Shown piece after piece: positions 1-64,000 of a stretch of DNA of 64,000 nucleotides. The DNA lies in NCBI GenBank assembly GCA_949286705.1, contig CASEDF010000002.1, positions 1 to 64,000 on the forward strand, given 5' to 3'. Each line of letters opens with the position of its first letter. Within the stretch, counting starts at the first letter, position 1. Below the pieces are notes generated by a model that had not been told where the DNA came from, searched no databases, and saw only the letters and a list, made by a program, of their open reading frames with translations. The stretch comes from an uncultured bacterium. GTDB taxonomy: Bacteria; Cyanobacteriota; Vampirovibrionia; Gastranaerophilales; Gastranaerophilaceae. The translations under genes were made by a program, and so were the position numbers.

Positions 1-225
1 CTCAAACTTGTGGGGTTCTACTTTTCAAGTACCCTCATCTGCAAGGCTCGTGCTGCTCGCCTGCATCTGAGCTGGCTCCATCTCCGGGAAATTTTTTATG
101 TCGTTTATATAGGGCGTCACAAATATATTTTCTCGACGACGCTCTCACCTTTGGCTCCGCTATTGTCTCGAAAATAAATTTGCTGACGCCTTTATTTTTT
201 ACTGCTTAGTAATTTATATATGTAG
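1..225. other. Non-coding left edge with an imperfect long hairpin
   Basis: I see no convincing gene here. Positions 111-135 (GGCGTCACAAATATATTTTC...) and 166-190 (...AAAATAAATTTGCTGACGCC) are imperfect inverted repeats that could form a hairpin of about 80 bases. A second small hairpin is visible near 38-66, with GCAAGGC pairing with GCCTGC. The segment is less AT-rich than its surroundings. A plus-strand frame open from base 1 to the TAA at 172-174 has a composition rich in Leu, Arg and His and looks like a read through a repeat rather than a protein end. Confidence 0.4.
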
Positions 226-263
226 GTCGGCTTTACCAAGCCGACAGAAATATTTGTAATATA
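226..263 (+). repeat. REP palindrome, left copy flanking the RAYT gene
   Basis: GTCGGCTTTACCAAGCCGAC (226-245) has perfect 8-base arms around TACC. It is followed by GAAATATTTGTAATATA-type sequence that recurs directly after the downstream copy at 811-846. The right end runs into the TATAAT at 260-265, so the repeat also supplies the -10 box of the transposase gene. Confidence 0.85.
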
Positions 264-271
264 ATTTATAT

Positions 272-775
272 ATGAATTACAGGCGTGTATTTTTACAAAA
301 CGGAATGGTGTTTATTACTCTTGTTACATATAACAGAATGCCAATCTTAACAAAAAATATTGATTTGTTGATTAATTCATTTGTTAATACAAATAAAATA
401 TACAGATTTCGTCTTATAGCTTATGTGGTTCTTCCTGATCATATTCATTGTATATTAAAGCCCAAAAATATTTATGATTATTCAAAAATAATTAAATCTT
501 TTAAATATTCATTTTCAAAAAATGTCGGCTTGGTAAAGCCGACCTACAGTAAGATCTGGCAGCCGAGATTTTGGGAACATACAATAAGAGATGATGAAGA
601 TTTGCATATACATTTGAATTATATTCATTATAATCCTGTGAAACATGGCTTAGTCCAACAAGTAAAAAATTGGCATTTGTCATCTTTCCATAAATTTGTA
701 TGGCGCGGTTTTTATGAAAACGATTGGGGTAGTAATGAAGATATTAAAAAGATTAAAGATTTAAATTACGAATAA
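272..775 (+). CDS. REP-associated tyrosine transposase (RAYT, Y1/IS200-like)
   Basis: Single-strand DNA nuclease of the HUH Y1 transposase family, 167 aa. The DHIH segment (residues 56-59) supplies the metal-binding His-hydrophobe-His pair. The NYIHYNPVKHG segment near residues 116-126 carries the likely nucleophilic tyrosine (Y117 by analogy) and the NP(V/L) signature typical of RAYTs. The IWQPRFWEH motif (95-103) is also characteristic. Members are known to bind and cleave REP palindromes, and here the gene lies between two direct copies of such a palindrome, with a third inside the reading frame (about residues 84-92). A TATAAT ends six bases before ATG and there is no ribosome-binding site, so the message may be leaderless. 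The HUH core looks intact, so the protein is probably active. Chromosomal domestication rather than an autonomous IS is likely, because no IS200-style partner gene is present. Confidence 0.9.
   Translation: MNYRRVFLQNGMVFITLVTYNRMPILTKNIDLLINSFVNTNKIYRFRLIAYVVLPDHIHCILKPKNIYDYSKIIKSFKYSFSKNVGLVKPTYSKIWQPRFWEHTIRDDEDLHIHLNYIHYNPVKHGLVQQVKNWHLSSFHKFVWRGFYENDWGSNEDIKKIKDLNYE
524..543. repeat. REP palindrome inside the RAYT reading frame
   Basis: GTCGGCTTGGTAAAGCCGAC has perfect 8-base arms around GGTA. It is the same palindrome that flanks the gene, in opposite orientation, followed by CTACA as in the intergenic copies. It is translated as part of the loop between the first half of the protein and IWQPRFWEH, and the frame stays open. 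Confidence 0.85.
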
Positions 776-810
776 AATATTGACTAAGCGTACAGACACG
801 AGTAATATAT

Positions 811-846
811 GCAGCTTTACCAAGCCGACAGAAATATTTGTAATAT
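811..846 (+). repeat. REP palindrome, right copy flanking the RAYT gene
   Basis: CAGCTTTACCAAGCCGAC followed by AGAAATATTTGTAATATA repeats the left flank (226-263) almost base for base and in the same orientation. The left arm has one change (CAGC for CGGC). The pair of direct copies about 585 bases apart frames the transposase gene. Confidence 0.85.
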
Positions 847-858
847 AGAATAAAATAT

Positions 859-1746
859 TTAACGACTTAAGGAAGTTTTTCTTGTAATTACAATCATGAC
901 GCCGAAAAGCACAAAGCATACTCCTGCTGCAATTCTGAAGGTCATTTCTTCATGGAAGAATATTATCCCGAAAAATATTGCGGTTAAAGGTTCCAGCGCG
1001 CCCAATATTGCGGTTTTGGTCGAGCCGATTAGTTTTATTGCGATATTTATGGTTTCTATGGAAATTACGGTCGGAAATATTGCAAGTCCTGCCGCGCACA
1101 GCCACATATAAGGTTCCGTCAAAATCTGCAGCTCGGTGCAGAAATTCAGGTTGCAAATATATACAAAAAGCCCGAAAAGCATTACGTAAAAATTCAATTT
1201 GTCAGGCTTTACATGCCGGATGGATTTGAGGTTTTTGACGCCTACTATATAAAGCGCATACAATAACGCTGACAAAAGCACCATGCCTACGCCTTTGAGG
1301 TTCAGGGGGATGCCTGATTTGCCGCTGTAGAGAAGAAATATTCCCAGAAATGTCAATAATATTGCATAAATAATCCTAAGGGTTATTTTTTCTTTGTAAA
1401 AAATCGCCATAATTACAGCCACAATTGTCGGATAGATAAAAAGTATTGTGCAGGCAATTCCCGCCTCAATGTACTTAAATGCTTCAAAAAGCGTCAGGCT
1501 TGAAAACGAAAACATTAACCCGAGCGCCAGAAGTGTTATAAATTCCGCAAAATTCACCCTTAAATCGATTTTTTTGACAAGTTTTATCCACAATCCGTAA
1601 ATCAAAACCGCCGCGGCATATCTGTAAAAAAGTATTGAGTTAACCCCGATTCCGTTATGGAGAAGCGGCAGCCCGAATAAAGGGTTAGTCCCGTAGCTTG
1701 TTGATGCAATTATTCCGTTTAAAATTCCGGCAGTGTGCCTTTTCAT
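859..1746 (-). CDS. EamA/DMT-family transporter
   Basis: Inner-membrane exporter-like protein of the drug/metabolite transporter superfamily, 295 aa, the usual size for a ten-helix protein with two EamA repeats. The first repeat starts near residue 6 (GILNGIIASTSYGTNPLF) and the second near residue 150 (KGVGMVLLSALLYALYIVGV). The conserved proline-glutamate stretch ALEPLTAIFFGIIFFHEEM lies near residues 250-268, where DMT proteins carry their final repeat signature. Family members export amino acids, sugars or small metabolites, but the substrate cannot be read from the sequence. It is followed by no obvious partner and sits downstream of the carbonic anhydrase on the same strand, 36 bases away, so co-transcription is possible. 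Confidence 0.85.
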   Translation of the reverse strand: MKRHTAGILNGIIASTSYGTNPLFGLPLLHNGIGVNSILFYRYAAAVLIYGLWIKLVKKIDLRVNFAEFITLLALGLMFSFSSLTLFEAFKYIEAGIACTILFIYPTIVAVIMAIFYKEKITLRIIYAILLTFLGIFLLYSGKSGIPLNLKGVGMVLLSALLYALYIVGVKNLKSIRHVKPDKLNFYVMLFGLFVYICNLNFCTELQILTEPYMWLCAAGLAIFPTVISIETINIAIKLIGSTKTAILGALEPLTAIFFGIIFFHEEMTFRIAAGVCFVLFGVMIVITRKTSLSR

Positions 1747-1782
1747 ACTCTCTCCGTTATCACAGATTTGTTCTTATAAGCC

Positions 1783-2412
1783 TTACGCAAAGTTTGTCAT
1801 GTAGTAATTTGCCGGATATGAGTGCGCGAGTTCTTTATTAACCTCTACGACTTCTTCATTCATGTGTTTGTTTGCGTAATTTTCGTCTATAACCGGAAGT
1901 TTGTCCGCCTGCTCCTGAGTTTTTATTACTTCTCCAGCCGGAACATAGCGGTTCGGGGCTATTTTTACGCCGATAACTTTTGCCGTCGGTTCAATTACAA
2001 CGTTGTCGCCGATTTCGGATTTGTAAACAAAAGACTGCATGCCTGCAAATACGTTGTTGCCGATTTTAGCGGGACCGTGAACCTGTGCCTGATGCGCAAG
2101 ACTTGTATTCTCACCTATATAAACCGAAAATTCCCTGTTGTCGTGGGTTACTCTGCCGTGTTTCAGCCCGTGGATTACAACACCGTCTTGAACATTTGTT
2201 CCTCTGCCTATGTAAATAGGGGTGCCTTCGTCCCCTCGGATTGACGCAAAAGGCGCGACGTTAACGTCGGGTGAGATTATAACCTGTCCGATTACGCTTG
2301 CCTGCGGATGGATTGCCGTGTTTGGCATGATATTGGGCATACGCTTTTGGGGGGTGAAGCTTGTCGCCGGATTCGGCATTATATTTTTCGGGTACATTAA
2401 TACTGGCTGCAT
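1783..2412 (-). CDS. Gamma-class carbonic anhydrase (Cam/CcmM-like)
   Basis: Left-handed beta-helix hexapeptide-repeat enzyme that interconverts CO2 and bicarbonate, 209 aa, probably trimeric by family. The zinc ligands are visible as H81 (VVIHGL) and H107/H112 (SLAHQAQVHGP). Arg59, Asp61 and Glu62 (IRGDEGTP) and Asn73/Gln75 (TNVQDG) correspond to the catalytic residues of the Methanosarcina thermophila Cam enzyme. The acidic loop that carries the proton-shuttle Glu84 in Cam is missing, as in CamH and CcmM. The C-terminal half (GMQSFVYKS, EPTAKVIGV, NRYVPAGEVI, EQADKLP) also follows Cam and the N-terminal domain of cyanobacterial CcmM closely. There are no RuBisCO small-subunit-like domains. 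About 30 N-terminal residues precede the helix and show no clear signal peptide. A transferase activity cannot be excluded, but the retained Glu62 favours an anhydrase. Confidence 0.88.
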   Translation of the reverse strand: MQPVLMYPKNIMPNPATSFTPQKRMPNIMPNTAIHPQASVIGQVIISPDVNVAPFASIRGDEGTPIYIGRGTNVQDGVVIHGLKHGRVTHDNREFSVYIGENTSLAHQAQVHGPAKIGNNVFAGMQSFVYKSEIGDNVVIEPTAKVIGVKIAPNRYVPAGEVIKTQEQADKLPVIDENYANKHMNEEVVEVNKELAHSYPANYYMTNFA

Positions 2413-2474
2413 AGTTCTCCTTTTTTTATTTATAATCTTGTGAATTTTATTTTTTGTTAATTCGTTTACAAAAA

Positions 2475-4364
2475 TTAACCGTTAGTTCTTGCAACTGAGT
2501 GTCTTTCGAGCATAACCATAAGAACGGATATGTCTGCCGGTTTAACCCCGCCGATACGTGAGGCTTGCGCAAGATCTTTCGGGCGGATTTTAGCGAGTTT
2601 GTCTTTGGTTTCCGATGATATGTGGTCAATTTTTGAATAATCTATATCTTCGGGAATTTTGTATTTTTCGAGTTTTGTTGCCTGCTCTATCTGAAATTCC
2701 TGACGTTTCAGGTATCCGTCATATTTTATAAGAATTTCCGCCTGCTCGTAAATATCTCTCGGGAGATTGAGTTCCGCCGTATTCGGGTCGATTTCTTTTA
2801 AAATTTTGTAATCAATATTCGGGCGTTTTAAAAGCTCTGCAAGCTTCATACCGCGTTCCATGTTTTCGCCGTATCGGGAAAGAATTTCGTTCACATCCGG
2901 CGATGCGGAAATTTTTGTTTCGGAAAGCCTTACGAGTTCACAGGCTATGGCATCCTGCTTGTCTTTGAATATTTTATACTGCGCATCGTCAATTAATCCG
3001 ATTTTATGTCCTGTTTCCGTAAGTCTTGCATCGGCGTTATCCTGACGCAGAAGAAGTCTGTATTCGGAGCGGGATGTGAGCATTCTGTAAGGGTCTTCAA
3101 TATCTTTTGTTACAAGATCGTCAATCAAAGTCCCGATATAAGAGGAACTTCTTGAAAGTTCAAGCATGTCGCTGTTATTCAGATAATTAACTGCGTTAAT
3201 TCCTGCCACAAGCCCCTGTGCGGCAGCTTCTTCGTAGCCGCTTGTCCCGTTAATTTGTCCGCCGAGGAAAAGACCTTTAATCTTTTTGGACATTAAAGAA
3301 TGTGTTGTCTGGACAGCCGGAACATAGTCGTATTCAACCGCATAAGCGGGTTTTATTACATGCGCATTCTCAAGTCCGGGGAGCGTCCTGAGCATTTGTA
3401 TCTGAACATCCGCCGGCAGACTGCTTGAAAACCCTTGTATATATACCTCATACGTCCCTAATCCTTCGGGTTCTATAAAAATATGGTGTGACGGATTTTC
3501 GGAAAATCTTACGATTTTATCTTCAATAGAAGGGCAATAGCGCGGTCCTACACCGTGGATTAATCCCTGAAACATCGGCGATTTATCAAGGTTCGCACGG
3601 ATAATTTCGTGGGTTTTTTCGTTCGTACGGGTTAAATAGCACGGGTATTGCGGGCGTATCGGGCGGTTTGGCTTGAAAGAATAAAAATTTAATTCGCTGT
3701 CGCCGGGCTGGATTGTCATTTTTGAGTAATCTATTGTTCGTTTGTCCACGCGTGACGGGGTTCCGGTTTTTAATTTTTTCGTTTCAATCCCTAATTTATG
3801 CAGCGAATCCGAAAGCCCTATTGCGGCTTTTTCGCCGAGTCTTCCGGCACTGTATGATCTTAACCCTACCCAGATTTTGCCTTCAAGCGATGTTCCTGTT
3901 GTCAGCACAATTGCACGCGCCGTATATTCTATCCCGAACTCATCGACCGCTCCGCATACTTCCCCGTCTTTGGTCAAAATTTCGGTTATGCAGCACTGTT
4001 TGAGGTAAATATTATCGGTGGTTTCAATAATATTTCTCATATATGCCATGTATTCTTTTTTGTCGGATTGTGCGCGTAATGCTCTGACTGCCGGACCTTT
4101 TGATGAATTAAGCATTTTCATCTGGAGATATGTGGCGTCCGCAGCTTCTCCCATAACCCCGCCCAGTGCATCAATTTCTCGCACAAGTGTTGATTTTGCC
4201 GGACCTCCGATTGCGGGGTTGCACGGCATAAGCGCTATGTTATCTACATTCAGCGTGCAAAGCAATACCTTACACCCGAGCCTTGCAGCAGCTATTGCAG
4301 CTTCGCATCCAGCGTGTCCCGCACCTACTACTATTATGTCAAATTTGTTTTTCAGGTAGTCCAT
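2475..4364 (-). CDS. mnmG: tRNA uridine-34 carboxymethylaminomethyl synthesis enzyme MnmG (GidA)
   Basis: FAD-dependent subunit of the MnmE-MnmG complex that installs the cmnm5 group on the wobble uridine of certain tRNAs. I take the start at 4364, giving 629 aa, because MDYLKNKFDIIVVGAGHAGC begins as the family does. The frame stays open upstream to 4553, but that stretch is the translation of an intergenic repeat. The dinucleotide-binding GAGHAG is at residues 14-19. The conserved CNPAIGGPAKSTLVREIDALGG block and the TSRSEYRLLLRQDNADARLT segment are present, and the C-terminal MnmE-binding region is complete (DISVLMVMLER). A TGCTATAAT promoter ends six bases before the ATG and there is no Shine-Dalgarno, so translation may be leaderless. 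mnmE is not in the window. Confidence 0.95.
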   Translation of the reverse strand: MDYLKNKFDIIVVGAGHAGCEAAIAAARLGCKVLLCTLNVDNIALMPCNPAIGGPAKSTLVREIDALGGVMGEAADATYLQMKMLNSSKGPAVRALRAQSDKKEYMAYMRNIIETTDNIYLKQCCITEILTKDGEVCGAVDEFGIEYTARAIVLTTGTSLEGKIWVGLRSYSAGRLGEKAAIGLSDSLHKLGIETKKLKTGTPSRVDKRTIDYSKMTIQPGDSELNFYSFKPNRPIRPQYPCYLTRTNEKTHEIIRANLDKSPMFQGLIHGVGPRYCPSIEDKIVRFSENPSHHIFIEPEGLGTYEVYIQGFSSSLPADVQIQMLRTLPGLENAHVIKPAYAVEYDYVPAVQTTHSLMSKKIKGLFLGGQINGTSGYEEAAAQGLVAGINAVNYLNNSDMLELSRSSSYIGTLIDDLVTKDIEDPYRMLTSRSEYRLLLRQDNADARLTETGHKIGLIDDAQYKIFKDKQDAIACELVRLSETKISASPDVNEILSRYGENMERGMKLAELLKRPNIDYKILKEIDPNTAELNLPRDIYEQAEILIKYDGYLKRQEFQIEQATKLEKYKIPEDIDYSKIDHISSETKDKLAKIRPKDLAQASRIGGVKPADISVLMVMLERHSVARTNG

Positions 4365-4370
4365 AGGGGT

Positions 4371-4379
4371 ATTATAGCA
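4371..4379 (-). promoter_or_regulatory. Extended -10 promoter of mnmG
   Basis: On the minus strand the sequence reads TGC-TATAAT, then ACCCCT, then the ATG at 4364. The -10 box to ATG distance of six bases puts the expected start point on or next to the start codon. I found no matching -35 box because the upstream side is repeat sequence. Confidence 0.6.
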
Positions 4380-4380
4380 T

Positions 4381-4530
4381 GAAAGTGAGTAAAGTGAGTA
4401 ACGTGAGTGAAGTGAGTATTGTCTCTCCCCTCGCCCCCTAGGGGAGAGGGTGTCACGCAGTGACGGGAGAGGGGCTTTATAATCACAGTAACATTTCTGT
4501 CGGCATAGTAATGCAGACCTACAAATTTTC
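4381..4530. repeat. Composite repeat island upstream of mnmG
   Basis: Three modules are stacked. 4381-4418 is a degenerate run of GTGAGTAAA/GTGAGTGAA units. 4422-4478 is one copy of the CCCCTCTCC palindrome: a short left arm, the CCCCCTAGGGG centre, then a right arm containing the inner hairpin GTCAC-GCA-GTGAC and ending GGGAGAGGGGCTTT. 4493-4530 is a REP unit reading TTCTGTCGGCATAGTAATGC and on to GACCTACA. The same modules recur in the same company at other islands. Confidence 0.75.
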
Positions 4531-4670
4531 CTCACTCCACTCACTGTACTCACGTAAAAAAGCCGACTTTACCTTCCTGTCTAATACATCCGTAGGATAT
4601 TTTGATTAATTAATAAAGTTAAATAATTTATGTCCGACGTAACCCGTATACACATTTATTGGAGCTCGAA

Positions 4671-6335
4671 ATGTCAGAACAAATTTTAATGCCGATATCA
4701 GCCGCAAACAGCGACAATGCGAAAAAAGCACAGTATTCATTGGAAAAAGCCAGACAAGCACACGAAAGATACTTAATTAGACAGCAGAACAGCGATCTTC
4801 AAGAAGCCATTGAGCACTATGTCGATGCCGTAAAGCTCGACCCGACAATTCCGGAAAGCTACTACAGGCTTGCAAGCCTTATGTGGGAACAGGGGCAAAT
4901 AAGCCTTAATACCGCAATTGAACAGTGCAAAACAGCCTGCTCTCTTGCCCCCTCTAATATGAATGCCCACATGTATACCGGATTTTTCATGAAGCTTGCG
5001 CAGGACTATAAATCTGCTGAGGAAGAGTTTAAGTCCGCAATCAAAATGAGTAAACTGAAATCAGCCCGTCCGCGCCTTATTCTTGCTCAATCCATTTTGC
5101 AGAAGATTAATGCAAAAGACGGTAAAGCCGCTGATTATGCGGGATTTTTGTATTATTTCCTCACAGGCAGCATGATGCTTGCGTGGGACAAGCCCGCTCT
5201 CAAAATGTTCTATAAAAATCTTGCGGATGACATCTCTGTTTTTAAATTCAATACAATCGGAAAATTTTTTGAAAAATTCCGTATGCTCCCCGCTGCCGAA
5301 AACCTCTATAAAAAGGCGGTATCTGAAACCGAGCACGATGAAATTTTTTATAACCGCATGGGCGACATTGCTCTTAAAAATAAAGAGTACGAAATTGCGA
5401 TAGACAGTTATAAAAAAGTTCTTGACGCTAACCCCTTGAACCGTGATGTCTGGGCTAAGCTGGCTACCGTTTTACAGACGTTTTTCCCTGATATGAAGGA
5501 CGAAACCATTGACTGCTACGAAAAACTTCTGGAATTAGACGACAATAAAGCTCCGATTTATTACGAACTCGGGCACCTTTATATGGCAAAAGACGACAGG
5601 ATTAATTCAATTTCAGCATTCAAACTCGCCTGCGACCTTGAGCCGGAAAATCCGTTCTACAATAATTCTCTTGCTTTTGCCTATTCCAAAGCGGAATTAT
5701 ATGAAGATGCAATTCAGCATTATCAAAAAGCAATTGATTTAAACCCCGATAAAGAATGGACATCAATTGTCTGTCAGGCACTCGGTGCTTTGTATGCGGA
5801 GGTTAACGGTAATGTTGAGGCTGCAGTCGCAACTTATCAGGCAGGTTTGATTTTGGATCCGAATAATTACGATTTATACCTTGCGCTCGGCGATATCCAT
5901 ATGGCGGAATACGACCTCGATAAGGCTATCAGAGCATATTGTGATGCCATTACTCTGAATCCCGCCGACTACAGAGGTTATTCAAAAGCCGGAATTGCCC
6001 TCTGGGAAAAGGATTACCTCGAAGAAGCTCTTGTGGCTTACCATAAAGCAGTTGAACTTAACCCCGAAAATGAATTCGCGCGTAATAATCTCGGAATTCT
6101 TTACCTCGACGGGCTTATGGATGCCGAAGAAGCGCTTGAATATTTTGAAGAAGCAATTGAGCTTAACCCCAGCTACACGCTCGCTTATTTCAATGCCGCA
6201 CGTGCCTCCGAAAAAATGGGATTTACAAACGATGCCGCGCATTATTATCAAATGGCTATTGATTTGAATAAAATTACCAATGACCTCGACGAGGACGACA
6301 TCAGAACAAGACTTCATAAGTTGTTTGAGTTGTAG
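4671..6335 (+). CDS. Tetratricopeptide-repeat protein (cytoplasmic scaffold-like)
   Basis: Protein of 554 aa built almost entirely of TPR units of the form A..Y.KA.ELNP. I start it at the ATG at 4671, six bases after GGAG at 4661-4664; the frame extends a few codons upstream but without a better start. TPR motifs are visible near residues 45-75, 80-110, 220-250 (YKKVLDANPLNRDVWAKLA), 260-330, and in a regular series from about 340 to the end (YQKAIDLNPDKEW, YQAGLILDPNNYD, YCDAITLNPADYR, YHKAVELNPENEF, FEEAIELNPSYTL, YQMAIDLNK). There is no signal peptide or membrane segment, so a soluble protein-protein interaction role is likely. No catalytic domain is visible and no specific function can be assigned. 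It is a single gene between two repeat-rich gaps. Confidence 0.8.
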   Translation: MSEQILMPISAANSDNAKKAQYSLEKARQAHERYLIRQQNSDLQEAIEHYVDAVKLDPTIPESYYRLASLMWEQGQISLNTAIEQCKTACSLAPSNMNAHMYTGFFMKLAQDYKSAEEEFKSAIKMSKLKSARPRLILAQSILQKINAKDGKAADYAGFLYYFLTGSMMLAWDKPALKMFYKNLADDISVFKFNTIGKFFEKFRMLPAAENLYKKAVSETEHDEIFYNRMGDIALKNKEYEIAIDSYKKVLDANPLNRDVWAKLATVLQTFFPDMKDETIDCYEKLLELDDNKAPIYYELGHLYMAKDDRINSISAFKLACDLEPENPFYNNSLAFAYSKAELYEDAIQHYQKAIDLNPDKEWTSIVCQALGALYAEVNGNVEAAVATYQAGLILDPNNYDLYLALGDIHMAEYDLDKAIRAYCDAITLNPADYRGYSKAGIALWEKDYLEEALVAYHKAVELNPENEFARNNLGILYLDGLMDAEEALEYFEEAIELNPSYTLAYFNAARASEKMGFTNDAAHYYQMAIDLNKITNDLDEDDIRTRLHKLFEL

Positions 6336-6337
6336 AT

Positions 6338-6440
6338 AAGTGAATAAGGGAATAAGTGTTATATAAAAAGCAATCTTGGAAAAATCCTGCACAGATTAAT
6401 TTTTGAAATAACTTATTCCCCTATTACTTTATTCACTTTA
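6338..6440. repeat. Long inverted repeat of GTGAATAAGGGAATAAGT units
   Basis: The left arm AGTGAATAAGGGAATAAGTG (6339-6358) is matched in inverted orientation by ACTTATTCCCCTATTACTTTATTCACT near 6411-6437. The spacer is about 50 bases. A closely related arrangement lies at 29376-29507 in front of argS, so this is a dispersed repeat rather than only a terminator of the TPR gene. Confidence 0.65.
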
Positions 6441-6508
6441 TTTAACTTTTCTTAATCCCCCCTTGAAATTAAATTTTCTTTAATATAACATTGGAAATAC
6501 GAACGTGC

Positions 6509-6550
6509 GTCGGTGGATTTTTGTGTGGAAAAAATCATCTCAACACCGAT
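6509..6550 (+). promoter_or_regulatory. Two-step hairpin in the rplS leader
   Basis: The 5' leader of rplS can fold with an outer stem GTCGGTG (6509-6515) pairing to CACCGAT (6544-6550), one pair being G-U. An inner stem GATTTTT (6516-6522) pairs to AAAAATC (6530-6536). A weak promoter (TTGAAA 6463-6468, TATAAC 6484-6489) would place it in the transcript. Autoregulatory leaders are common for ribosomal protein operons, but this fold matches no leader I can name. Confidence 0.4.
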
Positions 6551-6601
6551 TTAAGGAATTTATTTAATAGTACTGGTACAAATTATAAAGGAAAACGAAA
6601 A

Positions 6602-6955
6602 ATGAACCCTATTATTCAAGAATTGGAAAAACCATATTTGGAAAAAGAATTACCGGAAATGAACCCCGGCGATACCGTTAAAGTTTTCGTAAGAATTATT
6701 GAAGGAAACAAAGAAAGAACCCAGGCTTTTGAAGGCACAATTATCAAAGAACACGGTTCAGGTATCAACAAAACAATTACGGTAAGAAAAGTATTTCAAG
6801 GCGTAGGCGTTGAAAGAGTATTTCTTGTACACTCACCGAGAATCGAAAAAATTAATGTTTTAAGACGCGGTGATGTCAGACGTTCAAAATTGTATTATTT
6901 GAGAGAACGTTCAGGCAAAGCAACACGTATTAAGGAAAAAATTGAAAAAAGATAA
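6602..6955 (+). CDS. rplS: 50S ribosomal protein L19
   Basis: Large-subunit protein at the 30S-50S interface, 117 aa, the family's normal length. It starts MNPIIQELEKPYLEKELPEM at the ATG at 6602, nine bases after AAAGG; the frame is open further upstream but only through the leader. The conserved core PGDTVKVFVRIIEGNKERTQ, the stretch FEGTIIKEHGSGINKTITVRK, GVGVERVFLVHSPRIEKI and the basic end RRSKLYYLRERSGKATRIKE are all present. It heads an operon with rbgA and rnhB, an order also known from Bacillus (rplS-ylqF-rnhB), linking ribosome structure, 50S maturation and RNA/DNA hybrid removal. Confidence 0.97.
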   Translation: MNPIIQELEKPYLEKELPEMNPGDTVKVFVRIIEGNKERTQAFEGTIIKEHGSGINKTITVRKVFQGVGVERVFLVHSPRIEKINVLRRGDVRRSKLYYLRERSGKATRIKEKIEKR

Positions 6956-7793
6956 ACTTCATATACACTGGTATCCGGGGCATATTGCAAAAGCCGAACG
7001 TAAGTTGAGAGAACAGCTTACGCTTGTGGATGCGGTGATAGAAGTTATCGATGCAAGACTGCCGTTTTCAAGCGGCTATGACAATATTGCGGGGCTGTTA
7101 CAAGATAAGCCCCGCTTAATTTTGCTCAATAAATCAGACCTGACCGAAAAATCCGAACTCGCTCCGTGGATTAAACGGCTTGAGGCGGAAACCGGTTTCC
7201 CCGTTATTCCGACCGATGCGAAAAATTCCAAAGATTTGTCAGTAATTGTTAAAAAAGCGGTTGAGCTTTCAGAACCCAGAATTCAGGCTTTGATGAAAAA
7301 AGGGCTGCTGCGCCGCCCTGCGAGGGTTATGGTGGTCGGGATGCCGAATGTCGGGAAATCAAGCATAATCAATAAATTAACCCGTTCCTCGAAAACCAAA
7401 ACCGGTGCAAAAGCAGGCGTAACCCGTCAGCAGCAGTGGGTAAGGATTAATCCTCAGCTTGATTTGCTTGATACTCCGGGGATTATCCCCATGAAACAGG
7501 AAAACCAAACTGTTGCAAGAAAACTTGCGTTTGTAAATTCGGTTTCCGAAAACGCTTATTCCAACGAGCTTGCGGCAGATGCACTTCTTGTGCTTCTGGA
7601 GGAAAAATACCCTGACGCGGTTAAAAATTACTACAATGTTGATGAAATTTCGCTTGAAAATATTGCGCTGTCGCGGAATTGGATTATCTCGGGCGGCAAA
7701 CCCGATATTGAGCGCACGAGCGTTTATGTTTTGAGAGATTTCAGGGAAGGCAAAATAGGAAAGTTTATTCTGGACGATGTTAGTGAAAAGTGA
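6942..7793 (+). CDS. rbgA: Ribosome biogenesis GTPase RbgA (YlqF)
   Basis: Circularly permuted GTPase that helps late assembly of the 50S subunit, 283 aa. The permuted order is clear: G4 NKSD at residues 63-66 comes first, then G1 GMPNVGKSS at 133-141, the G2 region GVTR near 159-162 and G3 DTPG at 177-180. The N-terminal HWYPGHIAKAER motif is a hallmark of the family. I use the TTG at 6942 because MKKDKLHIHWYPGH fits the family start. It overlaps the end of rplS by 14 bases, implying translational coupling. The C-terminal helical domain (about 200-283) is present, so the gene looks complete. Confidence 0.95.
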   Translation: MKKDKLHIHWYPGHIAKAERKLREQLTLVDAVIEVIDARLPFSSGYDNIAGLLQDKPRLILLNKSDLTEKSELAPWIKRLEAETGFPVIPTDAKNSKDLSVIVKKAVELSEPRIQALMKKGLLRRPARVMVVGMPNVGKSSIINKLTRSSKTKTGAKAGVTRQQQWVRINPQLDLLDTPGIIPMKQENQTVARKLAFVNSVSENAYSNELAADALLVLLEEKYPDAVKNYYNVDEISLENIALSRNWIISGGKPDIERTSVYVLRDFREGKIGKFILDDVSEK

Positions 7794-8571
7794 AAAAATT
7801 AAAAAATACACTGATAAAGAACGGATGGAAAACCGTACGGCAGAAGAAAAAGAGCGGATTAACCGTCAGGTAAGCCGCCGGCTTAATACGGAACTTACCG
7901 CGGATTCTCCGATAATTAAGCTTTTTGCCTTTGATATGCAGGATGACAGGACTGTAATCGGCACGGACGAAGCGGGCAGAGGTCCTGCAGCGGGCGGAGT
8001 TTTCGCAAGCGCCGTGTGTTTCAGAGAAAAAAGCCGCAAGTTAATCGAAGAATTAATGGTTTTGAACGACAGCAAGCAGCTTACCAAGAAAAAGCGCGAA
8101 AGCATCTACGACGTTATTTTGAATAACACAATTAACGCAACCGCGTGCGTTGAGGTGGACGAAATTGAAGAAATTAACATCCTGAATGCTTCTTTAAAAG
8201 CCATGAAAACTGCCTGCGATGAGGTTTACGCAAGACTTCACGGAGAATTCGAAATCCCGCGTCACAAACTAATTGTTTTTGTCGACGGAAACAGATATAT
8301 AAAATATTTGAATTATTCCCAAAAATTTATAATAAAAGGCGACGCGCAATCCGCCTCAATTGCTGCCGCAAGCGTGCTTGCAAAGGTTACCCGCGACAGA
8401 TATATGGAAAAGCTTGATGCTGAATTCCCCGAGTACGGCTGGGCGCACAATGCAGGCTATCTTACAAAAGACCACCTTGATGCAATCGACAAATACGGGC
8501 TTTGCAAATACCACAGAAAATCCTTCCTCAATAAGCATTTTGCAAAAGAAGAACAATTAAAATTGTTTTAA
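7777..8571 (+). CDS. rnhB: Ribonuclease HII
   Basis: Endonuclease that cleaves the RNA strand of RNA-DNA hybrids and removes misincorporated ribonucleotides, 264 aa. The signature GTDEAGRGPAAGG is at about residues 62-74 with the first catalytic Asp-Glu pair at D64-E65. The later conserved segments LNDSKQLTKKKRE, VFVDGNRYI and KGDAQSASIAAASVLAKVTRDR follow in order, and the protein ends with the usual YHRKSF motif. The N-terminal 45 residues before the catalytic domain are extra and highly charged. The ATG at 7777 overlaps rbgA by 17 bases. It is the last gene of the rplS operon and a repeat-filled gap follows. Confidence 0.95.
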   Translation: MLVKSEKIKKYTDKERMENRTAEEKERINRQVSRRLNTELTADSPIIKLFAFDMQDDRTVIGTDEAGRGPAAGGVFASAVCFREKSRKLIEELMVLNDSKQLTKKKRESIYDVILNNTINATACVEVDEIEEINILNASLKAMKTACDEVYARLHGEFEIPRHKLIVFVDGNRYIKYLNYSQKFIIKGDAQSASIAAASVLAKVTRDRYMEKLDAEFPEYGWAHNAGYLTKDHLDAIDKYGLCKYHRKSFLNKHFAKEEQLKLF

Positions 8572-8635
8572 GTTATCTGTCATACCGCACTGCCTGAGAC
8601 GCTACAACATATTTAATTTTGGTCAATCTATAACT

Positions 8636-8766
8636 GTCATCCAGCATTTTGCAAAGCGAACCAACGAGGAACGAGTTGTGTGAGCATGGTCGGCGTAGCC
8701 GGTAGGTATTGCGGGATCTAAAAGAGTAACATAGGTCGGCTTTACTATGCCAAATGTTACTTTTTT
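8636..8766. repeat. GTCATCC...GGGATCT palindrome and REP unit after rnhB
   Basis: 8636-8720 begins GTCATCCAGCATTTTGCAAA and ends GCGGGATCT, an extended form of the GTCATCC/GGGATCT palindrome with about 65 bases of unrelated filling (CGAACCAACGAGGAACGAG...). 8731-8766 is a REP unit: AGGTCGGCTTTACTATGCCA, then AATGTTACTTTTTT. The right half is decayed (GCCAAA for GCCGAC). Confidence 0.6.
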
Positions 8767-8771
8767 GAGAT

Positions 8772-8876
8772 AAAGCCCCTCTCCCGAATTTCTAACACTC
8801 GCAAATGCTCGTATTGAAATTCTACCCTCTCCCCGGGGGGGGGAGAGGGTGTCACGTAGTGACAGGAGAGGGGCAA
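8772..8876. repeat. Full-length CCCCTCTCC...GGAGAGGGG palindrome without a gene
   Basis: This is the most complete gene-less copy of the large palindrome. The left arm AAAGCCCCTCTCCC is followed by an inner hairpin whose arms are GAATTTCTAA and TTGAAATTC around CGCAAATGCTCG, then TACCCTCTCCC. The centre is a C/G run containing nine G. The right arm GGAGAGGG contains the inner hairpin GTCAC-GTA-GTGAC and closes with AGGAGAGGGGC. The layout is the same as the arms of the DUF559 element at 22651-23171. Confidence 0.8.
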
Positions 8877-8943
8877 TAGAGATCCTTAGGCTTTAGCCGA
8901 AGGATGTGACAAGTTGCGTTTTTCGGCGGAAAAATAATATTTA

Positions 8944-9084
8944 TTATCGCATTTTGTCGGGGTGGGCGGAGTTCGACAAAACTATTTCGTAGAATTCGTT
9001 TTTATCAATATTGACGCCCATGGTTTTCGGATCGCAGTATTTTTTCTTCTTTTTCTTCAAAAGTTTTTTGTAATCCCCTGCCAC
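8944..9084 (-). CDS. Small basic protein coupled to the P-loop kinase gene
   Basis: Open frame of 46 aa starting at a GTG at 9084 whose last G-containing base overlaps the TAG stop of the upstream gene, a layout typical of translational coupling. The N-terminus is strongly basic (KKLLKKKKKKY) and the rest reads CDPKTMGVNIDKNEFYEIVLSNSAHPDKMR in two parts, with a balanced composition and no repeat content. I recognise no family. The overlap with the preceding gene and the clean stop before the repeat island favour a real gene, but the length alone is weak evidence. Confidence 0.45.
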   Translation of the reverse strand: MAGDYKKLLKKKKKKYCDPKTMGVNIDKNEFYEIVLSNSAHPDKMR

Positions 9085-9596
9085 TATCGGATTTCCTCAA
9101 TAATTTTGTTAACCTGAGCCTCCAGCGCCGTGTAGTCGGAATTATTATCTATTACGTAATCCCAGTCTTTAACGTTATCCAGCCCTGTTTCCGTAACATC
9201 GTTTTCGCCGACCAGATTGCCGCGGGACATACGGATTTCTCGTGTGGCTTCAACACGGATTGCAATTGCGCCTGCGGATTTGAAAACTTCATATTCGTGC
9301 GGTACGCGCACATCCGTTACAATAATATTCCCGGGCTGTTCAAGAATTTTTTTAAGCCAGTAATCAGGATCCTGCGCGCGCCCCCAATTGCCTAAATTTA
9401 TCAAATCCTGACGGTATTCGGCTTTGTTTTTTTCGATTTCATCATAAGTCAAACCTTTTTCTCTGCCGTAGGTTAATTTTATAATGTCGCCCATTGCGCA
9501 GCGTTTGTAATCCGGCATTTTATTCAGCATAATCTTTGCTGCCGTGTCTTTTCCCGAATACTGTTTGCCTGAAAATATTATTATTTTTTCTGCCAT
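9084..9596 (-). CDS. P-loop nucleotide (dNMP-like) kinase
   Basis: Protein of 170 aa with a P-loop near its start (SGKQYSGKDT, residues 9-18) and an NMP-kinase-like layout: a lid-like central helical region, a strand with IIVTDVRVPHEYEVF near residues 92-106 that resembles the Walker B/substrate strand of phage deoxynucleoside monophosphate kinases and dephospho-CoA kinases, and VIDNNSDYTALEAQV near the end, as in CoaE-like proteins. The exact substrate is not readable. A GGAGG ribosome-binding site lies eight bases before ATG, with an extended -10 TGCTATAAT at 9615-9623 on the minus strand. The small basic gene follows with a one-base overlap. Confidence 0.7.
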   Translation of the reverse strand: MAEKIIIFSGKQYSGKDTAAKIMLNKMPDYKRCAMGDIIKLTYGREKGLTYDEIEKNKAEYRQDLINLGNWGRAQDPDYWLKKILEQPGNIIVTDVRVPHEYEVFKSAGAIAIRVEATREIRMSRGNLVGENDVTETGLDNVKDWDYVIDNNSDYTALEAQVNKIIEEIR

Positions 9597-9623
9597 AATT
9601 TTGCCTCCGGTTTTATTATAGCA

Positions 9624-9989
9624 TGAAAGTGAGTGGAATGAGGGGGTGAGTAAAGTGAGGTTTTTGTCATCCTGAGGCGAAGCCGAAGGAGCTCAGATAA
9701 AAGATACTAAGATACTAAGGCAGTAAGATACTAAGAATTTACTGTCGGATAATTCGACCTACAATAACTTTAAACGTCATCCCGGACTTGTTCCGGGATC
9801 TTATTGCTGCCCCCTCTCCCTAACCCTCTCCCACAGGGCGAGGGGAATATCTTTGTCATCCTGAACTTGTTTCAGGATCTCTATAGTGTCATTTTGAGCG
9901 CTGGTGAGTAAAATTTGTCTGTCTGCATTACTATGCCGACAGAAATGTTACTGTGATTATAAAGCCCCTCTCCCGTCACTCCCCCTATC
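9624..9989. repeat. Composite repeat island upstream of glyQ
   Basis: Modules in order are: GTGAGTGG/GTGAGTAAA units (9628-9660); GTCATCCTGAGGCGAAGCCG and its tail (9667-9700); TAAGATAC units around AAGGCAG (9704-9740); a TGTCGGATAATTCGACCTACA REP variant (9743-9763); GTCATCCCGGACTTGTTCCG and GGATCTT (9778-9802); a short CCCCTCTCCC...CCCACAGGGCGAGGGG palindrome (9808-9846); GTCATCCTGAACTTGTTTCA and GGATCTC (9856-9883); a REP unit with TCTGCATTACTATGCCGACA (9921-9941); and a truncated palindrome arm AAAGCCCCTCTCCCGTCACT (9961-9980). No gene is visible. Confidence 0.75.
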
Positions 9990-10055
9990 AGCTGATCCGG
10001 ATATAAAAAAAATAACGTTTTTTACCTCTTTAATTAATAGTTTTTAACATAACAT

Positions 10056-10084
10056 TTGCAATTTTACTATGTCCGTCGTATTAT
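10056..10084 (+). promoter_or_regulatory. Promoter of glyQ
   Basis: TTGCAA (10056-10061) and TATTAT (10079-10084) are separated by 17 bases. The predicted start lies near 10091, leaving a leader of about 30 bases with AAAGGTG before the ATG. The leader is too short for a T-box or glycine riboswitch. Confidence 0.6.
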
Positions 10085-10120
10085 AAACGAGTGTATTTTT
10101 TACAATAAAGGTGCGGTTAT

Positions 10121-10993
10121 ATGGCATTAAACTTTCAGGAACTGGTATTTAACTTACAAAAATTCTGGTCGGATTACGGATGTATAATCCAGCAGCCTTA
10201 TGATATAGAAAAAGGCGCGTCAACAATGAATCCGGCAACATTTTTGCGTGCATTGGGACCGGAGCCGTGGAATACAGCCATGATAGAACCCTGCAGACGC
10301 CCGACTGACGCAAGATACGGCGAAAACCCGAATCGCCTCGGACATTATTTTCAGTTTCAGGTTATTCTGAAACCCTCGCCGGATAACGCTCAGGAGCTTT
10401 ATTTGAAAAGTCTTGAGGCTATGGGAATTGACTTAAAAGAGCATGACGTGCGCTTTGTTGAGGATAACTGGGAATCTCCGACCCTCGGTGCCGCAGGTGT
10501 GGGCTGGGAAGTCTGGCTTGACGGAATGGAAATTACACAGTTTACGTATTTCCAGCAGGTCGGCGGATTGGAAGTTAAGCCGGTTGCACTTGAATTGACC
10601 TACGGGCTTGAACGTATTGCAATGTATTTGCAAAACAAAGAATCGGTTTACGATATTATGTGGAACGATACGCTCAAATACGGCGACATTTACCTCCAGA
10701 ACGAAATCGAGCAGTCTAAGTATAATTTTGAAGTTTCCGATGCAAAATCTTTGTTTACTATGTTTGATTTGTATCAAAAAGAAGTGGATAATTGTGTTGG
10801 GGCAAAACTTGTTTTGCCGGCTTATGATTATGTTTTGAAATGCTCTCATACCTTTAATCTGCTTGATGCAAGAGGGGTTATAAGCAAAGACGAACGAATT
10901 AATTTTATAAACAGAGTCAGAACAATGGCGTCAGCCGTTGCAAAATTGTATGTAGAGCAAAGAGAAGAAATGGGATTTCCTCTTTGCAAGTAA
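10121..10993 (+). CDS. glyQ: Glycyl-tRNA synthetase alpha subunit
   Basis: Catalytic alpha subunit of the alpha2-beta2 type bacterial glycyl-tRNA synthetase, which charges tRNA-Gly with glycine, 290 aa as expected. The N-terminus [20 protein letters not shown], the motif-1 region [16 protein letters not shown], the motif-2 loop [20 protein letters not shown] and [21 protein letters not shown] are all present. The end ([20 protein letters not shown]) is complete. The beta subunit gene glyS, which usually follows directly, is absent. Two amino-acid permease genes start 11 bases downstream instead, so glyQ appears to be co-transcribed with transporters. Confidence 0.96.
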
Positions 10994-11004
10994 AAGGAAT
11001 ATAG

Positions 11005-12594
11005 ATGGCAGAAAAGTATAGTCGCGCGACTTTAACCCGCAATTTTTTGAAAACGATTACGAGAATTAAAAACCCCGATGAAATGCTTGCCGACGCAGGC
11101 AAAGGCGGGCTTGAAAAAACGCTCGGCGTATGGGATTTGATAATTTTAGGCGTAGGTGCGATAATCGGCTCGGGAATTTTCGCTATAGTAGGTATTGCTG
11201 CAGCGGGCGGTGATTCGTCGCTCGGGGCAGGTCCTGCGCTGATGGTTTCAATGGTAATTGCGGCGATTGCGTGTATATTTTCCGCGCTTTGCTATTCTGA
11301 ATTTGCCACAATGATACCTGTTGCGGGCGGTGCTTATACCTATACGTTTGCAACGCTGGGTGAGTTTGCGGCGTGGATGGTCGGCTGGGTTTTGATGCTT
11401 GAATATGCAATCGGGTTTATTGCCGTTGCATGTGCGTGGAGCAACCATCTGGTGCAGTTTTTGAGCGGTTTTGAAAGGTTTTTGCCTGCATGGCTTGCTA
11501 ATCCGCCGGTCTGGCTTGTTAATGACCCGTTTTCAGCCGCAAAAATAGTTTCGGCAAATCCTGATATTTTTGTGCCGAAATTGTTCGGCGTGCCGATTTG
11601 TATTAATCTTCCGGCTATATTAATTGTTTTATTGATTACTGCAATTCTTGTAAAAGGTACAAAGGATTCGGCAAAAATGGCAGGGATTATGGTTTTTGTG
11701 AAACTGGCGGTTATAGCGTTGTTTGTAATTGCCGGAGCGTTTTACGTAAGACCGGAAAACTGGACGCCTTTTGCCCCGAACGGTGTTGAGGGAATTTTTG
11801 CGGGTGCGTTTATAATTTTCTTTGCGTATATTGGATTTGACGCGCTTGCAACCGCGGCTGAAGAATGCAAAAATCCGCAGAAAGATTTGCCGGTCGGGAT
11901 TATCGGTTCGTTAATCGTGACGACAATTGTTTATGTCCTTGTCGCGCTGATTTTAACCGGTATGCAGGATACCTCAAGTGCTGTTCCTGCGGGATTTTTG
12001 AAGGCTCCGATGGCTTATTGCATGATGACAATTGCCCATCAAAATTGGGCTGCGGGATTGATTTCTATCGGTTCTCTTGCCGGTTTGACATCAGTTTTGC
12101 TGGTTCTTGAGATGGCTGCAACAAGAATTTTGTACGCAATGAGCAGGGATCATTTTATTTCAAAAAGATTTCAGAAAATCCACCCGAAATTCAAAACTCC
12201 GGCGCTTTTGACGTGGACGGTTGGACTTTTGGCGGTTGTCGGAATTTTGACGCTTAACCTTGATGTGGCTGCTGAATTATGTAATTACGGAACCTTTACA
12301 TCATTTATAATCGTTTGTGTTGCGGTATTGATTTTGAGAAAAACGGATCCTGACCGCCCGAGACCGTTTAAAGTTCCGTTTTCACCTGTTGTGCCGTCAC
12401 TCGGCATAATTACATGCGGCGGGCTTATGGTGTACAAATCAATGCAGCCTTCAAGCTCTGCGCTTTTATTTCCCGTATGGCTCGGTGTGGGCGCTATGAT
12501 TTATCTTTTGTACGGATTTGTTAAAAACAGGCTTAACGAAAACAAAATCCACAATGAAAAAGTTCACAGCAAAAAACAGGAATTACTTAAATAA
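11005..12594 (+). CDS. APC-superfamily amino acid permease, first paralogue
   Basis: Membrane transporter of the cationic-amino-acid-transporter (CAT, YfnA-like) branch of the APC superfamily, 529 aa with about 12 membrane segments. The first helix carries IIGSGIFAIVG (near residues 53-63), the unwound helix that binds substrate in this fold. The FFAYIGFDALATAAEECKNPQKDLP segment (split over helix 6 and the next loop), ILYAMSRDHFISK and the RKTDPDRPRPFKVP loop are characteristic of CAT proteins. A GAATAT spacer links it to glyQ, and its stop overlaps the ATG of a second, similar permease by one base. Substrate specificity cannot be read from the sequence. Confidence 0.9.
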   Translation: MAEKYSRATLTRNFLKTITRIKNPDEMLADAGKGGLEKTLGVWDLIILGVGAIIGSGIFAIVGIAAAGGDSSLGAGPALMVSMVIAAIACIFSALCYSEFATMIPVAGGAYTYTFATLGEFAAWMVGWVLMLEYAIGFIAVACAWSNHLVQFLSGFERFLPAWLANPPVWLVNDPFSAAKIVSANPDIFVPKLFGVPICINLPAILIVLLITAILVKGTKDSAKMAGIMVFVKLAVIALFVIAGAFYVRPENWTPFAPNGVEGIFAGAFIIFFAYIGFDALATAAEECKNPQKDLPVGIIGSLIVTTIVYVLVALILTGMQDTSSAVPAGFLKAPMAYCMMTIAHQNWAAGLISIGSLAGLTSVLLVLEMAATRILYAMSRDHFISKRFQKIHPKFKTPALLTWTVGLLAVVGILTLNLDVAAELCNYGTFTSFIIVCVAVLILRKTDPDRPRPFKVPFSPVVPSLGIITCGGLMVYKSMQPSSSALLFPVWLGVGAMIYLLYGFVKNRLNENKIHNEKVHSKKQELLK

Positions 12595-14159
12595 TGGCAT
12601 TTAAAACAATATTATCAAATATGTTAATTAAAAAAAGCCCCGATGAATTGATTGCTGTAAGCAAAAAATCGGAGCTGAAAAAGACATTGAACGTTTTTGA
12701 CCTTATTGTAATCGGTATCGGCGCGGTTGTCGGAACGGGAATTTTTACGATAATCGGAAGCGCCATTCAAGGCGGTCCAGAAGGTGTCGGTGCAGGTCCC
12801 GCGATTATAATTTCAATGGTTCTTGCTGTTGTTGCGTGCGTATTTTCGGCGTTATGTTATTCCGAAATTGCCGCAATGATTCCTGTTGCGGGCAGTGCTT
12901 ATACCTACACTTATGCTACAATGGGCGAATTTATGGCGTGGATGGTCGGCTGGATTTTGATGCTGGAGTACGCTATCGGTAATATTACTGTTGCAAGCGC
13001 GTGGACAGGGTATTTTGCCCAGTTTTTGAAAGGTTTTAAACATATTCTGCCGCATTTTGTAACGAATTTTCCGCTGTGGCTCAGAAACGATTACCGTTAT
13101 ATGTTTGCATTCTGCGACAAATACGGGCTTGATCCGCATACGCAGATGCCGTTTATTTTTGATAAAATCCCCGTGGCTATTAATCTTCCGGCTATATTCA
13201 TAGTGCTTGTTTTGACTATGCTTTTAATCAAAGGGGTTAAAGAATCTACCCGCGTGGCAAGTATTATGGTTGGTATTAATATGTTTATGATAATTTCATT
13301 CATTGTTGTCGGCTCTTTTTATGTGAAGCCGGAAAACTGGACGCCTTTTGCCCCTAACGGTTTTGAGGGTATTTTTATGGGCGCGTTTATAATTTTCTTC
13401 GCATATATTGGGTTTGACGCGATTTCAACCACCGCGGAAGAAACTGAAAATCCGCAGAGAGATTTGCCTATTGCAATTTTGGGTACGTTAATCCTCTGCA
13501 CGATTTTGTATGTGCTTGTTGCGCTTGTTTTGACCGGAACAGTGCCTTTGCATCATATTGATACTCAGGCGCCTATTGCGCATGCCATGAGAATGATAGG
13601 CAAAGACTGGTTTGCAGGGCTTTTATCAGTCGGTGCGTTGTGTGCTTTGACATCTGTTCTTTTGATTTACCAGTTAGGTACTACAAGAATTTTGTACGCT
13701 ATGAGCAGGGACAGATTTTTGCCCAAATCTTTAAGATTAATCCATAGAAAATACAGAACTCCGCACGTTTTGACGTGGATTTCCGGAATCGTGGTTATAA
13801 TTTGCGCGTTGTTTATGGATTTGAGCATATCCGCGGAATTGTGTAATTTCGGTACGTTTACGTCATTTATTATAATCTGTATTGCGGTATTGATTTTGAG
13901 GAAAACAGATCCCGACCGTCCCAGACCCTTTAAGGTTCCGTTCACACCTTTATTCCCGATTCTGGGAATTATTACATGCGGCGGTTTGATGTTTTATTCC
14001 ATGAAATTTTTGACCACATCGTCTTTGTATTTCCCGCTGTGGATGCTAATCGGGCTTTTGATTTACGTTACGTACGGTTACAAACAAAAACGTCTTGAAG
14101 AAAAAACAAGACTTATGCGTTCTGCTAAAGTCGCCAGACTCGATAAGGTGGAAAAGTAG
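12594..14159 (+). CDS. APC-superfamily amino acid permease, second paralogue
   Basis: A 521-aa paralogue of the preceding gene, with the same landmark segments: VVGTGIFTIIG near residues 45-55, PVAGSAYTYTYATMGEF, FFAYIGFDAISTTAEETENP, ILYAMSRDRFLPK and RKTDPDRPRPFKVPF. The two genes share the identical phrase ENWTPFAPNG before helix 6. Differences are concentrated in the loop after helix 4, where this copy has an extra insert (RNDYRYMFAFCDKYGLDPHT), and in the extracellular loop near ALVLTG. The tandem pair most likely arose by gene duplication. The ATG overlaps the previous stop, so both are made from one message. Confidence 0.9.
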   Translation: MAFKTILSNMLIKKSPDELIAVSKKSELKKTLNVFDLIVIGIGAVVGTGIFTIIGSAIQGGPEGVGAGPAIIISMVLAVVACVFSALCYSEIAAMIPVAGSAYTYTYATMGEFMAWMVGWILMLEYAIGNITVASAWTGYFAQFLKGFKHILPHFVTNFPLWLRNDYRYMFAFCDKYGLDPHTQMPFIFDKIPVAINLPAIFIVLVLTMLLIKGVKESTRVASIMVGINMFMIISFIVVGSFYVKPENWTPFAPNGFEGIFMGAFIIFFAYIGFDAISTTAEETENPQRDLPIAILGTLILCTILYVLVALVLTGTVPLHHIDTQAPIAHAMRMIGKDWFAGLLSVGALCALTSVLLIYQLGTTRILYAMSRDRFLPKSLRLIHRKYRTPHVLTWISGIVVIICALFMDLSISAELCNFGTFTSFIIICIAVLILRKTDPDRPRPFKVPFTPLFPILGIITCGGLMFYSMKFLTTSSLYFPLWMLIGLLIYVTYGYKQKRLEEKTRLMRSAKVARLDKVEK

Positions 14160-14164
14160 TATAG

Positions 14165-14504
14165 AAGTGAGGAAAGTGAGGTTTTTTGTCATCCTGAATT
14201 TATTTCAGGATTTCATGTTTAACGTATGTGATGTGCGTAGGGTGGGTGGAGTGAGGAAAATTTGTAGGTCGGCATTACTATGCCGGCGAAATGTTATTAA
14301 TTGTTTCTGAAGCCCCTCTCCCGTCACTACGTGACACCCTCCCCCTAGGGGGAGGGGTTGGTAGCGCTCAGGATGACATATTGTAGGTCGAATTATCCGA
14401 CAAAAATTCTTAGTATCTTACGGCCTTAGTATCTTAGTATCTTTTATCTGAGCTCCTTCGGCTTCGCCTCAGAATAACAAAATATAGTCGTGCCTTTGGC
14501 ACTT
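14165..14504. repeat. Composite repeat island between the permeases and pgi
   Basis: Modules in order are: a GTGAGG-type run (14166-14180); GTCATCCTGAATTTATTTCA and GGATTTCATG (14188-14216); a REP unit GTAGGTCGGCATTACTATGC then CGGCGAAATG (14264-14293); a CCCCTCTCC palindrome (14311-14356) with inner GTCAC-TAC-GTGAC and a CCCCCTAGGGGG centre; a REP variant GTAGGTCGAATTATCCGACA (14383-14402); inverted TAGTATCTTA units (14409-14443); GAGCTCCTTCGGCTTCGCCT (14449-14468); and the small hairpin GTGCCTTTGGCAC (14490-14502), which sits at the -35 of the pgi promoter. Confidence 0.75.
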
Positions 14505-14530
14505 GCATTTTGACCTTGAGCGGGTATAAT
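14503..14530 (+). promoter_or_regulatory. Promoter of pgi
   Basis: TTGCAT (14503-14508) and TATAAT (14525-14530) are 16 bases apart. The predicted start is near 14537, and AAGGGAG (14537-14543) follows directly, so the leader is very short. The -35 box lies at the edge of the preceding repeat hairpin. Confidence 0.6.
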
Positions 14531-14548
14531 CAAATTAAGGGAGCGCGT

Positions 14549-15937
14549 ATGATTGAGCTGAATTATAAATATGCCGATTCCTCGCTTATAGGTGAAGAAA
14601 ACGGGCTGAATATTCAACAAAAATTCGACGAGTATAAAAATACTATTGCAAATATTATTCTTGATTTGAATAAAAGAAAAGATAAACCCGGTCAGTGGCT
14701 CAGGTGGATGAATCTTGGCTATAGCGAAGAAACCGTCTGGTATGTTAAAGAATATGCAGCTCTTGTTGAAAACAGGTTTGAAAATATTCTTGTCCTCGGA
14801 ATCGGAGGCTCTGCACTCGGCGGTATGGCGGTGACTGAGGCGCTTTTGAAACCTTACTGGAATTTGCTCTCACCCGAACAGCGCAATGGGTTTCCGAGAA
14901 TATTTTTCCTCGATAATATTGATCCCGATACTATTGAAGGTATGCTCGATGTTCTTGATTTGTCTAAAACTCTTGTCAATGTGATTACAAAATCCGGCTC
15001 AACGGCTGAGACCATGTCACAGTTTATGATTATAAAAGACAGACTGGAAGCGGAACTCGGCGATGATTACAGAAAAAATATCGTCGCAACAACAGACCAA
15101 AATACCGGCGTGCTTAAGCAAATTGCAGATCAGGAAGGGTACAAAACTTTTATTATCCCCGATGATGTCGGCGGAAGATTTTCCGTGTTTTCGGCAGTCG
15201 GGTTATTGCCTTTTGCCCTTGTCGGGCTTGATATTGACGAAATTATTAACGGCGTCAAAGATATGGATTTAATCCTTAAAAATACCGATATCCGCGAAAA
15301 TATCGCAGCGCAAAACGCTTTGATACATTTTCTTATGGATACCCAAAAAGGCAAAAATATTTCGGTTATGATGCCGTATTCAAGCCGTTTAAGATATGTT
15401 GCGGACTGGTATGCGCAATTGTGGGCGGAATCTCTCGGAAAAGAAAAAAATCTTCAAGGCGACACGGTGCATATCGGACCCACTCCAGTCAAAGCTCTCG
15501 GTGCAACTGACCAGCACTCCCAAATTCAATTGTATAACGAAGGTCCTAATGACAAAATTATTAATTTCATCAGAGTTAAAAAGTTTGACAATAACCTTGA
15601 AATCCCGAAAATTTTTGAATACACGGGGATAGGTTATCTCGGCGGAAAAACAATAAACGATTTATTGAATGCGGAGGCTGATGCGACAAGGGTTACTCTG
15701 ACGGATTACAACAAGCCGACGGTCACGATTACACTCCCCGAAATCAACGGCTATTATATCGGCCAGCTTTTGTATATGTTTGAAATCCAAACTGCAATCG
15801 CAGGCGCTTTGTATAATATTAATGCGTTTGATCAGCCGGGCGTTGAACAGGCTAAAAATTATACATATGCTCTTATGGGACGTGTGGGTTATGAAGATTC
15901 GGCTAATCTTTTGCGCGAAAAAATGGCTCTGGGGTGA
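14549..15937 (+). CDS. pgi: Glucose-6-phosphate isomerase
   Basis: Interconverts glucose 6-phosphate and fructose 6-phosphate, 462 aa, close to the length of the short bacterial (Bacillus-type) enzymes. The start at 14549 follows AAGGGAG by five bases; an earlier in-frame codon at 14510 lies inside the promoter and is rejected. Visible motifs are VLGIGGSALGG near residues 85-95, VITKSGSTAETMSQF (sugar-phosphate loop), DDVGGRFSVFSAVGLLP (containing the GGRFS signature) and GATDQHSQIQLYNEG with the catalytic-region Gln-His. The C-terminal lysine-containing EQAKNYTYALMG segment is in place. The next gene starts over its stop codon, so a small secreted protein and trxB probably share the transcript. 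Confidence 0.96.
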   Translation: MIELNYKYADSSLIGEENGLNIQQKFDEYKNTIANIILDLNKRKDKPGQWLRWMNLGYSEETVWYVKEYAALVENRFENILVLGIGGSALGGMAVTEALLKPYWNLLSPEQRNGFPRIFFLDNIDPDTIEGMLDVLDLSKTLVNVITKSGSTAETMSQFMIIKDRLEAELGDDYRKNIVATTDQNTGVLKQIADQEGYKTFIIPDDVGGRFSVFSAVGLLPFALVGLDIDEIINGVKDMDLILKNTDIRENIAAQNALIHFLMDTQKGKNISVMMPYSSRLRYVADWYAQLWAESLGKEKNLQGDTVHIGPTPVKALGATDQHSQIQLYNEGPNDKIINFIRVKKFDNNLEIPKIFEYTGIGYLGGKTINDLLNAEADATRVTLTDYNKPTVTITLPEINGYYIGQLLYMFEIQTAIAGALYNINAFDQPGVEQAKNYTYALMGRVGYEDSANLLREKMALG

Positions 15938-15939
15938 AA

Positions 15940-16455
15940 ATGTTTCGTAAAATCTTAAAACTTTTTATATTGCCGCTTTTTGTAATTATTTTATCCGTTA
16001 ATTTCGGAAACTGTGACGGGTATAATGGAGAGGTGTTAAAGGCGGGTATTTCATTACAGGAACAGCTTCCGAAAAGTTTTTACGGAACCTGGCGGGTAAA
16101 GTCGGTTTTGACGGAAACCAACAGCCCCGCGAATTTTAGAAAAGAAAATACGGATATTTGGAACTTATCAAAGTCCGGCAGCGTCATTAATCTCAGCAAC
16201 CCTTTTACGGGCGCATCAGCTTCCATAACCCTGAGTTATGTCGGCGATGATGCAATCAGATTTACCAAAAAAGGCAATTATGACGGAAAAATTTTGACGG
16301 ATACAGTTGAGATTAAATTGACCGGCGATAAGTTTTCGGGTACAAATACTCTTGTGCTCGAAACTCTTTCCGATGTCGATAATTCCGTTATAAAAACGGC
16401 AAAAGCGGTTTATTCGCTTAAAGGTGAAAAAATAGCAGGTACAAGTATAGAGTGA
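15940..16455 (+). CDS. Secreted protein of unknown function
   Basis: Protein of 171 aa with an N-terminal signal peptide: basic MFRKILK, then the hydrophobic stretch LFILPLFVIILSV, with likely cleavage near NFGNCDG, where the Cys could alternatively be lipidated although the lipobox is poor. I choose the ATG at 15940 (GGGG five bases upstream) over the GTG at 15934. The rest is beta-rich: FYGTWRVKSVLTETNSPANFR, then GSVINLSNPFTGASASITLSYVG and DTVEIKLTGDKFSGTNTLVL in separate strands, resembling a lipocalin-like or DUF-type beta barrel. I cannot assign a family. It lies between pgi and trxB with almost no spacing. Confidence 0.65.
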   Translation: MFRKILKLFILPLFVIILSVNFGNCDGYNGEVLKAGISLQEQLPKSFYGTWRVKSVLTETNSPANFRKENTDIWNLSKSGSVINLSNPFTGASASITLSYVGDDAIRFTKKGNYDGKILTDTVEIKLTGDKFSGTNTLVLETLSDVDNSVIKTAKAVYSLKGEKIAGTSIE

Positions 16456-16462
16456 GGATTGT

Positions 16463-17404
16463 ATGCAGGTAAAAGAATTTGATACGGTAATATTAGGGGG
16501 CGGTCCGGCAGGCTTTTCTGCAGGAATTTATGCGGCACGCGGTGCTGTTTCAACCGCAATTGTCGATATTAACATGATGGGCGGTCAGCCGTCAAATTAC
16601 CTTGAGCTTGAAAATTATCCCGGTTTCGGCACTGTGGGCGGCTTTGATTTGATGGAAAAATTTGAAGAACACGCCGACAAATTCGGTGTTGAAAAGTTTC
16701 CGATGCAGGAAATCGAACGTGTTGATTTGATTTCCAATCCTAAAATAATTTTAACAAATGAATACGAGTTCAGGGCAAAATCCGTAATTATCGCAACAGG
16801 CGCCCAGCCTATGAAATTGGGTGTCCCCGGCGAAAAAGAATTCGTAGGACGCGGAGTCAGCTATTGTGCGGTTTGTGACGGTGCGTTTTATAAAAATAAA
16901 ATTGTTGCTGTCGTAGGCGGCGGTAACGCAGCGGTGGAAGAAGCAATGTATTTGACAAAATTCGCCGATAAGGTTTACGTAATCCACAGACGCGATGCCT
17001 TAAGAGCGGACAAAATCGTTCAGGAACGCGCATTCAAAAATGAAAAAATTGAATTTGTCTGGGATAGCGTTGTGAAAGAAATTAAGGGCGAAGATCTGGT
17101 TAACACGGTAGTTATTGAAAACGTTAAGTCGGGTTCAAGGTCTGAACTTGCCGTCAACGGTGTTTTCCCGTATATCGGCATGGTTCCGAATATTGAACTT
17201 TTTAACGGTCAAATCGAGCAGGACAAAGGCGGTTTTATCCTGACTGACGAAACCATGAAAACCTCTGTTGACGGCGTTTTCGCTGTGGGTGACGTCAGAC
17301 ACACTCCTTTGCGTCAGGTTATTACGGCAGCCTCTGACGGCGCTGTCGGGGCTGTTTATGCGGTAAAATACCTCGAAACCCTTGCGCCCGTCGGTGTTGA
17401 ATGA
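16463..17404 (+). CDS. trxB: Thioredoxin reductase
   Basis: NADPH-dependent flavoenzyme that reduces thioredoxin, 313 aa, normal for the low-molecular-weight bacterial type. The FAD-binding GGGPAG is at residues 12-17, the redox-active CAVC at 135-138, the NADPH-binding GGGNAA near 152-157 with HRRDALRAD beyond it, and the C-terminal FAD motif GVFAVGDVRHTPLRQVITAASDGA near 272-295 (shown here in outline). All catalytic elements are intact. It follows the secreted protein by eight bases and is the last gene before a long repeat-containing gap. Confidence 0.95.
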   Translation: MQVKEFDTVILGGGPAGFSAGIYAARGAVSTAIVDINMMGGQPSNYLELENYPGFGTVGGFDLMEKFEEHADKFGVEKFPMQEIERVDLISNPKIILTNEYEFRAKSVIIATGAQPMKLGVPGEKEFVGRGVSYCAVCDGAFYKNKIVAVVGGGNAAVEEAMYLTKFADKVYVIHRRDALRADKIVQERAFKNEKIEFVWDSVVKEIKGEDLVNTVVIENVKSGSRSELAVNGVFPYIGMVPNIELFNGQIEQDKGGFILTDETMKTSVDGVFAVGDVRHTPLRQVITAASDGAVGAVYAVKYLETLAPVGVE

Positions 17405-17600
17405 TAGATTAGCGTCACTAAGATACTATGGCAGTTAGAAGGTTTTAGAGTGAGTGAAGTGAATAAAATTTGTAGGTCGGCATTACTTTGCTAAATGTTA
17501 CTTTTCTGTGATAAAGCCCCCTACCCTCACCCGAATTTCAAATACTCGCAGGCTCGTATTGAAATTCTACCCTCTCCCATAGAGGGGGTGCCTTTGGCAC
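17405..17600. repeat. Composite repeat island downstream of trxB
   Basis: 17413-17440 is a degenerate CACTAAGATACTATGGCAGT run. 17448-17465 is a GTGAGTGAAGTGAATAAA run. 17471-17505 is a REP unit GTAGGTCGGCATTACTTTGC then TAAATGTTACTTTT. 17513-17600 is a CCCCTCTCC-type palindrome: AAAGCCCCCTACCCTCACCC, the inner hairpin GAATTTCAAA/TTGAAATTC, ACCCTCTCCC, AGAGGGGG and the small hairpin GTGCCTTTGGCAC. Confidence 0.75.
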
Positions 17601-17994
17601 AAAAAAAAGTTGCCAAAGATTATTCGGCAACATTAAATAAACACGAGGATATTAAGAGAGAGAGTATAAAAAAACTTTTTTCTTTTTTCTGTTCTTATAA
17701 TTTCAAGAACTGAAATTTTGCATCATTTAATATCCAATTATTAACGTTTTTGATTTCCCTTACATTTATATAAAAAAATTTTTCATTTAATAATTGCCTT
17801 TTTTAAGTTTAATGTAACGATATTTTAACAAAATCCTAAAAAGCACGTTATGCGGGCATTTCGCAAATTCATAACAAAGGGTTTGCAAAGGGTTAGGTAA
17901 CTGTTAAAAATAAAAATAAGGATAAAAATAAGAATTAATATAAGAATAAAAATATAAATAAAAATTGCGCGAAAAATTTTCAACAAAATCACAC
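17601..17994. other. AT-rich gap upstream of pilT
   Basis: No gene is supported. The stretch is very AT-rich. 17908-17968 is a low-complexity series of AAAATAAGGATAAAAATAAG-type units. TGTAACGATATTT at 17813-17825 also occurs at 38007-38019 next to the promoter of the pilin genes. Confidence 0.4.
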
Positions 17995-18023
17995 TTGTCA
18001 ACACTCCGGTAAGATGGTATAAT
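17995..18023 (+). promoter_or_regulatory. Promoter of pilT-recO
   Basis: TTGTCA (17995-18000) and TATAAT (18018-18023) are separated by 17 bases, and TGG directly before the -10 box makes it an extended -10. AAGGGA at 18031-18036 follows, eight bases before the ATG. This is the best consensus plus-strand promoter in the window. Confidence 0.75.
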
Positions 18024-18044
18024 TCAAAATAAGGGATAGTGATT

Positions 18045-19136
18045 ATGGAAGAATTTAACGTAGTAGAATTTTTAAAGCAGGCAGTATCAATCGGGGCATC
18101 TGATATTCACTTGCATGTCGGCGAGTATCCGTCAGTCAGGCGTGACGGAAAGATTATTAAGATAGATATGCCGTCTTTGACTGAAGAAGATATACAAAGG
18201 GCTTGTCTTGCAGTTGCGCCTGATCATTTGAAAGAAAAAATTTTAAGCATGCTGGATATGGATTTTGCCTACGAAATAAAAGGTGTCGCGCGTTTCCGTG
18301 TAAATGTTTCAAGACAGCTTGCCAAATGTGCAATTGCAATAAGAACAATTCCATATAGTATAAAAAAGCTTCAGGACCTGCATCTGCCGGAAGCAATAAA
18401 CCAGTTTACCGAGCTTGATAACGGGTTAGTGCTTGTGACGGGTCCGACAGGTTCCGGAAAATCCACAACAATGGCTTCTATGCTGGAGCATATAAATACC
18501 CATTATCAAAAACACATAATCACTATTGAAGATCCTGTGGAATTTATTTTTAACAACAAAAAATCAATAATATCCCAGCGTCAGCTGCTTGTTGATACTC
18601 ATTCTTATTCGGACGGCATAAAATATGCGTTGAGGCAGGATCCTGATGTTATTTTTATCGGCGAAATAAGAGATAAGGAAACCGTGAGCAGCGCATTAAA
18701 GGCGGCGGAAACAGGTCACCTTGTATTTGCGACAATTCATACGAATAACGCAATTCAGACCGTTAACAGGATTATCAACATGTTTACGCCTGCTGACAGA
18801 CCTTTTGTGAGAAATCAGCTTGCGGAAATCCTCAGGGGTACGATTTCGCAAAAGCTTGTACCTTTAGCGGGCGGTGTAGGTCGTCATCCGGCATGCGAAA
18901 TTCTTGTTGTAACCTCTACCATCAAGGATTTTATTGAGAAAAATGAACTTGAACAGATTTACGATTTGGTTAAAAAAGGTTCGTTTAATAATATGATTAC
19001 TTTGAATATGTCATTGTACAGCATGCTTCAAAGGGGCGAAATCACGGAAGATGCTGCGCTTATTGCGTCAAGTAATAAAAATGAGCTTAAGCAGATGATG
19101 AGAGGTGTGTTCCACGGAACAGGCATGGACAAATAA
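18045..19136 (+). CDS. pilT: Type IV pilus retraction ATPase PilT
   Basis: Hexameric secretion-type ATPase that powers pilus retraction and twitching motility at the cytoplasmic face of the inner membrane, 363 aa. I use the ATG at 18045, which is correctly spaced from AAGGGA. The Walker A box is GPTGSGKST at 133-141, the Asp box IITIEDPVEFIF follows near 165-176, Walker B GEIRD near 208 (VIFIGEIRDKETVSSAL), and the His box TGHLVFATIHTN near 225-236. The PilT-type N-terminal domain (SDIHLHVGEYPSVRRDGK) is present. The C-terminal AIRT signature of PilT is not obvious in its usual place, but overall similarity favours PilT over PilB. recO overlaps its stop by one base. Confidence 0.92.
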   Translation: MEEFNVVEFLKQAVSIGASDIHLHVGEYPSVRRDGKIIKIDMPSLTEEDIQRACLAVAPDHLKEKILSMLDMDFAYEIKGVARFRVNVSRQLAKCAIAIRTIPYSIKKLQDLHLPEAINQFTELDNGLVLVTGPTGSGKSTTMASMLEHINTHYQKHIITIEDPVEFIFNNKKSIISQRQLLVDTHSYSDGIKYALRQDPDVIFIGEIRDKETVSSALKAAETGHLVFATIHTNNAIQTVNRIINMFTPADRPFVRNQLAEILRGTISQKLVPLAGGVGRHPACEILVVTSTIKDFIEKNELEQIYDLVKKGSFNNMITLNMSLYSMLQRGEITEDAALIASSNKNELKQMMRGVFHGTGMDK

Positions 19137-19894
19137 TGAATAATTTCGTAACCGATGCTATTAATTTGAAATCTTACAATTTGTCCGAATCCGACAAAAT
19201 CATTGTCATGTATTCAAAAGATAAAGGCTTGATAAAAGGGGTTGCAAAAGGGGTTAAAAAGCCTAAAAGCAAGCTTGGTGCAAGAATGGATTTACTTGTG
19301 GCAAACAAACTTATGCTCTATAAAGGCAAATTCCTTGACAGAATTTGTCAGGCAGATGTTTTGAATACTTTCAACAAAACCCGCCGCGATATGGATAAGA
19401 TTTTTTACTCGTTTTATATAACCGAGGTAGTGAGTAATTTCGGGGTGGAAGATGATCCCTGCTCAAACGAGGTTTATGAGCTTTTGTATAAGGCTTTGGA
19501 AAAGATTTCGGAGGCGGAAAACAAGGTCGGGATTTTAATTGCGGTTATTAAGTTTCAGTTGAAAATGATGCAGATATCGGGTTTCGGGATAGAATTTGAA
19601 ACCTGCCTTTGCTGCGGGTGTCATTTAGACGAGGAAAACATGTATTTTTCCGCGCAAACGGGCGGTGTTGTTTGTGCAAAATGCAATCAAACCCTGCATT
19701 TAAAGACTATTATGCACTACAAAATCCGCGATTTTTTGAATGCTTTAGTGCAGTTTGATTTTGACTATAAATCCGAATATGAAGACAAGGCTACGGAAAA
19801 GGTTTGTACTGTTTGTTTTGAGCTTTTGAAGGAATACATAAATTTGCATTCCTCCAAAAAATTCAAATCAACGGGTGTTTTGCAGGAAGTATAG
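19136..19894 (+). CDS. recO: DNA repair protein RecO
   Basis: Recombination mediator that helps RecR load RecA at gaps (RecF pathway), 252 aa. The N-terminal OB-fold begins VTDAINLKSYNLSESDKIIVMYSKDKG and VAKGVKKPKSKLGARMDLL, the typical RecO opening. The helical middle is followed by a zinc-finger segment near residues 158-185 with CLCCG and CAKC (two Cys pairs). The ATG overlaps the pilT stop (TAATG), so the two genes are translationally coupled, an unusual pairing of pilus retraction and recombination genes. A short inverted repeat after the stop (CACTCGC 19908-19914 and GCGAGTG 19949-19955) may help end transcription. Confidence 0.9.
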   Translation: MNNFVTDAINLKSYNLSESDKIIVMYSKDKGLIKGVAKGVKKPKSKLGARMDLLVANKLMLYKGKFLDRICQADVLNTFNKTRRDMDKIFYSFYITEVVSNFGVEDDPCSNEVYELLYKALEKISEAENKVGILIAVIKFQLKMMQISGFGIEFETCLCCGCHLDEENMYFSAQTGGVVCAKCNQTLHLKTIMHYKIRDFLNALVQFDFDYKSEYEDKATEKVCTVCFELLKEYINLHSSKKFKSTGVLQEV

Positions 19895-20048
19895 CTTGAT
19901 TGTGCAGCACTCGCTGTGCGTTCGTCAAATACCTTATTTATTACTTTTGCGAGTGTCAAAAATATTAATTAAAAATTAAAAAAATCTGATTTTTTTAAAA
20001 TAAACGTTAAAATGTTTATATGTTGAGTTAAGTTAAAAAGGAGCAATA

Positions 20049-22652
20049 ATGGTTGATATAAACAGATTTACGAATTATTCGCAGGAGCTTTTGTCAAGTG
20101 CAAACGCGCTTGTAAATTCCAACAAAAACACTGAAATGCAGCCGGAACACATTATGCTTGCGATGATAAAGGACAACGGGATAATCAAGGATTATCTGAC
20201 GGAATTGAAACTTTTGACGCAATCCTTTATTGACCGTGTGGTTGCGGCAGTCAAATCGTTCCCGACCATATCGGGTCTGCAGAATTCCCGGCAGCTTTTT
20301 TTGGCGCAGGAAACCAACAGACTTCTGGATTTATCAGGCGATATTGCTGATGAATTAAAAGACGAATTTATCAGTGTAGAAGATATTTTGCTTGCTATGA
20401 CAAGATTGGATAATTCAAATATCCAAAAACTTTTGAACGATTTCAGGGTAAATCCCAATACTGTTTTGAACGCAATGAAAAAGATCAGAGGTAATAAAAA
20501 AGTGGACAATAAAAACGCAGAAGAAAACATGAAAGCGCTGGAAAAATACTCAACGGATTTGACGGCGCTTGCAAGAAAAGGTAAATTAGACCCCGTAATC
20601 GGTCGTGACGAAGAAGTCAGACGGATTATACAGGTTTTGAACAGACGTACCAAAAATAACCCTGTGCTTATCGGTGAACCCGGTGTCGGAAAAACCGCAA
20701 TTGTGGAAGGTCTTGCGCAGCGTATTGTAAGAGGCGATGTGCCGGAAAGCTTGAAAGAGGTCAAATTAATCTCCCTTGATATGGGCGCACTTGTAGCAGG
20801 TGCAAAGTACAGAGGCGAATTTGAAGAACGTCTGAAAGCTGTTTTGAAAGAAGTTGAAGAGTCAAACGGCGAGATTGTTATGTTTATTGATGAACTTCAT
20901 ACGGTTGTCGGCGCAGGCGCAACCGAAGGCTCTATGGATGCAGGAAATCTCTTAAAGCCGATGCTGGCGCGCGGCGTTTTGAGAACTATCGGCGCAACAA
21001 CGATTAACGAATACAGAAAATACATTGAAAAAGACCCCGCACTGGAACGCCGTTTTCAGCCTGTTATGGTGAATGAGCCGAGCGTTGAAGATACTATAAG
21101 TATTTTGCGTGGTTTGAAAGAAAAATATGAAGTTCACCACGGGGTCAGAATTCTCGACAGCGCATTGATTGCTGCGGCAAAGCTTTCTGATAGATATATT
21201 ACGGACAGATTTTTGCCTGATAAAGCTATTGACCTTATTGATGAGGCGGCATCTTCTCTGCGTATTGAAATTGATTCAATGCCCGAGGAAATTGATTCCA
21301 TGATGCGTCAGAAAATTCAGTTTGAAATAGAACGCGAAGCCTTGAAAAAAGAGGACAGCGATGAGGCTAAAGCTAAAGTCGATGATTTGACAAAACAGAT
21401 TAATGAACTTGAAGAAAAAATTAATAAAATGAAAGTTCAGTGGGAACAGGAAAAATCCTCAATAATCGGTGAAGCCGCAATTAAGGATGAAATCGACAAG
21501 GTTAAAAAACAAATTGAAGAAGCTGAACGCAATACTGATTTGCAGCTCGCGGCTGAACTTAAATACGGCAGACTGCTTGAATTGGAAAAACAGCTTAAGG
21601 CCTGCGAAAACCGCGACAAAAAAGATAATCAGCTTTTAAAAGAACAGATTGACGAAGGCGATATTGCGGAAGTTGTCAGCAAATGGACGGGAATTCCGGT
21701 TACCAAACTTGTTGAAAGCGAAATGCAGAAACTGATTAATATGGAAGAAATTCTTCATAAACGTTTAATCGGTCAGGATGAAGCCGTAACAACGGTTTCC
21801 GATGCAATCCGCCGTGCACGCTCCGGCTTAAAAGACCCGAAAAGACCTATCGGAACCTTCTTGTTCTTAGGTCCGACAGGTGTGGGTAAAACAGAATTGG
21901 CAAAAGCGCTTGCGGAATTTATGTTCAATGATGAAGATGCGCTTATACGTATTGATATGTCCGAATATATGGAAAAACACAATGTCGCAAGGCTTGTCGG
22001 TGCACCTCCGGGATATGTCGGCTATGAAGAAGGCGGACAGTTGACCGAAGCCGTCAGAAGAAAACCGTATTCCGTTGTGCTTTTTGATGAAATTGAAAAA
22101 GCACATCCGGATGTGTTCAATATTATGCTTCAAATTTTTGATGACGGGCGTTTGACGGATTCCAAAGGCCGTGTTGTTGATTTCAAAAATACTTTGATAA
22201 TTATGACAAGCAACCTAGGAAGCGACATTATCCTTGAAAAAACGCTTGATTCAATGCTTAATCAGTCGGATTTTGACAAAACTAAAGAAGAAGTCCTCGC
22301 ACTTTTGAGAACAAAATTCAAGCCTGAATTTTTAAACAGAATTGATGAGATAATTTTCTTTAAGGCTTTGACATTACAGCAATTGAGTTCAATCGTGGAT
22401 ATTCAGACGGATTATCTTCGCAGACTTCTTGCCGATCAGGAAATTGAGCTTGATATCACGGAAGAAGCCAAAGAGTTCCTCGCAACCCGCGGTTTCAACC
22501 CTGTATACGGCGCAAGACCGCTGAAACGTGTCATAAGACAAATGGTCGAAAATCCGTTATCAAAACAAATTCTTGAACAGAAGTTCAAACGCGGCGATAA
22601 AATTATTATCGACGTCGATAACGATGAAATCCGGTTTATAAAAGAGGAATAA
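20049..22652 (+). CDS. clpB: ATP-dependent disaggregase ClpB
   Basis: Hsp100 chaperone that pulls apart protein aggregates together with DnaK, 867 aa. Domains in order: an N-terminal Clp-N repeat domain (about 1-150), AAA+ module 1 with GEPGVGKT near 208-215 and Walker B VMFIDELH, the long coiled-coil middle domain (about 410-535, rich in Glu and Lys), AAA+ module 2 with GPTGVGKT near 607-614 and [13 protein letters not shown], then the C-terminal D2-small domain. The middle domain length distinguishes it from ClpC and ClpA. AAGGAG lies five bases before ATG. No CIRCE operator is visible. The stop codon TAA overlaps the first two bases of the left arm of the DUF559 element. Confidence 0.96.
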
Positions 22653-22717
22653 GCCCCTCTCTTGAATTTGTAAACTCATTCCATTCGTTAACAAATTCTT
22701 TTCTCTCCCCTATGGGG
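22651..22717 (+). repeat. Left arm of the DUF559 element
   Basis: It starts AAGCCCCTCTCTTGAATTTG and ends TTTTCTCTCCCCTATGGGG. Inside it is an inner hairpin: GAATTTGT pairs with ACAAATTC around AAACTCATTCCATTCGTTA. The first two bases are part of the clpB stop codon. Confidence 0.85.
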
Positions 22718-22725
22718 AGAGATTG

Positions 22726-22734
22726 TGCTATTAT
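22726..22734 (+). promoter_or_regulatory. Extended -10 promoter of the DUF559 gene
   Basis: TGC-TATTAT ends six bases before the ATG at 22741. There is no ribosome-binding site, so the message is predicted to be leaderless. The same TGCTATTAT is found upstream of infC. Because it lies between the arms, the element carries its own promoter. Confidence 0.5.
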
Positions 22735-22740
22735 AATATA

Positions 22741-23112
22741 ATGACAGGTACACATAATAAAAAATATTTTGATAGCGCACTTAACAACGCAAAAAATTTA
22801 CGTTCTGATATGACAATATTTGAACGCAAATTGTGGACACGTTTAAGGGCTAAAAGGTTTATGAATACCAAGTTCAAACGACAGGTTCCTATTGGGTTAT
22901 ACATTGCTGATTTTGTATGTAAAGATAAAAAATTAATAATAGAACTTGATGGCTCCGGTCATCTTGAAGCCTCACAGCATGAACATGATGTGAATAGAGA
23001 TAGTTATCTTAAAAGTCAAGGATATGAAATCCTAAGGTTTTATAATAATGATATTGAAAATAATTTGGAAGAAGTGCTGGAGATTATCAGACAAAAAATT
23101 CTCGCCCCCTAG
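22741..23112 (+). CDS. DUF559 endonuclease (Vsr-like PD-(D/E)XK fold)
   Basis: Protein of 123 aa in the DUF559 family, which is related to very-short-patch repair nucleases. The family signature is intact: AKNLRSDMTIFERKLWTRLR (residues 17-36), FKRQVPIGLYIADFVC (45-60) with catalytic-type D57, KLIIELDGSGH (64-74) with E68, D70 and H74, and the end RDSYLKSQGYEILRFYNND (86-104). These match the D-(E)XD pattern of PD-(D/E)XK enzymes. The last three residues LAP and the stop come from the right arm of the surrounding inverted repeat. I infer that it nicks or cuts DNA, possibly at the palindrome in which it is embedded. No methylase or repair partner is nearby. Biochemical roles of the family are poorly known. 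Confidence 0.85.
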   Translation: MTGTHNKKYFDSALNNAKNLRSDMTIFERKLWTRLRAKRFMNTKFKRQVPIGLYIADFVCKDKKLIIELDGSGHLEASQHEHDVNRDSYLKSQGYEILRFYNNDIENNLEEVLEIIRQKILAP

Positions 23113-23171
23113 GGGAGAGAAAAGAATTTGTTAACGAACTTGTGAGTTTACAAATTCAAGAGAGGGGCTTT
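23104..23171 (-). repeat. Right arm of the DUF559 element
   Basis: It begins GCCCCCTAGGGGAGAGAAAA and ends AGAGAGGGGCTT. Read on the minus strand it repeats the left arm, including the inner hairpin GAATTTGT/ACAAATTC with a slightly different loop (CACAAG instead of CATTCCA). Its first bases encode the C-terminus and stop of the nuclease. Confidence 0.85.
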
Positions 23172-23248
23172 CCATGTAAAACTTTTATAAAAATATTTTA
23201 AAAAGATTTTTTTAATGCTAAAATATTTTTTATAGAGGAGAAAATTTT

Positions 23249-25093
23249 ATGTGCGGAATAGTAGGATATGTGGGCTTTAGATCTGTGGCAGATATATTAC
23301 TCGACGGATTGGAGCAGCTTGAATACAGAGGTTATGATTCATCAGGCATCGCAGTCAAATGCGACAATGATATAAAAGTTTATAAAGCAGTGGGCAAGCT
23401 TAAGAATTTGCGTGAAGAATTAAAGTCACACGTCAAAGAGTTTGAAAAGTCCACAATGGGCATCGGCCATATTCGCTGGGCAACCCACGGTGCGCCGACG
23501 GTTTTGAATGCACACCCGCACACCTGCACACATGGTAATCTCGTGCTCGTTCATAACGGGATTATAGAGAATTATAAGGAACTCAGGGCAGAGCTTGAAA
23601 AAGAAGGCTGCGTGTTCAAATCTCAAACAGATACCGAGGTCGCAGCTCATTTTATTGCCAAAAAATACGATGAAACCCATGACCTGACCGAAGCCGTAAG
23701 ACTTGCTTCAAAAGAAATCGAAGGCGCTTATGCACTTTGCGTTATGCACAATGATTACAAGGACACAATTGTTGCAACAAAGCGCAATGCTCCGCTTCTG
23801 GTGGGTATCGGCGAAGGTGAATACTTAATCGCCTCTGATGTCCCCGCGATTATTAAATACACCAAAAAAGCAATGTATTTATCCGAAAACCAGATAGTGA
23901 CAGTTACACCGGATTCCATGAAATTGATTGACAAAGACGGTAATGAAGTTCAGCCCAAAATTGAACTTTTGCCGTGGGAACCCGTTGCATTGAGCAAAAT
24001 GGGCTACAAACACTTTATGCTCAAGGAAATTCACGAGCAGCCCGATGTAATCCGTAATATTCTTGTCGGAAAACTCCATACGGCAGCAGAACCGGTAATC
24101 CTTGACGAGGTTAAGCTTACCAAGGATACGTTGAAAAAATTAACGCGAATTCAGATTATAGCGTGCGGAACATCTTTGCACGCCGCAATGGTTGGAAAGT
24201 ATTTACTGGAAACGTTTTGCGGAATTGCGGTAGATGTTGAGGCATCCAGCGAATACATCTACAGACGCACCGTAACCGATGAACATACGCTTGTTATCGG
24301 AGTTTCCCAGTCAGGTGAAACTGCTGATACCCTGACCGCAATTAAGCAGGCAAAAGCACGCGGATCGCATATTTTGATTATCACGAACCGTCCTGATTCT
24401 TCCATGGCGCGCGAGGCGGACAGTTTGCTTTCCGTAAACGCTGGTATTGAGGTTTCCGTGGCTGCCACAAAATCTTATATTGCGCAATTGATGGCGTTTT
24501 ATCTTCTGGCATTGTATATGGCGGAAATCAAGGGCAGTACTGATAAATCAATTATTCAATCTATTAAAAACGAATTGATGATTTTGCCGCAAAAGATTGA
24601 ACAGGTGCTTGCAAATACCGACGAAATTCAAAAATGTGCGCGAAAATATTCAAACACAAAAGATTTTATTTATATAGCCCGCGGAATTAATCTTCCGACA
24701 GCATTAGAGGGCGCGTTGAAGCTTAAGGAAATAAGCTACATAAATGCAACGGGTTATGCGGCAGGTGAATTGAAACACGGGCCGATTGCCATGCTTGATG
24801 ACACAATGCCGGTTTTATCTATCTTGATGAAAGGTATTGTTTATGATAAACTCTTGTCAAACAGTGAAGAAGCAAAAGCCCGCAACGCGAGAATGATTGC
24901 TCTCACAAATTCAAATGATCCGAAGTTAGAGGATTTGTTTGAATGTATAATTAGGGTTCCCGAGGTTCAGGAATTCCTGTCACCGATAATTGCCGTGATT
25001 CCGCTGCAATTAATCGCATATTATATAGCGGAATTTTTAGGAAAAGACGTTGACCAGCCGCGAAATCTCGCCAAATCCGTAACCGTTGAATAG
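23249..25093 (+). CDS. glmS: Glutamine-fructose-6-phosphate aminotransferase (isomerizing)
   Basis: Makes glucosamine 6-phosphate from fructose 6-phosphate and glutamine, the entry step to UDP-GlcNAc for peptidoglycan and lipid A, 614 aa. The N-terminal glutaminase domain starts MCGIVGYVG with catalytic Cys2 after Met removal. RWATHG and HNGIIENY are present. Two SIS isomerase domains follow from about residue 285 (ACGTSLHA, SQSGETADTL) and about 455 (GRGIN-like ARGINLPTALEGALKLKE, GELKHGPIAM). The C-terminus DQPRNLAKSVTVE is the family end. GAGGAG precedes the ATG by eight bases. Only about 75 bases separate it from the DUF559 element, so there is no room for a glmS ribozyme. Confidence 0.97.
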   Translation: MCGIVGYVGFRSVADILLDGLEQLEYRGYDSSGIAVKCDNDIKVYKAVGKLKNLREELKSHVKEFEKSTMGIGHIRWATHGAPTVLNAHPHTCTHGNLVLVHNGIIENYKELRAELEKEGCVFKSQTDTEVAAHFIAKKYDETHDLTEAVRLASKEIEGAYALCVMHNDYKDTIVATKRNAPLLVGIGEGEYLIASDVPAIIKYTKKAMYLSENQIVTVTPDSMKLIDKDGNEVQPKIELLPWEPVALSKMGYKHFMLKEIHEQPDVIRNILVGKLHTAAEPVILDEVKLTKDTLKKLTRIQIIACGTSLHAAMVGKYLLETFCGIAVDVEASSEYIYRRTVTDEHTLVIGVSQSGETADTLTAIKQAKARGSHILIITNRPDSSMAREADSLLSVNAGIEVSVAATKSYIAQLMAFYLLALYMAEIKGSTDKSIIQSIKNELMILPQKIEQVLANTDEIQKCARKYSNTKDFIYIARGINLPTALEGALKLKEISYINATGYAAGELKHGPIAMLDDTMPVLSILMKGIVYDKLLSNSEEAKARNARMIALTNSNDPKLEDLFECIIRVPEVQEFLSPIIAVIPLQLIAYYIAEFLGKDVDQPRNLAKSVTVE

Positions 25094-25104
25094 TACATTG
25101 ATAA

Positions 25105-25243
25105 TTGAAGACGATAAGTCGTTAAGACGTTATGACGATAAGTCCTTTACCTTTACTATGAGCTATTTTGGTAATATCTCGCTAAGACTGATTAATGAAA
25201 CGCACTTAACGTCCTATCGTCTTAATAACTTAACGACTTAAAA
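25105..25243. repeat. CGATAAGTCGTTAAGACG-type inverted repeat after glmS
   Basis: The left side GAAGACGATAAGTCGTTAAG (25109-25128) is answered in inverted orientation by CGTCTTAATAACTTAACGACTTA near 25219-25241. The middle has no coding potential. A similar unit lies at 63850-63952. The pattern of tandem TAAG-containing words resembles the other TAAG modules in the window. Confidence 0.6.
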
Positions 25244-25247
25244 AAAT

Positions 25248-25312
<65 letters not shown>

Positions 25313-25320
<8 letters not shown>

Positions 25321-25377
25321 TTTCCAATACCACGAGAGAAATCGTGCCTTCGGCACTTCGAGTCTCGCTATCGGCTT
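25313..25377 (+). repeat. Duplicated tRNA-Thr 3' end around a small hairpin
   Basis: TATCGGCTT, the last acceptor-strand bases of the tRNA (25313-25321), is repeated at 25369-25377. The intervening bases contain the hairpin GTGCCTTCGGCAC (25344-25356). The layout resembles the duplicated tRNA-Phe end at 35484-35785. Confidence 0.6.
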
Positions 25378-25394
25378 ATATGGTGAGTCATAGT

Positions 25395-25649
25395 TTAGTA
25401 TTGCCCCATTAGTTTGTCATAGTCAAGGTTGTGTTTTCTGGCAAATGCCAAAAATTCTTTTTCTTTTTCTGAAACTCTTATTTGAAATTTAAGCACAAGA
25501 CTCGGGTTTTTCTTTTTGCGTCCTGCACCCTCACGAAAACCTCCATGATATTTTATAACAGCTTGTTCAATATCAGAAGTTAATTCTTGCTGTTCATCAG
25601 GTGTTAAAAGTTCTTTTATTAAATCATCATTAGTTTTTAGATTTTTCAT
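25395..25649 (-). CDS. Antitoxin-like protein of a type II toxin-antitoxin pair
   Basis: Protein of 84 aa following a RelE/ParE-type toxin gene and overlapping it by 20 bases. The centre has the basic GGFREGAGRKKK segment (residues 36-47), seen in small DNA-binding and phage-like proteins, and the C-terminal half KFQIRVSEKEKEFLAFARKHN looks like a ribbon-helix-helix or helix-rich region suited to DNA binding. I cannot name the antitoxin family, but its size, order after the toxin and overlap match HigBA-like pairs. It is expected to neutralise the toxin and to repress the shared promoter through the 26-base palindrome at 25989-26014. Confidence 0.65.
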   Translation of the reverse strand: MKNLKTNDDLIKELLTPDEQQELTSDIEQAVIKYHGGFREGAGRKKKNPSLVLKFQIRVSEKEKEFLAFARKHNLDYDKLMGQY

Positions 25650-25968
25650 AGGCTTTGCTCCTTATGTATTTTTCAATATTTGTCATTGCTTCAATTTTAT
25701 AACGTTCAGGTGCTTTTTGAGTTTTCTTTAATGTAACAAGTCCGATTATAATTATATTATTCTCGTGATACATAAAGTAAATTCTGACTTTATCGCATTT
25801 CATTTCAAACAATCCGTGTTTATTCAGCGGTCGGCTGCTTACACCATCTTTGCCTAAATATTCAAAGATCCCTACGGTGCGTAATGCCCTTTTTAAATCC
25901 TGTTTATCAAGGCTTTTTAAGTCTTGTTCTGCTTCGGGCGTATATGTTGCAACAAATTGTTTTTCCAT
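25630..25968 (-). CDS. RelE/ParE-superfamily toxin
   Basis: Protein of 112 aa with the RelE-fold pattern: N-terminal strand FVATYTPEAEQDLKSLDKQD, helices, then SSRPLNKHGLFEMKCDKVRIYFMYHENNIIIIGLVTLKKTQKAP in two blocks, where the central R/K-rich strand-turn-strand resembles the Gp49/HigB and YoeB groups that cleave mRNA at the ribosome. It comes first in the operon, as in higBA, followed by the antitoxin. A consensus promoter (TTGACA, 17 bases, TATAAT) ends six bases before the ATG with no ribosome-binding site, so the toxin message should be leaderless. Chromosomal stabilisation, phage defence or plain persistence are all possible roles. Confidence 0.75.
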   Translation of the reverse strand: MEKQFVATYTPEAEQDLKSLDKQDLKRALRTVGIFEYLGKDGVSSRPLNKHGLFEMKCDKVRIYFMYHENNIIIIGLVTLKKTQKAPERYKIEAMTNIEKYIRSKAYEKSKN

Positions 25969-25974
25969 ATAATT

Positions 25975-26014
25975 ATTATATCATAAGACTTGATTTTTGT
26001 CAACACAAATCAAG
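25975..26014 (-). promoter_or_regulatory. Toxin-antitoxin promoter with palindromic operator
   Basis: On the minus strand TTGACA (26003-25998), 17 bases and TATAAT (25980-25975) form a near-perfect promoter. The 26-base palindrome 25989-26014 has arms CTTGATTT and AAATCAAG with an inner TGT-CA-ACA core, and its centre covers the -35 box. Such an operator is what autoregulating antitoxins bind. Confidence 0.75.
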
Positions 26015-26027
26015 CTATTTATATTAT

Positions 26028-26035
26028 GGTATAAT
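26028..26035 (+). promoter_or_regulatory. Divergent extended -10 promoter
   Basis: TG-G-TATAAT (26027-26035 including the T) faces away from the toxin genes and ends six bases before the ATG at 26042. No -35 box is seen at the right spacing. The operator palindrome is only about 15 bases upstream and could control both directions. Confidence 0.5.
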
Positions 26036-26041
26036 AATTCT

Positions 26042-26194
26042 ATGATAACAACAGACTTTGTAAAAATTAAATATACGGACGATGACATTTTGATTGAGCG
26101 TGAGCTTCAAAATCTCGGTATTGAACCTTTAAGGTGGTCAGTTGCTGAGGTTTTGGCGGACGGACTTTTGATAAGTGTTTCATATATTAAGTAA
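26042..26194 (+). CDS. Small protein of unknown function, divergent from the TA pair
   Basis: Open frame of 50 aa: it begins MITTDFVKIKYTDDDILIER, continues with ELQNLGIEPLRWSVAEVLA and ends DGLLISVSYIK. The composition is protein-like, acidic in the first half and hydrophobic at the end. There is no ribosome-binding site, but an extended -10 ends six bases upstream, consistent with a leaderless message. I recognise no family. It could be a regulator or an accessory product of the divergent toxin-antitoxin locus. Confidence 0.5.
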   Translation: MITTDFVKIKYTDDDILIERELQNLGIEPLRWSVAEVLADGLLISVSYIK

Positions 26195-26208
26195 AATCAC
26201 GGAATTAT

Positions 26209-26310
26209 TTGATTTTAAAAATTTACGGGATTATAATGTAATTCAAACGGATAGGCCGGGTTGGAATTAAAAGACTTACCGGCGGTAAAAGAATTAAGGA
26301 GAAAAAAGAA
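26209..26310 (+). promoter_or_regulatory. metK promoter and leader
   Basis: TTGATT (26209-26214), 17 bases and TATAAT (26232-26237) predict a start near 26244 and a leader of about 67 bases. The leader contains a possible stem GCCGG (26255-26259) with CCGGC (26279-26283), then AAGGAG before ATG. It does not match any SAM riboswitch class I can recall; the stem is short and the call is weak. Confidence 0.5.
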
Positions 26311-27579
26311 ATGACACCAAGAAATTTTTTATTTACTTCCGAATCAGTAACGGAAGGACACCCCGACAAAGTTTGCGATCAGATATCAGACGCAATTTTG
26401 GATGAATTTTTGACAAAGTACCCGCAGGCACGTGTTGCGGCGGAAACTACTGTTACCACAGGCATGGCGCTAGTGTGCGGTGAAATTACCGCGGATTGCT
26501 ATGTTGATATTCCGTCTGTTGTCAGAAATACGATTAAAAATATCGGTTATCAGGGTCGTGAAGGCGGCGGTTTTGACTATAAAACCTGCGCTGTTTTGAC
26601 AAGCATTGATGAGCAATCTTGTGATATTGCAGGCGGTGTTAATAAGGCGCTCGAAACCCGTTCTGACAACGCTGACACCTCATGTTCGGAAACTGAAAAC
26701 ATCGGTGCCGGCGATCAGGGCATTATGTTCGGTTATGCGTGCAACGAAACACCTGAATTGATGCCTTTGCCCATAAGTTTGGCGCACAAGCTTTCTCACA
26801 GGCTTGCAAAAGTCAGAAAAGAAGGCGTTCTGGATTATTTAAGACCGGACGGCAAATCACAGGTTACTGTTGAATATGTTGACGGAAAGCCTGCAAGAAT
26901 TCACACAGTTCTTATCTCAACCCAGCACGACCCTGAAATTCTCGGCGAAACTGATAACTATAAGGTTCAGGAAATTATAAGACGCGATATTACAAAATAC
27001 GTTATTGACGAGGTTTTCTCACACGAATCAATAAAATTGGATGACAAAACAATAATTCTTGTGAACCCGTCAGGACGTTTTGTAGTTGGCGGACCCCAGG
27101 GGGACGCGGGTTTGACAGGCAGAAAAATTATCGTTGACACCTATGGCGGTTATTCACGCCACGGCGGCGGTGCTTTTTCGGGCAAAGATCCTACAAAAGT
27201 TGACAGATCTGCTGCTTATGCCGCAAGATATGTTGCCAAAAACATTGTTGCTGCGGGTTTGGCTGAAAAATGCGAAATCGAATTAGCTTATGCAATCGGT
27301 GTTGCGGAACCTGTTTCGATTATGGTTGACACTTTCGGTACAGGCAGAATTTCGGATGATGAAATTTCCGATTTGGTCTACAAAAACTTTGATTTAAGAC
27401 CTGCCGCAATTATTAAGCAGTTTGATTTGCGCGGTTTGCCTGCTAAAAACGGCGGTAAATTCTATCAATTGCTTGCCGCATACGGTCATATGGGCAGAAC
27501 TGATATTGATGTTCCGTGGGAAAGAGTTGATAAGGCTGATGCCTTGAAATCTCAGGCGCTTTCCTGTGCAAGCTGCTAA
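26311..27579 (+). CDS. metK: S-adenosylmethionine synthetase
   Basis: Makes S-adenosylmethionine from methionine and ATP, 422 aa, slightly longer than the common 380-400. The ATP-binding GHPDK is at residues 16-20. [12 protein letters not shown] lies near 131-142, [20 protein letters not shown] near 264-283 with the P-loop-like [19 protein letters not shown] following, and the C-terminal domain with YAIGVAEP is complete. The final segment is slightly extended ([20 protein letters not shown]). A dedicated promoter precedes it, and a strong terminator follows directly, so it is a single-gene unit. Confidence 0.97.
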
Positions 27580-27600
27580 AAAATGTAAAATATTGACCCA

Positions 27601-27627
27601 AAAAGACACCCTGAGGGTGTCTTTTTT
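27601..27627 (+). terminator. Rho-independent terminator of metK
   Basis: The stem AAAGACACCC-TGA-GGGTGTCTTT is followed by a run of T. It begins 22 bases after the metK stop. Confidence 0.9.
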
Positions 27628-27655
27628 TCGTGAATTTACAGGTGTATTCCCAAAA

Positions 27656-27912
27656 AACCCTCACCCGAATTTCTAAACTCGCAAATGTTCGTTAAGAAAT
27701 TCTACCCTCTCCCAGAGGTAGAGGGGTGCCAAAGGCACGACATCATGTTTGACAATTTTGGTGTACCTATTCATGTCTTTGTGAAAGCTGCCAAAGACAG
27801 GACAATCCTCTGTCATCCTGAGGCGAAGCCGAAGGAGCTCAGATAAAAGATACTAAGATACTAAGGCAGTAAGATACTAAGAATTTACTGTCGGATAATC
27901 CGACCTACAATT
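27656..27912. repeat. Composite repeat island between metK and the YibE/F gene
   Basis: 27656-27741 is a CCCTCACCC...CCCTCTCCC palindrome with the inner hairpin GAATTTCTAA/TTAAGAAATTC, then AGAGGTAGAGGGG and GTGCCAAAGGCAC. 27811-27845 is GTCATCCTGAGGCGAAGCCG with GAGCTCAGAT. 27848-27885 holds TAAGATAC units. 27888-27910 is the REP variant TGTCGGATAATCCGACCTAC. The order GTCATCC-TAAGATAC-REP is the same as at 9667-9763. Confidence 0.75.
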
Positions 27913-27972
27913 TTGGAATGCCTATAAACGTCATCCCGCACTGTCTGATGACAACATTGGCATTTTTATTCA

Positions 27973-29082
27973 CTATATTTCAAATTCTTCTTTGTGTTTT
28001 GTTTTAATCAGGTAGGCGCTGATTATTGCGGTGACCGGCACGCAGGCAAGGATTGCTATGCTTCCGATAAGCGCGGATGTGATTTCCGTCGCAACCTGAT
28101 TAAGGTTGAAAAATTTATTCAGGTCAATATTATTTGATAAAAGTACAAGCGGCAAAGAGCTTCCGAGATACACCAGAATAAGCGTGTTTGACATTGTGCC
28201 GATTATATCGCGTCCGACGTTCATGCCGGATTTGAAAAGGTCTTTTATTGTCAGGTTTTTGTCTGTCAGGTAGATTTCGTTAATGGTGCTTGCAATTGAA
28301 ACTGCAGTGTCCATAACCGCTCCGAGTGCCGCAAGCATCATTGAGGCGGACAAAATCCCCGTAAAATCCAGATCGGGTCTTGCTGTATACAAAAACATCG
28401 GCTCTTCTCCCGCAAACCCCGTGAGTGTCGCAAGTTTTATGCTTAATATTGAAAGAGCAGCCGCAAATCCGACACTTACGATTGAGCCTAAAATCGCCGA
28501 GGTGCTTTTGAAGTTTAACCCGCCGACTAAGTATATTGTAATTACTGTCGATAATATACAGACGATAAGCGATGCCAGAATCGGCGACACTTCATGCAAA
28601 ATCATCGGCGTCAGCGCAAAAAAGATTAATGCAACCGTCGCGACGATTGATATAAAGCTTAAAATCCCTTTCTTACGCCCAATTAAAAGCAGCATCAGGA
28701 AAAATATCCCTGTAAAAATGTATATCGCGTTTACTCTTTCAATATCTGATATGAAAAATTCAACATCCTCGATGTCTTCAATAAATTCAACTCTCGGTTC
28801 TACGTGCAGAACAACCCTGTCGCCTTTTGAAAGCATTATGTCATACGCGGGGTTCCCTGTCAGCATGTTATCAAGTTCGACCGTTTCGCCTTTAAACTTG
28901 CCGGTTAGAATTTTGACGGTCACATCCTGCTTTATTTGATTTTGGTCACCGCCTTGAATGTTATCAATGTATTCAATATTTTCCACAAGCCCTTTTTCCG
29001 CAGGCAGAACTTTATCTCCCTCAGCAATCGCGGGTATTGAAAGACCTGTAAACATTAAAATAATTATTAATATTTTTTTCAT
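27973..29082 (-). CDS. YibE/F-family membrane protein
   Basis: Protein of 369 aa with an N-terminal signal peptide or first membrane helix (MKKILIIILMFTGLSIPAIA), an extracytoplasmic beta-rich part (about 20-125), then seven or so membrane helices. The series matches the YibE/F family: GIFFLMLLLIGRKKGILSF, ILASLIVCILSTVITIYLVGG, the LMLAALGAVMDTAVSIASTINEI-like stretch (here SMMLAALGAVMDTAVSIAST) and VYLGSSLPLVLL. Function in the family is not established. I prefer the ATG at 29082, five bases after GGGGG, over the GTG at 29088. An extended -10 TGCTATACT is just upstream on the minus strand. Confidence 0.85.
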   Translation of the reverse strand: MKKILIIILMFTGLSIPAIAEGDKVLPAEKGLVENIEYIDNIQGGDQNQIKQDVTVKILTGKFKGETVELDNMLTGNPAYDIMLSKGDRVVLHVEPRVEFIEDIEDVEFFISDIERVNAIYIFTGIFFLMLLLIGRKKGILSFISIVATVALIFFALTPMILHEVSPILASLIVCILSTVITIYLVGGLNFKSTSAILGSIVSVGFAAALSILSIKLATLTGFAGEEPMFLYTARPDLDFTGILSASMMLAALGAVMDTAVSIASTINEIYLTDKNLTIKDLFKSGMNVGRDIIGTMSNTLILVYLGSSLPLVLLSNNIDLNKFFNLNQVATEITSALIGSIAILACVPVTAIISAYLIKTKHKEEFEI

Positions 29083-29099
29083 ATTCACCCCCTTTTGTA

Positions 29100-29507
29100 G
29101 TATAGCATGAAAGTGAATAAGGGAATAAGTTGTATCAAAAACAAGCTGAGCGGAGTTTTTCTAATATCGGTTTATATATAATTTATTTTGTGCTGCCCCC
29201 TCTCCCTTCCCTCTCCCGCAGGGAGAGGGAAGAATTTCTTAATGAACGTAAGTGAATTTAGAAATTCGGGTGAGGGTATCCACACAGACCCTCACCCGTA
29301 GTTGTAGTTCGCTCTGCTCACACAACTACTGCCCTCTCCCAGAGGTAGAGGGGTGCCTGAGGCAGGTCAACACTCCTCTAAGTGAATAAGGTAATAAGTA
29401 AATAAGGGAATAAGTTGTATCAAAAACAATCTAAGCGGAGTTTTTTTTAATAACCTTTTTTATATAACACTTATTCCCCTATTCCCTTATTAACCTATTC
29501 CCCTTTT
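29100..29507. repeat. Composite repeat island upstream of argS
   Basis: 29110-29131 is a GTGAATAAGGGAATAAGTTG unit followed by ATCAAAAACAAGCTGAGCGG. 29191-29278 is a palindrome with a short left arm (CCCCCTCTCCCTTCCCTCTC) and a right arm with the inner hairpin GAATTTCTTAATG/AGAAATTC. 29288-29364 is another palindrome with a different inner hairpin (GTAGTTGT/ACAACTAC). 29376-29418 and 29466-29507 form an inverted pair of GTGAATAAGG/AATAAGT units, with ATCAAAAACAATCTAAGCGG between them. No gene is seen. Confidence 0.75.
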
Positions 29508-29538
29508 TTGTGTTATCATAAACATACAGGAGAGAATT

Positions 29539-31278
29539 ATGATAAAAGATTATTTTTTGAATAAAGTTGAAGATGCAATAGAAAAAGCGGTAAAATCAGG
29601 TAAATTAGGTCAGATGACGGAATATGAAAAAGGAACGCTGGCTGTTGAACGTCCTAAAAACGTTGATTTTGGCGATTATGCGGTGAATGTTTCATGTCTT
29701 GCCCGCACAGCAAGGATTGCTCCGCCTTTGATTGCGCAGAATATTCTTGAGTTTATTGAAAAAGAAGATAACGAATATACCGTAATTGCAGGGTTTATCA
29801 ACTTTAAGGCGGGGAATAATCTTTTGTGCAACCTTATTGACGAAATTATCAAGAAAAAATCGCTTTTCGGCAAGCCCGAAAAAATTGATAAGGAAAAAAT
29901 TATTCTTGAATACGTTTCCGCAAACCCCACAGGACCTTTTCACATCGGTCACGGACGCTGGGCTGCTATGGGTTCGGTGCTTGCAAATCTGCTGAAGTTT
30001 TACGGACACGAGGTCTATCAGGAATTTTACATTAATGATGCAGGCTCCCAAATCCAAAAACTCGGCAATTCTCTCGCTATAAGAATTCGTCAGGAACTCG
30101 GCGAAAAGGTCGATTTTCCGACGGATGAAACCGAACGCAAAAATTACTATCCGGGCGACTATTTAATCCCTGTTGCAAAAGAATTTATTGAACGCAACGC
30201 AGAGATTCTGAAACAAGTTCAGAATGACATTAGTCTTATTCCTTTACAGACATTGTGCGACTTTGCAAAGGATTATGAAGAAAAAGTTCAGCGCGATTTG
30301 CTGGAAAAATTCAGGGTGCATTTTGATAATTTTTATTCCGAACTAACCCTCCATAAATCAGGCAAAGTTGATGAGTGTGTGAATAAATTAAAAGAAAGCG
30401 GAAAAATTTATAAAAAAGACGGCGCGGATTGGTTTAAATCCTCCGATTTTGGCGATGATCAGGACAGAGTCATCAAAAAAGCCGACGGCGCAAATACTTA
30501 TCTGACGGCAGATATTGCTTATCATATTGATAAATTGAACCGCGGATTTGACAGAATGATTGATATCTGGGGCGCTGACCACCACGGCTATGTTGCGCGC
30601 GTAAAAGCTTCTCTTGCGGCGCTCGGACGTGACCCCGATAAACTCGAAATTCTCCTCGGTCAGCTGGTTAACCTTGTTGTTAACGGTGAGGAAGTCCGTA
30701 TGGGCAAACGTAAAAATATGGTTACCCTTGAAGATTTGATTGACGATGTCGGGGTTGATGCAACACGTTTCTGGATGACAATGAGAAATATCGACACTAC
30801 TCTTGATTTCGATATTGACCTTGCAAAGAAAAATTCCGACGAAAATCCGGTATTCTATGTTCAATATGCCCATGCAAGAGCCTGCTCAATTATCCGTAAT
30901 GTTATAAATGAAAAAATTGATACGGAATCAGGCAAAACAGTTCCTGCGGTTTTGTCAGAGGCTGAATACAAAGATTTGACGGAAAATTTCGACAAATCAA
31001 TACTTTTTGGAAATATTCAAGACGCAAGACAGCTTGTTTTAAAGCTTGAAGAATATAAATCCATGATTGAGAATTCGGCAAAAACACGTCAGGTCTATAC
31101 GATTTGCCGTTATGTTCAGGAGCTTGCAAGCGAATTTCATTCATTTTATAATGCGGTGCGCGTTATTAATGACGACAAACAGCTTACAAAAGCACGGCTC
31201 GCGCTTGTGTATTCCGTTAAAACCGTTTTGAATAACGCGTTAGAGCTTCTTGCTGTTACGGCACCGGAGAGAATGTAA
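29539..31278 (+). CDS. argS: Arginyl-tRNA synthetase
   Basis: Class I synthetase that charges tRNA-Arg, 579 aa. The HIGH motif is HIGH at 135-138 (SANPTGPFHIGHGR), and the KMSK-equivalent region is EVRMGKRKNMVTLEDLIDDVG near 390-410, a permitted variant in ArgS. The C-terminal anticodon-binding DALR domain follows (FYNAVRVINDDK, LTKARLALVYSVKTVLNNAL, LLAVTAPERM). A 27-base palindromic repeat lies in frame at 30202-30228 and adds residues EILKQVQND (222-230) between the ADHHG-containing core and upstream insert, a variable region where it should be tolerated. GGAG precedes the ATG. The 3' end overlaps the convergent dus gene by 23 bases. Confidence 0.96.
   Translation: MIKDYFLNKVEDAIEKAVKSGKLGQMTEYEKGTLAVERPKNVDFGDYAVNVSCLARTARIAPPLIAQNILEFIEKEDNEYTVIAGFINFKAGNNLLCNLIDEIIKKKSLFGKPEKIDKEKIILEYVSANPTGPFHIGHGRWAAMGSVLANLLKFYGHEVYQEFYINDAGSQIQKLGNSLAIRIRQELGEKVDFPTDETERKNYYPGDYLIPVAKEFIERNAEILKQVQNDISLIPLQTLCDFAKDYEEKVQRDLLEKFRVHFDNFYSELTLHKSGKVDECVNKLKESGKIYKKDGADWFKSSDFGDDQDRVIKKADGANTYLTADIAYHIDKLNRGFDRMIDIWGADHHGYVARVKASLAALGRDPDKLEILLGQLVNLVVNGEEVRMGKRKNMVTLEDLIDDVGVDATRFWMTMRNIDTTLDFDIDLAKKNSDENPVFYVQYAHARACSIIRNVINEKIDTESGKTVPAVLSEAEYKDLTENFDKSILFGNIQDARQLVLKLEEYKSMIENSAKTRQVYTICRYVQELASEFHSFYNAVRVINDDKQLTKARLALVYSVKTVLNNALELLAVTAPERM
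30202..30228 (-). repeat. Palindromic repeat inside argS
   Basis: Read on the minus strand this is GTCATTCTGAACTTGTTTCA followed by GAATCTC, the same palindrome found between genes as GTCATCCTGAACTTGTTTCA (9856) and GTCATCCCGAACTTGTTTCG (35375). In argS it is in frame and contributes EILKQVQND to the protein. Confidence 0.85.
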
Positions 31279-32227
31279 TTTCGTCCAAAATTTTAATAAT
31301 TTGTCCGTAATCTTCTTCTGTTACAAGTCTTGTGCGGAGCTGTTTTGCGTGCTGAAATCCCGATAAATAATAAGGATAGAATTTTCGCATGAATTTTATA
31401 CCTGTATTTTCTCCGCGGAGTTTGATTTCTTCTTCGATGTGAAATCTGAGCATTTCGATTCGTTCATTAATCGGCGGCGGCGGAAGCTTTTCGCCTGTTT
31501 TCAGGTAATGTTCGATTCTTTTTATAAGTGTCGGGTCGCCGAGTGCGCCTCTGCCTATTGCAACTCCGTCGGCTCCGGATTCATTAAGCGCTTCAATTGC
31601 TGTTTCAATCGACACTATATCTCCGTTTGCAAAAACAGGAATATCAACGTTTTCTTTTAATTTTCGTATAAGTTTCCAGTCAGCTTTCCCCGAATACATC
31701 TGAGAGCGCGTCCTGCCGTGCAGGGTTATGAATTCCGCTCCCGCTTTTTGCATTTTTTGACCGAATTCTACAAAATTAAGCTCATCCATTGTATAGCCCA
31801 GCCGGAATTTTACGCTTACGGGCTTATCTGTACCTGATTTGACTGCCTTTACAAGATCTGATGCCAAATCAGGGTTCCGCATCAAAGAACACCCGTCCTG
31901 TCCTCCTACAACTTTTTTTACCGGACAGCCCATATTTATGTCTATCATATCCGCCACAGGCGACAGGGTTTTTGCTGCAAGCTCCATTAAATGCGGCTTG
32001 TGCCCGCTTATCTGGTATGATATGGGGCTGTGATTCCCGCCGCGTTTTAAAATTTCCGTACCTGATCTGCCGTTAAGTGTTTGCGCCAAAAATTCCGAGC
32101 TTATCATCTCCGTTGTCAAAAGACATTCTTTTGAGTATTTTCTGATTAAGCTTCTCAATACGTAATCGGTTATTCCCGCCATCGGCGCTAATGACACCCT
32201 GCTTTTTATGAGTCCCTTAATTTCCAT
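31256..32227 (-). CDS. dus: tRNA-dihydrouridine synthase
   Basis: FMN-dependent enzyme that reduces uridine to dihydrouridine in tRNA D-loops, 323 aa, most like the DusB group. The FMN-binding start LAPMAGITDYVLRSL is near residues 12-26, the substrate loop with the catalytic Cys is DINMGCPVKKVVGGQDGCSL near 93-112, then SVKFRLGY, TLHGRTRSQMYSG and VFANGDIVS, and GVAIGRGALGDP close the barrel. It overlaps the preceding TPR gene by 11 bases (start 32227) and converges with argS. Within this operon the enzyme modifies the molecules that neighbouring argS uses, although they are on opposite strands. Confidence 0.94.
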   Translation of the reverse strand: MEIKGLIKSRVSLAPMAGITDYVLRSLIRKYSKECLLTTEMISSEFLAQTLNGRSGTEILKRGGNHSPISYQISGHKPHLMELAAKTLSPVADMIDINMGCPVKKVVGGQDGCSLMRNPDLASDLVKAVKSGTDKPVSVKFRLGYTMDELNFVEFGQKMQKAGAEFITLHGRTRSQMYSGKADWKLIRKLKENVDIPVFANGDIVSIETAIEALNESGADGVAIGRGALGDPTLIKRIEHYLKTGEKLPPPPINERIEMLRFHIEEEIKLRGENTGIKFMRKFYPYYLSGFQHAKQLRTRLVTEEDYGQIIKILDEITFSPVP

Positions 32228-34328
32228 TTTGTTTTAATTCTTCAATCCGTGATTTTGCGTATTGTTTGTATTCATCATCTTCGGCATTTGAATTTGCGTA
32301 TTCGGTGTAATATTTCAGCGCCTCTTTCGTGTTGCCGAGAGCGTCATAATCCGCCGCTATCATGTAATTCAGTATTGCAAATTCTTTATTTAGTGCGTAT
32401 GCTTTTTTAAAATCGTCTATTGCCTGCTGTCTTTGTTCTTTTACATCATAAATCATGCCTCTGTAGTAATAGGCATAGGCGTTTGAGATGTCTGTCAAAA
32501 GAATTTTATTCAACACTTTTAAGCTTTCATCGTATTTTTCGGATTCGTAAAGTGATATTGCCTGATTCAAGTTCTTCAAGCTCAGCTGCTCATTTACGCT
32601 CTGCAGAAAGTCGATGGATTTTGTGTTATTTTTATTGATGGCAAGTGATTTATTCAGGTAATTTTTTGCGTTAGTCCAGTCTTCTGTTTCTGCATATAAA
32701 ATGGCAATATAATACGGTATATCAGAATCCTGCGGATTTAATTGCATTGCCTTTTGATAATATGCAATAGCGTTCGGGTAATCCTCCATAGCCTGATAGC
32801 TTGAGGCTATCCCGAGCATTGAGTCTGCTGTCGGCGGATTGATTTTTGAGTATTCGTTTATTGCGTTTTGGTAATCCTTTACGTCATAGTATGATGCCGC
32901 TTTTGCAAGCCTGTTGTTTATTGCGTCTTTTGTAATTGAATTTATGGCATCTTTTATCTGCGCGTTTGACGGGAAGGCGGCAGAGGCTGTTTTGAGTGTG
33001 TTTAAGGCTTCATTCGGAGTTCCTGCCTGATTTTGCGCAATTGCAAGGTTCAGGTAGACTTCCGGGTTTTTGGTGTTGATTTTCAAAGCCTCATTGTACA
33101 TTATAATAGCGTCTGCCAGTTTGTTTTGTTTGTGCAAATCAAGTGCGTATGCGTAGAAAAGTTCCGCAGGATTTGAGGCTGCCATGTTCTTTTTGACGTA
33201 ATCTATAAATTGCGTTGTTGTCATGGAACCTTTTATAAGATTAAGCATTTGCGCCTGAGCATCAGTGTTTGCAGGATCAAGCGAAAGAACTTTTTGATAC
33301 CCCGCAATCGCTGCTTTTGTATCGCCTAAGGCAGCATTTGCCTGTGCCTTATAAAGGTTTGCGTTTACGTTATCAGGATACAGTATCAAAACCGAATCGT
33401 ATGCCTTTATTGCCGTTTTCGGGTCGCCTTTTTGCTGGTAAAGCGTCCCTACATTTAATCTTGTATTTATATTCGACGGGTTAAGGTATTCGGATTTCTG
33501 GTAATACATTAACGCATCGTCATATTTGCCCTGTTTTTGCATTATGGCGCCTAAGTTTGCCGTTATATCCGCATCGCTCGGTGAATTGTCAAGCTTTTTC
33601 TTGTAAATCCTCTCCAGAGCGTACAAAACTTCTTTGTTATCGGTTGTTTTCGACAATATATAATTGTATTCCACAACCGCGGCATCTTCGTTTCCCAGAT
33701 TGTCAAGCATTTTGGCATAATCAAGCCTTAATTCAATATCGGTCGGTGCAACGGCAATTGCTTTTCTGTAAAATTCCGCTGCCTTCTGGTTGTTGCCGAG
33801 AAGCTTCATGACATCTCCGACCTGTTCAAAGCTCTCTTTTTGCAAATTTCTGTCTGCAAGTGTCTGGTTGAATTCGTACGCTGCTGCCGAAAAATTCCCC
33901 TCTGCCCTTAATTGTTTTGCAGTGTTAAATCTGTTCTGAGGCGACATGTCATATCCCGTGGCATTCAGACATCTGTTTAAAATTCCTGTTACCTGTGAAA
34001 CAGTCTGTGGTGATGAGTTGTTTTTTGTCGGGTAATATACCATGTAAAATAATGCGCTTCTGTAATCGTCCGCCGCTTTCTCGTAATCTTTTTCTTCTTT
34101 GCCAAAATACATTCCGCGCGCAAGATATGAATTTATCAGCCCTATTCTTGCGGAATTGTCCATGAAGTTTATCCTTAGGGCATTTTTGAATTCCGTAATC
34201 GCACTTGAATACTGGTAGTTCGCTAAATATTGCTGACCTAAATCAAAATGTTCTTTAAAGTCTGCAAATGCACAATTCGTCAGCAATGCGGCTATTAAGG
34301 CAAGTTTAAGAAGATTATTGATGCGCAT
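32217..34328 (-). CDS. Secreted tetratricopeptide-repeat protein
   Basis: Protein of 703 aa with an N-terminal signal peptide (MRINNLLKLALIAALLTNC then AFADF; the Cys at about 19 fits a lipobox poorly, so export by Sec is likely). From residue 27 on it is a run of about 15 TPR or Sel1-like units, for example YQYSSAITEFKNALRIN, YRKAIAVAPTDIELRLDYA, YQKVLSLDPANTDAQAQML, YNEALKINTKNPEVYLNLA, YQKAMQLNPQDSDIPYYIA and FKKAYALNKEFAILNYMIA. No catalytic domain is seen. It could be a periplasmic scaffold, perhaps for pilus or envelope assembly. It overlaps dus and is likely in its operon. Confidence 0.8.
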   Translation of the reverse strand: MRINNLLKLALIAALLTNCAFADFKEHFDLGQQYLANYQYSSAITEFKNALRINFMDNSARIGLINSYLARGMYFGKEEKDYEKAADDYRSALFYMVYYPTKNNSSPQTVSQVTGILNRCLNATGYDMSPQNRFNTAKQLRAEGNFSAAAYEFNQTLADRNLQKESFEQVGDVMKLLGNNQKAAEFYRKAIAVAPTDIELRLDYAKMLDNLGNEDAAVVEYNYILSKTTDNKEVLYALERIYKKKLDNSPSDADITANLGAIMQKQGKYDDALMYYQKSEYLNPSNINTRLNVGTLYQQKGDPKTAIKAYDSVLILYPDNVNANLYKAQANAALGDTKAAIAGYQKVLSLDPANTDAQAQMLNLIKGSMTTTQFIDYVKKNMAASNPAELFYAYALDLHKQNKLADAIIMYNEALKINTKNPEVYLNLAIAQNQAGTPNEALNTLKTASAAFPSNAQIKDAINSITKDAINNRLAKAASYYDVKDYQNAINEYSKINPPTADSMLGIASSYQAMEDYPNAIAYYQKAMQLNPQDSDIPYYIAILYAETEDWTNAKNYLNKSLAINKNNTKSIDFLQSVNEQLSLKNLNQAISLYESEKYDESLKVLNKILLTDISNAYAYYYRGMIYDVKEQRQQAIDDFKKAYALNKEFAILNYMIAADYDALGNTKEALKYYTEYANSNAEDDEYKQYAKSRIEELKQNGN

Positions 34329-34392
34329 ACATATCCCCCTTTTTCTCTATTCTAATACAAATCCTTTTTTATGTATATAGCCGTATACAATA

Positions 34393-34422
34393 AAAAAGGA
34401 TAAACTTTCGTTTATCCTTTTT
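34393..34422 (-). terminator. Terminator after the 40-aa gene
   Basis: On the minus strand the arms AAAAAGGATAAAC and GTTTATCCTTTTT flank the loop GAAA, followed by TTTATTG. The stem is 13 base pairs without mismatch. On the plus strand it could act in the other direction too. Confidence 0.75.
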
Positions 34423-34442
34423 GAATTTGGGGTTTTTTAACT

Positions 34443-34565
34443 TTATTCAAAGTTTGCTATTGAAATAAAGTTAAGACATTCGTCAAACAATTTTTGTATC
34501 GGTAACGACATGTCAATCTCTTCTGTGTTGCTCATCCCTAACAATTCAGCTTGTGCTTCAATCAT
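34443..34565 (-). CDS. Small acidic protein of unknown function
   Basis: A 40-aa frame starting MIEAQAELLGMSNTEEIDM and ending CLNFISIANFE. AGGAG at 34576-34580 lies ten bases before the ATG and a perfect terminator follows 20 bases after the stop, so the tiny frame is bracketed by its own signals. It is too small to classify. It is neither repeat-derived nor in frame with a larger gene. It could be a small regulatory or structural protein, or a leader for the downstream secreted TPR gene on the same strand. Confidence 0.5.
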   Translation of the reverse strand: MIEAQAELLGMSNTEEIDMSLPIQKLFDECLNFISIANFE

Positions 34566-34755
34566 AATACTTATACTCCTATATTGTTCGTTTGACATAT
34601 TATGTATCGGTTTGAAAATTTAAAATCTTTAATCATTGTTTTGATGTATTTTCCTGAAAAGCGCCGTGAAATCCGGTTTTTAGCCATAAAAAAATGTTTT
34701 TACATTTTGTTACAAAAAAGTTTTTTTAAGATATATGGCATTTTTTGCCATGTTG

Positions 34756-34790
34756 TGCTATTATTATCAAGGTAATATTAATATAAGGAG
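34756..34790 (+). promoter_or_regulatory. infC promoter and ribosome-binding site
   Basis: TGC-TATTAT (34756-34764) is an extended -10 identical to that of the DUF559 gene. AAGGAG at 34785-34790 is eight bases before an ATA at 34799 but 38 bases before the first ATG, so it fits the non-AUG start. Confidence 0.6.
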
Positions 34791-34798
34791 ACAGGACA

Positions 34799-35320
34799 AT
34801 AGCTAACTACAATAAGGATCAGGCAATTATGAACGAGCGAATTCGCTCCAAAGAGGTCAGATTAATTGACGATAAAGGTACTAATCACGGGGTCGTTCCG
34901 ACTTCAAAAGCTTTACAAATGGCATACGATGCAGATCTCGATCTGGTTCTTATCAGCCCCAATCAGGAGCCTCCTGTAGCCAAAATTCTGAATTACGGAA
35001 AATATAAGTACGAGCTTGAAAAACGCGCTAAAGAAGCTAAGAAAAAACAGCATGTCGTTGAGGTTAAAGAAATTAAGGTCAGATATAAAATCGATACCCA
35101 TGACTATAATGTGCGTATTAATAATATCAAAAAATTTATTTCTCAAGGTAATAAGGTTAAAATCGTTATCATGCTCAGAGGCCGCGAAATGCAGCATAGC
35201 GAACTTGCATTCGACCTCGCTAACCGCTTTATTGAGGATTTGAAAGAAGAACCCCTGCAAATTGAGAAAAAACCTATGCTCGAAGGCCGCAACGTTACTT
35301 TGTACCTCGGACCTCAATAA
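34799..35320 (+). CDS. infC: Translation initiation factor IF-3
   Basis: Binds the 30S subunit and helps check the start codon, 173 aa if it starts at ATA 34799 (163 aa from the ATG at 34829). The longer form reads ANYNKDQAI before MNERIRSKEVRLIDDKGTNH, matching the 10-20 residues that precede N.RIR in other IF-3 proteins, and has the better spaced ribosome-binding site. IF-3 genes in other bacteria start at AUU, AUC or AUA, which IF-3 itself rejects, giving autoregulation. The N domain (to about 85), lysine-rich linker (KRAKEAKKKQHVVEVKEIK) and C domain with GNKVKIVIMLRGREMQH are intact. Confidence 0.95.
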   Translation: MANYNKDQAIMNERIRSKEVRLIDDKGTNHGVVPTSKALQMAYDADLDLVLISPNQEPPVAKILNYGKYKYELEKRAKEAKKKQHVVEVKEIKVRYKIDTHDYNVRINNIKKFISQGNKVKIVIMLRGREMQHSELAFDLANRFIEDLKEEPLQIEKKPMLEGRNVTLYLGPQ

Positions 35321-35373
35321 AAGTTCTTGACGTTTTAAATTCAGCAGATAAAATAAAATATGTGACCAAAATA

Positions 35374-35404
35374 GGTCATCCCGAACTTGTTTCGGGATCT
35401 CATG
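35374..35404 (+). repeat. GTCATCC-type palindrome before tRNA-Phe
   Basis: GTCATCCCGAACTTGTTTCG followed by GGATCTCATG is one copy of the palindrome that also lies at 9778, 9856, 14188 and 44943, and in frame in argS. Confidence 0.75.
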
Positions 35405-35421
35405 AAAATTAAATAAAATGT

Positions 35422-35497
35422 GCCGCGTTAGCTCAGTTGGTAGAGCAAGGGACTGAAAATCCCTGTGTCCTTGGTTCGATTCCGAGACGCGGCACCA
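35422..35497 (+). tRNA. tRNA-Phe (GAA)
   Basis: Complete cloverleaf: GCCGCGT/ACGCGGC acceptor, GCTC...GAGC D arm, AGGGA/TCCCT anticodon stem with loop CTGAAAA (anticodon GAA), CTTGG-TTCGATT-CCGAG T arm, discriminator A, and encoded CCA at 35495-35497. It lies 101 bases after infC. Confidence 0.97.
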
Positions 35498-35790
35498 TTT
35501 TTTTTAATCGCGATAATTATTTAAAAAAAAATAAGGTTTTCGACCAAAAAATGAGCCTTGTCCCGGAGCAAGGTCAAGCCTTGCCCTCTCGCAAAACGAT
35601 AATCAATCGTTTTGCTCGGCAGAGTGAGACGCGGCAATTTTTTTGCTCAAAATCCTTGCGGATTTTGAAGTCCTTGGTTCCCTCTCGAGAAACGATAATT
35701 CCCCGGCAATTTTGAGTTTTATTGTCTAAATTCAAATGTGCTGTCGTGCCTTTGGCACTTTTGCTCGGCAGAGTGAGTTGCGGCATATTT
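35498..35790. repeat. Gap with repeated tRNA-Phe 3'-end fragments
   Basis: GAGACGCGGCA, the 3' part of the tRNA (35484-35494), recurs at 35626-35636 and in a decayed form (GAGTTGCGGCA) at about 35775-35785. GTCCTTGGTTC of the T arm (35467-35477) recurs at 35670-35680. TTTTGCTCGGCAGAGTGAG precedes both downstream copies. Two hairpins, GCAAAACGAT/ATCGTTTTGC (35591-35614) and GTGCCTTTGGCAC (about 35747-35759), lie between. No gene is supported. Confidence 0.65.
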
Positions 35791-35803
35791 TTTGTAATCA
35801 TTT

Positions 35804-36565
35804 TTATGCCTGCTGGTTTGCTATGCGTTTAACGATTTTTAAATATTCCTTTTGTGATTCGTAGACCATTTCAGAAATGAAATTTATAAACGGCTTAAAG
35901 TCATTATGATTTGAGCTTTGTAATGCTCTTATATAATCAGCTCTTACAACAGGCGGAATAATCGTTATATTGTAGCCTGCTTGTAATAATGCTAAATTCA
36001 TTAATAACCTCGCTACTCTGCCGTTTCCGTCAATAAACGGGTGAATGTTTACAAATAATGCGTGTACCATTGCCGCATATTCAACAGGGTGTAAGCGTTG
36101 TTTTAGATCGTAAAGTTCTTTTATAAAATCTTTCATTTTGTCGTCTAATTCTGCAGGTGAAGGAAAATCAATGTCCGCTCCTGTAACTATTACCTGTTTA
36201 TCCCGATAACAGCCGGCATGTGCGTTATCTATTTTGGAATAAAACAGGCTGTGCAATGTTTTTATATCGTCTTCCGTAAAGGTTTTGTTCTTTGCCAGTT
36301 CTAATAACAAATCAAAAGCTGCGGCGTGTCCGACCGTTTCTAAGTGATCTTTCATTGGTTTTCCGTTTATTGTTAAACCGTCTTCCAACACTACCTTGGT
36401 TTCAACTAAATCAAGGGTATTTCCCTCTAATGCATTTGAGGAATATGTAAGTCCGATTTTGTAATATTCATGTATCTGTTTTAAGGCATCCTTGCTTAGT
36501 GGTCTGTATTTGTCTATTTCGGTCTTTAATTTATCAATTTCTGCACATTTGTTTTCGTAATTCAT
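35804..36565 (-). CDS. Fic-domain AMP transferase (or deAMPylase)
   Basis: Fic-family enzyme that transfers AMP, or related groups, from ATP to a protein hydroxyl, 253 aa. The catalytic motif HPFIDGNGRVAR is at residues 175-186. The N-terminal inhibitory motif SNALEGN (43-49, fitting (S/T)xxxE(G/N) with S43, E47 and G48) makes it a class II Fic protein that is self-inhibited. The flap region ADIDFPSPAELDDKMKD lies at about 130-147. Targets cannot be predicted. An extended -10 TGCTAAAAT is present upstream on the minus strand. No antitoxin gene (as in class I Fic pairs) is adjacent, as expected for class II. Confidence 0.92.
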   Translation of the reverse strand: MNYENKCAEIDKLKTEIDKYRPLSKDALKQIHEYYKIGLTYSSNALEGNTLDLVETKVVLEDGLTINGKPMKDHLETVGHAAAFDLLLELAKNKTFTEDDIKTLHSLFYSKIDNAHAGCYRDKQVIVTGADIDFPSPAELDDKMKDFIKELYDLKQRLHPVEYAAMVHALFVNIHPFIDGNGRVARLLMNLALLQAGYNITIIPPVVRADYIRALQSSNHNDFKPFINFISEMVYESQKEYLKIVKRIANQQA

Positions 36566-36627
36566 TTATAACCTCACATATATCCCGGTTATAATTTTAG
36601 CATTTATCCTTTTTTATTTCAACTGAT

Positions 36628-37938
36628 TTATATATTCTCGGGAAATTCAAAATCTTCGTCGTTGGTTTCGCGTAAAAAATCCGTCCAGCTATTGTAGTAT
36701 TCGCTCAGGGCATAAGTGTAGCCCACTATAATTGATCTGTAACCCTGCTTCATTACAATTAACGCGGTTATGTCGGATTTGCCGTGTTCGTAGCTGTCCA
36801 TTGACATATCAATCATTTTTTCGGAGCTTTTTAGAATTTTTTCCTCATAGTAATTCAGGTTTTCCCCTGCCGTTAAAAATCTTTCGTAAGCCGCACTTAC
36901 GTCTTTTACGGCTTTGTTTTTTACAGATTCGTATTTTAATTCCGCCTGTTGAACTTTGAGGGCTGCATTTTGAATTTCCGGTGCATAGTTGTAAAATAAT
37001 GGTATGTTTACAAGGCTTGCACCCGCATAGGCGCCGTTATTAAAGTTGCCGGTATCAGAATAGGCTCCGGGTTTAAATGCATATCCTCCCGTAAGCGAAA
37101 TGTCCGGAATCCTCTGACGCGCTACAACCGTCAGGTTCTTTTCGGCTATATCAATTTCTTGTTTCGCTATTTTAACGTCATAACGGTTTTCCAGCGCCTT
37201 TTCTAAAATTGCGCTGAACTGCGGGAATTTGTATGTCGGCGGAGGGGTCAGCATCTCTTCAAAATTATTTTCTTCGGAAAAAAGTTTGTCTTTACTGTCG
37301 TAAATTACTTTATCAGGATCGTTTATTATTTTATTAAAGCCTGCAAGCGCCGTATTTACATTTACTTTTGCCGTGTTAACCTGTGTGATTAACTGGTTGA
37401 GCGCAATTTCTGCCTGCAATACGTCAATTTCAGGAACTTCATTTGCTTTTGCACGGTGTTCCGCAATATCCAGCAGCTCCTCCTGCAATTCTTTTTGCTG
37501 TTCAAGTGTATCAAGTATGGATTTTTGCGCTACAAGGTTTATGTAAGCTTCACGAACATCCATTTTTAAATCAAATTTTGTGTAGCTTACATTTTTTTCA
37601 ACCAGTGCAAGGTTTGAGGCTGCAAGATTTTTGCGGGCGCTGCGTTTCAAAATCTCTATGTCTTCGCTGAGTCCGACCTGTCTGGGCTCGGATCTTCCCG
37701 CTGCTCCCATAAAGTAAAATGCCCCGACTGACGGGTTTTGAAGTTTGTTTGCGGTTTTTATATTGTTTTTTGCTATCTCTACTTCTATCCGGGCTGCTTT
37801 AAGGTCAATATTGTTTTTTAATGCGGCATCTACAGCTTCATTCAGATAAACTTTTTTGACCGGCTTTATATCTTCAATGCCTGAAACGCCTATCGGGCAT
37901 GTGATGATTATTATTAGTATTATTAAAAACTTTTTCAT
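36628..37938 (-). CDS. TolC-family outer-membrane efflux protein
   Basis: Outer-membrane channel component of efflux or type I secretion systems, 436 aa with a signal peptide (MKKFLIILIIIITCPIGVSG). Two OEP repeats are visible: the first with NEAVDAALKNNIDLKAARIEVEIAKNNI (cut here for length), LEQQKELQEELLDIAEHRAKANEVPEIDVLQAEIALNQL in the coiled-coil hairpin, and the second with ILEKALENRYDVKIAKQEIDIAEKNLTVVARQRIPDISLTGGY and the matching hairpin near 340-400. Presence of this protein supports a diderm envelope. No pump or membrane-fusion partner gene is next to it; only the minus-strand Fic gene follows, 62 bases downstream. Confidence 0.88.
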   Translation of the reverse strand: MKKFLIILIIIITCPIGVSGIEDIKPVKKVYLNEAVDAALKNNIDLKAARIEVEIAKNNIKTANKLQNPSVGAFYFMGAAGRSEPRQVGLSEDIEILKRSARKNLAASNLALVEKNVSYTKFDLKMDVREAYINLVAQKSILDTLEQQKELQEELLDIAEHRAKANEVPEIDVLQAEIALNQLITQVNTAKVNVNTALAGFNKIINDPDKVIYDSKDKLFSEENNFEEMLTPPPTYKFPQFSAILEKALENRYDVKIAKQEIDIAEKNLTVVARQRIPDISLTGGYAFKPGAYSDTGNFNNGAYAGASLVNIPLFYNYAPEIQNAALKVQQAELKYESVKNKAVKDVSAAYERFLTAGENLNYYEEKILKSSEKMIDMSMDSYEHGKSDITALIVMKQGYRSIIVGYTYALSEYYNSWTDFLRETNDEDFEFPENI

Positions 37939-37947
37939 ACTATAAAA

Positions 37948-37956
37948 ATTATAGCA
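37948..37956 (-). promoter_or_regulatory. Extended -10 promoter of the TolC-like gene
   Basis: TGC-TATAAT on the minus strand, ending nine bases before the ATG at 37938. The predicted leader is about three bases with no ribosome-binding site, so this message is close to leaderless. Confidence 0.5.
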
Positions 37957-38020
37957 CGAAATATGTCTGTGTTTAATTTTTTAAAATGCTTTGTTATATT
38001 CATATTTGTAACGATATTTG

Positions 38021-38049
38021 TTGACAGCAGTAATAAAACGTGTTAAATT
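38021..38049 (+). promoter_or_regulatory. Promoter of the pilin cluster
   Basis: TTGACA (38021-38026) and TAAATT (38044-38049) are 17 bases apart, upstream of the ATG at 38082. The 13-base sequence TGTAACGATATTT (38007-38019) adjoins the -35 and also occurs upstream of pilT. Confidence 0.55.
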
Positions 38050-38081
38050 GGGTATAGGAATATAGTATACGGGGATTTTTT

Positions 38082-38771
38082 ATGAGAAGATTTGCATTCA
38101 CTCTGGCGGAACTTTTGATAGCACTTACAGTTGTTGGTGTGGTTGCTGTGTTGACAGTGCCCGGCGTTACAAAAAATATCTATGCAAAATCTAATATAGT
38201 TAAATTGGAAGCTACCGTCAAAACGCTTAATGATGCTCTTAATAATATGATGGTTAATGAACGTATTACTCAGGTTACTGACGGATCTTTGTTTAATGAT
38301 TCGGATGAATTTATAAGCAAGTATTTGAAAATTACCTCGGATTGTCATAATGATGATGAGGATTCGTATGATGCTGATTGCATTATAAATGCATCCACAA
38401 TAGAACAAGCGGCTCCACCCCCAGGAGGAGCAGTGCAGGCGCGTCTATGTGGCGGGCTTGCTGGTAGCACCAATTTTTTAGTAAAACTCGCTAATGGCGC
38501 AAAAGTCCGTTTTTGTGATTCGTCTTCTTTGAGCGGTACACCGGGCTATATCCTCATTGATGTTAACGGCAGTGATGCACCGAATGTATACGGACGTGAT
38601 GTTTTTGAGGTTGAGGTTCTGGATGACGGTACTGTCGGGCAGGGAAATTATATTGAAGCGAATAATGTTAGTGATGAAACAATATTAAATAATTGCCGCA
38701 GAAGTAGTAGCTATGCGGGATTTTACTGCTATTATCTGTTAGAACATAATAATTGGGAGATGAATTACTAA
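38082..38771 (+). CDS. Type IV prepilin-like protein 1
   Basis: Prepilin-type protein of 229 aa with a short leader MRRFA, then FTLAELLIALTVVGVVAVLT; the cleavage is expected before the F or after the A as in class III or type IV prepilins (the leader lacks the usual G). The N-terminal helix is followed by a globular part with two paired Cys regions (DCHNDDEDSYDADC, NCRRSSSYAGFYC). A block GYILIDVNGSDAPNVYGRDVFEVEV near 170-195 and the last residues NNWEMNY are shared with the next two genes. Likely pilus or pseudopilus component displayed on the surface. It is first of three tandem genes and its own promoter is visible. Confidence 0.85.
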   Translation: MRRFAFTLAELLIALTVVGVVAVLTVPGVTKNIYAKSNIVKLEATVKTLNDALNNMMVNERITQVTDGSLFNDSDEFISKYLKITSDCHNDDEDSYDADCIINASTIEQAAPPPGGAVQARLCGGLAGSTNFLVKLANGAKVRFCDSSSLSGTPGYILIDVNGSDAPNVYGRDVFEVEVLDDGTVGQGNYIEANNVSDETILNNCRRSSSYAGFYCYYLLEHNNWEMNY

Positions 38772-38774
38772 GGT

Positions 38775-39416
38775 ATGAAAAAAGCTTTTTCTTTGGCAGA
38801 ATTATTAATAGCTTTGACAATTGTGGGTGTTGTTGCAGTGCTTACAGTGCCTCATGTTATGCGTAATGCTTTTTTAAAATCCAATATAGCAACTTTGCAG
38901 CAAACATATACCAAACTTTCCGAAAATATTAAGTCTGCGATGCTTGAAGAAAGAATTCAGCTTTTGGAAGATCTTGACCTTCCTCTGGTCAGTGATGAAG
39001 ATACGCAGGCTCATGCTTTTATTAAAAAGTATTTTGACATTTCAAAGGATTGCGGCGGTGCTCTGAGCGGATGTTTTGCAGACGCTTATAAAGATATTGA
39101 AGGCAATTCCCGAAGTGATATGTTTTCTTTTTATGATTCTGCGGAGTTTTTTGTTCTGGCTAATGGCGCAGCCGTTGCTTTGCCTGAAAATGTCACAGGA
39201 TATATATTTATTGATGCTAATAATGTTGATCCTCCGAATGTTCTGGGCAGAGATTTATTTGTTTTTCATGTCGATAATAAGGGTAACACGTCCGCAAGGT
39301 CACCTCTTGCCAATCACAGCCTTGATAATATAGCCGCTGATTGCAAAACTTTTAGCGGTTACTGGATTTCATGCCTTGAATATTTAGAGGCGAATAATTG
39401 GAGTATGGATTATTAA
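38775..39416 (+). CDS. Type IV prepilin-like protein 2
   Basis: Paralogue of the previous gene, 213 aa, starting three bases after its stop. The leader MKKAFSLAELLIALTIVGVV is directly followed by the hydrophobic helix and then HVMRNAFLKSNIATLQQTYTK. The shared block is YIFIDANNVDPPNVLGRD and LFVFHVDNKG, and the end is NNWSMDY. Cys pairs DCGGALSGC and DCKTFSGYWISC are present. Function within the pilus (major, minor or adhesin-like) is not readable. Its shadow frames are ignored. Confidence 0.85.
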   Translation: MKKAFSLAELLIALTIVGVVAVLTVPHVMRNAFLKSNIATLQQTYTKLSENIKSAMLEERIQLLEDLDLPLVSDEDTQAHAFIKKYFDISKDCGGALSGCFADAYKDIEGNSRSDMFSFYDSAEFFVLANGAAVALPENVTGYIFIDANNVDPPNVLGRDLFVFHVDNKGNTSARSPLANHSLDNIAADCKTFSGYWISCLEYLEANNWSMDY

Positions 39417-39426
39417 AGGAGTATAT

Positions 39427-40062
39427 ATGATGAAAAAAGCTTTTACTTTGAACGAATTGTTAATAGCTGTCGCTGTAATCGGTATTATTTTGATTATTAC
39501 CGTGCCGATTGTGTATTCTCATTTTAGTAAAAAATCTCAGGTGGCAGGTTTGCAAAGAGTTTACACCGCAGTTACAAATGCAGTTAAACTTATGATGATT
39601 GATGAAAGGGTTAAATCTATTGCAAAATCTTCGTTATATCTGGATGAAGGTGATACTGTAGCTAATACGGCGGGTGCTTTTTTAAAAAAATATTTTAATG
39701 TTAAGACGGATTGCGGAACTGAACCCGGCGAATGTTTTGCAGCATCTTATGTTAATTTGAATCAGGAAGCCATAAATTTACCGTCTTCTAATGAGGCTTA
39801 TTGTGTTATGACTTCTACAAATGCTTCTGTATGTCTTACACCTCCCGAGGAAACCAGAGCCGCAAGAGTGCTGGTTGATGTGAACGGACCCGCACGGCCG
39901 AATATCGCCGGCAGAGATTTATTCCTGTTTTACATTTACGGCGACGGATTTATCGGTGACAGAGTATCTAACTCTGATACTACGGAAGAATGCCGTTCCA
40001 ATTCATACGGTTCCGGCTGCTTTAACAGGATTGTCAATGCTGATTGGTCTATGGATTACTAG
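39427..40062 (+). CDS. Type IV prepilin-like protein 3
   Basis: Third tandem prepilin-like protein, 211 aa, beginning MMKKAFTLNELLIAVAVIGI. Here the residue after the leader alanine is F and the position-5 acid E is retained (FTLNE). The shared block is VLVDVNGPARPNIAGRDLFLFY and the end NADWSMDY. Cys pairs DCGTEPGEC and ECRSNSYGSGC are conserved in placement. The stop codon adjoins the ATG of the flippase gene, so the last pilin and the flippase are likely on one transcript. Confidence 0.85.
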   Translation: MMKKAFTLNELLIAVAVIGIILIITVPIVYSHFSKKSQVAGLQRVYTAVTNAVKLMMIDERVKSIAKSSLYLDEGDTVANTAGAFLKKYFNVKTDCGTEPGECFAASYVNLNQEAINLPSSNEAYCVMTSTNASVCLTPPEETRAARVLVDVNGPARPNIAGRDLFLFYIYGDGFIGDRVSNSDTTEECRSNSYGSGCFNRIVNADWSMDY

Positions 40063-41502
40063 ATGTTGTACTTTGGTTTAAGCAAGAATTTTAATACAAT
40101 TATTTCCACCTTTTTGAGTTATTTGCCTTCAAGGCTTCTGGTTGTATTAAATTCTCTTATTATAGTGCCGATTTTTGCCCATATGATGTCGCAAAATGAA
40201 ATCGGTGTTTTTCAGCTTGCTATCGGAATTTTGAATCTGGTATGCACGTGTTCTACGGATTGGATTGCAAAATCTGCTTTGCGGTTTTATGAAAAGTACA
40301 AAACTTGTGACCGGCTGGATGAATTCTTCTCAAATATAATCTGGTTGTGCGTATTTATGTACGGGGTTATATTTTTGAGTTTCTTTTTGTTTTCGGATAT
40401 CATTGTTGAAAAATTATTTATCCAGAAATCCGTTCTTTTGTTGACTTTGTTTATTGTAATTCCGACGGGTGTAAGACAATTTTTGTATCAAATGCTCAGG
40501 GTTTTGAACAGACCGTTTTTGTATTCATTCAGTATTATAATTTATCAAATGTCGCTGTTGGTGCTGTTTCTGGTATTTACCGGATTTTTGCCCAATGTTT
40601 TTGCTGCGCTTGCTGCAATGGGATTTGCCATGCTGCTGATTGATATTTTTATATTTATTCAGCTCGGTTTGAAAATAAAATCGCTGCATAAAATACATTC
40701 GGGAATTCTTTTGGAGAGTTTAAAGTATGCACTGCCGCAAATTATTACAAATTCCAGTATCTGGGTAATTTTAAATATAAATAAGTATGTATTTCAGTAC
40801 AATCAATATTTTTCGGATACTGCAACGGCAGGGGTTGCGTGGCTTTTGCTTTCAAGCATTTTGACGCCTGTTCTGTCAACTTTTTCTTTTGCGATTTTTC
40901 CGTTTATTATAAAAAAATATGAAACCCGCAGCAGGGTTAAGCCTTATATGACATGTTCAATTCAGTTGTATTGTGCGGTTTTTATACCTATAATCGCGTT
41001 ATTTTGTTATTATTCCAAAATAATTACGCATCTGGCATTTGCGGACAAGTATCCGGATACTTGGCTTGTGTTTCCGTTTTTTGCAGCGGTATTATTTCTG
41101 CATGAATTAATGAAACTCTTCAACATTAAATATCATTTACAGAATAAAACTTATATTGAAATGGCGGTAAGTCTGTTAGCCGGGTTGGTCTGTTTGAATT
41201 TGAATTTTATTCTTATAAGCAAATTCCATCTGCTTGGCGCCGGCATGGCTATGCTGTCTTCAATATTGTTTTTATTACTGCTTAATCTTATTATCCAATT
41301 TAAGAGTCTTGATTATATTAATTACGGTGCTGTTTCAAAAACAGGCGTTATCGTTATTTTGTTTACGGTTATTTCATATTTGTTCGTTGAACTTTTATTT
41401 ACGCCGTTGAATTTTATTTATTTAGATATAATAAAATTGCTTTTATTCACGTTTATATGTTATATTTTAAGCGTTGTTTTTGCCAAAAAGTTATTTGGAT
41501 AA
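40063..41502 (+). CDS. MOP-superfamily polysaccharide/oligosaccharide flippase
   Basis: Polytopic membrane protein of 479 aa with about 12-14 helices, resembling Wzx-like and MATE-type flippases (MurJ/PST family). It opens with SRLLVVLNSLIIVPIFAHM (shown in part), the pattern FLSYLPSRLLVVLNSLIIVPI being typical of the first helix, and later LQNKTYIEMAVSLLAGLV in the second half. It would move lipid-linked sugars across the inner membrane, for capsule, O-antigen or pilin glycan. It follows the pilin genes immediately, suggesting a link to surface assembly. No glycosyltransferase genes are nearby, so the sugar is unknown. Its 3' end overlaps a convergent gene by 12 bases. Confidence 0.75.
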   Translation: MLYFGLSKNFNTIISTFLSYLPSRLLVVLNSLIIVPIFAHMMSQNEIGVFQLAIGILNLVCTCSTDWIAKSALRFYEKYKTCDRLDEFFSNIIWLCVFMYGVIFLSFFLFSDIIVEKLFIQKSVLLLTLFIVIPTGVRQFLYQMLRVLNRPFLYSFSIIIYQMSLLVLFLVFTGFLPNVFAALAAMGFAMLLIDIFIFIQLGLKIKSLHKIHSGILLESLKYALPQIITNSSIWVILNINKYVFQYNQYFSDTATAGVAWLLLSSILTPVLSTFSFAIFPFIIKKYETRSRVKPYMTCSIQLYCAVFIPIIALFCYYSKIITHLAFADKYPDTWLVFPFFAAVLFLHELMKLFNIKYHLQNKTYIEMAVSLLAGLVCLNLNFILISKFHLLGAGMAMLSSILFLLLLNLIIQFKSLDYINYGAVSKTGVIVILFTVISYLFVELLFTPLNFIYLDIIKLLLFTFICYILSVVFAKKLFG

Positions 41503-43248
41503 GAGTAAAAAGCGTCTTTTTATTCTGAAATTTTTCTTGTCATCAAGAAGCTGTGAGCGCATTTTCTGCCAGGTTTGTTCTTCTTCTGCAGAAGGTTTGT
41601 AGCGAACCCAGACAGCGTATCTTACTTTCGGACCGGAAAGTTCTGATTTGCTTATAAATTTGTATTCAACATCGGCAAGGTCATTTGCTTTTGCCATAAG
41701 CTTCAAGTCTTTTTCGGGAATTGTTGAAGTGAATTCATCTTTAACAATCCCCATGAGGTTTTTGTCAAGCCAGCACATGTTAATTTTATGAAAGCCTGCC
41801 ATATCCATAATCTTGCTGAAGGTGTCAATATAGCCCGTAACTTTTTCTCTGTCGCTGGTTGATTCCAGAACAATTTTGTCCAGTGTATCGGAAACAGGTG
41901 TTGCTGTTTTCATTATATATTTGTAGTAATCTTTTAATTTGAATTCGGAATTTATTAATTTTAAGCGTTCTGCAAGGTCATTTGTGTAATTTTCGATAAG
42001 TGTCATGTCGTCTTTATTGAAGAGATTGGATTCCTTCATATCGTGAGTAATTTGTTTCATGGTATTTACGTGTTCCGTAACTTTATTATTATATTGTGCC
42101 TTGAGGTAAAGATTCGGCATTGCTGAAATCTGTACAAGATTGCCGAAAGCCGTCTGCCAGTCGTTTATAAGTTGAATTTTCGGGTTATTCAGGTTTGTTT
42201 CAATAGTAGTATTGATATCCTCAACGGTTTTAGGATCGAGAACAGGCAGAATTAAATCTTCACATTGCAAAACGCGTTTGAACAATTTGACAGGACGTTG
42301 CTGTATTTCTTTCAGGTTGGAAAATTCTTGCAGATGCCTTTTAAAATTAAACAGTCTGTATTCAATATAAGCGTCATCATCCGTTAAAAGATTAAGGTGC
42401 TTTAGGTATTTGGCGGAGCAGTTTCCTGCAAATATTACCGGCACAAAAAATCTTCTGGTCAATTGCAGCCTTTGTCCCGTAAAGGATTCCGCAACTATTT
42501 CGGCATTTACTATATCACCGCCCTTTTTTATATCAACGTAAAAATCCGTTACAATGGTGATTTCTCTTAACATATCACGCGTATTTTTATCATATTTAAC
42601 AAGATTTGAAAATAGTGTAATCGGATTGTAATCTTCTATGAGTATTTCGTTTGGTTTTAAAATAAACGGAAATGTCATGTGCATTTGTGTACCGTTTTCA
42701 TCAGCAAGTAATTTATCTGTGTAGACGATATAGCCTTTATGGTCAAACAGTTTGGGAATTGAATTGCTGATAGCTTCAATATTTGCATCACGTTTATTAA
42801 AAAGCTGGGTCAACGAGGTTAAAACATCATAATCGGAATAGAATTTGCCGCGGTTAATCGTATTTATGTAGCTGTAAAATTCCGTCTGAAAAATGGTCAT
42901 TTTTTCGTCAATTTTTTTAGCAATATCGCGGCTGTTTTGACCGTCAAATTCATATTCTCCGAGGTATACTCCGATTGAATAATCAAGATCATTCGGTATG
43001 GGATTGTGTTTTATAAAACCCGAACCGTATGCGTTTTTGTATAAAAGTTTTACGTCAAGCTGGCTCGATTTCATCGCAAGAACAGTATGATTCAATGCCT
43101 TGTCGATTTCTTTGAGCGATTTTGAAATATAGGGAAATACTTTTGTATTCACATTAGGGTTAACCCATACAATCTGCAATGCCAATCTGTCAAAAAGCAG
43201 ATAGAACAGTAAAATTATTAATATCCCTAAAAGAAAATTCTTTTTCAT
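41491..43248 (-). CDS. Membrane-anchored protein of unknown function
   Basis: Protein of 585 aa with one N-terminal membrane segment (MKKNFLLGILIILLFYLLFD) and a large soluble part expected outside the cytoplasm. The rest is mostly helical and acidic: two stretches of possible coiled coil (around residues 30-60 and 330-440). I see no catalytic motif, Cys pair or repeat. Single Cys residues near 255, 305 and 500 are not paired. I do not recognise the family. RBS GAGGGG lies before the ATG, and an extended -10 TGCTATAAT is at 43273-43281. It converges with the flippase gene. Confidence 0.7.
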   Translation of the reverse strand: MKKNFLLGILIILLFYLLFDRLALQIVWVNPNVNTKVFPYISKSLKEIDKALNHTVLAMKSSQLDVKLLYKNAYGSGFIKHNPIPNDLDYSIGVYLGEYEFDGQNSRDIAKKIDEKMTIFQTEFYSYINTINRGKFYSDYDVLTSLTQLFNKRDANIEAISNSIPKLFDHKGYIVYTDKLLADENGTQMHMTFPFILKPNEILIEDYNPITLFSNLVKYDKNTRDMLREITIVTDFYVDIKKGGDIVNAEIVAESFTGQRLQLTRRFFVPVIFAGNCSAKYLKHLNLLTDDDAYIEYRLFNFKRHLQEFSNLKEIQQRPVKLFKRVLQCEDLILPVLDPKTVEDINTTIETNLNNPKIQLINDWQTAFGNLVQISAMPNLYLKAQYNNKVTEHVNTMKQITHDMKESNLFNKDDMTLIENYTNDLAERLKLINSEFKLKDYYKYIMKTATPVSDTLDKIVLESTSDREKVTGYIDTFSKIMDMAGFHKINMCWLDKNLMGIVKDEFTSTIPEKDLKLMAKANDLADVEYKFISKSELSGPKVRYAVWVRYKPSAEEEQTWQKMRSQLLDDKKNFRIKRRFLLLSK

Positions 43249-43272
43249 ATACCCCTCTTTCGCTATAAATTG

Positions 43273-43281
43273 ATTATAGCA
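43273..43281 (-). promoter_or_regulatory. Extended -10 promoter of the 585-aa protein gene
   Basis: TGC-TATAAT on the minus strand, followed by a 24-base leader with GAGGGG before the ATG at 43248. Confidence 0.5.
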
Positions 43282-43290
43282 TAAGAGAGT

Positions 43291-43515
43291 TTAAACTTCT
43301 ATAAAAAGTCTTTGCCCTACGATATTTTGTTTGCCGTTGTAGTAGCCGGCAAAATATCCTCCTCTTACGGGATTATTTTTTGCGTAAGAATTGGAGCTGT
43401 AATTTACAAACGGATTTTTACCCTGCAGAGCTGCGGATGAGCTTCTTACAGCCGCCGGCGACGCTATATTTTGTCCTGATAATACCTGTGTTAATAAGTT
43501 TACTATACCTGCCAT
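43291..43515 (-). CDS. Small Asn/Ser-rich protein of unknown function
   Basis: A 74-aa protein starting MAGIVNLLTQVLSGQNIASP and ending QNIVGQRLFIEV. GAGGG lies five bases before ATG and a TATAAT is at 43563-43568 on the minus strand, giving a 50-base leader. The sequence is rich in Ala, Asn, Ser and Tyr with a GYFAGYYNGKQN segment. There is no signal peptide or membrane helix. I cannot classify it. The clean stop and its own promoter and RBS support a real gene. Confidence 0.6.
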   Translation of the reverse strand: MAGIVNLLTQVLSGQNIASPAAVRSSSAALQGKNPFVNYSSNSYAKNNPVRGGYFAGYYNGKQNIVGQRLFIEV

Positions 43516-43624
43516 AAAACCCTCTCTGTAAATTATTTAATGAGTCTTTTCCTTTTGTCATTATTATATCATATTTAAACAAAAAATCTTAAAATATCTT
43601 AACAAAATCCTCCTTTTTATGTAG

Positions 43625-43630
43625 TATAAT
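43625..43630 (+). promoter_or_regulatory. -10 box of the PurD-like gene
   Basis: TATAAT ends seven bases before the ATG at 43638, again with no ribosome-binding site, so a leaderless start is likely. The -35 region is AT-rich without a clear box. Confidence 0.45.
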
Positions 43631-43637
43631 TTTTGTT

Positions 43638-44855
43638 ATGAAAAAGATACTTTTAGTCGGGAATTTGTATGCACTGGCAAAGAAGCTTTCATCATACGGA
43701 GCAGAGGTTTTTGTCGCGCCCGGAAGTGAAGAGATGAAGGAATTTGCCGGGTGTGTTGATTTGCGTGAGGATGACACGACAGGTCTTTTGAAGTTTGCAC
43801 TTGAAAACGGAATCGACCTGACTGTTGCGGTTTCGGAAAAAGCAATAAAAAGCGATATCGCATCTGTTTTTCAGGCAAATGAAATGCTTATCTTTGCTCC
43901 GTCCGAAAAAAGCGCAAATTTTGCGATAAGCAAGGCGCAGGGTAAGAGGTTTTTGTATAAATTGCACGCTCCGACGCCGAAATTCGGGATTTTTGAAAAG
44001 CCCCAGCTTGCGTTTGATTATTTGAAAGAGGCAAATTATCCGATTGTTGTAAGATGTGATAACAATGATATTTCGCTGGACAGACTGTGTTGTTTAAATT
44101 TTGAAACCGCTAAGAATTTCGCGGAAGAATTATTTTTACGCGGCGAAGAAAGGGTTGTAACGGAAGAATACGCATTCGGGCATGAATTTACGTTATATGT
44201 TGTGACAGACGGCTATCATGCGCTTCCTCTTGCGGTTGTGCAGAATTTTAAATTTACGGAAAGCGGCGACGGCGGACTTTTAACTTCCGGTGTAGGTGCG
44301 TATGTTCCGGATTACAGGGTTCCGGAAAGTATTATTGAAAAATTATTTAAAAATGTTATCTTGAATGCGCTCAATTCTCTTGAAAAACGCGGCATGCCGT
44401 ATTCGGGAATTCTCGGGGTTGATGCTGTTATGACGGCTGAAGATTCCTATACGTGCCTTGAATTCAAGCCGTTTTTGCAGGAATTTGACGCTCAGGCGGT
44501 TTTGAATTCCGTGGATGAAAATTTGATTGAGCTTTTTGAAGCCTGTGCTAACGGCTCTTTTGCGGATGAATACGAAGATATTTTAACAAACGACAACTGC
44601 TCGGTTTCCTGTGTTGTAAAATCACGGACTGACGGACAGGTTATTCCGAATTTAGAGCTTGCGGAGTCAGCTGTAGGTTTTCAGGGTGCGGCGAAAAACA
44701 AATATTTTGAATATATTTCAGCAAAAGGCAATAATTTTGTGCTGACGTCATGTGCAAAGACATTTTCCCGTGCTAAAAAAATGCTCGCGGAAGATTTGGA
44801 GCTTGTTAAGTTTGACGGGATGAAATACCGTAAAGACATTGTAGAAAGCCGTTAA
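43638..44855 (+). CDS. Divergent PurD-like ATP-grasp protein
   Basis: Protein of 405 aa in the architecture of phosphoribosylamine-glycine ligase (GARS), the second step of purine synthesis. It retains the general plan: a Rossmann-like start (KKILLVGNLYALAKKL with VFVAPGSEE), APSEKSANFAISKAQGKRFLYK, ATP-grasp segments EEYAFGHEFTLYVVTDGY and a final AIRC-like domain. But key signatures are changed: GGREHA is absent at the start, the VVKADGLAAGKGV block reads VVRCDNNDISLDRL, and the Mg-binding EFNARFGDPE reads EFKPFLQEFDA, losing the Asn. It may be an inactive or repurposed paralogue of PurD. A canonical PurD is not in the window. Confidence 0.6.
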   Translation: MKKILLVGNLYALAKKLSSYGAEVFVAPGSEEMKEFAGCVDLREDDTTGLLKFALENGIDLTVAVSEKAIKSDIASVFQANEMLIFAPSEKSANFAISKAQGKRFLYKLHAPTPKFGIFEKPQLAFDYLKEANYPIVVRCDNNDISLDRLCCLNFETAKNFAEELFLRGEERVVTEEYAFGHEFTLYVVTDGYHALPLAVVQNFKFTESGDGGLLTSGVGAYVPDYRVPESIIEKLFKNVILNALNSLEKRGMPYSGILGVDAVMTAEDSYTCLEFKPFLQEFDAQAVLNSVDENLIELFEACANGSFADEYEDILTNDNCSVSCVVKSRTDGQVIPNLELAESAVGFQGAAKNKYFEYISAKGNNFVLTSCAKTFSRAKKMLAEDLELVKFDGMKYRKDIVESR

Positions 44856-44865
44856 GACGTTAGAA

Positions 44866-45110
44866 TAAAGTTACTAGGATACTAAGACAGTAAGATACTA
44901 AGAAGTTTTTAGAGTGAGTGGAGTGAGTGAAGTGAGGTTTTTGTCATCCTGAATTTATTTCAGGATCTCATGAAAAACTTCCCTCTCCCCCGGGGGAGAG
45001 GGTGTCACGGAGTGACAGGAGAGGGGCAATAGGGTGAGTAAAATTTGCAGGTCGGCATTACTATGCCGACAGAAAAATTTACTGTCGGATAATCAGACCT
45101 ACATTTGTCT
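44866..45110. repeat. Composite repeat island between the PurD-like gene and the dnaJ-like gene
   Basis: 44872-44902 holds TACTAAGATACTAAGACAG-type units. 44912-44936 is a GTGAGTGGAGTGAGTGAAGT run. 44943-44972 is GTCATCCTGAATTTATTTCA with GGATCTCATG. 44981-45027 is a CCCTCTCCC palindrome with a CCCCGGGGG centre and the inner hairpin GTCAC-GGA-GTGAC. 45047-45075 is a REP unit GCAGGTCGGCATTACTATGC with CGACAGAAA. 45082-45103 is the REP variant CTGTCGGATAATCAGACCTA. Confidence 0.75.
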
Positions 45111-45148
45111 TGTGGGGGAAAGTTTTTGGGAAAGCCTTAATCTTCCCC

Positions 45149-45176
45149 TTGAAAAATTTCAATTTATCGTTAATAT
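45149..45176 (+). promoter_or_regulatory. Promoter of the dnaJ-like gene
   Basis: TTGAAA (45149-45154) and TAATAT (45171-45176) are 16 bases apart. The -10 box ends six bases before the ATG at 45183, with no ribosome-binding site, consistent with a leaderless message. Confidence 0.45.
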
Positions 45177-45182
45177 AGAATT

Positions 45183-46199
45183 ATGAATTACTACGAGATT
45201 TTAGGAGTAACACCGGACAGCACGCAGACCGAGATAAAAACTGCATACCGGCGCCTTGCGCGTAAATATCATCCTGATGTGAACCCTGACGGTGCAAGAA
45301 AATTCAAAGATATTTCAAAAGCTTACGAAACGCTTTCAGACCCTAAAAAGCGCTCGCAATATGATACCCTGAACGGATTCTTCAAAACCGAAAAAACAAA
45401 AACATCTTCCCGTCAGGCAGAAAGCGAATACAGGCAAAAAAACTCAACCGGCACAGAAAAAAAACAGGAAAATCGCAAAAAAAACGAATTTAAAAGTTCG
45501 GATAAAAAATTCTCCGATATTTTCGGCACCATATTTGACACCCCGAAACAGGATAAAAAGAAACCCGAACCTGTGAACGGCAAAGATATAAATACAGATA
45601 TTACAATTTCGCTTGCTGAGTCCGTAAAAGGCACAACAAGAACGGTTAACGTTGTTCATACGGAGCTTTGCCCGAGATGTCACGGCAGAAAGTTTATAAA
45701 CGGGTCAAAATGCCCTGTTTGCAGCGGCTCGGGTGAATATTCAATCCATAAAAGAATAAGCGTAAAAATTCCCGCCAATGTCAAAAACGGCTCAAAACTC
45801 CGGCTGAAAGGCGAGGGCGGTGAAGGTCAATTCGGCGGCAAAAACGGCGATTTGTTCCTTTATATTACGGTAAAAGGAACCTCAAATATTACTTATGACG
45901 GGCTTAACATCCTGTACAAAGTTCCGATAACTCCTTATGAGGCTGTTTTGGGCGGAGAAATTACAATTCCGGCTTTTGACGGCAATGTTAAATTGAAATT
46001 GCCGGAGAGAACCTCATCGGGTCAAAAGTTCCGTCTTTCCGGTCAGGGACTCAAACGAAACGGCAAATCAGGCGATATGATTATCACGGTGTCTGTTGAA
46101 ATTCCAAAACGTTTGTCGGATGATGAGGTTAAGCTGTACGAAAAATTAAAAAAACTTTCAGCGGACAATATCAGAGAGAATATTTTGAACGATGAATAA
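45183..46199 (+). CDS. DnaJ-type co-chaperone with a reduced zinc finger
   Basis: J-domain co-chaperone of DnaK, 338 aa, shorter than classical DnaJ (about 375). The J domain (1-65) has the HPD at 30-32. A charged linker follows (about 70-120). The cysteine-rich domain has only two CxxCxGxG-type motifs (CPRCHGR and CPVCSGSG, around 165-185) instead of four, so only one zinc centre can form. The C-terminal substrate domains ([29 protein letters not shown]) are intact. The overall plan is between DnaJ and CbpA. It could be a specialised J-protein. The last codons overlap queE by eight bases. Confidence 0.9.
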
Positions 46200-46875
46200 T
46201 AAAACAGTCAGGATAAAGGAAATTTTTGAATCAATTCAAGGAGAAGGACCGTATATAGGCTGCAAACAAATATTTGTGCGGTTTTGTAATTGTAACCTCA
46301 AATGCAACTACTGTGATACGGAATTTGCACCGGATGAGTATTTTGAGGAATTTACGCCAAAGGAGCTTGCGGATTATTTGAAAAAATTCGATTTAAAAAC
46401 AGTTCATTCACTTTCTTTGACGGGCGGCGAGCCGCTTCTGGCAGTTGACTTTTTGAAAGAATTTTTGCCGCTTGCGGGCGGAATTAAGATTTATCTTGAA
46501 TCTAACGCAACCCTTGCGGATAAACTTGCCGAAATTATTGATTTTGTCGATATTATAGCCGCTGATATTAAGCTGGAAAGCGCCTCGGGGATTAAGGATT
46601 CCTACAAATTCCATGACATGTTTTTTCAAGCTGCAAAACAAAAAGAATGCTTTGCCAAAATAGTATTTAATTCGGCGATAACCGGTGATGAAATTAAAAA
46701 ATGTTGTGAGCTGGGGCAAAAACACGATATTGAGCTTGTTTTGCAGCCTGAGATGAATGGAAATAACCTTTCGGTTACGTCGGATTTTGCCGCGGAAATT
46801 CTGGATAAATTTCTTGAATTACACCCGAAAACCCGTCTTATTCCGCAGGTTCATAAATTTTTGGATGTGCGCTGA
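46192..46875 (+). CDS. queE: 7-carboxy-7-deazaguanine synthase
   Basis: Radical SAM enzyme that makes 7-carboxy-7-deazaguanine, an early step toward queuosine tRNA modification, 227 aa. The start [17 protein letters not shown] and the CX3CX2C cluster ligands C34, C38 and C41 in CNLKCNYC are diagnostic of Que[11 protein letters not shown] carries the GGEP-like SAM-binding segment. No other que genes are next to it. It overlaps the preceding dnaJ-like gene by eight bases, so the two are probably translated together. Confidence 0.93.
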
Positions 46876-46876
46876 T

Positions 46877-46905
46877 TTGCAAAACCCGCGGATTTAGTAT
46901 ATAAT
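46877..46905 (+). promoter_or_regulatory. Promoter of def-fmt-aroH
   Basis: TTGCAA (46877-46882) and TATAAT (46900-46905) are exactly 17 bases apart, ending 16 bases before the ATG, with AGAGG between. Confidence 0.65.
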
Positions 46906-46921
46906 TTTAAAAGAGGTAGTT

Positions 46922-47482
46922 ATGGCGATTAAGAAAGTTTTAAAATACGGCGAAAAGTCTTTGCGCGAGCCGTCAAAGGAAGTTCATAAAGTTTCAAGAA
47001 AAATTACGGATTTAGTAAACGATTTGCTGGATACAATGTATTCCCAAAACGGCGTCGGGCTTGCGGCACCGCAGATAGGAGTGAATTACAGAGTATTTGT
47101 CATTGACGTTTCAACAGGAAACGAGCCTTTGAATCCGATGGTTTTCATAAATCCGAAAATTATCAAAAAATCAGGTGCTGTTATAAGTAACGAGGGCTGT
47201 TTAAGCTTTCCGGAAGCTTACACGGATGTCAGACGCTATAAAAATGTTATGGTAAAAGCGCTTGACGCACACGGACGTGCTTTTACGCTTGAAGCAAAAG
47301 ACGGATGCCTTCTTGCACGTGCAATTCAGCATGAATTTGACCATTTGAACGGTGTTTTGTTTATAGACCACTGTATAAACAGGTTTGAAACGGAAGGTAT
47401 TCTCGAAAAATTCCACCTGCCGCCGATTGAACCCGACAAATTGCTTGAAGAACCGGAATTGGAGAAGGAGCTTAATGATTAA
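46922..47482 (+). CDS. def: Peptide deformylase
   Basis: Metalloenzyme that removes the formyl group from nascent proteins, 186 aa. All three motifs are intact: GVGLAAPQIG (44-53), EGCLSF with the metal Cys near 98, and QHEFDH with the metal-binding His pair and the catalytic Glu near 139-144. The C-terminus is acidic (PDKLLEEPELEKELND). fmt starts eight bases before the def stop, giving a translationally coupled pair that both adds and removes the formyl group. Confidence 0.95.
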   Translation: MAIKKVLKYGEKSLREPSKEVHKVSRKITDLVNDLLDTMYSQNGVGLAAPQIGVNYRVFVIDVSTGNEPLNPMVFINPKIIKKSGAVISNEGCLSFPEAYTDVRRYKNVMVKALDAHGRAFTLEAKDGCLLARAIQHEFDHLNGVLFIDHCINRFETEGILEKFHLPPIEPDKLLEEPELEKELND

Positions 47483-48386
47483 AATCGTTTTTTTCGGAAC
47501 CCCGAAAATTGCAGTTAAATCGCTTGAATATCTTTATAATTCCGACAAAATAGAAGTTCTGGCGGTCGTAACCCAGCCTGACAAACCCGCAGGACGAGGG
47601 CATAAATTAACTGTGTCGCCGGTTAAAGAATTTGCGCTCAAGCATAATCTGCCTGTTTTTCAGCCAAAATCTATCAGAAAAGAACCTGAAATTCAGGATG
47701 AATTGAAAAAATTGGAGCCTGATTTTTTCGTGACATTTGCTTTCGGACAGATTTTGTCGCAGGAAGTTCTTGATATTCCGAAATTTGAAACAATTAACCT
47801 TCACGCGTCGCTTTTGCCTAAATACAGAGGGGCAAACCCGATTCAACGCGCGATTATAAACGGCGATAAAGAAACCGGTATCTGCACCATGATTACGGAA
47901 TTGGGGCTTGATTGCGGTGATGTTTGTCTTAGAGAAACAATTAAAATCCCTGACAATATGAATTGTATGGATTTGTTTGAAAAAATCAGCGACATGTCGC
48001 CTGAATTGCTTGAAAAAACCCTTGTTGACCTTTATAACGGTAATTTAAAACCTGTTCCGCAATGTGAGGACGGGGTTTGTATGGCAAATAAACTTACAAA
48101 AGAAGAAACTCAAATTGACTGGTCAAAGCCTGCATGCGACATTCATAACCTTGTTCGCGGAATTTACAAAAGTCCGTCCGCGTATTTTGTTTATGACGGC
48201 AAAATCATAAAAGTTCTGGAAAGCCGCGTGGTTGAAGATTGCGGCGCTTCCGGTGAACTCTTAAGAGCTACAAAAGAAGGTGTTTTGATGGGGTGCGGCA
48301 AGGATTGCCTGTTGCTTATCAGGGTTAAGCCCGAAGGCAAAGGCGAAATGTCAGCACGCGACTGGTATAACGGGTTAAGAAAATGA
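47475..48386 (+). CDS. fmt: Methionyl-tRNA formyltransferase
   Basis: Formylates Met-tRNA for initiation, 303 aa. The start is set at the ATG at 47475, preceded by GGAGAAGGAG and giving MIKIVFFGTPKIAVKSLEYL; the frame stays open 30 codons upstream but inside def. The N-terminal Rossmann part has VVTQPDKPAGRG; the catalytic region reads INLHASLLPKYRGANPIQRA with the Asn-His pair; the C-terminal OB-like domain follows. It overlaps def by eight bases, and aroH starts over its stop. Confidence 0.95.
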   Translation: MIKIVFFGTPKIAVKSLEYLYNSDKIEVLAVVTQPDKPAGRGHKLTVSPVKEFALKHNLPVFQPKSIRKEPEIQDELKKLEPDFFVTFAFGQILSQEVLDIPKFETINLHASLLPKYRGANPIQRAIINGDKETGICTMITELGLDCGDVCLRETIKIPDNMNCMDLFEKISDMSPELLEKTLVDLYNGNLKPVPQCEDGVCMANKLTKEETQIDWSKPACDIHNLVRGIYKSPSAYFVYDGKIIKVLESRVVEDCGASGELLRATKEGVLMGCGKDCLLLIRVKPEGKGEMSARDWYNGLRK

Positions 48387-48730
48387 TTACAAAAGGCATA
48401 AGAGGCGCAATTACTGTTGATGAAAATTCAGAAACCGCCATAAAAAATGCGGTTTTGGAGCTTTTGGGCGAAATGTTCCGCAAAAACGATTTGAAGGAAG
48501 AAAACATTTCGCACATAATTTTTACGGTTACGGACGATTTGAATGCGGCATTTCCGGCAAAGTTTGCGCGGCTTGATATGGGGTTGACCAAAACCGCCAT
48601 GATGTGCTATAATGAACTTGCTGTGCCGGAGGCGCTTGCTATGTGTTTGCGAATTCTTGTTGTCGCAAATGTTAAAGAAAATTTTGTGCCCGAGTTTGTT
48701 TATTTAAAAGGTGCAGAAAACTTAAGATAA
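48383..48730 (+). CDS. aroH: Chorismate mutase, AroH class
   Basis: Monofunctional chorismate mutase that converts chorismate to prephenate in phenylalanine and tyrosine synthesis, 115 aa. The start KGIRGAITVDENSETAIKNA, the central HIIFTVTDDLNAAFPAKFAR and the active-site block VPEALAMCLRILV (residues 80-92) match the trimeric Bacillus-type enzyme rather than the helical AroQ type. The ATG overlaps the fmt stop (ATGA). It closes the def-fmt-aroH group; the pilin gene begins 17 bases downstream with its own AGGAG site. Confidence 0.92.
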   Translation: MITKGIRGAITVDENSETAIKNAVLELLGEMFRKNDLKEENISHIIFTVTDDLNAAFPAKFARLDMGLTKTAMMCYNELAVPEALAMCLRILVVANVKENFVPEFVYLKGAENLR

Positions 48731-48747
48731 TTATAGGAGAAAAGCTT

Positions 48748-49911
48748 ATGAAAATGTTGAGAGAACTGAAGAACGGGGGGGGGGCGCCTCCTCTAACTAG
48801 TAGTAGCAAGGGTTTTAGGGATTATGGAACCCCTCTCCCACAAGGGCGAGGAACTGTCTCTAAGAAACAGGCTGCCTTCACTCTTGCAGAAGTTTTAATA
48901 ACCCTTGGAATAATCGGTATAGTTGCGGCAATAACAATACCGACACTTGTTCAAAAATATCAGGAACGTGCTTGGAATACTGCTGCAAATGTTTTTCAGA
49001 GAAAACTTGAAACTGCTTTAGGTGTTATGAATAGCCAGAATACCCTTGCTGGACATGCAAGTACATTCAGCTTTGTCAATGAACTTTCTAAGCATCTTAA
49101 AATAACTAAAATTTGTTCCAATGACGACTTAATCAATTGTTTTGAGGATAAAGTTTATTGGAATATTATTGATGTTGTGACAGGTACTTCTACTGAGGAA
49201 ATAAGCATTGCTGATATTCATACTGCATCTGATTTGGGTCAGGATGATTGGGATAGTGAGGTGATAGGTTTTCAACTGGCAAATGGTTCTGTCGGTTTGA
49301 TTGCATATAATCCGGAATGTAAGGCAGACCAGTATAATAATCAATTTACCGGAACTTCTTGTATCTCTATGATTTATGATACTTCAGGTTTAAAAAAGCC
49401 CAATACCTATACTAAGGATTTACGTGGTGTTAATTCTAAATTAACAAATTGTGCGTTTAAAATTGGGGGTACTTGTTTTTCTCAGCCCTTTAAGGCTGAA
49501 AGTTATTTGACATTTGATGAATGTCAGGCGTTAAAATCTACGTTGGGAATTGAATATTGTTATGCAAACAATGCCCCCCATAACCGCGACACTAACTATT
49601 ATGCTGCTGCTGCAAAAATTTGCGGAGGCGCGGACAATTTCCCTACACATTCAGAGTTGTGCAGTGTAGCTGAGTATTTATATAATGTTGACTCTTGTGA
49701 GGAAGTGTCGAGTATATCCTCTATTGATGGCATACACCTTGATAAAGATAAACTTGATGCCCTTGGTATTCCTTTGAATACTAGTATATTCACGTCTGAA
49801 AATGGTTACACCGGTACAGGAGCTTTTACCTTTTATCAAAAAAACATATTTAGTGCAGGCTCTGTTAATGGCGCATTTTATCCCCATAATTATGCGATTT
49901 GCAGACTTTAG
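48748..49911 (+). CDS. Prepilin-like protein with long leader and G10 tract
   Basis: Type IV prepilin-like protein of 387 aa. The ATG at 48748 follows AGGAG by nine bases and reads MKMLRELKNGGGAPPLTSSS. The prepilin core FTLAEVLITLGIIGIVAAIT begins only near residue 44, so the leader is about 43 residues, of which residues 28-35 (GTPLPQGR) come from a CCCCTCTCC palindrome (48828-48852). A homopolymer of ten G (48775-48784) lies at residues 10-13. The globular part carries seven or more Cys (CSNDDLINC, CYANN, CGGADNF, CSVAEYLYNVDSC). Slippage at the G run would switch the frame off, so phase variation is plausible. It converges with a Usp gene directly at the stop. Confidence 0.8.
   Translation: MKMLRELKNGGGAPPLTSSSKGFRDYGTPLPQGRGTVSKKQAAFTLAEVLITLGIIGIVAAITIPTLVQKYQERAWNTAANVFQRKLETALGVMNSQNTLAGHASTFSFVNELSKHLKITKICSNDDLINCFEDKVYWNIIDVVTGTSTEEISIADIHTASDLGQDDWDSEVIGFQLANGSVGLIAYNPECKADQYNNQFTGTSCISMIYDTSGLKKPNTYTKDLRGVNSKLTNCAFKIGGTCFSQPFKAESYLTFDECQALKSTLGIEYCYANNAPHNRDTNYYAAAAKICGGADNFPTHSELCSVAEYLYNVDSCEEVSSISSIDGIHLDKDKLDALGIPLNTSIFTSENGYTGTGAFTFYQKNIFSAGSVNGAFYPHNYAICRL
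48775..48784 (+). repeat. Homopolymer of ten G near the start of a pilin gene
   Basis: Ten consecutive G start at codon 10 of the prepilin gene (48748). They code for Gly-Gly-Gly and the first base of Ala. Runs of this length in G are prone to slippage in bacteria, and the downstream core would be out of frame if one base were gained or lost. Confidence 0.9.
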
Positions 49912-50778
49912 TCAGATTTGTTTTATCACAAAAGCGTCGCTTTTTACGTTTTCGACAACGCGTTTGCTCACGGAATCCAGTAAAAAGCTTTGCATTTTGG
50001 TCTTTACTTTTGAACCCATTACAACAAGGTCGATATTTTGTTCTTTTGTATAATTCAGTATGCTTTGCGCGGGAACACCTTCCAAAACTTTGCTTTCTTT
50101 AACTTCTATATTATATTTTTCAAATAGTGCCAGAAGGGTTTCTACGGCACTATCCGAATACATTTGCTGCTGTGTTCTTATTGCCATCATCCAGTTGGCG
50201 TCAAGGGTGCCTTCCAAAAACAATAAATCCGGATTTTCCGTCACCGTGCAGATATAAACGTTTTTGTCCGAAAGGTCAAACATCTCTATTGCTTTTTTTG
50301 TAGTCTCAAAAGACACGTCCGTGCCGTCTGTGGTAAACAGAATATTTTTGCCGCTGTTTCCCTGTTTTGAAATATATGCCGGAATTTTAGCCGCTTCAAG
50401 TATTTCTCTTGAAACGGAACCCAGCCAGATTTGAATCCCCTTTTTGCCGTGCGAGCCTAAAATTACCATATCGTAATCATTTTCGTCAAGCTGTTCAAGT
50501 ATGATTTCCACAACCGCGCCGCAATGTTTGATTTTTTCGCCTGTATTAAACCCGAGTGCGCTGATTTCTTTTTCGGCATTTTCAAGTATGCAGTCTGCAT
50601 TGTTTTTGCAGCTTGTGACAAAACCGCTTTCTTCTATAATTGTATTGTCAGGCAAAAAGCTCCAGTCGATTACGCATATTATATCAACCGTTGTCTCGTC
50701 TTTTTTAACCCAGTTGGCAAAATTTTTTATCGCGTCATAGCTTATTTTTGATCCGTCCGTACAGAATAATACTTTCAT
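49912..50778 (-). CDS. Tandem universal stress protein
   Basis: Two Usp domains in one 288-aa protein. The first, residues 1-140, begins MKVLFCTDGSKISYDAIKNF and contains the ATP-loop remnant VILGSHGKKGIQIWLGSVSREIL. The second, about 147-288, has KNILFTTDGTDVSFETTKKA and VVMGSKVKTKMQSFLLDSVSKRVVENVK (in parts), resembling the G-2x-G-9x-G(S/T) nucleotide loop. ATP binding is likely in domain 1. Its stop meets the stop of the pilin gene with no spacer, so the two genes converge. It is followed by no partner. Confidence 0.85.
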   Translation of the reverse strand: MKVLFCTDGSKISYDAIKNFANWVKKDETTVDIICVIDWSFLPDNTIIEESGFVTSCKNNADCILENAEKEISALGFNTGEKIKHCGAVVEIILEQLDENDYDMVILGSHGKKGIQIWLGSVSREILEAAKIPAYISKQGNSGKNILFTTDGTDVSFETTKKAIEMFDLSDKNVYICTVTENPDLLFLEGTLDANWMMAIRTQQQMYSDSAVETLLALFEKYNIEVKESKVLEGVPAQSILNYTKEQNIDLVVMGSKVKTKMQSFLLDSVSKRVVENVKSDAFVIKQI

Positions 50779-50837
50779 TTTGTTCTCCTTTTTAAGCTTA
50801 AAATAAGTTATGTTAAGGAAAATTACATCCTCTTGTC

Positions 50838-50846
50838 TGCTATAAT
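50838..50846 (+). promoter_or_regulatory. Extended -10 promoter of the sigma factor gene
   Basis: TGC-TATAAT (50838-50846), predicted start near 50853, leaving a leader of about 40 bases with AGGGA at 50884-50888 before the chosen ATG at 50896. Confidence 0.6.
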
Positions 50847-50895
50847 TTTTTCTGATATTATGTAATTGTAAATTTTTATGGTTAGGGACTGTGTC

Positions 50896-51501
50896 ATGCC
50901 GGCAACGCCAAAAGTTAATCTCAGAGATTACAAAGATTTGATAGAAATGATTGCAAAGGTGGAGTATCAGAAATTTTCGACCTCACATTTGATTGAGCTG
51001 CCGGAATTGATTAATATCGGCAATCATACGCTTTATATACTTTTTAAAAACCATAAGCCGGAGGATTTTAATAATACATACCTCTCTACCGCTATCAAGT
51101 GGGCTATCAGAAATGAGGTCAGAAGACGTTACAAATGGTATTCTTTGAAAAATAAAAAACAAACCGAGGAAGAATACGACAACAATTTGAGAGAAGAAGT
51201 CTACAAAACCATTTTATCAATTGATGAAATGCAGGATGCGGAAGTGCCGACGCAGATTAAATCCGAGGACAGAAACCCCGAAGAATCTATTGAATTTGTT
51301 GAATTAAAGCATGAAATTATGGAATCTATGAAAAAGCTGTCGGAACGTGAAAGAGAGCTTATTGAATACAAATTCTTTAAGGAAAAGAAATTGCGAGAAA
51401 TTGCAGAGGAGTTCAATATATCGCAATCGCGAATTTCGAGAATTATTCAGGCGGGACTGGACAAGATTAAAAAAGATTTGGCAAGACAGGGGATTATTTA
51501 A
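50896..51501 (+). CDS. RNA polymerase sigma-70 family factor
   Basis: Alternative sigma factor of 201 aa (from the ATG at 50896, which has AGGGA eight bases upstream; an upstream ATG at 50878 lacks a site). Region 2 is present (YLSTAIKWAIRNEVRRRYKWYSLKNKK), with a long acidic middle and then region 4: LSERERELIEYKFFKEKKLREIAEEFNISQSRISRIIQAGLDKIKK (cited in part), a clear helix-turn-helix for -35 recognition. The composition resembles FliA/SigF-like group-3 factors, but no flagellar genes are nearby. It is followed after no gap by gcvPB. Its regulon is unknown. Confidence 0.85.
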   Translation: MPATPKVNLRDYKDLIEMIAKVEYQKFSTSHLIELPELINIGNHTLYILFKNHKPEDFNNTYLSTAIKWAIRNEVRRRYKWYSLKNKKQTEEEYDNNLREEVYKTILSIDEMQDAEVPTQIKSEDRNPEESIEFVELKHEIMESMKKLSERERELIEYKFFKEKKLREIAEEFNISQSRISRIIQAGLDKIKKDLARQGII

Positions 51502-52926
51502 GTGAAAACAATATTTGAAAAATCAAACGGAGTTGACGGGATAAATTTAACGGATGAAAAAATTGATACATCCTTTCTCGACAGCTCTTTAATAAGAGAT
51601 GAAAAAATAGGTCTGCCGCAGCTCGGTGAACTTGATGTAATGCGTCATTATAAAGAGCTTTCAGACAGGAATTTCTGTATTGAAAAAGGTTTTTATCCTC
51701 TGGGCTCCTGCACAATGAAATATAATCCCAAGGTTAATGAATTTCTTGCGGCTCTGGAAAATTTCGCAAATCTTCATCCGCTTGCCTCTGACTCTGATTG
51801 CCAGGGCGCGCTTGAATTGATGTACAAGCTTCAACAGGCTCTTAAAGTTTTGACAGGCATGGATGCGGTTACCTTGCAGCCTTCTGCCGGCGCTCACGGT
51901 GAATTGACCGGCATGATGATTATTAAAAAGTATTTTGAAACTAAAGGCGATTTAAGGAAAAAGGTTATAATCCCTGATTCTGCACACGGTACAAATCCTG
52001 CAAGCGCCAAGATGTGCGGGTTTGATATCGTGGAAATTAAATCAAACGAAAAAGGGCAGGTGGATATTGAGGCGCTGAAAGCTGTTCTTGATAAAGACGT
52101 TGCGGCAATTATGATGACAAATCCGAATACTCTCGGGCTTTTTGAAGAAAATGTGCTTGAAATATCACGGCTTATGCACGAAAACGGCTCGCTTCTTTAT
52201 TATGACGGAGCTAACTTCAATGCGATTATGGGCTATACAAATCCGCGTCTTATGGGATTTGACGTTGTGCATTTGAATTTGCACAAAACCATGGCAACCC
52301 CTCACGGCGGTGGCGGCCCCGGAGCCGGTCCGGTTTGTGTTACGGAGGATTTGAAAGAATTTTTGCCTGCCCCGTTGCTTGATTTTGACGGGCAAAAATA
52401 TTTCAGAAATTATAACCTTAAACACTCAATCGGCTCTGTTAAGGCTTTTTACGGTAACTTCGGGGTGCTTGTCAAGGCTTATGCGTATATTCTTATGATG
52501 GGCAAAAATCTTAAAAATGCCTCTGAAAACGCTGTTTTGAACGCAAATTATTTGAAAGAACAGCTGAAAAAATATTATGATTTGCCGTACGACGAAGTTT
52601 GTATGCACGAGTTTGTGCTTTCCGGCGAAAAACAAAAACATCAAAGCGGTGTTTCCACTTTGAATATTGCAAAAGCGCTTATGGATGAAAATACCCATCC
52701 GCCGACGGTTTATTTTCCGCTTATTGTGCACGAAGCTATTATGATTGAGCCGACGGAATCCGAAACCAAAGAAAAAATGGATGAATTCGCTCAGATTATG
52801 ATAAAAATTGCCAAAGAGGCGGAAATTCATCCTGAAAAATTGATTTCGGCACCTCATACAACACCTGTCAAGCGTGTTGATGAAACACTTGCCGCACGTC
52901 ACCCCGATTTGAAATTTCAAGGATAA
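51502..52926 (+). CDS. gcvPB: Glycine dehydrogenase (decarboxylating) subunit 2
   Basis: PLP-containing half of the split P-protein of the glycine cleavage system, 474 aa. The start GTG at 51502 adjoins the sigma factor stop. The segment PLGSCTMKYNPKVNE is diagnostic of GcvPB, and the PLP lysine lies in HLNLHKTMATPHGGGGPGAG (near 258-277). GcvPA, GcvT and GcvH genes are not in the window, so the rest of the system must be elsewhere. Glycine oxidation or reverse synthesis is the expected role. The next gene begins five bases after the stop. Confidence 0.95.
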   Translation: MKTIFEKSNGVDGINLTDEKIDTSFLDSSLIRDEKIGLPQLGELDVMRHYKELSDRNFCIEKGFYPLGSCTMKYNPKVNEFLAALENFANLHPLASDSDCQGALELMYKLQQALKVLTGMDAVTLQPSAGAHGELTGMMIIKKYFETKGDLRKKVIIPDSAHGTNPASAKMCGFDIVEIKSNEKGQVDIEALKAVLDKDVAAIMMTNPNTLGLFEENVLEISRLMHENGSLLYYDGANFNAIMGYTNPRLMGFDVVHLNLHKTMATPHGGGGPGAGPVCVTEDLKEFLPAPLLDFDGQKYFRNYNLKHSIGSVKAFYGNFGVLVKAYAYILMMGKNLKNASENAVLNANYLKEQLKKYYDLPYDEVCMHEFVLSGEKQKHQSGVSTLNIAKALMDENTHPPTVYFPLIVHEAIMIEPTESETKEKMDEFAQIMIKIAKEAEIHPEKLISAPHTTPVKRVDETLAARHPDLKFQG

Positions 52927-52931
52927 GAGAT

Positions 52932-54077
52932 ATGAAAAAAAATACCAAAAAACTTAAAAAAGTAGCATTCCCGCATATGGGGCTTATATATATAGCGTGG
53001 TCGTGCGCCTTAAGAAAAGTCGGTCTGGAACCTTTTATTGAGCCGTATACAAGCAAAAAAACACTTTCCCTCGGCACAAAACATTCTCCGGAAGCTATTT
53101 GTCTGCCGTATAAATTAATTCTCGGCAATTTTATTGAAGCGCTTGAAGGCGGTGCGGATTACGTTGCAATGATTACGTCGCCGGGGATTTGCAGACTCGG
53201 TGAATACGGCAAATGTATTCAAAATGCCCTGCATGATATGGGATATGACGCAAAGTATATTGAACTTCAGCTCTATGACGGAATTGAGGGTATGTACAGG
53301 TTTTTGAAAGAAATTACCGGCAAAAACAGACCTTTTATGTTTATTAATGCGATTGTGACCGCTATAAGAAAAGTTTTTCTCGTTGATGATCTGGAAACAA
53401 AGCTCGCTTATCTAAGAGCGCGCGAAATTCATCAGGGCGACGCCGAAAAGGCATTTAACAGAGCTTTGAAAATCGTGGATGCAGAAGATTCTTTTTGGAA
53501 GCTGAGAAAAGCTAAGAAAAAAGCTTTTGCGGAAATGGATAAGGTTAAAATCGACAAGAATAAAGAAGTTTTGAATGTTGATATTACGGGAGAAATTTTC
53601 CTCGTGTGCGATCCTTTTTCAAATCAGAATATTGAAAAAGAGCTCGGGGCAATGGGAGTTCAGGTGCGGAAAAGTCTTACGGTCAGCAGCTTTTTAAAGG
53701 ATGCAATTATTCCGAAAATGTTCAGAAAAGGCGAAACTCACCTTCAACGTGCAAACAGGCTTGCTAAACCGTATTTGATGAGAGATATAGGCGGCGACGC
53801 GCTTGAGTGTGTTTCAGACGTTGCTTACGCAAATGAACGCGGTATCGATGGAATTATCCATATAAGTCCGTTTACCTGTATGCCGGAGATTATGTCGCAG
53901 AATATTTTCCCTGCAATGAGAGAAAACTGTGAAATTCCTATTCTGCCTTTGATTATGGATGAGCAGACCGGAAAAGCCGGATACCTGACGCGTCTTGAGG
54001 CTTTTGTGGATTTGATGAAACGCAGAAAACGCAAGAAAAATCTTGAGCAAAAACAATTAAGCGGTACGGCAATATAA
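52932..54077 (+). CDS. 2-hydroxyacyl-CoA dehydratase activase-related protein
   Basis: Protein of 381 aa in the DUF2229/activase-related group. It starts VAFPHMGLIYIAWSCALRKV and carries SPEAICLPYKLILGNFIEAL with a conserved Cys in the C-P-K motif near residue 57, GADYVAMITSPGICRLGEYGKC with two Cys near 85-96, and a C-terminal ECVSDVAYANERGIDGIIHI and FTCMPEIMSQNI segment; these Cys suggest an iron-sulfur cluster. Related proteins form half of activator-type ATPases for 2-hydroxyglutaryl-CoA dehydratase and benzoyl-CoA reductase. The BcrA/BadF ATPase part and the dehydratase subunits are not present here. Role unknown. Confidence 0.72.
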   Translation: MKKNTKKLKKVAFPHMGLIYIAWSCALRKVGLEPFIEPYTSKKTLSLGTKHSPEAICLPYKLILGNFIEALEGGADYVAMITSPGICRLGEYGKCIQNALHDMGYDAKYIELQLYDGIEGMYRFLKEITGKNRPFMFINAIVTAIRKVFLVDDLETKLAYLRAREIHQGDAEKAFNRALKIVDAEDSFWKLRKAKKKAFAEMDKVKIDKNKEVLNVDITGEIFLVCDPFSNQNIEKELGAMGVQVRKSLTVSSFLKDAIIPKMFRKGETHLQRANRLAKPYLMRDIGGDALECVSDVAYANERGIDGIIHISPFTCMPEIMSQNIFPAMRENCEIPILPLIMDEQTGKAGYLTRLEAFVDLMKRRKRKKNLEQKQLSGTAI

Positions 54078-54101
54078 AATTTGTGTGATTTGAGGTAAAA
54101 A

Positions 54102-54935
54102 ATGAAAATGGGAAAATTGTTCAGAGAAACTGTCGGGATTACAAACGATAACATTATTATCGCTTTTCCTTTGATTTTATTTATGTGGGTATTGACTTTG
54201 TACATTACTTTTTCCCGCCAGACGGTTAATTCACTGCCTCTTTTTATTTTATCTTCCGTAACCGTTCTTGTTATGACCGGTGCGTTTCTTGCAGGATGGT
54301 TTTATATGATTAAAAAGGCCGTAAAGCTTTCCAAACAGGTTTTTGTGCTGGATACGGACAGAGCAAAAGCTACTTTTAATCTTTTGAAAACTATTCCCGC
54401 CGGCATTGGCAAATACTTTTTGTCATATTCCGGAATGATAATTATCGGCGGTTTTATTGCTGCAATTTTGGGAGCATGTGTTTTTCAGATTGGAATTCAT
54501 CTTATCGGAAGTCTTGATTTGAATCCGGAGCAGTTGAAGAGTGTGTTGTCCTCGGCTTCTGATATGAAAGCTTTTTTGGATTCTCTGTCTTTTGAACAAT
54601 TGATCAGGCTTAATAATTGGAATTTATTATTTTTAGCGACAACTACGGTTATGTCATTTTTGTTTATGCTCTGGGCGCCGGAGATTGCCTTTAATACAAG
54701 AAATCCCTTTATGGCGCTTGTGAATTCCGTCAAAAAGATTTTTCACAGGTTTGGCAGATGTTTAAAATTGTTTGTTTTTCTGACTTTTTTGAATTTTATT
54801 CTTTCGTTTATTAATACTTTTTCGCTTTTTAATCCGATTTTGTATTTTATAATGACGGTCGTGTATTTTTATTTTCTTGTATATCTGGTTATGTTGATAT
54901 TTTTGTATTATGAGCGGGAATTCACGGAAGAATAA
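54102..54935 (+). CDS. Polytopic membrane protein of unknown function
   Basis: Protein of 277 aa with about six membrane segments: near residues 18-38, 45-66, 107-132, 170-190, 222-240 and 245-268. The layout, with KKAVKLSKQVFVLD after helix 2 and PFMALVNSVKKIFHRFGRCLK before the final pair of helices, resembles DUF975-like or glycerophosphodiester-phosphodiesterase membrane-domain proteins. I cannot name it with confidence. GAGGT lies before ATG. It overlaps miaA by 26 bases. Confidence 0.6.
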   Translation: MKMGKLFRETVGITNDNIIIAFPLILFMWVLTLYITFSRQTVNSLPLFILSSVTVLVMTGAFLAGWFYMIKKAVKLSKQVFVLDTDRAKATFNLLKTIPAGIGKYFLSYSGMIIIGGFIAAILGACVFQIGIHLIGSLDLNPEQLKSVLSSASDMKAFLDSLSFEQLIRLNNWNLLFLATTTVMSFLFMLWAPEIAFNTRNPFMALVNSVKKIFHRFGRCLKLFVFLTFLNFILSFINTFSLFNPILYFIMTVVYFYFLVYLVMLIFLYYEREFTEE

Positions 54936-55779
54936 AGTAATAGCAGTCGTCGGACCTACGGCAAGCGGCAAAACGGCATTTGCCGTTGCTTTGGCTGAAA
55001 AAATCGGCGGTGAAATTATCTCCGCGGATTCAAGGCTTGTTTATAAAGGTTTTGACATAGGAACAGCGAAACCGACCCTTGATGAGCGCAGGGGGATTCC
55101 TCATTATATGATTGATATTGCGGAACCCGAAGTTGACTATTCTGCAGGGCTTTACGTTCACGAGGCAAAAAGGATTATTGAGGATATTCAATCACGCGGA
55201 AAAGTTCCGATAATAGCCGGCGGTACTGGGTTGTATATTAATATTTTGCTTATGAATTATGATCTTCCGAAAGTTGAACCGGATTATGAATTAAGAGAAG
55301 CGCTTAAGCTTGAGGAGGATTTGCCGGCAATTCTTGCGGAGTTAGACCCTGAAACCGCTCAATTGATTGACAAAAATGACAGGAAAAAACTTATCCGTGC
55401 TATAGAAATCGTAAAAACAACGGGCAAGCCTATTCAGCGCAGAAAAAATAATCCGGAATACGAAATTGAATGGATAGGGTTGAACTATCCGCGTGATATG
55501 CTTTACGACAGAATAAACCGCCGCGTTGATTTGATGTTTGAGGCGGGTTTGATTGATGAAACAAAAAAATTGCTTCAAAAGCACGGTCGTATTCCGAATC
55601 TTTTGTATACAATCGGTTATCAGGAGGTTATTCAGTATCTGGACGGGTTATTGACACTTGATGAGGCTGTCGATAAGCTTAAGCAAAATACAAGACGCTA
55701 TGCAAAGCGTCAGCTCACCTGGTTCAGAAAAAATCCGGCGATAAATTGGAATGTTTATCCCGAAAAGTTGAAAAAATAG
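54910..55779 (+). CDS. miaA: tRNA dimethylallyltransferase MiaA
   Basis: Adds the dimethylallyl group to A37 of tRNAs that read UNN codons, 289 aa. The P-loop GPTASGKT is at residues 15-22, followed by EIISADSRLVYKGFDIGTAKP (as two parts), HYMIDIAEPEVDYSAG and IIAGGTGLYI; the last part with YATRQLTWFR-type sequence (YAKRQLTWFRKN) closes the substrate cavity. The start at 54910 overlaps the preceding membrane gene. It is followed by the giant AsmA-like gene. Confidence 0.95.
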   Translation: MSGNSRKNKVIAVVGPTASGKTAFAVALAEKIGGEIISADSRLVYKGFDIGTAKPTLDERRGIPHYMIDIAEPEVDYSAGLYVHEAKRIIEDIQSRGKVPIIAGGTGLYINILLMNYDLPKVEPDYELREALKLEEDLPAILAELDPETAQLIDKNDRKKLIRAIEIVKTTGKPIQRRKNNPEYEIEWIGLNYPRDMLYDRINRRVDLMFEAGLIDETKKLLQKHGRIPNLLYTIGYQEVIQYLDGLLTLDEAVDKLKQNTRRYAKRQLTWFRKNPAINWNVYPEKLKK

Positions 55780-55817
55780 TTAAAATTTGATATTATATTT
55801 AAAAAGGGGTTTGTGTT

Positions 55818-58800
55818 ATGGATATTTATAAAATAAAAAGAGCAGGGCTTATAACGGGTGCGGTTTTGTTGTCGCTTTATGTAATATTTATGCTGCTGCC
55901 TGTTGTTTTGTCGCCGGTATTGAATTCTTATACTCCGCAAATTGAGAGTATGATTGAGGAAGCATCAGGGTTTAAGGTTAAACTTGAGCGCCCCGGTATT
56001 GTTACAACGCCTAAATTGACGGCAGGTATTAAAATAAATCATGCCGAATTCAGCCTTCCTGACGGTGAAGAATTTCTGTCCGCGGATAATTTCAGGGCAA
56101 AATTGTCGCTTTTACCGCTTTTAATCGGCAGAATTGAGGCGGATGCAGTTTCCGTTGAAAGCGTTGAGGCAACTTTGAAAGTGCGACAGGACGGAAAATT
56201 TTTGATGGAAGAATATATGCCGCAGCCGGATCCCGACGCTGCGCCGCAAACCGTGCAGCCGCTGCCTCTGGGGTTTAAATTGTCCAACAAATTGCCGGAT
56301 ATTGTTATTGAGGATTATACTTTGACTTTTGTTGATATGGCGACAAAAAGCGAGTATACGCTTTCCGGTCAGGATATGAAACTTTGGGATTTTATTCTGG
56401 ATAAAAAGGTCAGGTTTTCGACAAAAGGTAATTTGACACTAAATAATGCTGAGCAATTCAAGTATGATGTGAAATTGTTCAATAAACTTATGCCGGATAT
56501 TTCTTTGAATGACCTTGTTTTTAACCCTCAGCCGCAGGAGGAAAAAAAGGCTGAAGAAAATTTTGTCTTTAATTTTATGGATATCTTTAAGGCGCTTTCC
56601 AAAACAGGTCTTACCGCAAATTTGAATGCTGATTTGAAAACATCTGGAACATTTGAGGATCCTGAAATTACCGGCAGCGCCGCAATTTCAAATCTTTCAA
56701 TGTTTGTTGACGGGAAAAAACTTCCCGAAAGCAGCGTTATTTTTCTGGCAAAAGGTAAAAATGCAAAGCTGGATATGAATTTGTTTTCAGCAAATGATGA
56801 AAAGACGGTTCTCAACGGTAAATTCAGGCTCGGAAAAAATCCCGCGGCTGATATGAAATTCACCTCAAATGCCCAATTTAACAATCTGTTTAAAATTTTG
56901 AACAGTATTGCGCAGTCGTTTAATTACAATGATTTAAGAACACTTTCCGCAACGGGCGGAATTGATGCGGATTTTACGGTAAAAGCAGATAAAAAACACG
57001 TAAAATCTTCCGGCTTTTTCAAAATTCCAAACGCAAGCGTAAATTACAGGCTTTATAATGTCGCTTTGAAGAATATAAAAGCCGATATTGATTTTAATAA
57101 TATGGTTAATATTAAGGATGCCGGGCTTGAGGTTATGGGGCATCCTCTAAAAATTTACGGCACAATCCAAAATAACGCTGTGACTGATTTGCATATAAAG
57201 GCTGATAATATTTTACTCAAAGGTCTTGCGGCAGCCGCAGGTCAGGTTCAGCTTTTGAAAGAAAATAAGTTTAATTCAGGTGCTTTGTCGCTGGATGCCT
57301 CTTTGACGGGCAAATTGTCCAAAATTGTTCCGGCGGTTAATCTTTCCGTAAATAATCTTGATATAAAAAATATTCCTTCAAATACGCGGGTTACCATGCC
57401 TGAGGCTAAGTTTGTTATTGAAACTGACGGCAAAAATTTTACGGGTGATTTGACCGCGAATGAATTGAAGGTTTCAAATCCTCTGGCTGTTGTGTCTTTG
57501 CCTGAGGCAGAGGTCGTTATCGGACAAAAAGATATTGATATCAAAAAAGCGTATCTTTTGTTTAATAATTCAAGAATTGATGTGACAGGCAAAATTGCTA
57601 ATTACATAAATGATAAGATGAAAATTGATATCAATGCATCGGGTAATATTCTGGCAAATGATGTTAAGTCTGTTCTGCCTAAAGAACTTATGATGAATGC
57701 AACTGGCAAAATCCCCGTGCGGGTTTCGCTGACCGGCGATAAAAAAGCACAGGATATTAAATTGAATATCACTGCCGATCCCGCAAATTATGCGGCTATC
57801 CTTGATATATATGAACTCAAAGGAAAAACAACTATTATAAATTCTAACATTAAGATTGCGGAAGATACCGCAAAATTATCGGAAACTGGAATTTTTGCGG
57901 GTAATAATCCGATTTTGTCAGTAGACGGTACCGTGAATAATCTTTCTAAATCCCAAAAACTTAATTTGAGGGTATCTGTTCCGAAAAAAGTAAAAATGGC
58001 AATTCCGGGATTTAAAAATTCTTCACTTTCTGCAAGGGGTGATATTGATGTCACGGGTACTGCCGCAGCGCCTTACTTGAAGGGGCTTGTCAGCGTTGCG
58101 GATATTTCAATTCCCGATATGGCGCTTACTATGACTAATCTTGTCGCAAATCTTAACGGACCTGTTTTGAAAGGTAATGCGACTCTCCAGAATTTCAAAT
58201 CCGGCGGGATTGTTGCCGATAACATTGCAACATCGTTTTTGTTGAAAAATTACAGTGTGTTTTATCTGAATAATCTTGTGGCGGATGCTTTTGACGGAAA
58301 AATTTCAGGTAATATTTCCTACGGTATAAATGACGGTAAAATTACGCTCAAAATGTCGGGTTCGGATATGAATGCCGTAAAAACTATAGAGGGTGCTGCC
58401 GGAATAAAAAATGCTTTGTCGGGGACTCTCGCCTTTGACGCTGATATCGCGACTAAAGGTACAACAGATGTCGATATGATGAAAAATCTGACGGGTTCTG
58501 CGTCATTCGATATAAATAACGGTAAATTGTTAAATGTAGGACGTTTTGATACGTTATTGTATGCGCAAAATATTCTCGGAAACGCTATTTTAAAAGCTGC
58601 TGTGACCTCGGTTACCTCACTTCCGATTATTCAAAATACGGCAGAATTCAAAAATATTAACGGAAATCTTAAATTCAAAAACGGCAGAACATATTTGAAT
58701 CCCGTAACTTTGTCAGGTCCTTCAATGGCATATTATATCACAGGCGATTACAACCTTTTGAACGGCACTACAAATGTTATTGTGCTCGGGCGTTTGGATG

Positions 58801-59180
58801 AAAAAGTCGTGACGGTTCTCGGACCTTTGGGAGATTTATCCGTTGATAAATTGACTTCGTTTATTCCAAAATTCGGCGCTTTAACATCTGTTTTGATAGA
58901 TTCCATGACAACGGATCCGGAAAAAGAAAATACGGCAAATATTCCGGCGCTTTCGTCCGGCAGCACTGCTTATAAGGATTTTAAAGTCGAATTTAACGGA
59001 GGTGTCGACAGCACCTCATCGGTTAAGTCTTTTAAGTGGCTTTCAAAGTGTGATACGTCAGCAATTGATGTTAAACAGGATTTTAGTGACGCTAAAGAAG
59101 CTATTAAAAATACTGTAGAAGATACAAAGCAGCAGCTTCTGGATGCAAAAGAAGGTTTGAAAAATCTTTTTAAGTTTTAG
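55818..59180 (+). CDS. AsmA-like protein
   Basis: Very large membrane-anchored protein of 1120 aa. The N-terminal membrane segment (about 11-35: GLITGAVLLSLYVIFMLLPV) is followed by an AsmA/TamB-like start with SGFKVKLERPGIVTTPKLTAGI. The rest is a long beta-rich repetition (NLSM, NLDIKNIP, NGKFRLG-type segments) that should form a groove spanning the periplasm. AsmA-like proteins are thought to move phospholipid to the outer membrane. The conserved end portion near 890-1040 has GTLAFDADIATKGTTDVDMM and KFKNGRTYLNPVTLSGPSMAY. The C-terminus after 1060 is acidic. It fits a diderm cell. It converges with a repeat-protein gene by four bases. Confidence 0.85.
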   Translation: MDIYKIKRAGLITGAVLLSLYVIFMLLPVVLSPVLNSYTPQIESMIEEASGFKVKLERPGIVTTPKLTAGIKINHAEFSLPDGEEFLSADNFRAKLSLLPLLIGRIEADAVSVESVEATLKVRQDGKFLMEEYMPQPDPDAAPQTVQPLPLGFKLSNKLPDIVIEDYTLTFVDMATKSEYTLSGQDMKLWDFILDKKVRFSTKGNLTLNNAEQFKYDVKLFNKLMPDISLNDLVFNPQPQEEKKAEENFVFNFMDIFKALSKTGLTANLNADLKTSGTFEDPEITGSAAISNLSMFVDGKKLPESSVIFLAKGKNAKLDMNLFSANDEKTVLNGKFRLGKNPAADMKFTSNAQFNNLFKILNSIAQSFNYNDLRTLSATGGIDADFTVKADKKHVKSSGFFKIPNASVNYRLYNVALKNIKADIDFNNMVNIKDAGLEVMGHPLKIYGTIQNNAVTDLHIKADNILLKGLAAAAGQVQLLKENKFNSGALSLDASLTGKLSKIVPAVNLSVNNLDIKNIPSNTRVTMPEAKFVIETDGKNFTGDLTANELKVSNPLAVVSLPEAEVVIGQKDIDIKKAYLLFNNSRIDVTGKIANYINDKMKIDINASGNILANDVKSVLPKELMMNATGKIPVRVSLTGDKKAQDIKLNITADPANYAAILDIYELKGKTTIINSNIKIAEDTAKLSETGIFAGNNPILSVDGTVNNLSKSQKLNLRVSVPKKVKMAIPGFKNSSLSARGDIDVTGTAAAPYLKGLVSVADISIPDMALTMTNLVANLNGPVLKGNATLQNFKSGGIVADNIATSFLLKNYSVFYLNNLVADAFDGKISGNISYGINDGKITLKMSGSDMNAVKTIEGAAGIKNALSGTLAFDADIATKGTTDVDMMKNLTGSASFDINNGKLLNVGRFDTLLYAQNILGNAILKAAVTSVTSLPIIQNTAEFKNINGNLKFKNGRTYLNPVTLSGPSMAYYITGDYNLLNGTTNVIVLGRLDEKVVTVLGPLGDLSVDKLTSFIPKFGALTSVLIDSMTTDPEKENTANIPALSSGSTAYKDFKVEFNGGVDSTSSVKSFKWLSKCDTSAIDVKQDFSDAKEAIKNTVEDTKQQLLDAKEGLKNLFKF

Positions 59181-60112
59181 AGGATGCAGGCAAGCACCAT
59201 AAGGATAAGGGTTCCTATCTGCATTGCGGTTGCCATGTTCTGGGTAAATTTGTTGTTGTCGTATTTGGCGGAACTTTTTTGGGCGCGGTAAGCGCTTGCA
59301 ATCCTTTCCGCGCGTGTTTTTTCGTCATCCTGTGCAAAATTTGTTCCGAACATGGCGTATTCAAGCCGCGAAAGTCTTTTGTCCATCGATTCGTCTTTGA
59401 ATGATTGATTTAATATTGCATTTTCAACGGTTGATATGTTCGCCTTTTTTGTCGGGAAAAAGCTGCTTTTTTTAGGGTGCATTGCGTTATATGCATCGTA
59501 ATCAAATTGATTCGGCGATTCATAGCGGTCAAGATGGTAGTTTCGGTCAAGTGTTATTGCGTCCTCGTCGTCATAAAAGTCGTTTGAGGATTGCGCTATT
59601 GCATTATCCATAAAGCTTGACGGTTTTAATTCGGCTTTGAGTCTGTCCGTTCTCGATGCCAGATCGTCATTGAACGTTTGACCGAAAGTTTTTTCTTCCA
59701 GCGCAGATAGCCTTGATTTTATCTCCTTTTCTGGAAATTTTTTATTAAAAACTTTCATTTCCAATTCATCAACGGCAGGATACTGAATATTTGCGTCAGC
59801 TAAAGGCTCCTCCTCAACCCAGTCATCGCTTTCATCACGGAAAGTGTCTTCTTTCGGAGCGATTTCCTGCCCGATTAAGTCAGCAGATATATCGTTTTTA
59901 AGTTTTGCGATACGCTGTCCCACATCTCCGGCGGTTGACACACCGTAAACGCTTTCTTCAATTCTGGAAAGTCTTGCGGCGTCGTCTTCCGTATCGTATT
60001 GAAATCCGTAAAGAACGTTTTCAATTTTTCCGAGAGTCGGTGTATATGTGCTCGCCTGTACATAATTATTCAGTAAACATATTACTGCCCCGAAAATTAT
60101 AATTTTTTTCAT
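59177..60112 (-). CDS. Secreted protein with three RL..LE...FG repeats
   Basis: Protein of 311 aa with a signal peptide (MKKIIIFGAVICLLNNYVQA) and a C-terminal membrane segment (MQIGTLILMVLACIL). Three copies of a unit of about 45 residues are visible: LGKIENVLYGFQYDTEDDAA with RLSRIEESVYG (about 28-55), DELEMKVFNKKFPEKEIKSR with LSALEEKTFG (about 113-145), and STVENAILNQSFKDESMDKR with LSRLEYAMFG (about 225-255). The consensus is (V/L)E...(F/Y)...(F/Y)....RLSRLE...FG. I recognise this as recurrent in Melainabacteria-like genomes from memory, not from a search. Function unknown. Confidence 0.7.
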   Translation of the reverse strand: MKKIIIFGAVICLLNNYVQASTYTPTLGKIENVLYGFQYDTEDDAARLSRIEESVYGVSTAGDVGQRIAKLKNDISADLIGQEIAPKEDTFRDESDDWVEEEPLADANIQYPAVDELEMKVFNKKFPEKEIKSRLSALEEKTFGQTFNDDLASRTDRLKAELKPSSFMDNAIAQSSNDFYDDEDAITLDRNYHLDRYESPNQFDYDAYNAMHPKKSSFFPTKKANISTVENAILNQSFKDESMDKRLSRLEYAMFGTNFAQDDEKTRAERIASAYRAQKSSAKYDNNKFTQNMATAMQIGTLILMVLACIL

Positions 60113-60244
60113 ATTCGCTCCTTAATGTCAGGATAGATTTATTTGTTGTTGAATTCTATCCTACATTTCAGGAGTTTAAAAAAAGCTTAAAACAGGTATT
60201 TTTTCGTAAGTAAAAAGTATTGGATTTAATTTTTATATAGGACT

Positions 60245-61684
60245 TTAGTCTAAGTTTTTTTTGAGTTTGTATCCTATACGTGACTTTAATCTTTCTTCTT
60301 TGTAGTTGTTTTCGTTTATTTTAAGGTTTTGATTTTTTTCTATCGCATCGTAAAAATCTTCTTTTAAAATATTTCGTCTTCCGTCTTTTCGAGCAATATC
60401 AGAGGCTTTATCAGTGAGAATTACGATTGCGCTTGTCGGAAAACTATCCAATCCGGAGGCAATTTCGTGAAGCGCTTCAGCATTCTCGGATAAGGGTACA
60501 CCTTTCAAGCGTTTAGCCAGCGATTTTTTAAGAACTTCTTCTCTTGTTTCCATATCCGGCATTCCGATATAAACCTGTTCATCAAATCTGCGTTTTATTG
60601 CATCATCAACAATATCGTATTTATTTGTGGCGCCAAGAACTATGACATTTCTGTCTCTTGCGGTTTCAATCAGATTTAAAAGCGTGCTCATCTGTTTTAA
60701 ATCTTCGCTTGTGGCATCATTATCCCGACCTTTTGCAAGCCCGTCAATTTCATCTATAAACAAAAAGCATGGTTGCCCGAGCATTTTAGAGCATTGCGCA
60801 ACATAGTTGAACACGGACTCATAATTTTTAGATGTCTGGTTTATATATGAAGATCCGGCTTTGCTTATTTTTAATTTGAACAGCGGAAGCCCTGATTCCA
60901 TTGCCATTGCTTCTGCAATGGAGGTTTTGCCGCAGCCCGGAGGCCCGTAAAGCATTATGCCGCGCGGTTGTCTTTTCCCGTATTCGGTCAAATCCAGTTT
61001 CGCTTCTTCCGGATGTGTTGCAGGGTATAGAATTTTATCGGTTAATTCATCTTTAAGCTCTGTCATTCCGCCAAGACTCTCAAATCCTTTCGGACTGGAA
61101 AATGTCGGTTCAAAACGTTCAATTACCGAAGGGGCTTGTCCGAGGGTTTCAATCGCCGTTTCTATCAGGGCAGATTTATCTGTCGCTGCTGCGGAATTTA
61201 TTGGATTGTCCTCAGAAGGACAGGTACCCTGTGAAAAATCGGGTATTGTATCTTTAAAGACAGCTATTTCATAATCGGGGTCATAGCCTAAAACCTGATA
61301 GAATTCTTCGGCTAAATATTGCTGCCACGGCAGATCGTCATCTTCGTTTTCTAAATCTTTTAGATCTTTTGTATTTTTTTTGATTTCACTTAAATATGAT
61401 TTTTGTTCACGCGCAGGGTAGTTTAATTCCGGATATTTCAAATCAACGAGTTCGGCAAGTGCAATTTTAGTGCGAGCCAGTGCAACAAGATAATCGTCTT
61501 CTTCTTCGTCATCTTTGCTTGAACGGACTAATTCTTCGGTTGAGTTGCAAAAATTGTTCAGATTTCTTATTGTATTTGCCATTTCATCATTGGGAGCTGC
61601 TGTGTCAAGCTTTTTATTAAGTTCGTTATTTAATTTTTTATTATATCCGAATGCCGGTGTGTAGCCTATTCTTTGTATGCGCAT
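60245..61684 (-). CDS. AAA+ ATPase of the Cdc48/FtsH-like group
   Basis: Protein of 479 aa with one AAA module. Walker A GPPGCGKT is at 247-254, Walker B LFIDEID at 308-314, sensor 1 VLGATNKYD near 350-358 and the Arg-rich finger segment KRRFDEQVYIGMPD near 370-385. The region before Walker A (LGGMTELKDELTDKILYPATHPE) is the usual start of classical AAA modules. The 200 N-terminal residues are acidic, contain the odd start RIQRIGYTPAFGYNKKLN and no membrane segment. No protease domain is present, so it may be a chaperone-like ATPase with an unknown adaptor domain. It is 81 bases downstream of nifS on the same strand. Confidence 0.85.
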   Translation of the reverse strand: MRIQRIGYTPAFGYNKKLNNELNKKLDTAAPNDEMANTIRNLNNFCNSTEELVRSSKDDEEEDDYLVALARTKIALAELVDLKYPELNYPAREQKSYLSEIKKNTKDLKDLENEDDDLPWQQYLAEEFYQVLGYDPDYEIAVFKDTIPDFSQGTCPSEDNPINSAAATDKSALIETAIETLGQAPSVIERFEPTFSSPKGFESLGGMTELKDELTDKILYPATHPEEAKLDLTEYGKRQPRGIMLYGPPGCGKTSIAEAMAMESGLPLFKLKISKAGSSYINQTSKNYESVFNYVAQCSKMLGQPCFLFIDEIDGLAKGRDNDATSEDLKQMSTLLNLIETARDRNVIVLGATNKYDIVDDAIKRRFDEQVYIGMPDMETREEVLKKSLAKRLKGVPLSENAEALHEIASGLDSFPTSAIVILTDKASDIARKDGRRNILKEDFYDAIEKNQNLKINENNYKEERLKSRIGYKLKKNLD

Positions 61685-61765
61685 GAATTATTTTCCTTTC
61701 ATTCATATTAAATCAATGCATGGCAAAATTTGTCACATTTCAGGTGTAATCTTTACAATTAGTAA

Positions 61766-62950
61766 TTATTTGTGAGCCTTAAGTGCGGCAAGTTCTTCCT
61801 GATAAGGTGAAATTGCAGTGATTTTTTCGATAATTTCCGGCAATTTTTCGCAGACGTAATCAATTTCTTTTTCAGACGTAAATCTGCTCAATGAAAATCT
61901 TATGCTGCCGTGGATTGCGGTAAACGGAACGTTCATTGCTCTTAAAACGTGGCTCGGCTCTAAAGATCCTGATGTGCAGGCGCTGCCTGAACTTGCACAG
62001 ATTCCTAAATCACTCATGTGTAATAAAATAAGTTCGCCTTCAACGTATTCAAACCCTATGTTGGTGGTATTCGGAACTCTGTTGGAAACGCCTGTATTGA
62101 GTCTGGAATTGTATATATTTTTCAAAATATTTTTCTCAAGTTTATCTCTCAGACGTTTAACTTCCGTTGCTTCGTATTTCAATCCGTCCATTGCAAGTTC
62201 AGCTGCTTTTGCAAGCCCGGCGATGTACGGAACATTCTCAGTCCCTGCACGTTTGCCGCGTTCCTGATGACCTCCGACGATTAGGGGTGTGATAAGTGTT
62301 TTTGAATTTACGTACAATGCGCCCACGCCTTTTGGTGCGTGGAATTTGTGACCTGAAATTCCGAGTAAATCAATTCCGTTTTCCTGTACGTCAAGAGGAA
62401 TTTTTCCCGCAGCCTGAACAGCGTCTACGAAAAATTTTGTATCAGGGCTTTTTGATTTTATAATTTCGGAAATCTTTTTAATCGGAAAAATAACTCCTGT
62501 TTCGTTGTTAGCCCACATAACGGATACCAGCGCCGTATCAGTGGTGATTGCGGCTTCTAATTGCTCCAAATCTAAGTCGCCGTTTGAATTTACGCCTATA
62601 TAGTCAACTTTGTATCCCTGTTTTTCAAGTGTTTGATAAAGGTTCAAAACGCAAGGGTGTTCAACTTTTGTAGTTATAATGTGTTTTTTTGATTTATTGT
62701 AGTTCAAAACGCCTTTTATTGCGGTATTTGCGCTTTCTGAACCACAGGAGGTGAAGATTATTTCTTTTTCGTCTTTTGCGTTTAAAAAGTCTTTCAAAAC
62801 GCCTCTTGCTTCTTTGAGCGCATTTGAGGCTTTTTTGCTGAAATTATACATGCTTGACGGGTTTGCGTATTCTTCTTTGAAATACGGCATCATAGCGTCA
62901 AGAACACGTTCATCTGTTTTTGTTGTTGCGTTGTTGTCTAAATATATCAT
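61766..62950 (-). CDS. nifS: Cysteine desulfurase, NifS/IscS type
   Basis: PLP enzyme that takes sulfur from cysteine for iron-sulfur cluster building, 394 aa. The cofactor lysine is in GISGHKFHAPKGVGALY (near 200-216), the N-terminal NNATT motif is at 5-9, and the sulfur-carrying Cys is in SSGSACTSGSLEPSHVL (near 320-336). It overlaps nifU by four bases and follows it on the minus strand, the typical nifU-nifS order. With a full three-domain NifU partner I choose NifS over IscS. No other nif genes are in the window. Confidence 0.92.
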   Translation of the reverse strand: MIYLDNNATTKTDERVLDAMMPYFKEEYANPSSMYNFSKKASNALKEARGVLKDFLNAKDEKEIIFTSCGSESANTAIKGVLNYNKSKKHIITTKVEHPCVLNLYQTLEKQGYKVDYIGVNSNGDLDLEQLEAAITTDTALVSVMWANNETGVIFPIKKISEIIKSKSPDTKFFVDAVQAAGKIPLDVQENGIDLLGISGHKFHAPKGVGALYVNSKTLITPLIVGGHQERGKRAGTENVPYIAGLAKAAELAMDGLKYEATEVKRLRDKLEKNILKNIYNSRLNTGVSNRVPNTTNIGFEYVEGELILLHMSDLGICASSGSACTSGSLEPSHVLRAMNVPFTAIHGSIRFSLSRFTSEKEIDYVCEKLPEIIEKITAISPYQEELAALKAHK

Positions 62951-63774
62951 ACTTCTATAACCTCAATATCTTCATCCAGTGCGGTTTTAAGCGTCTGTTC
63001 CACAAACCTTTTTATTGTCAGGGTTGCATTTTTGCAGGAGGAACATTTGCCGTGAAGTTTTACGTAAATTTTGTTGTCCTGTATGTCAACAAGGTTAATG
63101 TCGCCGCCGTCTTTTTGGAGTTCGGGGGAGATTTGGGTTTCAATTATGTTGTTTATTTTCAAAATTCTCTGGGTCGGCGAAAGTTTTGGTTCTGATTTTT
63201 CTTTTGTATAATATGTGTCGATTATGTCTTGAATAAGCCCTTTGCATTTGCCGCAGGCACCGCCGGCTTTTGTGTAGTTTGTAACTTCTTCAACTGTCTT
63301 GAGTCCGTTTTGTTTAATTGCGTCCCAAATCAGATTTTCTGTTACATTGAAGCAGGTGCAGACGATTTTTTCAGGCTTTTCAGGTTCTCTTAAATCATCC
63401 AGATCCTGATAGTCGCCCCAATTTTTCAGAGCATCTTCAAGCGCTTCATAGCCCATAACCGAGCAGTGCATCTTCTCCGGCGGCAGTCCGCCCAATTCAT
63501 CGGCAATATCTTTGTTGGTAATCTTTCTGACTTCGTCTACTGATTTTCCGATAATCATTTCGGTTAAAATACTTGAACTTGCAACGGCAGAGCCGCATCC
63601 GAAGGTCTGAAATTTCGCATCGGTTACGATATTATCTTTTATCTTTAAATATATTTTTAACTGGTCACCGCAGGACAATGAACCGGCGCTTCCGATTGCG
63701 TCCGCGTCATCAATTTTTCCGACATTTCTCGGGTTTCTGTAGTGATCCATTACTTTTTCCGAATAATCCCACAT
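62947..63774 (-). CDS. nifU: Iron-sulfur cluster scaffold NifU
   Basis: Three-domain scaffold of 275 aa. The IscU-like domain carries C35 (SLSCGD), C60 (TFGCGS) and C104 (KMHCSVM), the ligands for the transient cluster. The BFD-like [2Fe-2S] domain has C139, C141, C174 and C177 (CTCF and CGKC). The C-terminal NfU domain has C244 and C247 (GKCSSC). All nine are in place. Full-length NifU is known from nitrogen fixers and from many anaerobes that use it for general cluster assembly; without nif structural genes the latter is likelier. TGGAG lies before the ATG and a TACAAT is at 63795-63800. Confidence 0.94.
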   Translation of the reverse strand: MWDYSEKVMDHYRNPRNVGKIDDADAIGSAGSLSCGDQLKIYLKIKDNIVTDAKFQTFGCGSAVASSSILTEMIIGKSVDEVRKITNKDIADELGGLPPEKMHCSVMGYEALEDALKNWGDYQDLDDLREPEKPEKIVCTCFNVTENLIWDAIKQNGLKTVEEVTNYTKAGGACGKCKGLIQDIIDTYYTKEKSEPKLSPTQRILKINNIIETQISPELQKDGGDINLVDIQDNKIYVKLHGKCSSCKNATLTIKRFVEQTLKTALDEDIEVIEV

Positions 63775-63844
63775 AGTTTTTTCTCCATACTAAAATTGTA
63801 GCTCAAAAAATTTTAGTTTTAAAGTTAATTAATATAATTTTAAT

Positions 63845-63955
63845 GTTTTAAAGACGTTAGGTCGCTAAGTCGATAAGACGTAAAATTCATTTTATCAATC
63901 AATAGCGTACATATACCCAAATGGCTTTTATTAAAGAACTTATCGACTTATAATC
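63845..63955. repeat. CGATAAG/TTAAGACG-type repeat at the window end
   Basis: AAGACGTTAGGTCGCTAAGT (63851-63870) and CGATAAGACG are met by ACTTATCGACTTATAA (63938-63953) in inverted orientation. It is a relative of 25105-25243, separated by about 65 bases of unrelated sequence. Confidence 0.5.
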
Positions 63956-64000
63956 CCCTTCCCATCGAGAAATACTTTTGCACCGTATGGCAGGGTAATT
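63940..64000 (-). CDS. Possible C-terminal fragment of a gene beyond the window
   Basis: On the minus strand the frame ITLPYGAKVFLDGKGIISR runs from the window edge to TAA at 63942-63940. The composition is protein-like, but only 19 codons are visible and its end overlaps a repeat, so the stop may be repeat-derived. I cannot identify it. Confidence 0.3.
   Translation of the reverse strand, partial: ITLPYGAKVFLDGKGIISR

Follow-up and report, generated by a model that had tools for sequence, protein, structure and literature searches.

The best-documented cases of phase variation are those of cultured pathogens and of a few commensals. The small genomes of Campylobacter harbour numerous contingency loci made of simple repeats, the poly-G phasomes (PhasomeIt), which give combinatorial states and serve several surface functions. 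The sortase-dependent pili of Bifidobacterium breve UCC2003 (bbr_0113 and bbr_1889) are switched when replication slips on a G tract (PMC9187656). In pathogenic Neisseria, a poly-G tract in the pilus gene pilC, of 9-20 G as tabulated, gives ON/OFF switching and the modal poly-G length is reported to be 9; the pilin gene pilE receives sequence from silent pilS loci by gene conversion (PMC5953494). A G10 tract is present near the beginning of a type IV prepilin-like gene of 387 aa (48748-49911, +) in the window, the whole 64,000-nucleotide stretch of DNA analysed here. Comparison of its sequence with related modules suggests that this tract is most probably a slipped-strand, reversible phase-variation switch of a large pilin repertoire, one of dozens of genes of this kind.

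The gene is preceded by a Shine-Dalgarno-like AGGAG (48735-48739, +), with the ATG 8 nt further on, and this layout of Shine-Dalgarno sequence, ATG and tract is common to the other tract genes. The nine codons ahead of the tract (48748-48774, +), a whole number of codons, are poorly conserved between genes. The tract, which is the proposed switch, consists of exactly ten G (48775-48784, +), begins 27 nt, or 9 codons, past the A of the ATG at 48748 and opens codon 10. By a Markov estimate, 0.012 G runs of at least ten are expected in the window, and overlapping matches to GGGGGGGG number 5 in the window against 0.4 expected from shuffles. The tract is followed by a conserved block (48785-48816, +; CGCCTCCTCTAACTAGTAGTAGCAAGGGTTTT), for which a tally of bases in 42 modules of this genome gives the consensus CGACTCYYCYA...GCAAGGGTTTT. 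The leader insert contains a palindromic repeat, read from the sequence as CCTCTCCC-ACAA-GGGCGAGG (48832-48851, +), and a DNA search finds a repeat resembling it also at C1:3820 of the same genome. The prepilin N-terminal motif KKQAAFTLAEVLITLGIIGIVAAIT (48862-48936, +) is located by the PF07963 match, and prepilin peptidase is expected from the known motif to cut before F44 (codon 48877). The 387-aa product matches PF07963 with 26.9 bits (cut-off 21.2; 3.1e-6) and TIGR02532 with 20.2 bits (cut-off 16.3), and both the prepilin N-terminal cleavage/methylation motif and the hydrophobic stretch are present. Its PDB matches are geopilin chains and cover the N-terminal helix only, and its AlphaFold model is too low in confidence to be of use (pLDDT 36). 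The coordinates, the open reading frame and the PF07963 and TIGR02532 matches confirm the preliminary description in that ten G lie at codon 10 of a prepilin gene.

The 387/388-aa prepilin is obtained in a frame test at G10 or G13 only, and translation of the window gene ends after 15-17 codons at G8, G9, G11 and G12. A change of one base thus decides whether the gene is in frame, as had been proposed for its pilin core, and the same applies to the other tract genes. Downstream of its tract, the window gene has no in-frame ATG, GTG or TTG ahead of the prepilin core, so that the downstream start that had been named as a case against the switch is absent from it. The leader had been described as non-conserved. 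This is correct for the codons ahead of the tract and for the insert after it, but incorrect for the tract and the approximately 32 bases that follow it, which recur as a module at the start of more than 40 pilin genes.

The genome from which the window derives, a relative of Candidatus Gastranaerophilales MAGs, comprises 1.85 Mb in 41 contigs, and a DNA search of it returns many partial copies of the window module. The single-gene reading was dropped once these copies turned up; it had understated what is a genome-wide system. The genome contains 67 G runs of at least 8, with both strands counted, and 55 of them are located within 1 kb upstream of prepilin matches. Conversely, a G run or C run of at least 8 lies within 1 kb upstream of 55 of the 85 prepilin matches of the genome, where approximately 3 are expected. 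The main module consists of a Shine-Dalgarno sequence, an ATG, 6-10 codons (usually 9 counting the ATG), G9 or G10, CGACTCYYCYA, a variable leader and FTLAEVLITLGIIG, with a distance from ATG to tract of 18, 21, 24, 27 or 30 nt. In the main modules, the base directly ahead of the run is a C in 39 of 42 cases and the CGACTC after the run is nearly invariant, while the codons ahead vary. Six pilin genes (L058, L072, L077, L083, L092 and L093) have C9 on the sense strand in place of G; their AGTCG-C9-GA resembles the G module on the opposite strand, by shared origin or by chance. A third form of the module reads ...TTTTCA-G10-CAGTAGCTTAACCTCC. The pilin bodies are diverse: beyond residue 60, no pair reaches 90% identity, and the median among detectable pairs is 29%. 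A single prepilin peptidase gene and homologues of MutS and MutL are found in the genome; loss of mismatch repair as a cause is unsupported, because both homologues are present. The module has no exact match among viral contigs and no Rfam match, and a phage origin and an RNA element were therefore rejected. Three consecutive prepilin genes of the window (38082, 38775 and 39427; 38082-40062) lack a tract and have leaders of only a few residues, and they are likely to encode constant pilins. Other long runs are also present. The G9 at 8835-8843 of the window is located within a palindromic repeat (ACCCTCTCCCC-GGGGGGGGG-AGAGGGT) away from pilin starts and is unlike the switch runs. An in-frame G9 in a 559-codon open frame without a pilin match (L044, G000:C2:94823) possibly marks a further slippage-prone gene, and a G13...C12 palindrome in a low-complexity stretch (L086, G000:C16:19586-19625) is possibly an assembly artefact.

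In 47 genes, a start codon is followed by a tract and a stop-free leader; 7 of them, including the window gene, are in frame (ON) and 40 are out of frame (OFF). In-frame genes with stops in the leader are left out of the ON count, and an automatic scan of the same genome with slightly different rules gives 7 ON and 38 OFF. The 40 OFF genes have G9 (30 genes), C9 (6), G8 (2), G10 (1) or G11 (1), so that most are one base short; some tract genes of this genome are off by one base in the opposite direction. The leader from tract to core is 7-521 nt long in this set. In the pilin frame, the 47 leaders, 11,552 nt in total, contain no stop, by selection of the set; their two remaining frames contain 306 and 373 stops. 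The OFF genes are not simply decaying, because these leaders are stop-free and only 8 of the 55 tract genes have a leader stop or no clear start. In six OFF genes, only 7-17 nt separate the tract from the core, so that another start is impossible; a start downstream of the tract is thus ruled out for these six genes as well as for the window gene. The leaders of tract pilins, such as 48817-48876 in the window and those of L031 and L081, contain in-frame interspersed palindromic repeats (TPLPQGRG, CHAELVSAS and SPRND). Leaders of this class also contain pilin-core copies in truncated form (KKAAFTLAECATHVDMSDNIRRVAFTLAEV). It looks as though a leader that is removed tolerates insertions.

The length of the tract was compared between copies, species and genera, with one length per tract taken from assemblies and one genome per species in the collection. 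Among 191 pairs of modules that are at least 85% identical through the tract, the length differs in 41, and near-identical modules of differing tract length, as expected of contingency loci, occur within the genome and in sister species. The nearest sister of the window module (G000:C19:19245; 89% identical over 71 bp) has G9 and is OFF. In the window's genus, the tracts are almost all G9, one base short (35/45; 20/21 in G009; 23/24 in G012). A same-genus species with a module of its own (G003) has lengths of 9, 11 and 12, with ON at 11. Lengths are 11, 12 and 13 with ON at 12 in G024 and 9, 10 and 11 with ON at 10 in G018, both of other genera, and 10 and 11 with ON at 11 in G021. The flanks and the ON lengths differ in other genera, and the layout is unchanged. 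Across 25 species, 32 of 194 genes (16%) are ON, less than one third (p = 1.7e-7, as a guide only, since the genes are related and the genomes unevenly sampled). The genes of the relatives were sampled by the tract itself, which biases the share of tract genes upward. Of the genomes sampled from the family, 45 of 117 (about 40%) show the start-plus-tract pattern, as do 18 of the 41 sampled genera, with a reversed-pattern control near zero; the pattern is essentially absent from the other sampled families of the order. Among 84,980 named species genomes, the motif of the genus is detected only in Candidatus Gastranaerophilales records and in the uncultured-bacterium assembly SI.B5.metabat-bins.116.

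Slippage would best account for two of these features, the lengths on both sides of ON within single modules and the OFF genes with long open leaders, and the earlier suggestion of pilin phase variation by poly-G finds its best support in this comparison. Against it, free switching might be expected to spread the lengths more widely than the near-uniform G9 of the window's genus, three pairs of orthologues across species have equal lengths (9/9, 9/9 and 10/10), and the MutS and MutL homologues should lower the rate of slippage. The G9 genes could instead be expressed by programmed recoding without a change in DNA, if RNA polymerase adds a G or ribosomes slip back by one base. If so, the genes would normally work in the G9 state, and the G9 tracts of the genus would be programmed slippage sites from which dozens of pilins are produced at low, set levels from permanently out-of-frame DNA. 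The G10 genes, including the window gene, would be constitutive escapes, and we know of no larger recoding-dependent bacterial gene family. This would explain why the tracts of four species of the genus are nearly all G9, exactly one base short, behind which the leaders have stayed open, and why the C-tract modules are likewise C9 and one base short. However, the tracts of G024, G018 and G003 vary to both sides of ON within one module, some genes in the window's genome deviate by one base in the opposite direction, and a modal G9 is also reported for the phase-variable poly-G genes of Neisseria (PMC5953494). Programmed recoding is unlikely, and it is retained as the main alternative because nearly every tract in the window's species and its nearest relatives is G9.

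It is far less likely that the tract has no role at all, the lengths being assembly errors or the pilins starting beyond it. Homopolymers are error-prone in assemblies, and the leaders of 8 of the 47 genes contain an in-frame start behind a weak Shine-Dalgarno sequence. Nevertheless, the window gene and the six short-leader genes have no in-frame start between tract and core, the position, spacing and frame recur in dozens of genes and 25 species, and the control with the reversed pattern is near zero. This explanation is already contradicted by the repeated architecture. A role of the tract block mainly in recombination, in which pilin genes swap starts or bodies through shared 5' modules and the G run is part of the signal, would fit modules that are far more alike than the bodies behind them and a C-tract module that resembles the G module read on the opposite strand. 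It leaves unexplained the kept distance from ATG to tract, the kept frame from tract to core and, in several genera, the concentration of lengths around the in-frame value, and is extremely unlikely as the main role. Such a role could coexist with the switch instead of replacing it.

The bacterium thus probably carries a large set of pilins that are turned on and off by copying slips. According to the proposed phase-variation mechanism, DNA polymerase would slip on the G run and gain or lose a G within the population. At G10 or G13, translation would proceed from the ATG through the tract and the leader into the pilin. At G8, G9, G11 or G12, it would stop after about 16 codons, and the pilin would be absent. 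The tract is located inside the leader that prepilin peptidase should remove, so that switching would determine whether the pilin is made without changing its mature sequence. With about 47-55 such genes, of which some 15% are ON at any one time, the cells of a population would differ in their pilin sets and form a mosaic. Exposure of the pilin on the surface and its antigenicity are assumed from the gene class. Phase variation appears to govern most of the pilin repertoire in an uncultured lineage near the non-photosynthetic, gut-associated Gastranaerophilales. If this is true, these bacteria vary their pili on a seldom-seen scale, and annotation presents dozens of live genes as frameshifted or mis-started.

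The B. breve pili resemble this system in that an early G tract separates start and pilin body, which are one base out of frame in the default allele and are joined by slippage (PMC9187656). They differ in that they are sortase pili with Sec signals, encoded by one or two clusters per genome, whereas about 55 genes of a single genome encode type IV prepilins in this unrelated bacterium. Neisseria pilC encodes a pilus-associated protein, not a pilin, and is present in one or two copies. Neisseria pilE/pilS is similar in its large repertoire of pilin sequences; however, a system of one expression locus and silent cassettes does not apply here, where the 47 genes are scattered and each has its own Shine-Dalgarno sequence and start codon. 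The Campylobacter loci serve several surface functions, whereas nearly all loci here belong to one gene class. No report of phase variation in the group related to Gastranaerophilales was found in the open-licence full texts searched. What differs from the known systems is the scale, which extends to the majority of the pilin genes, the position of the tract in the leader of type IV prepilins, and the lineage.
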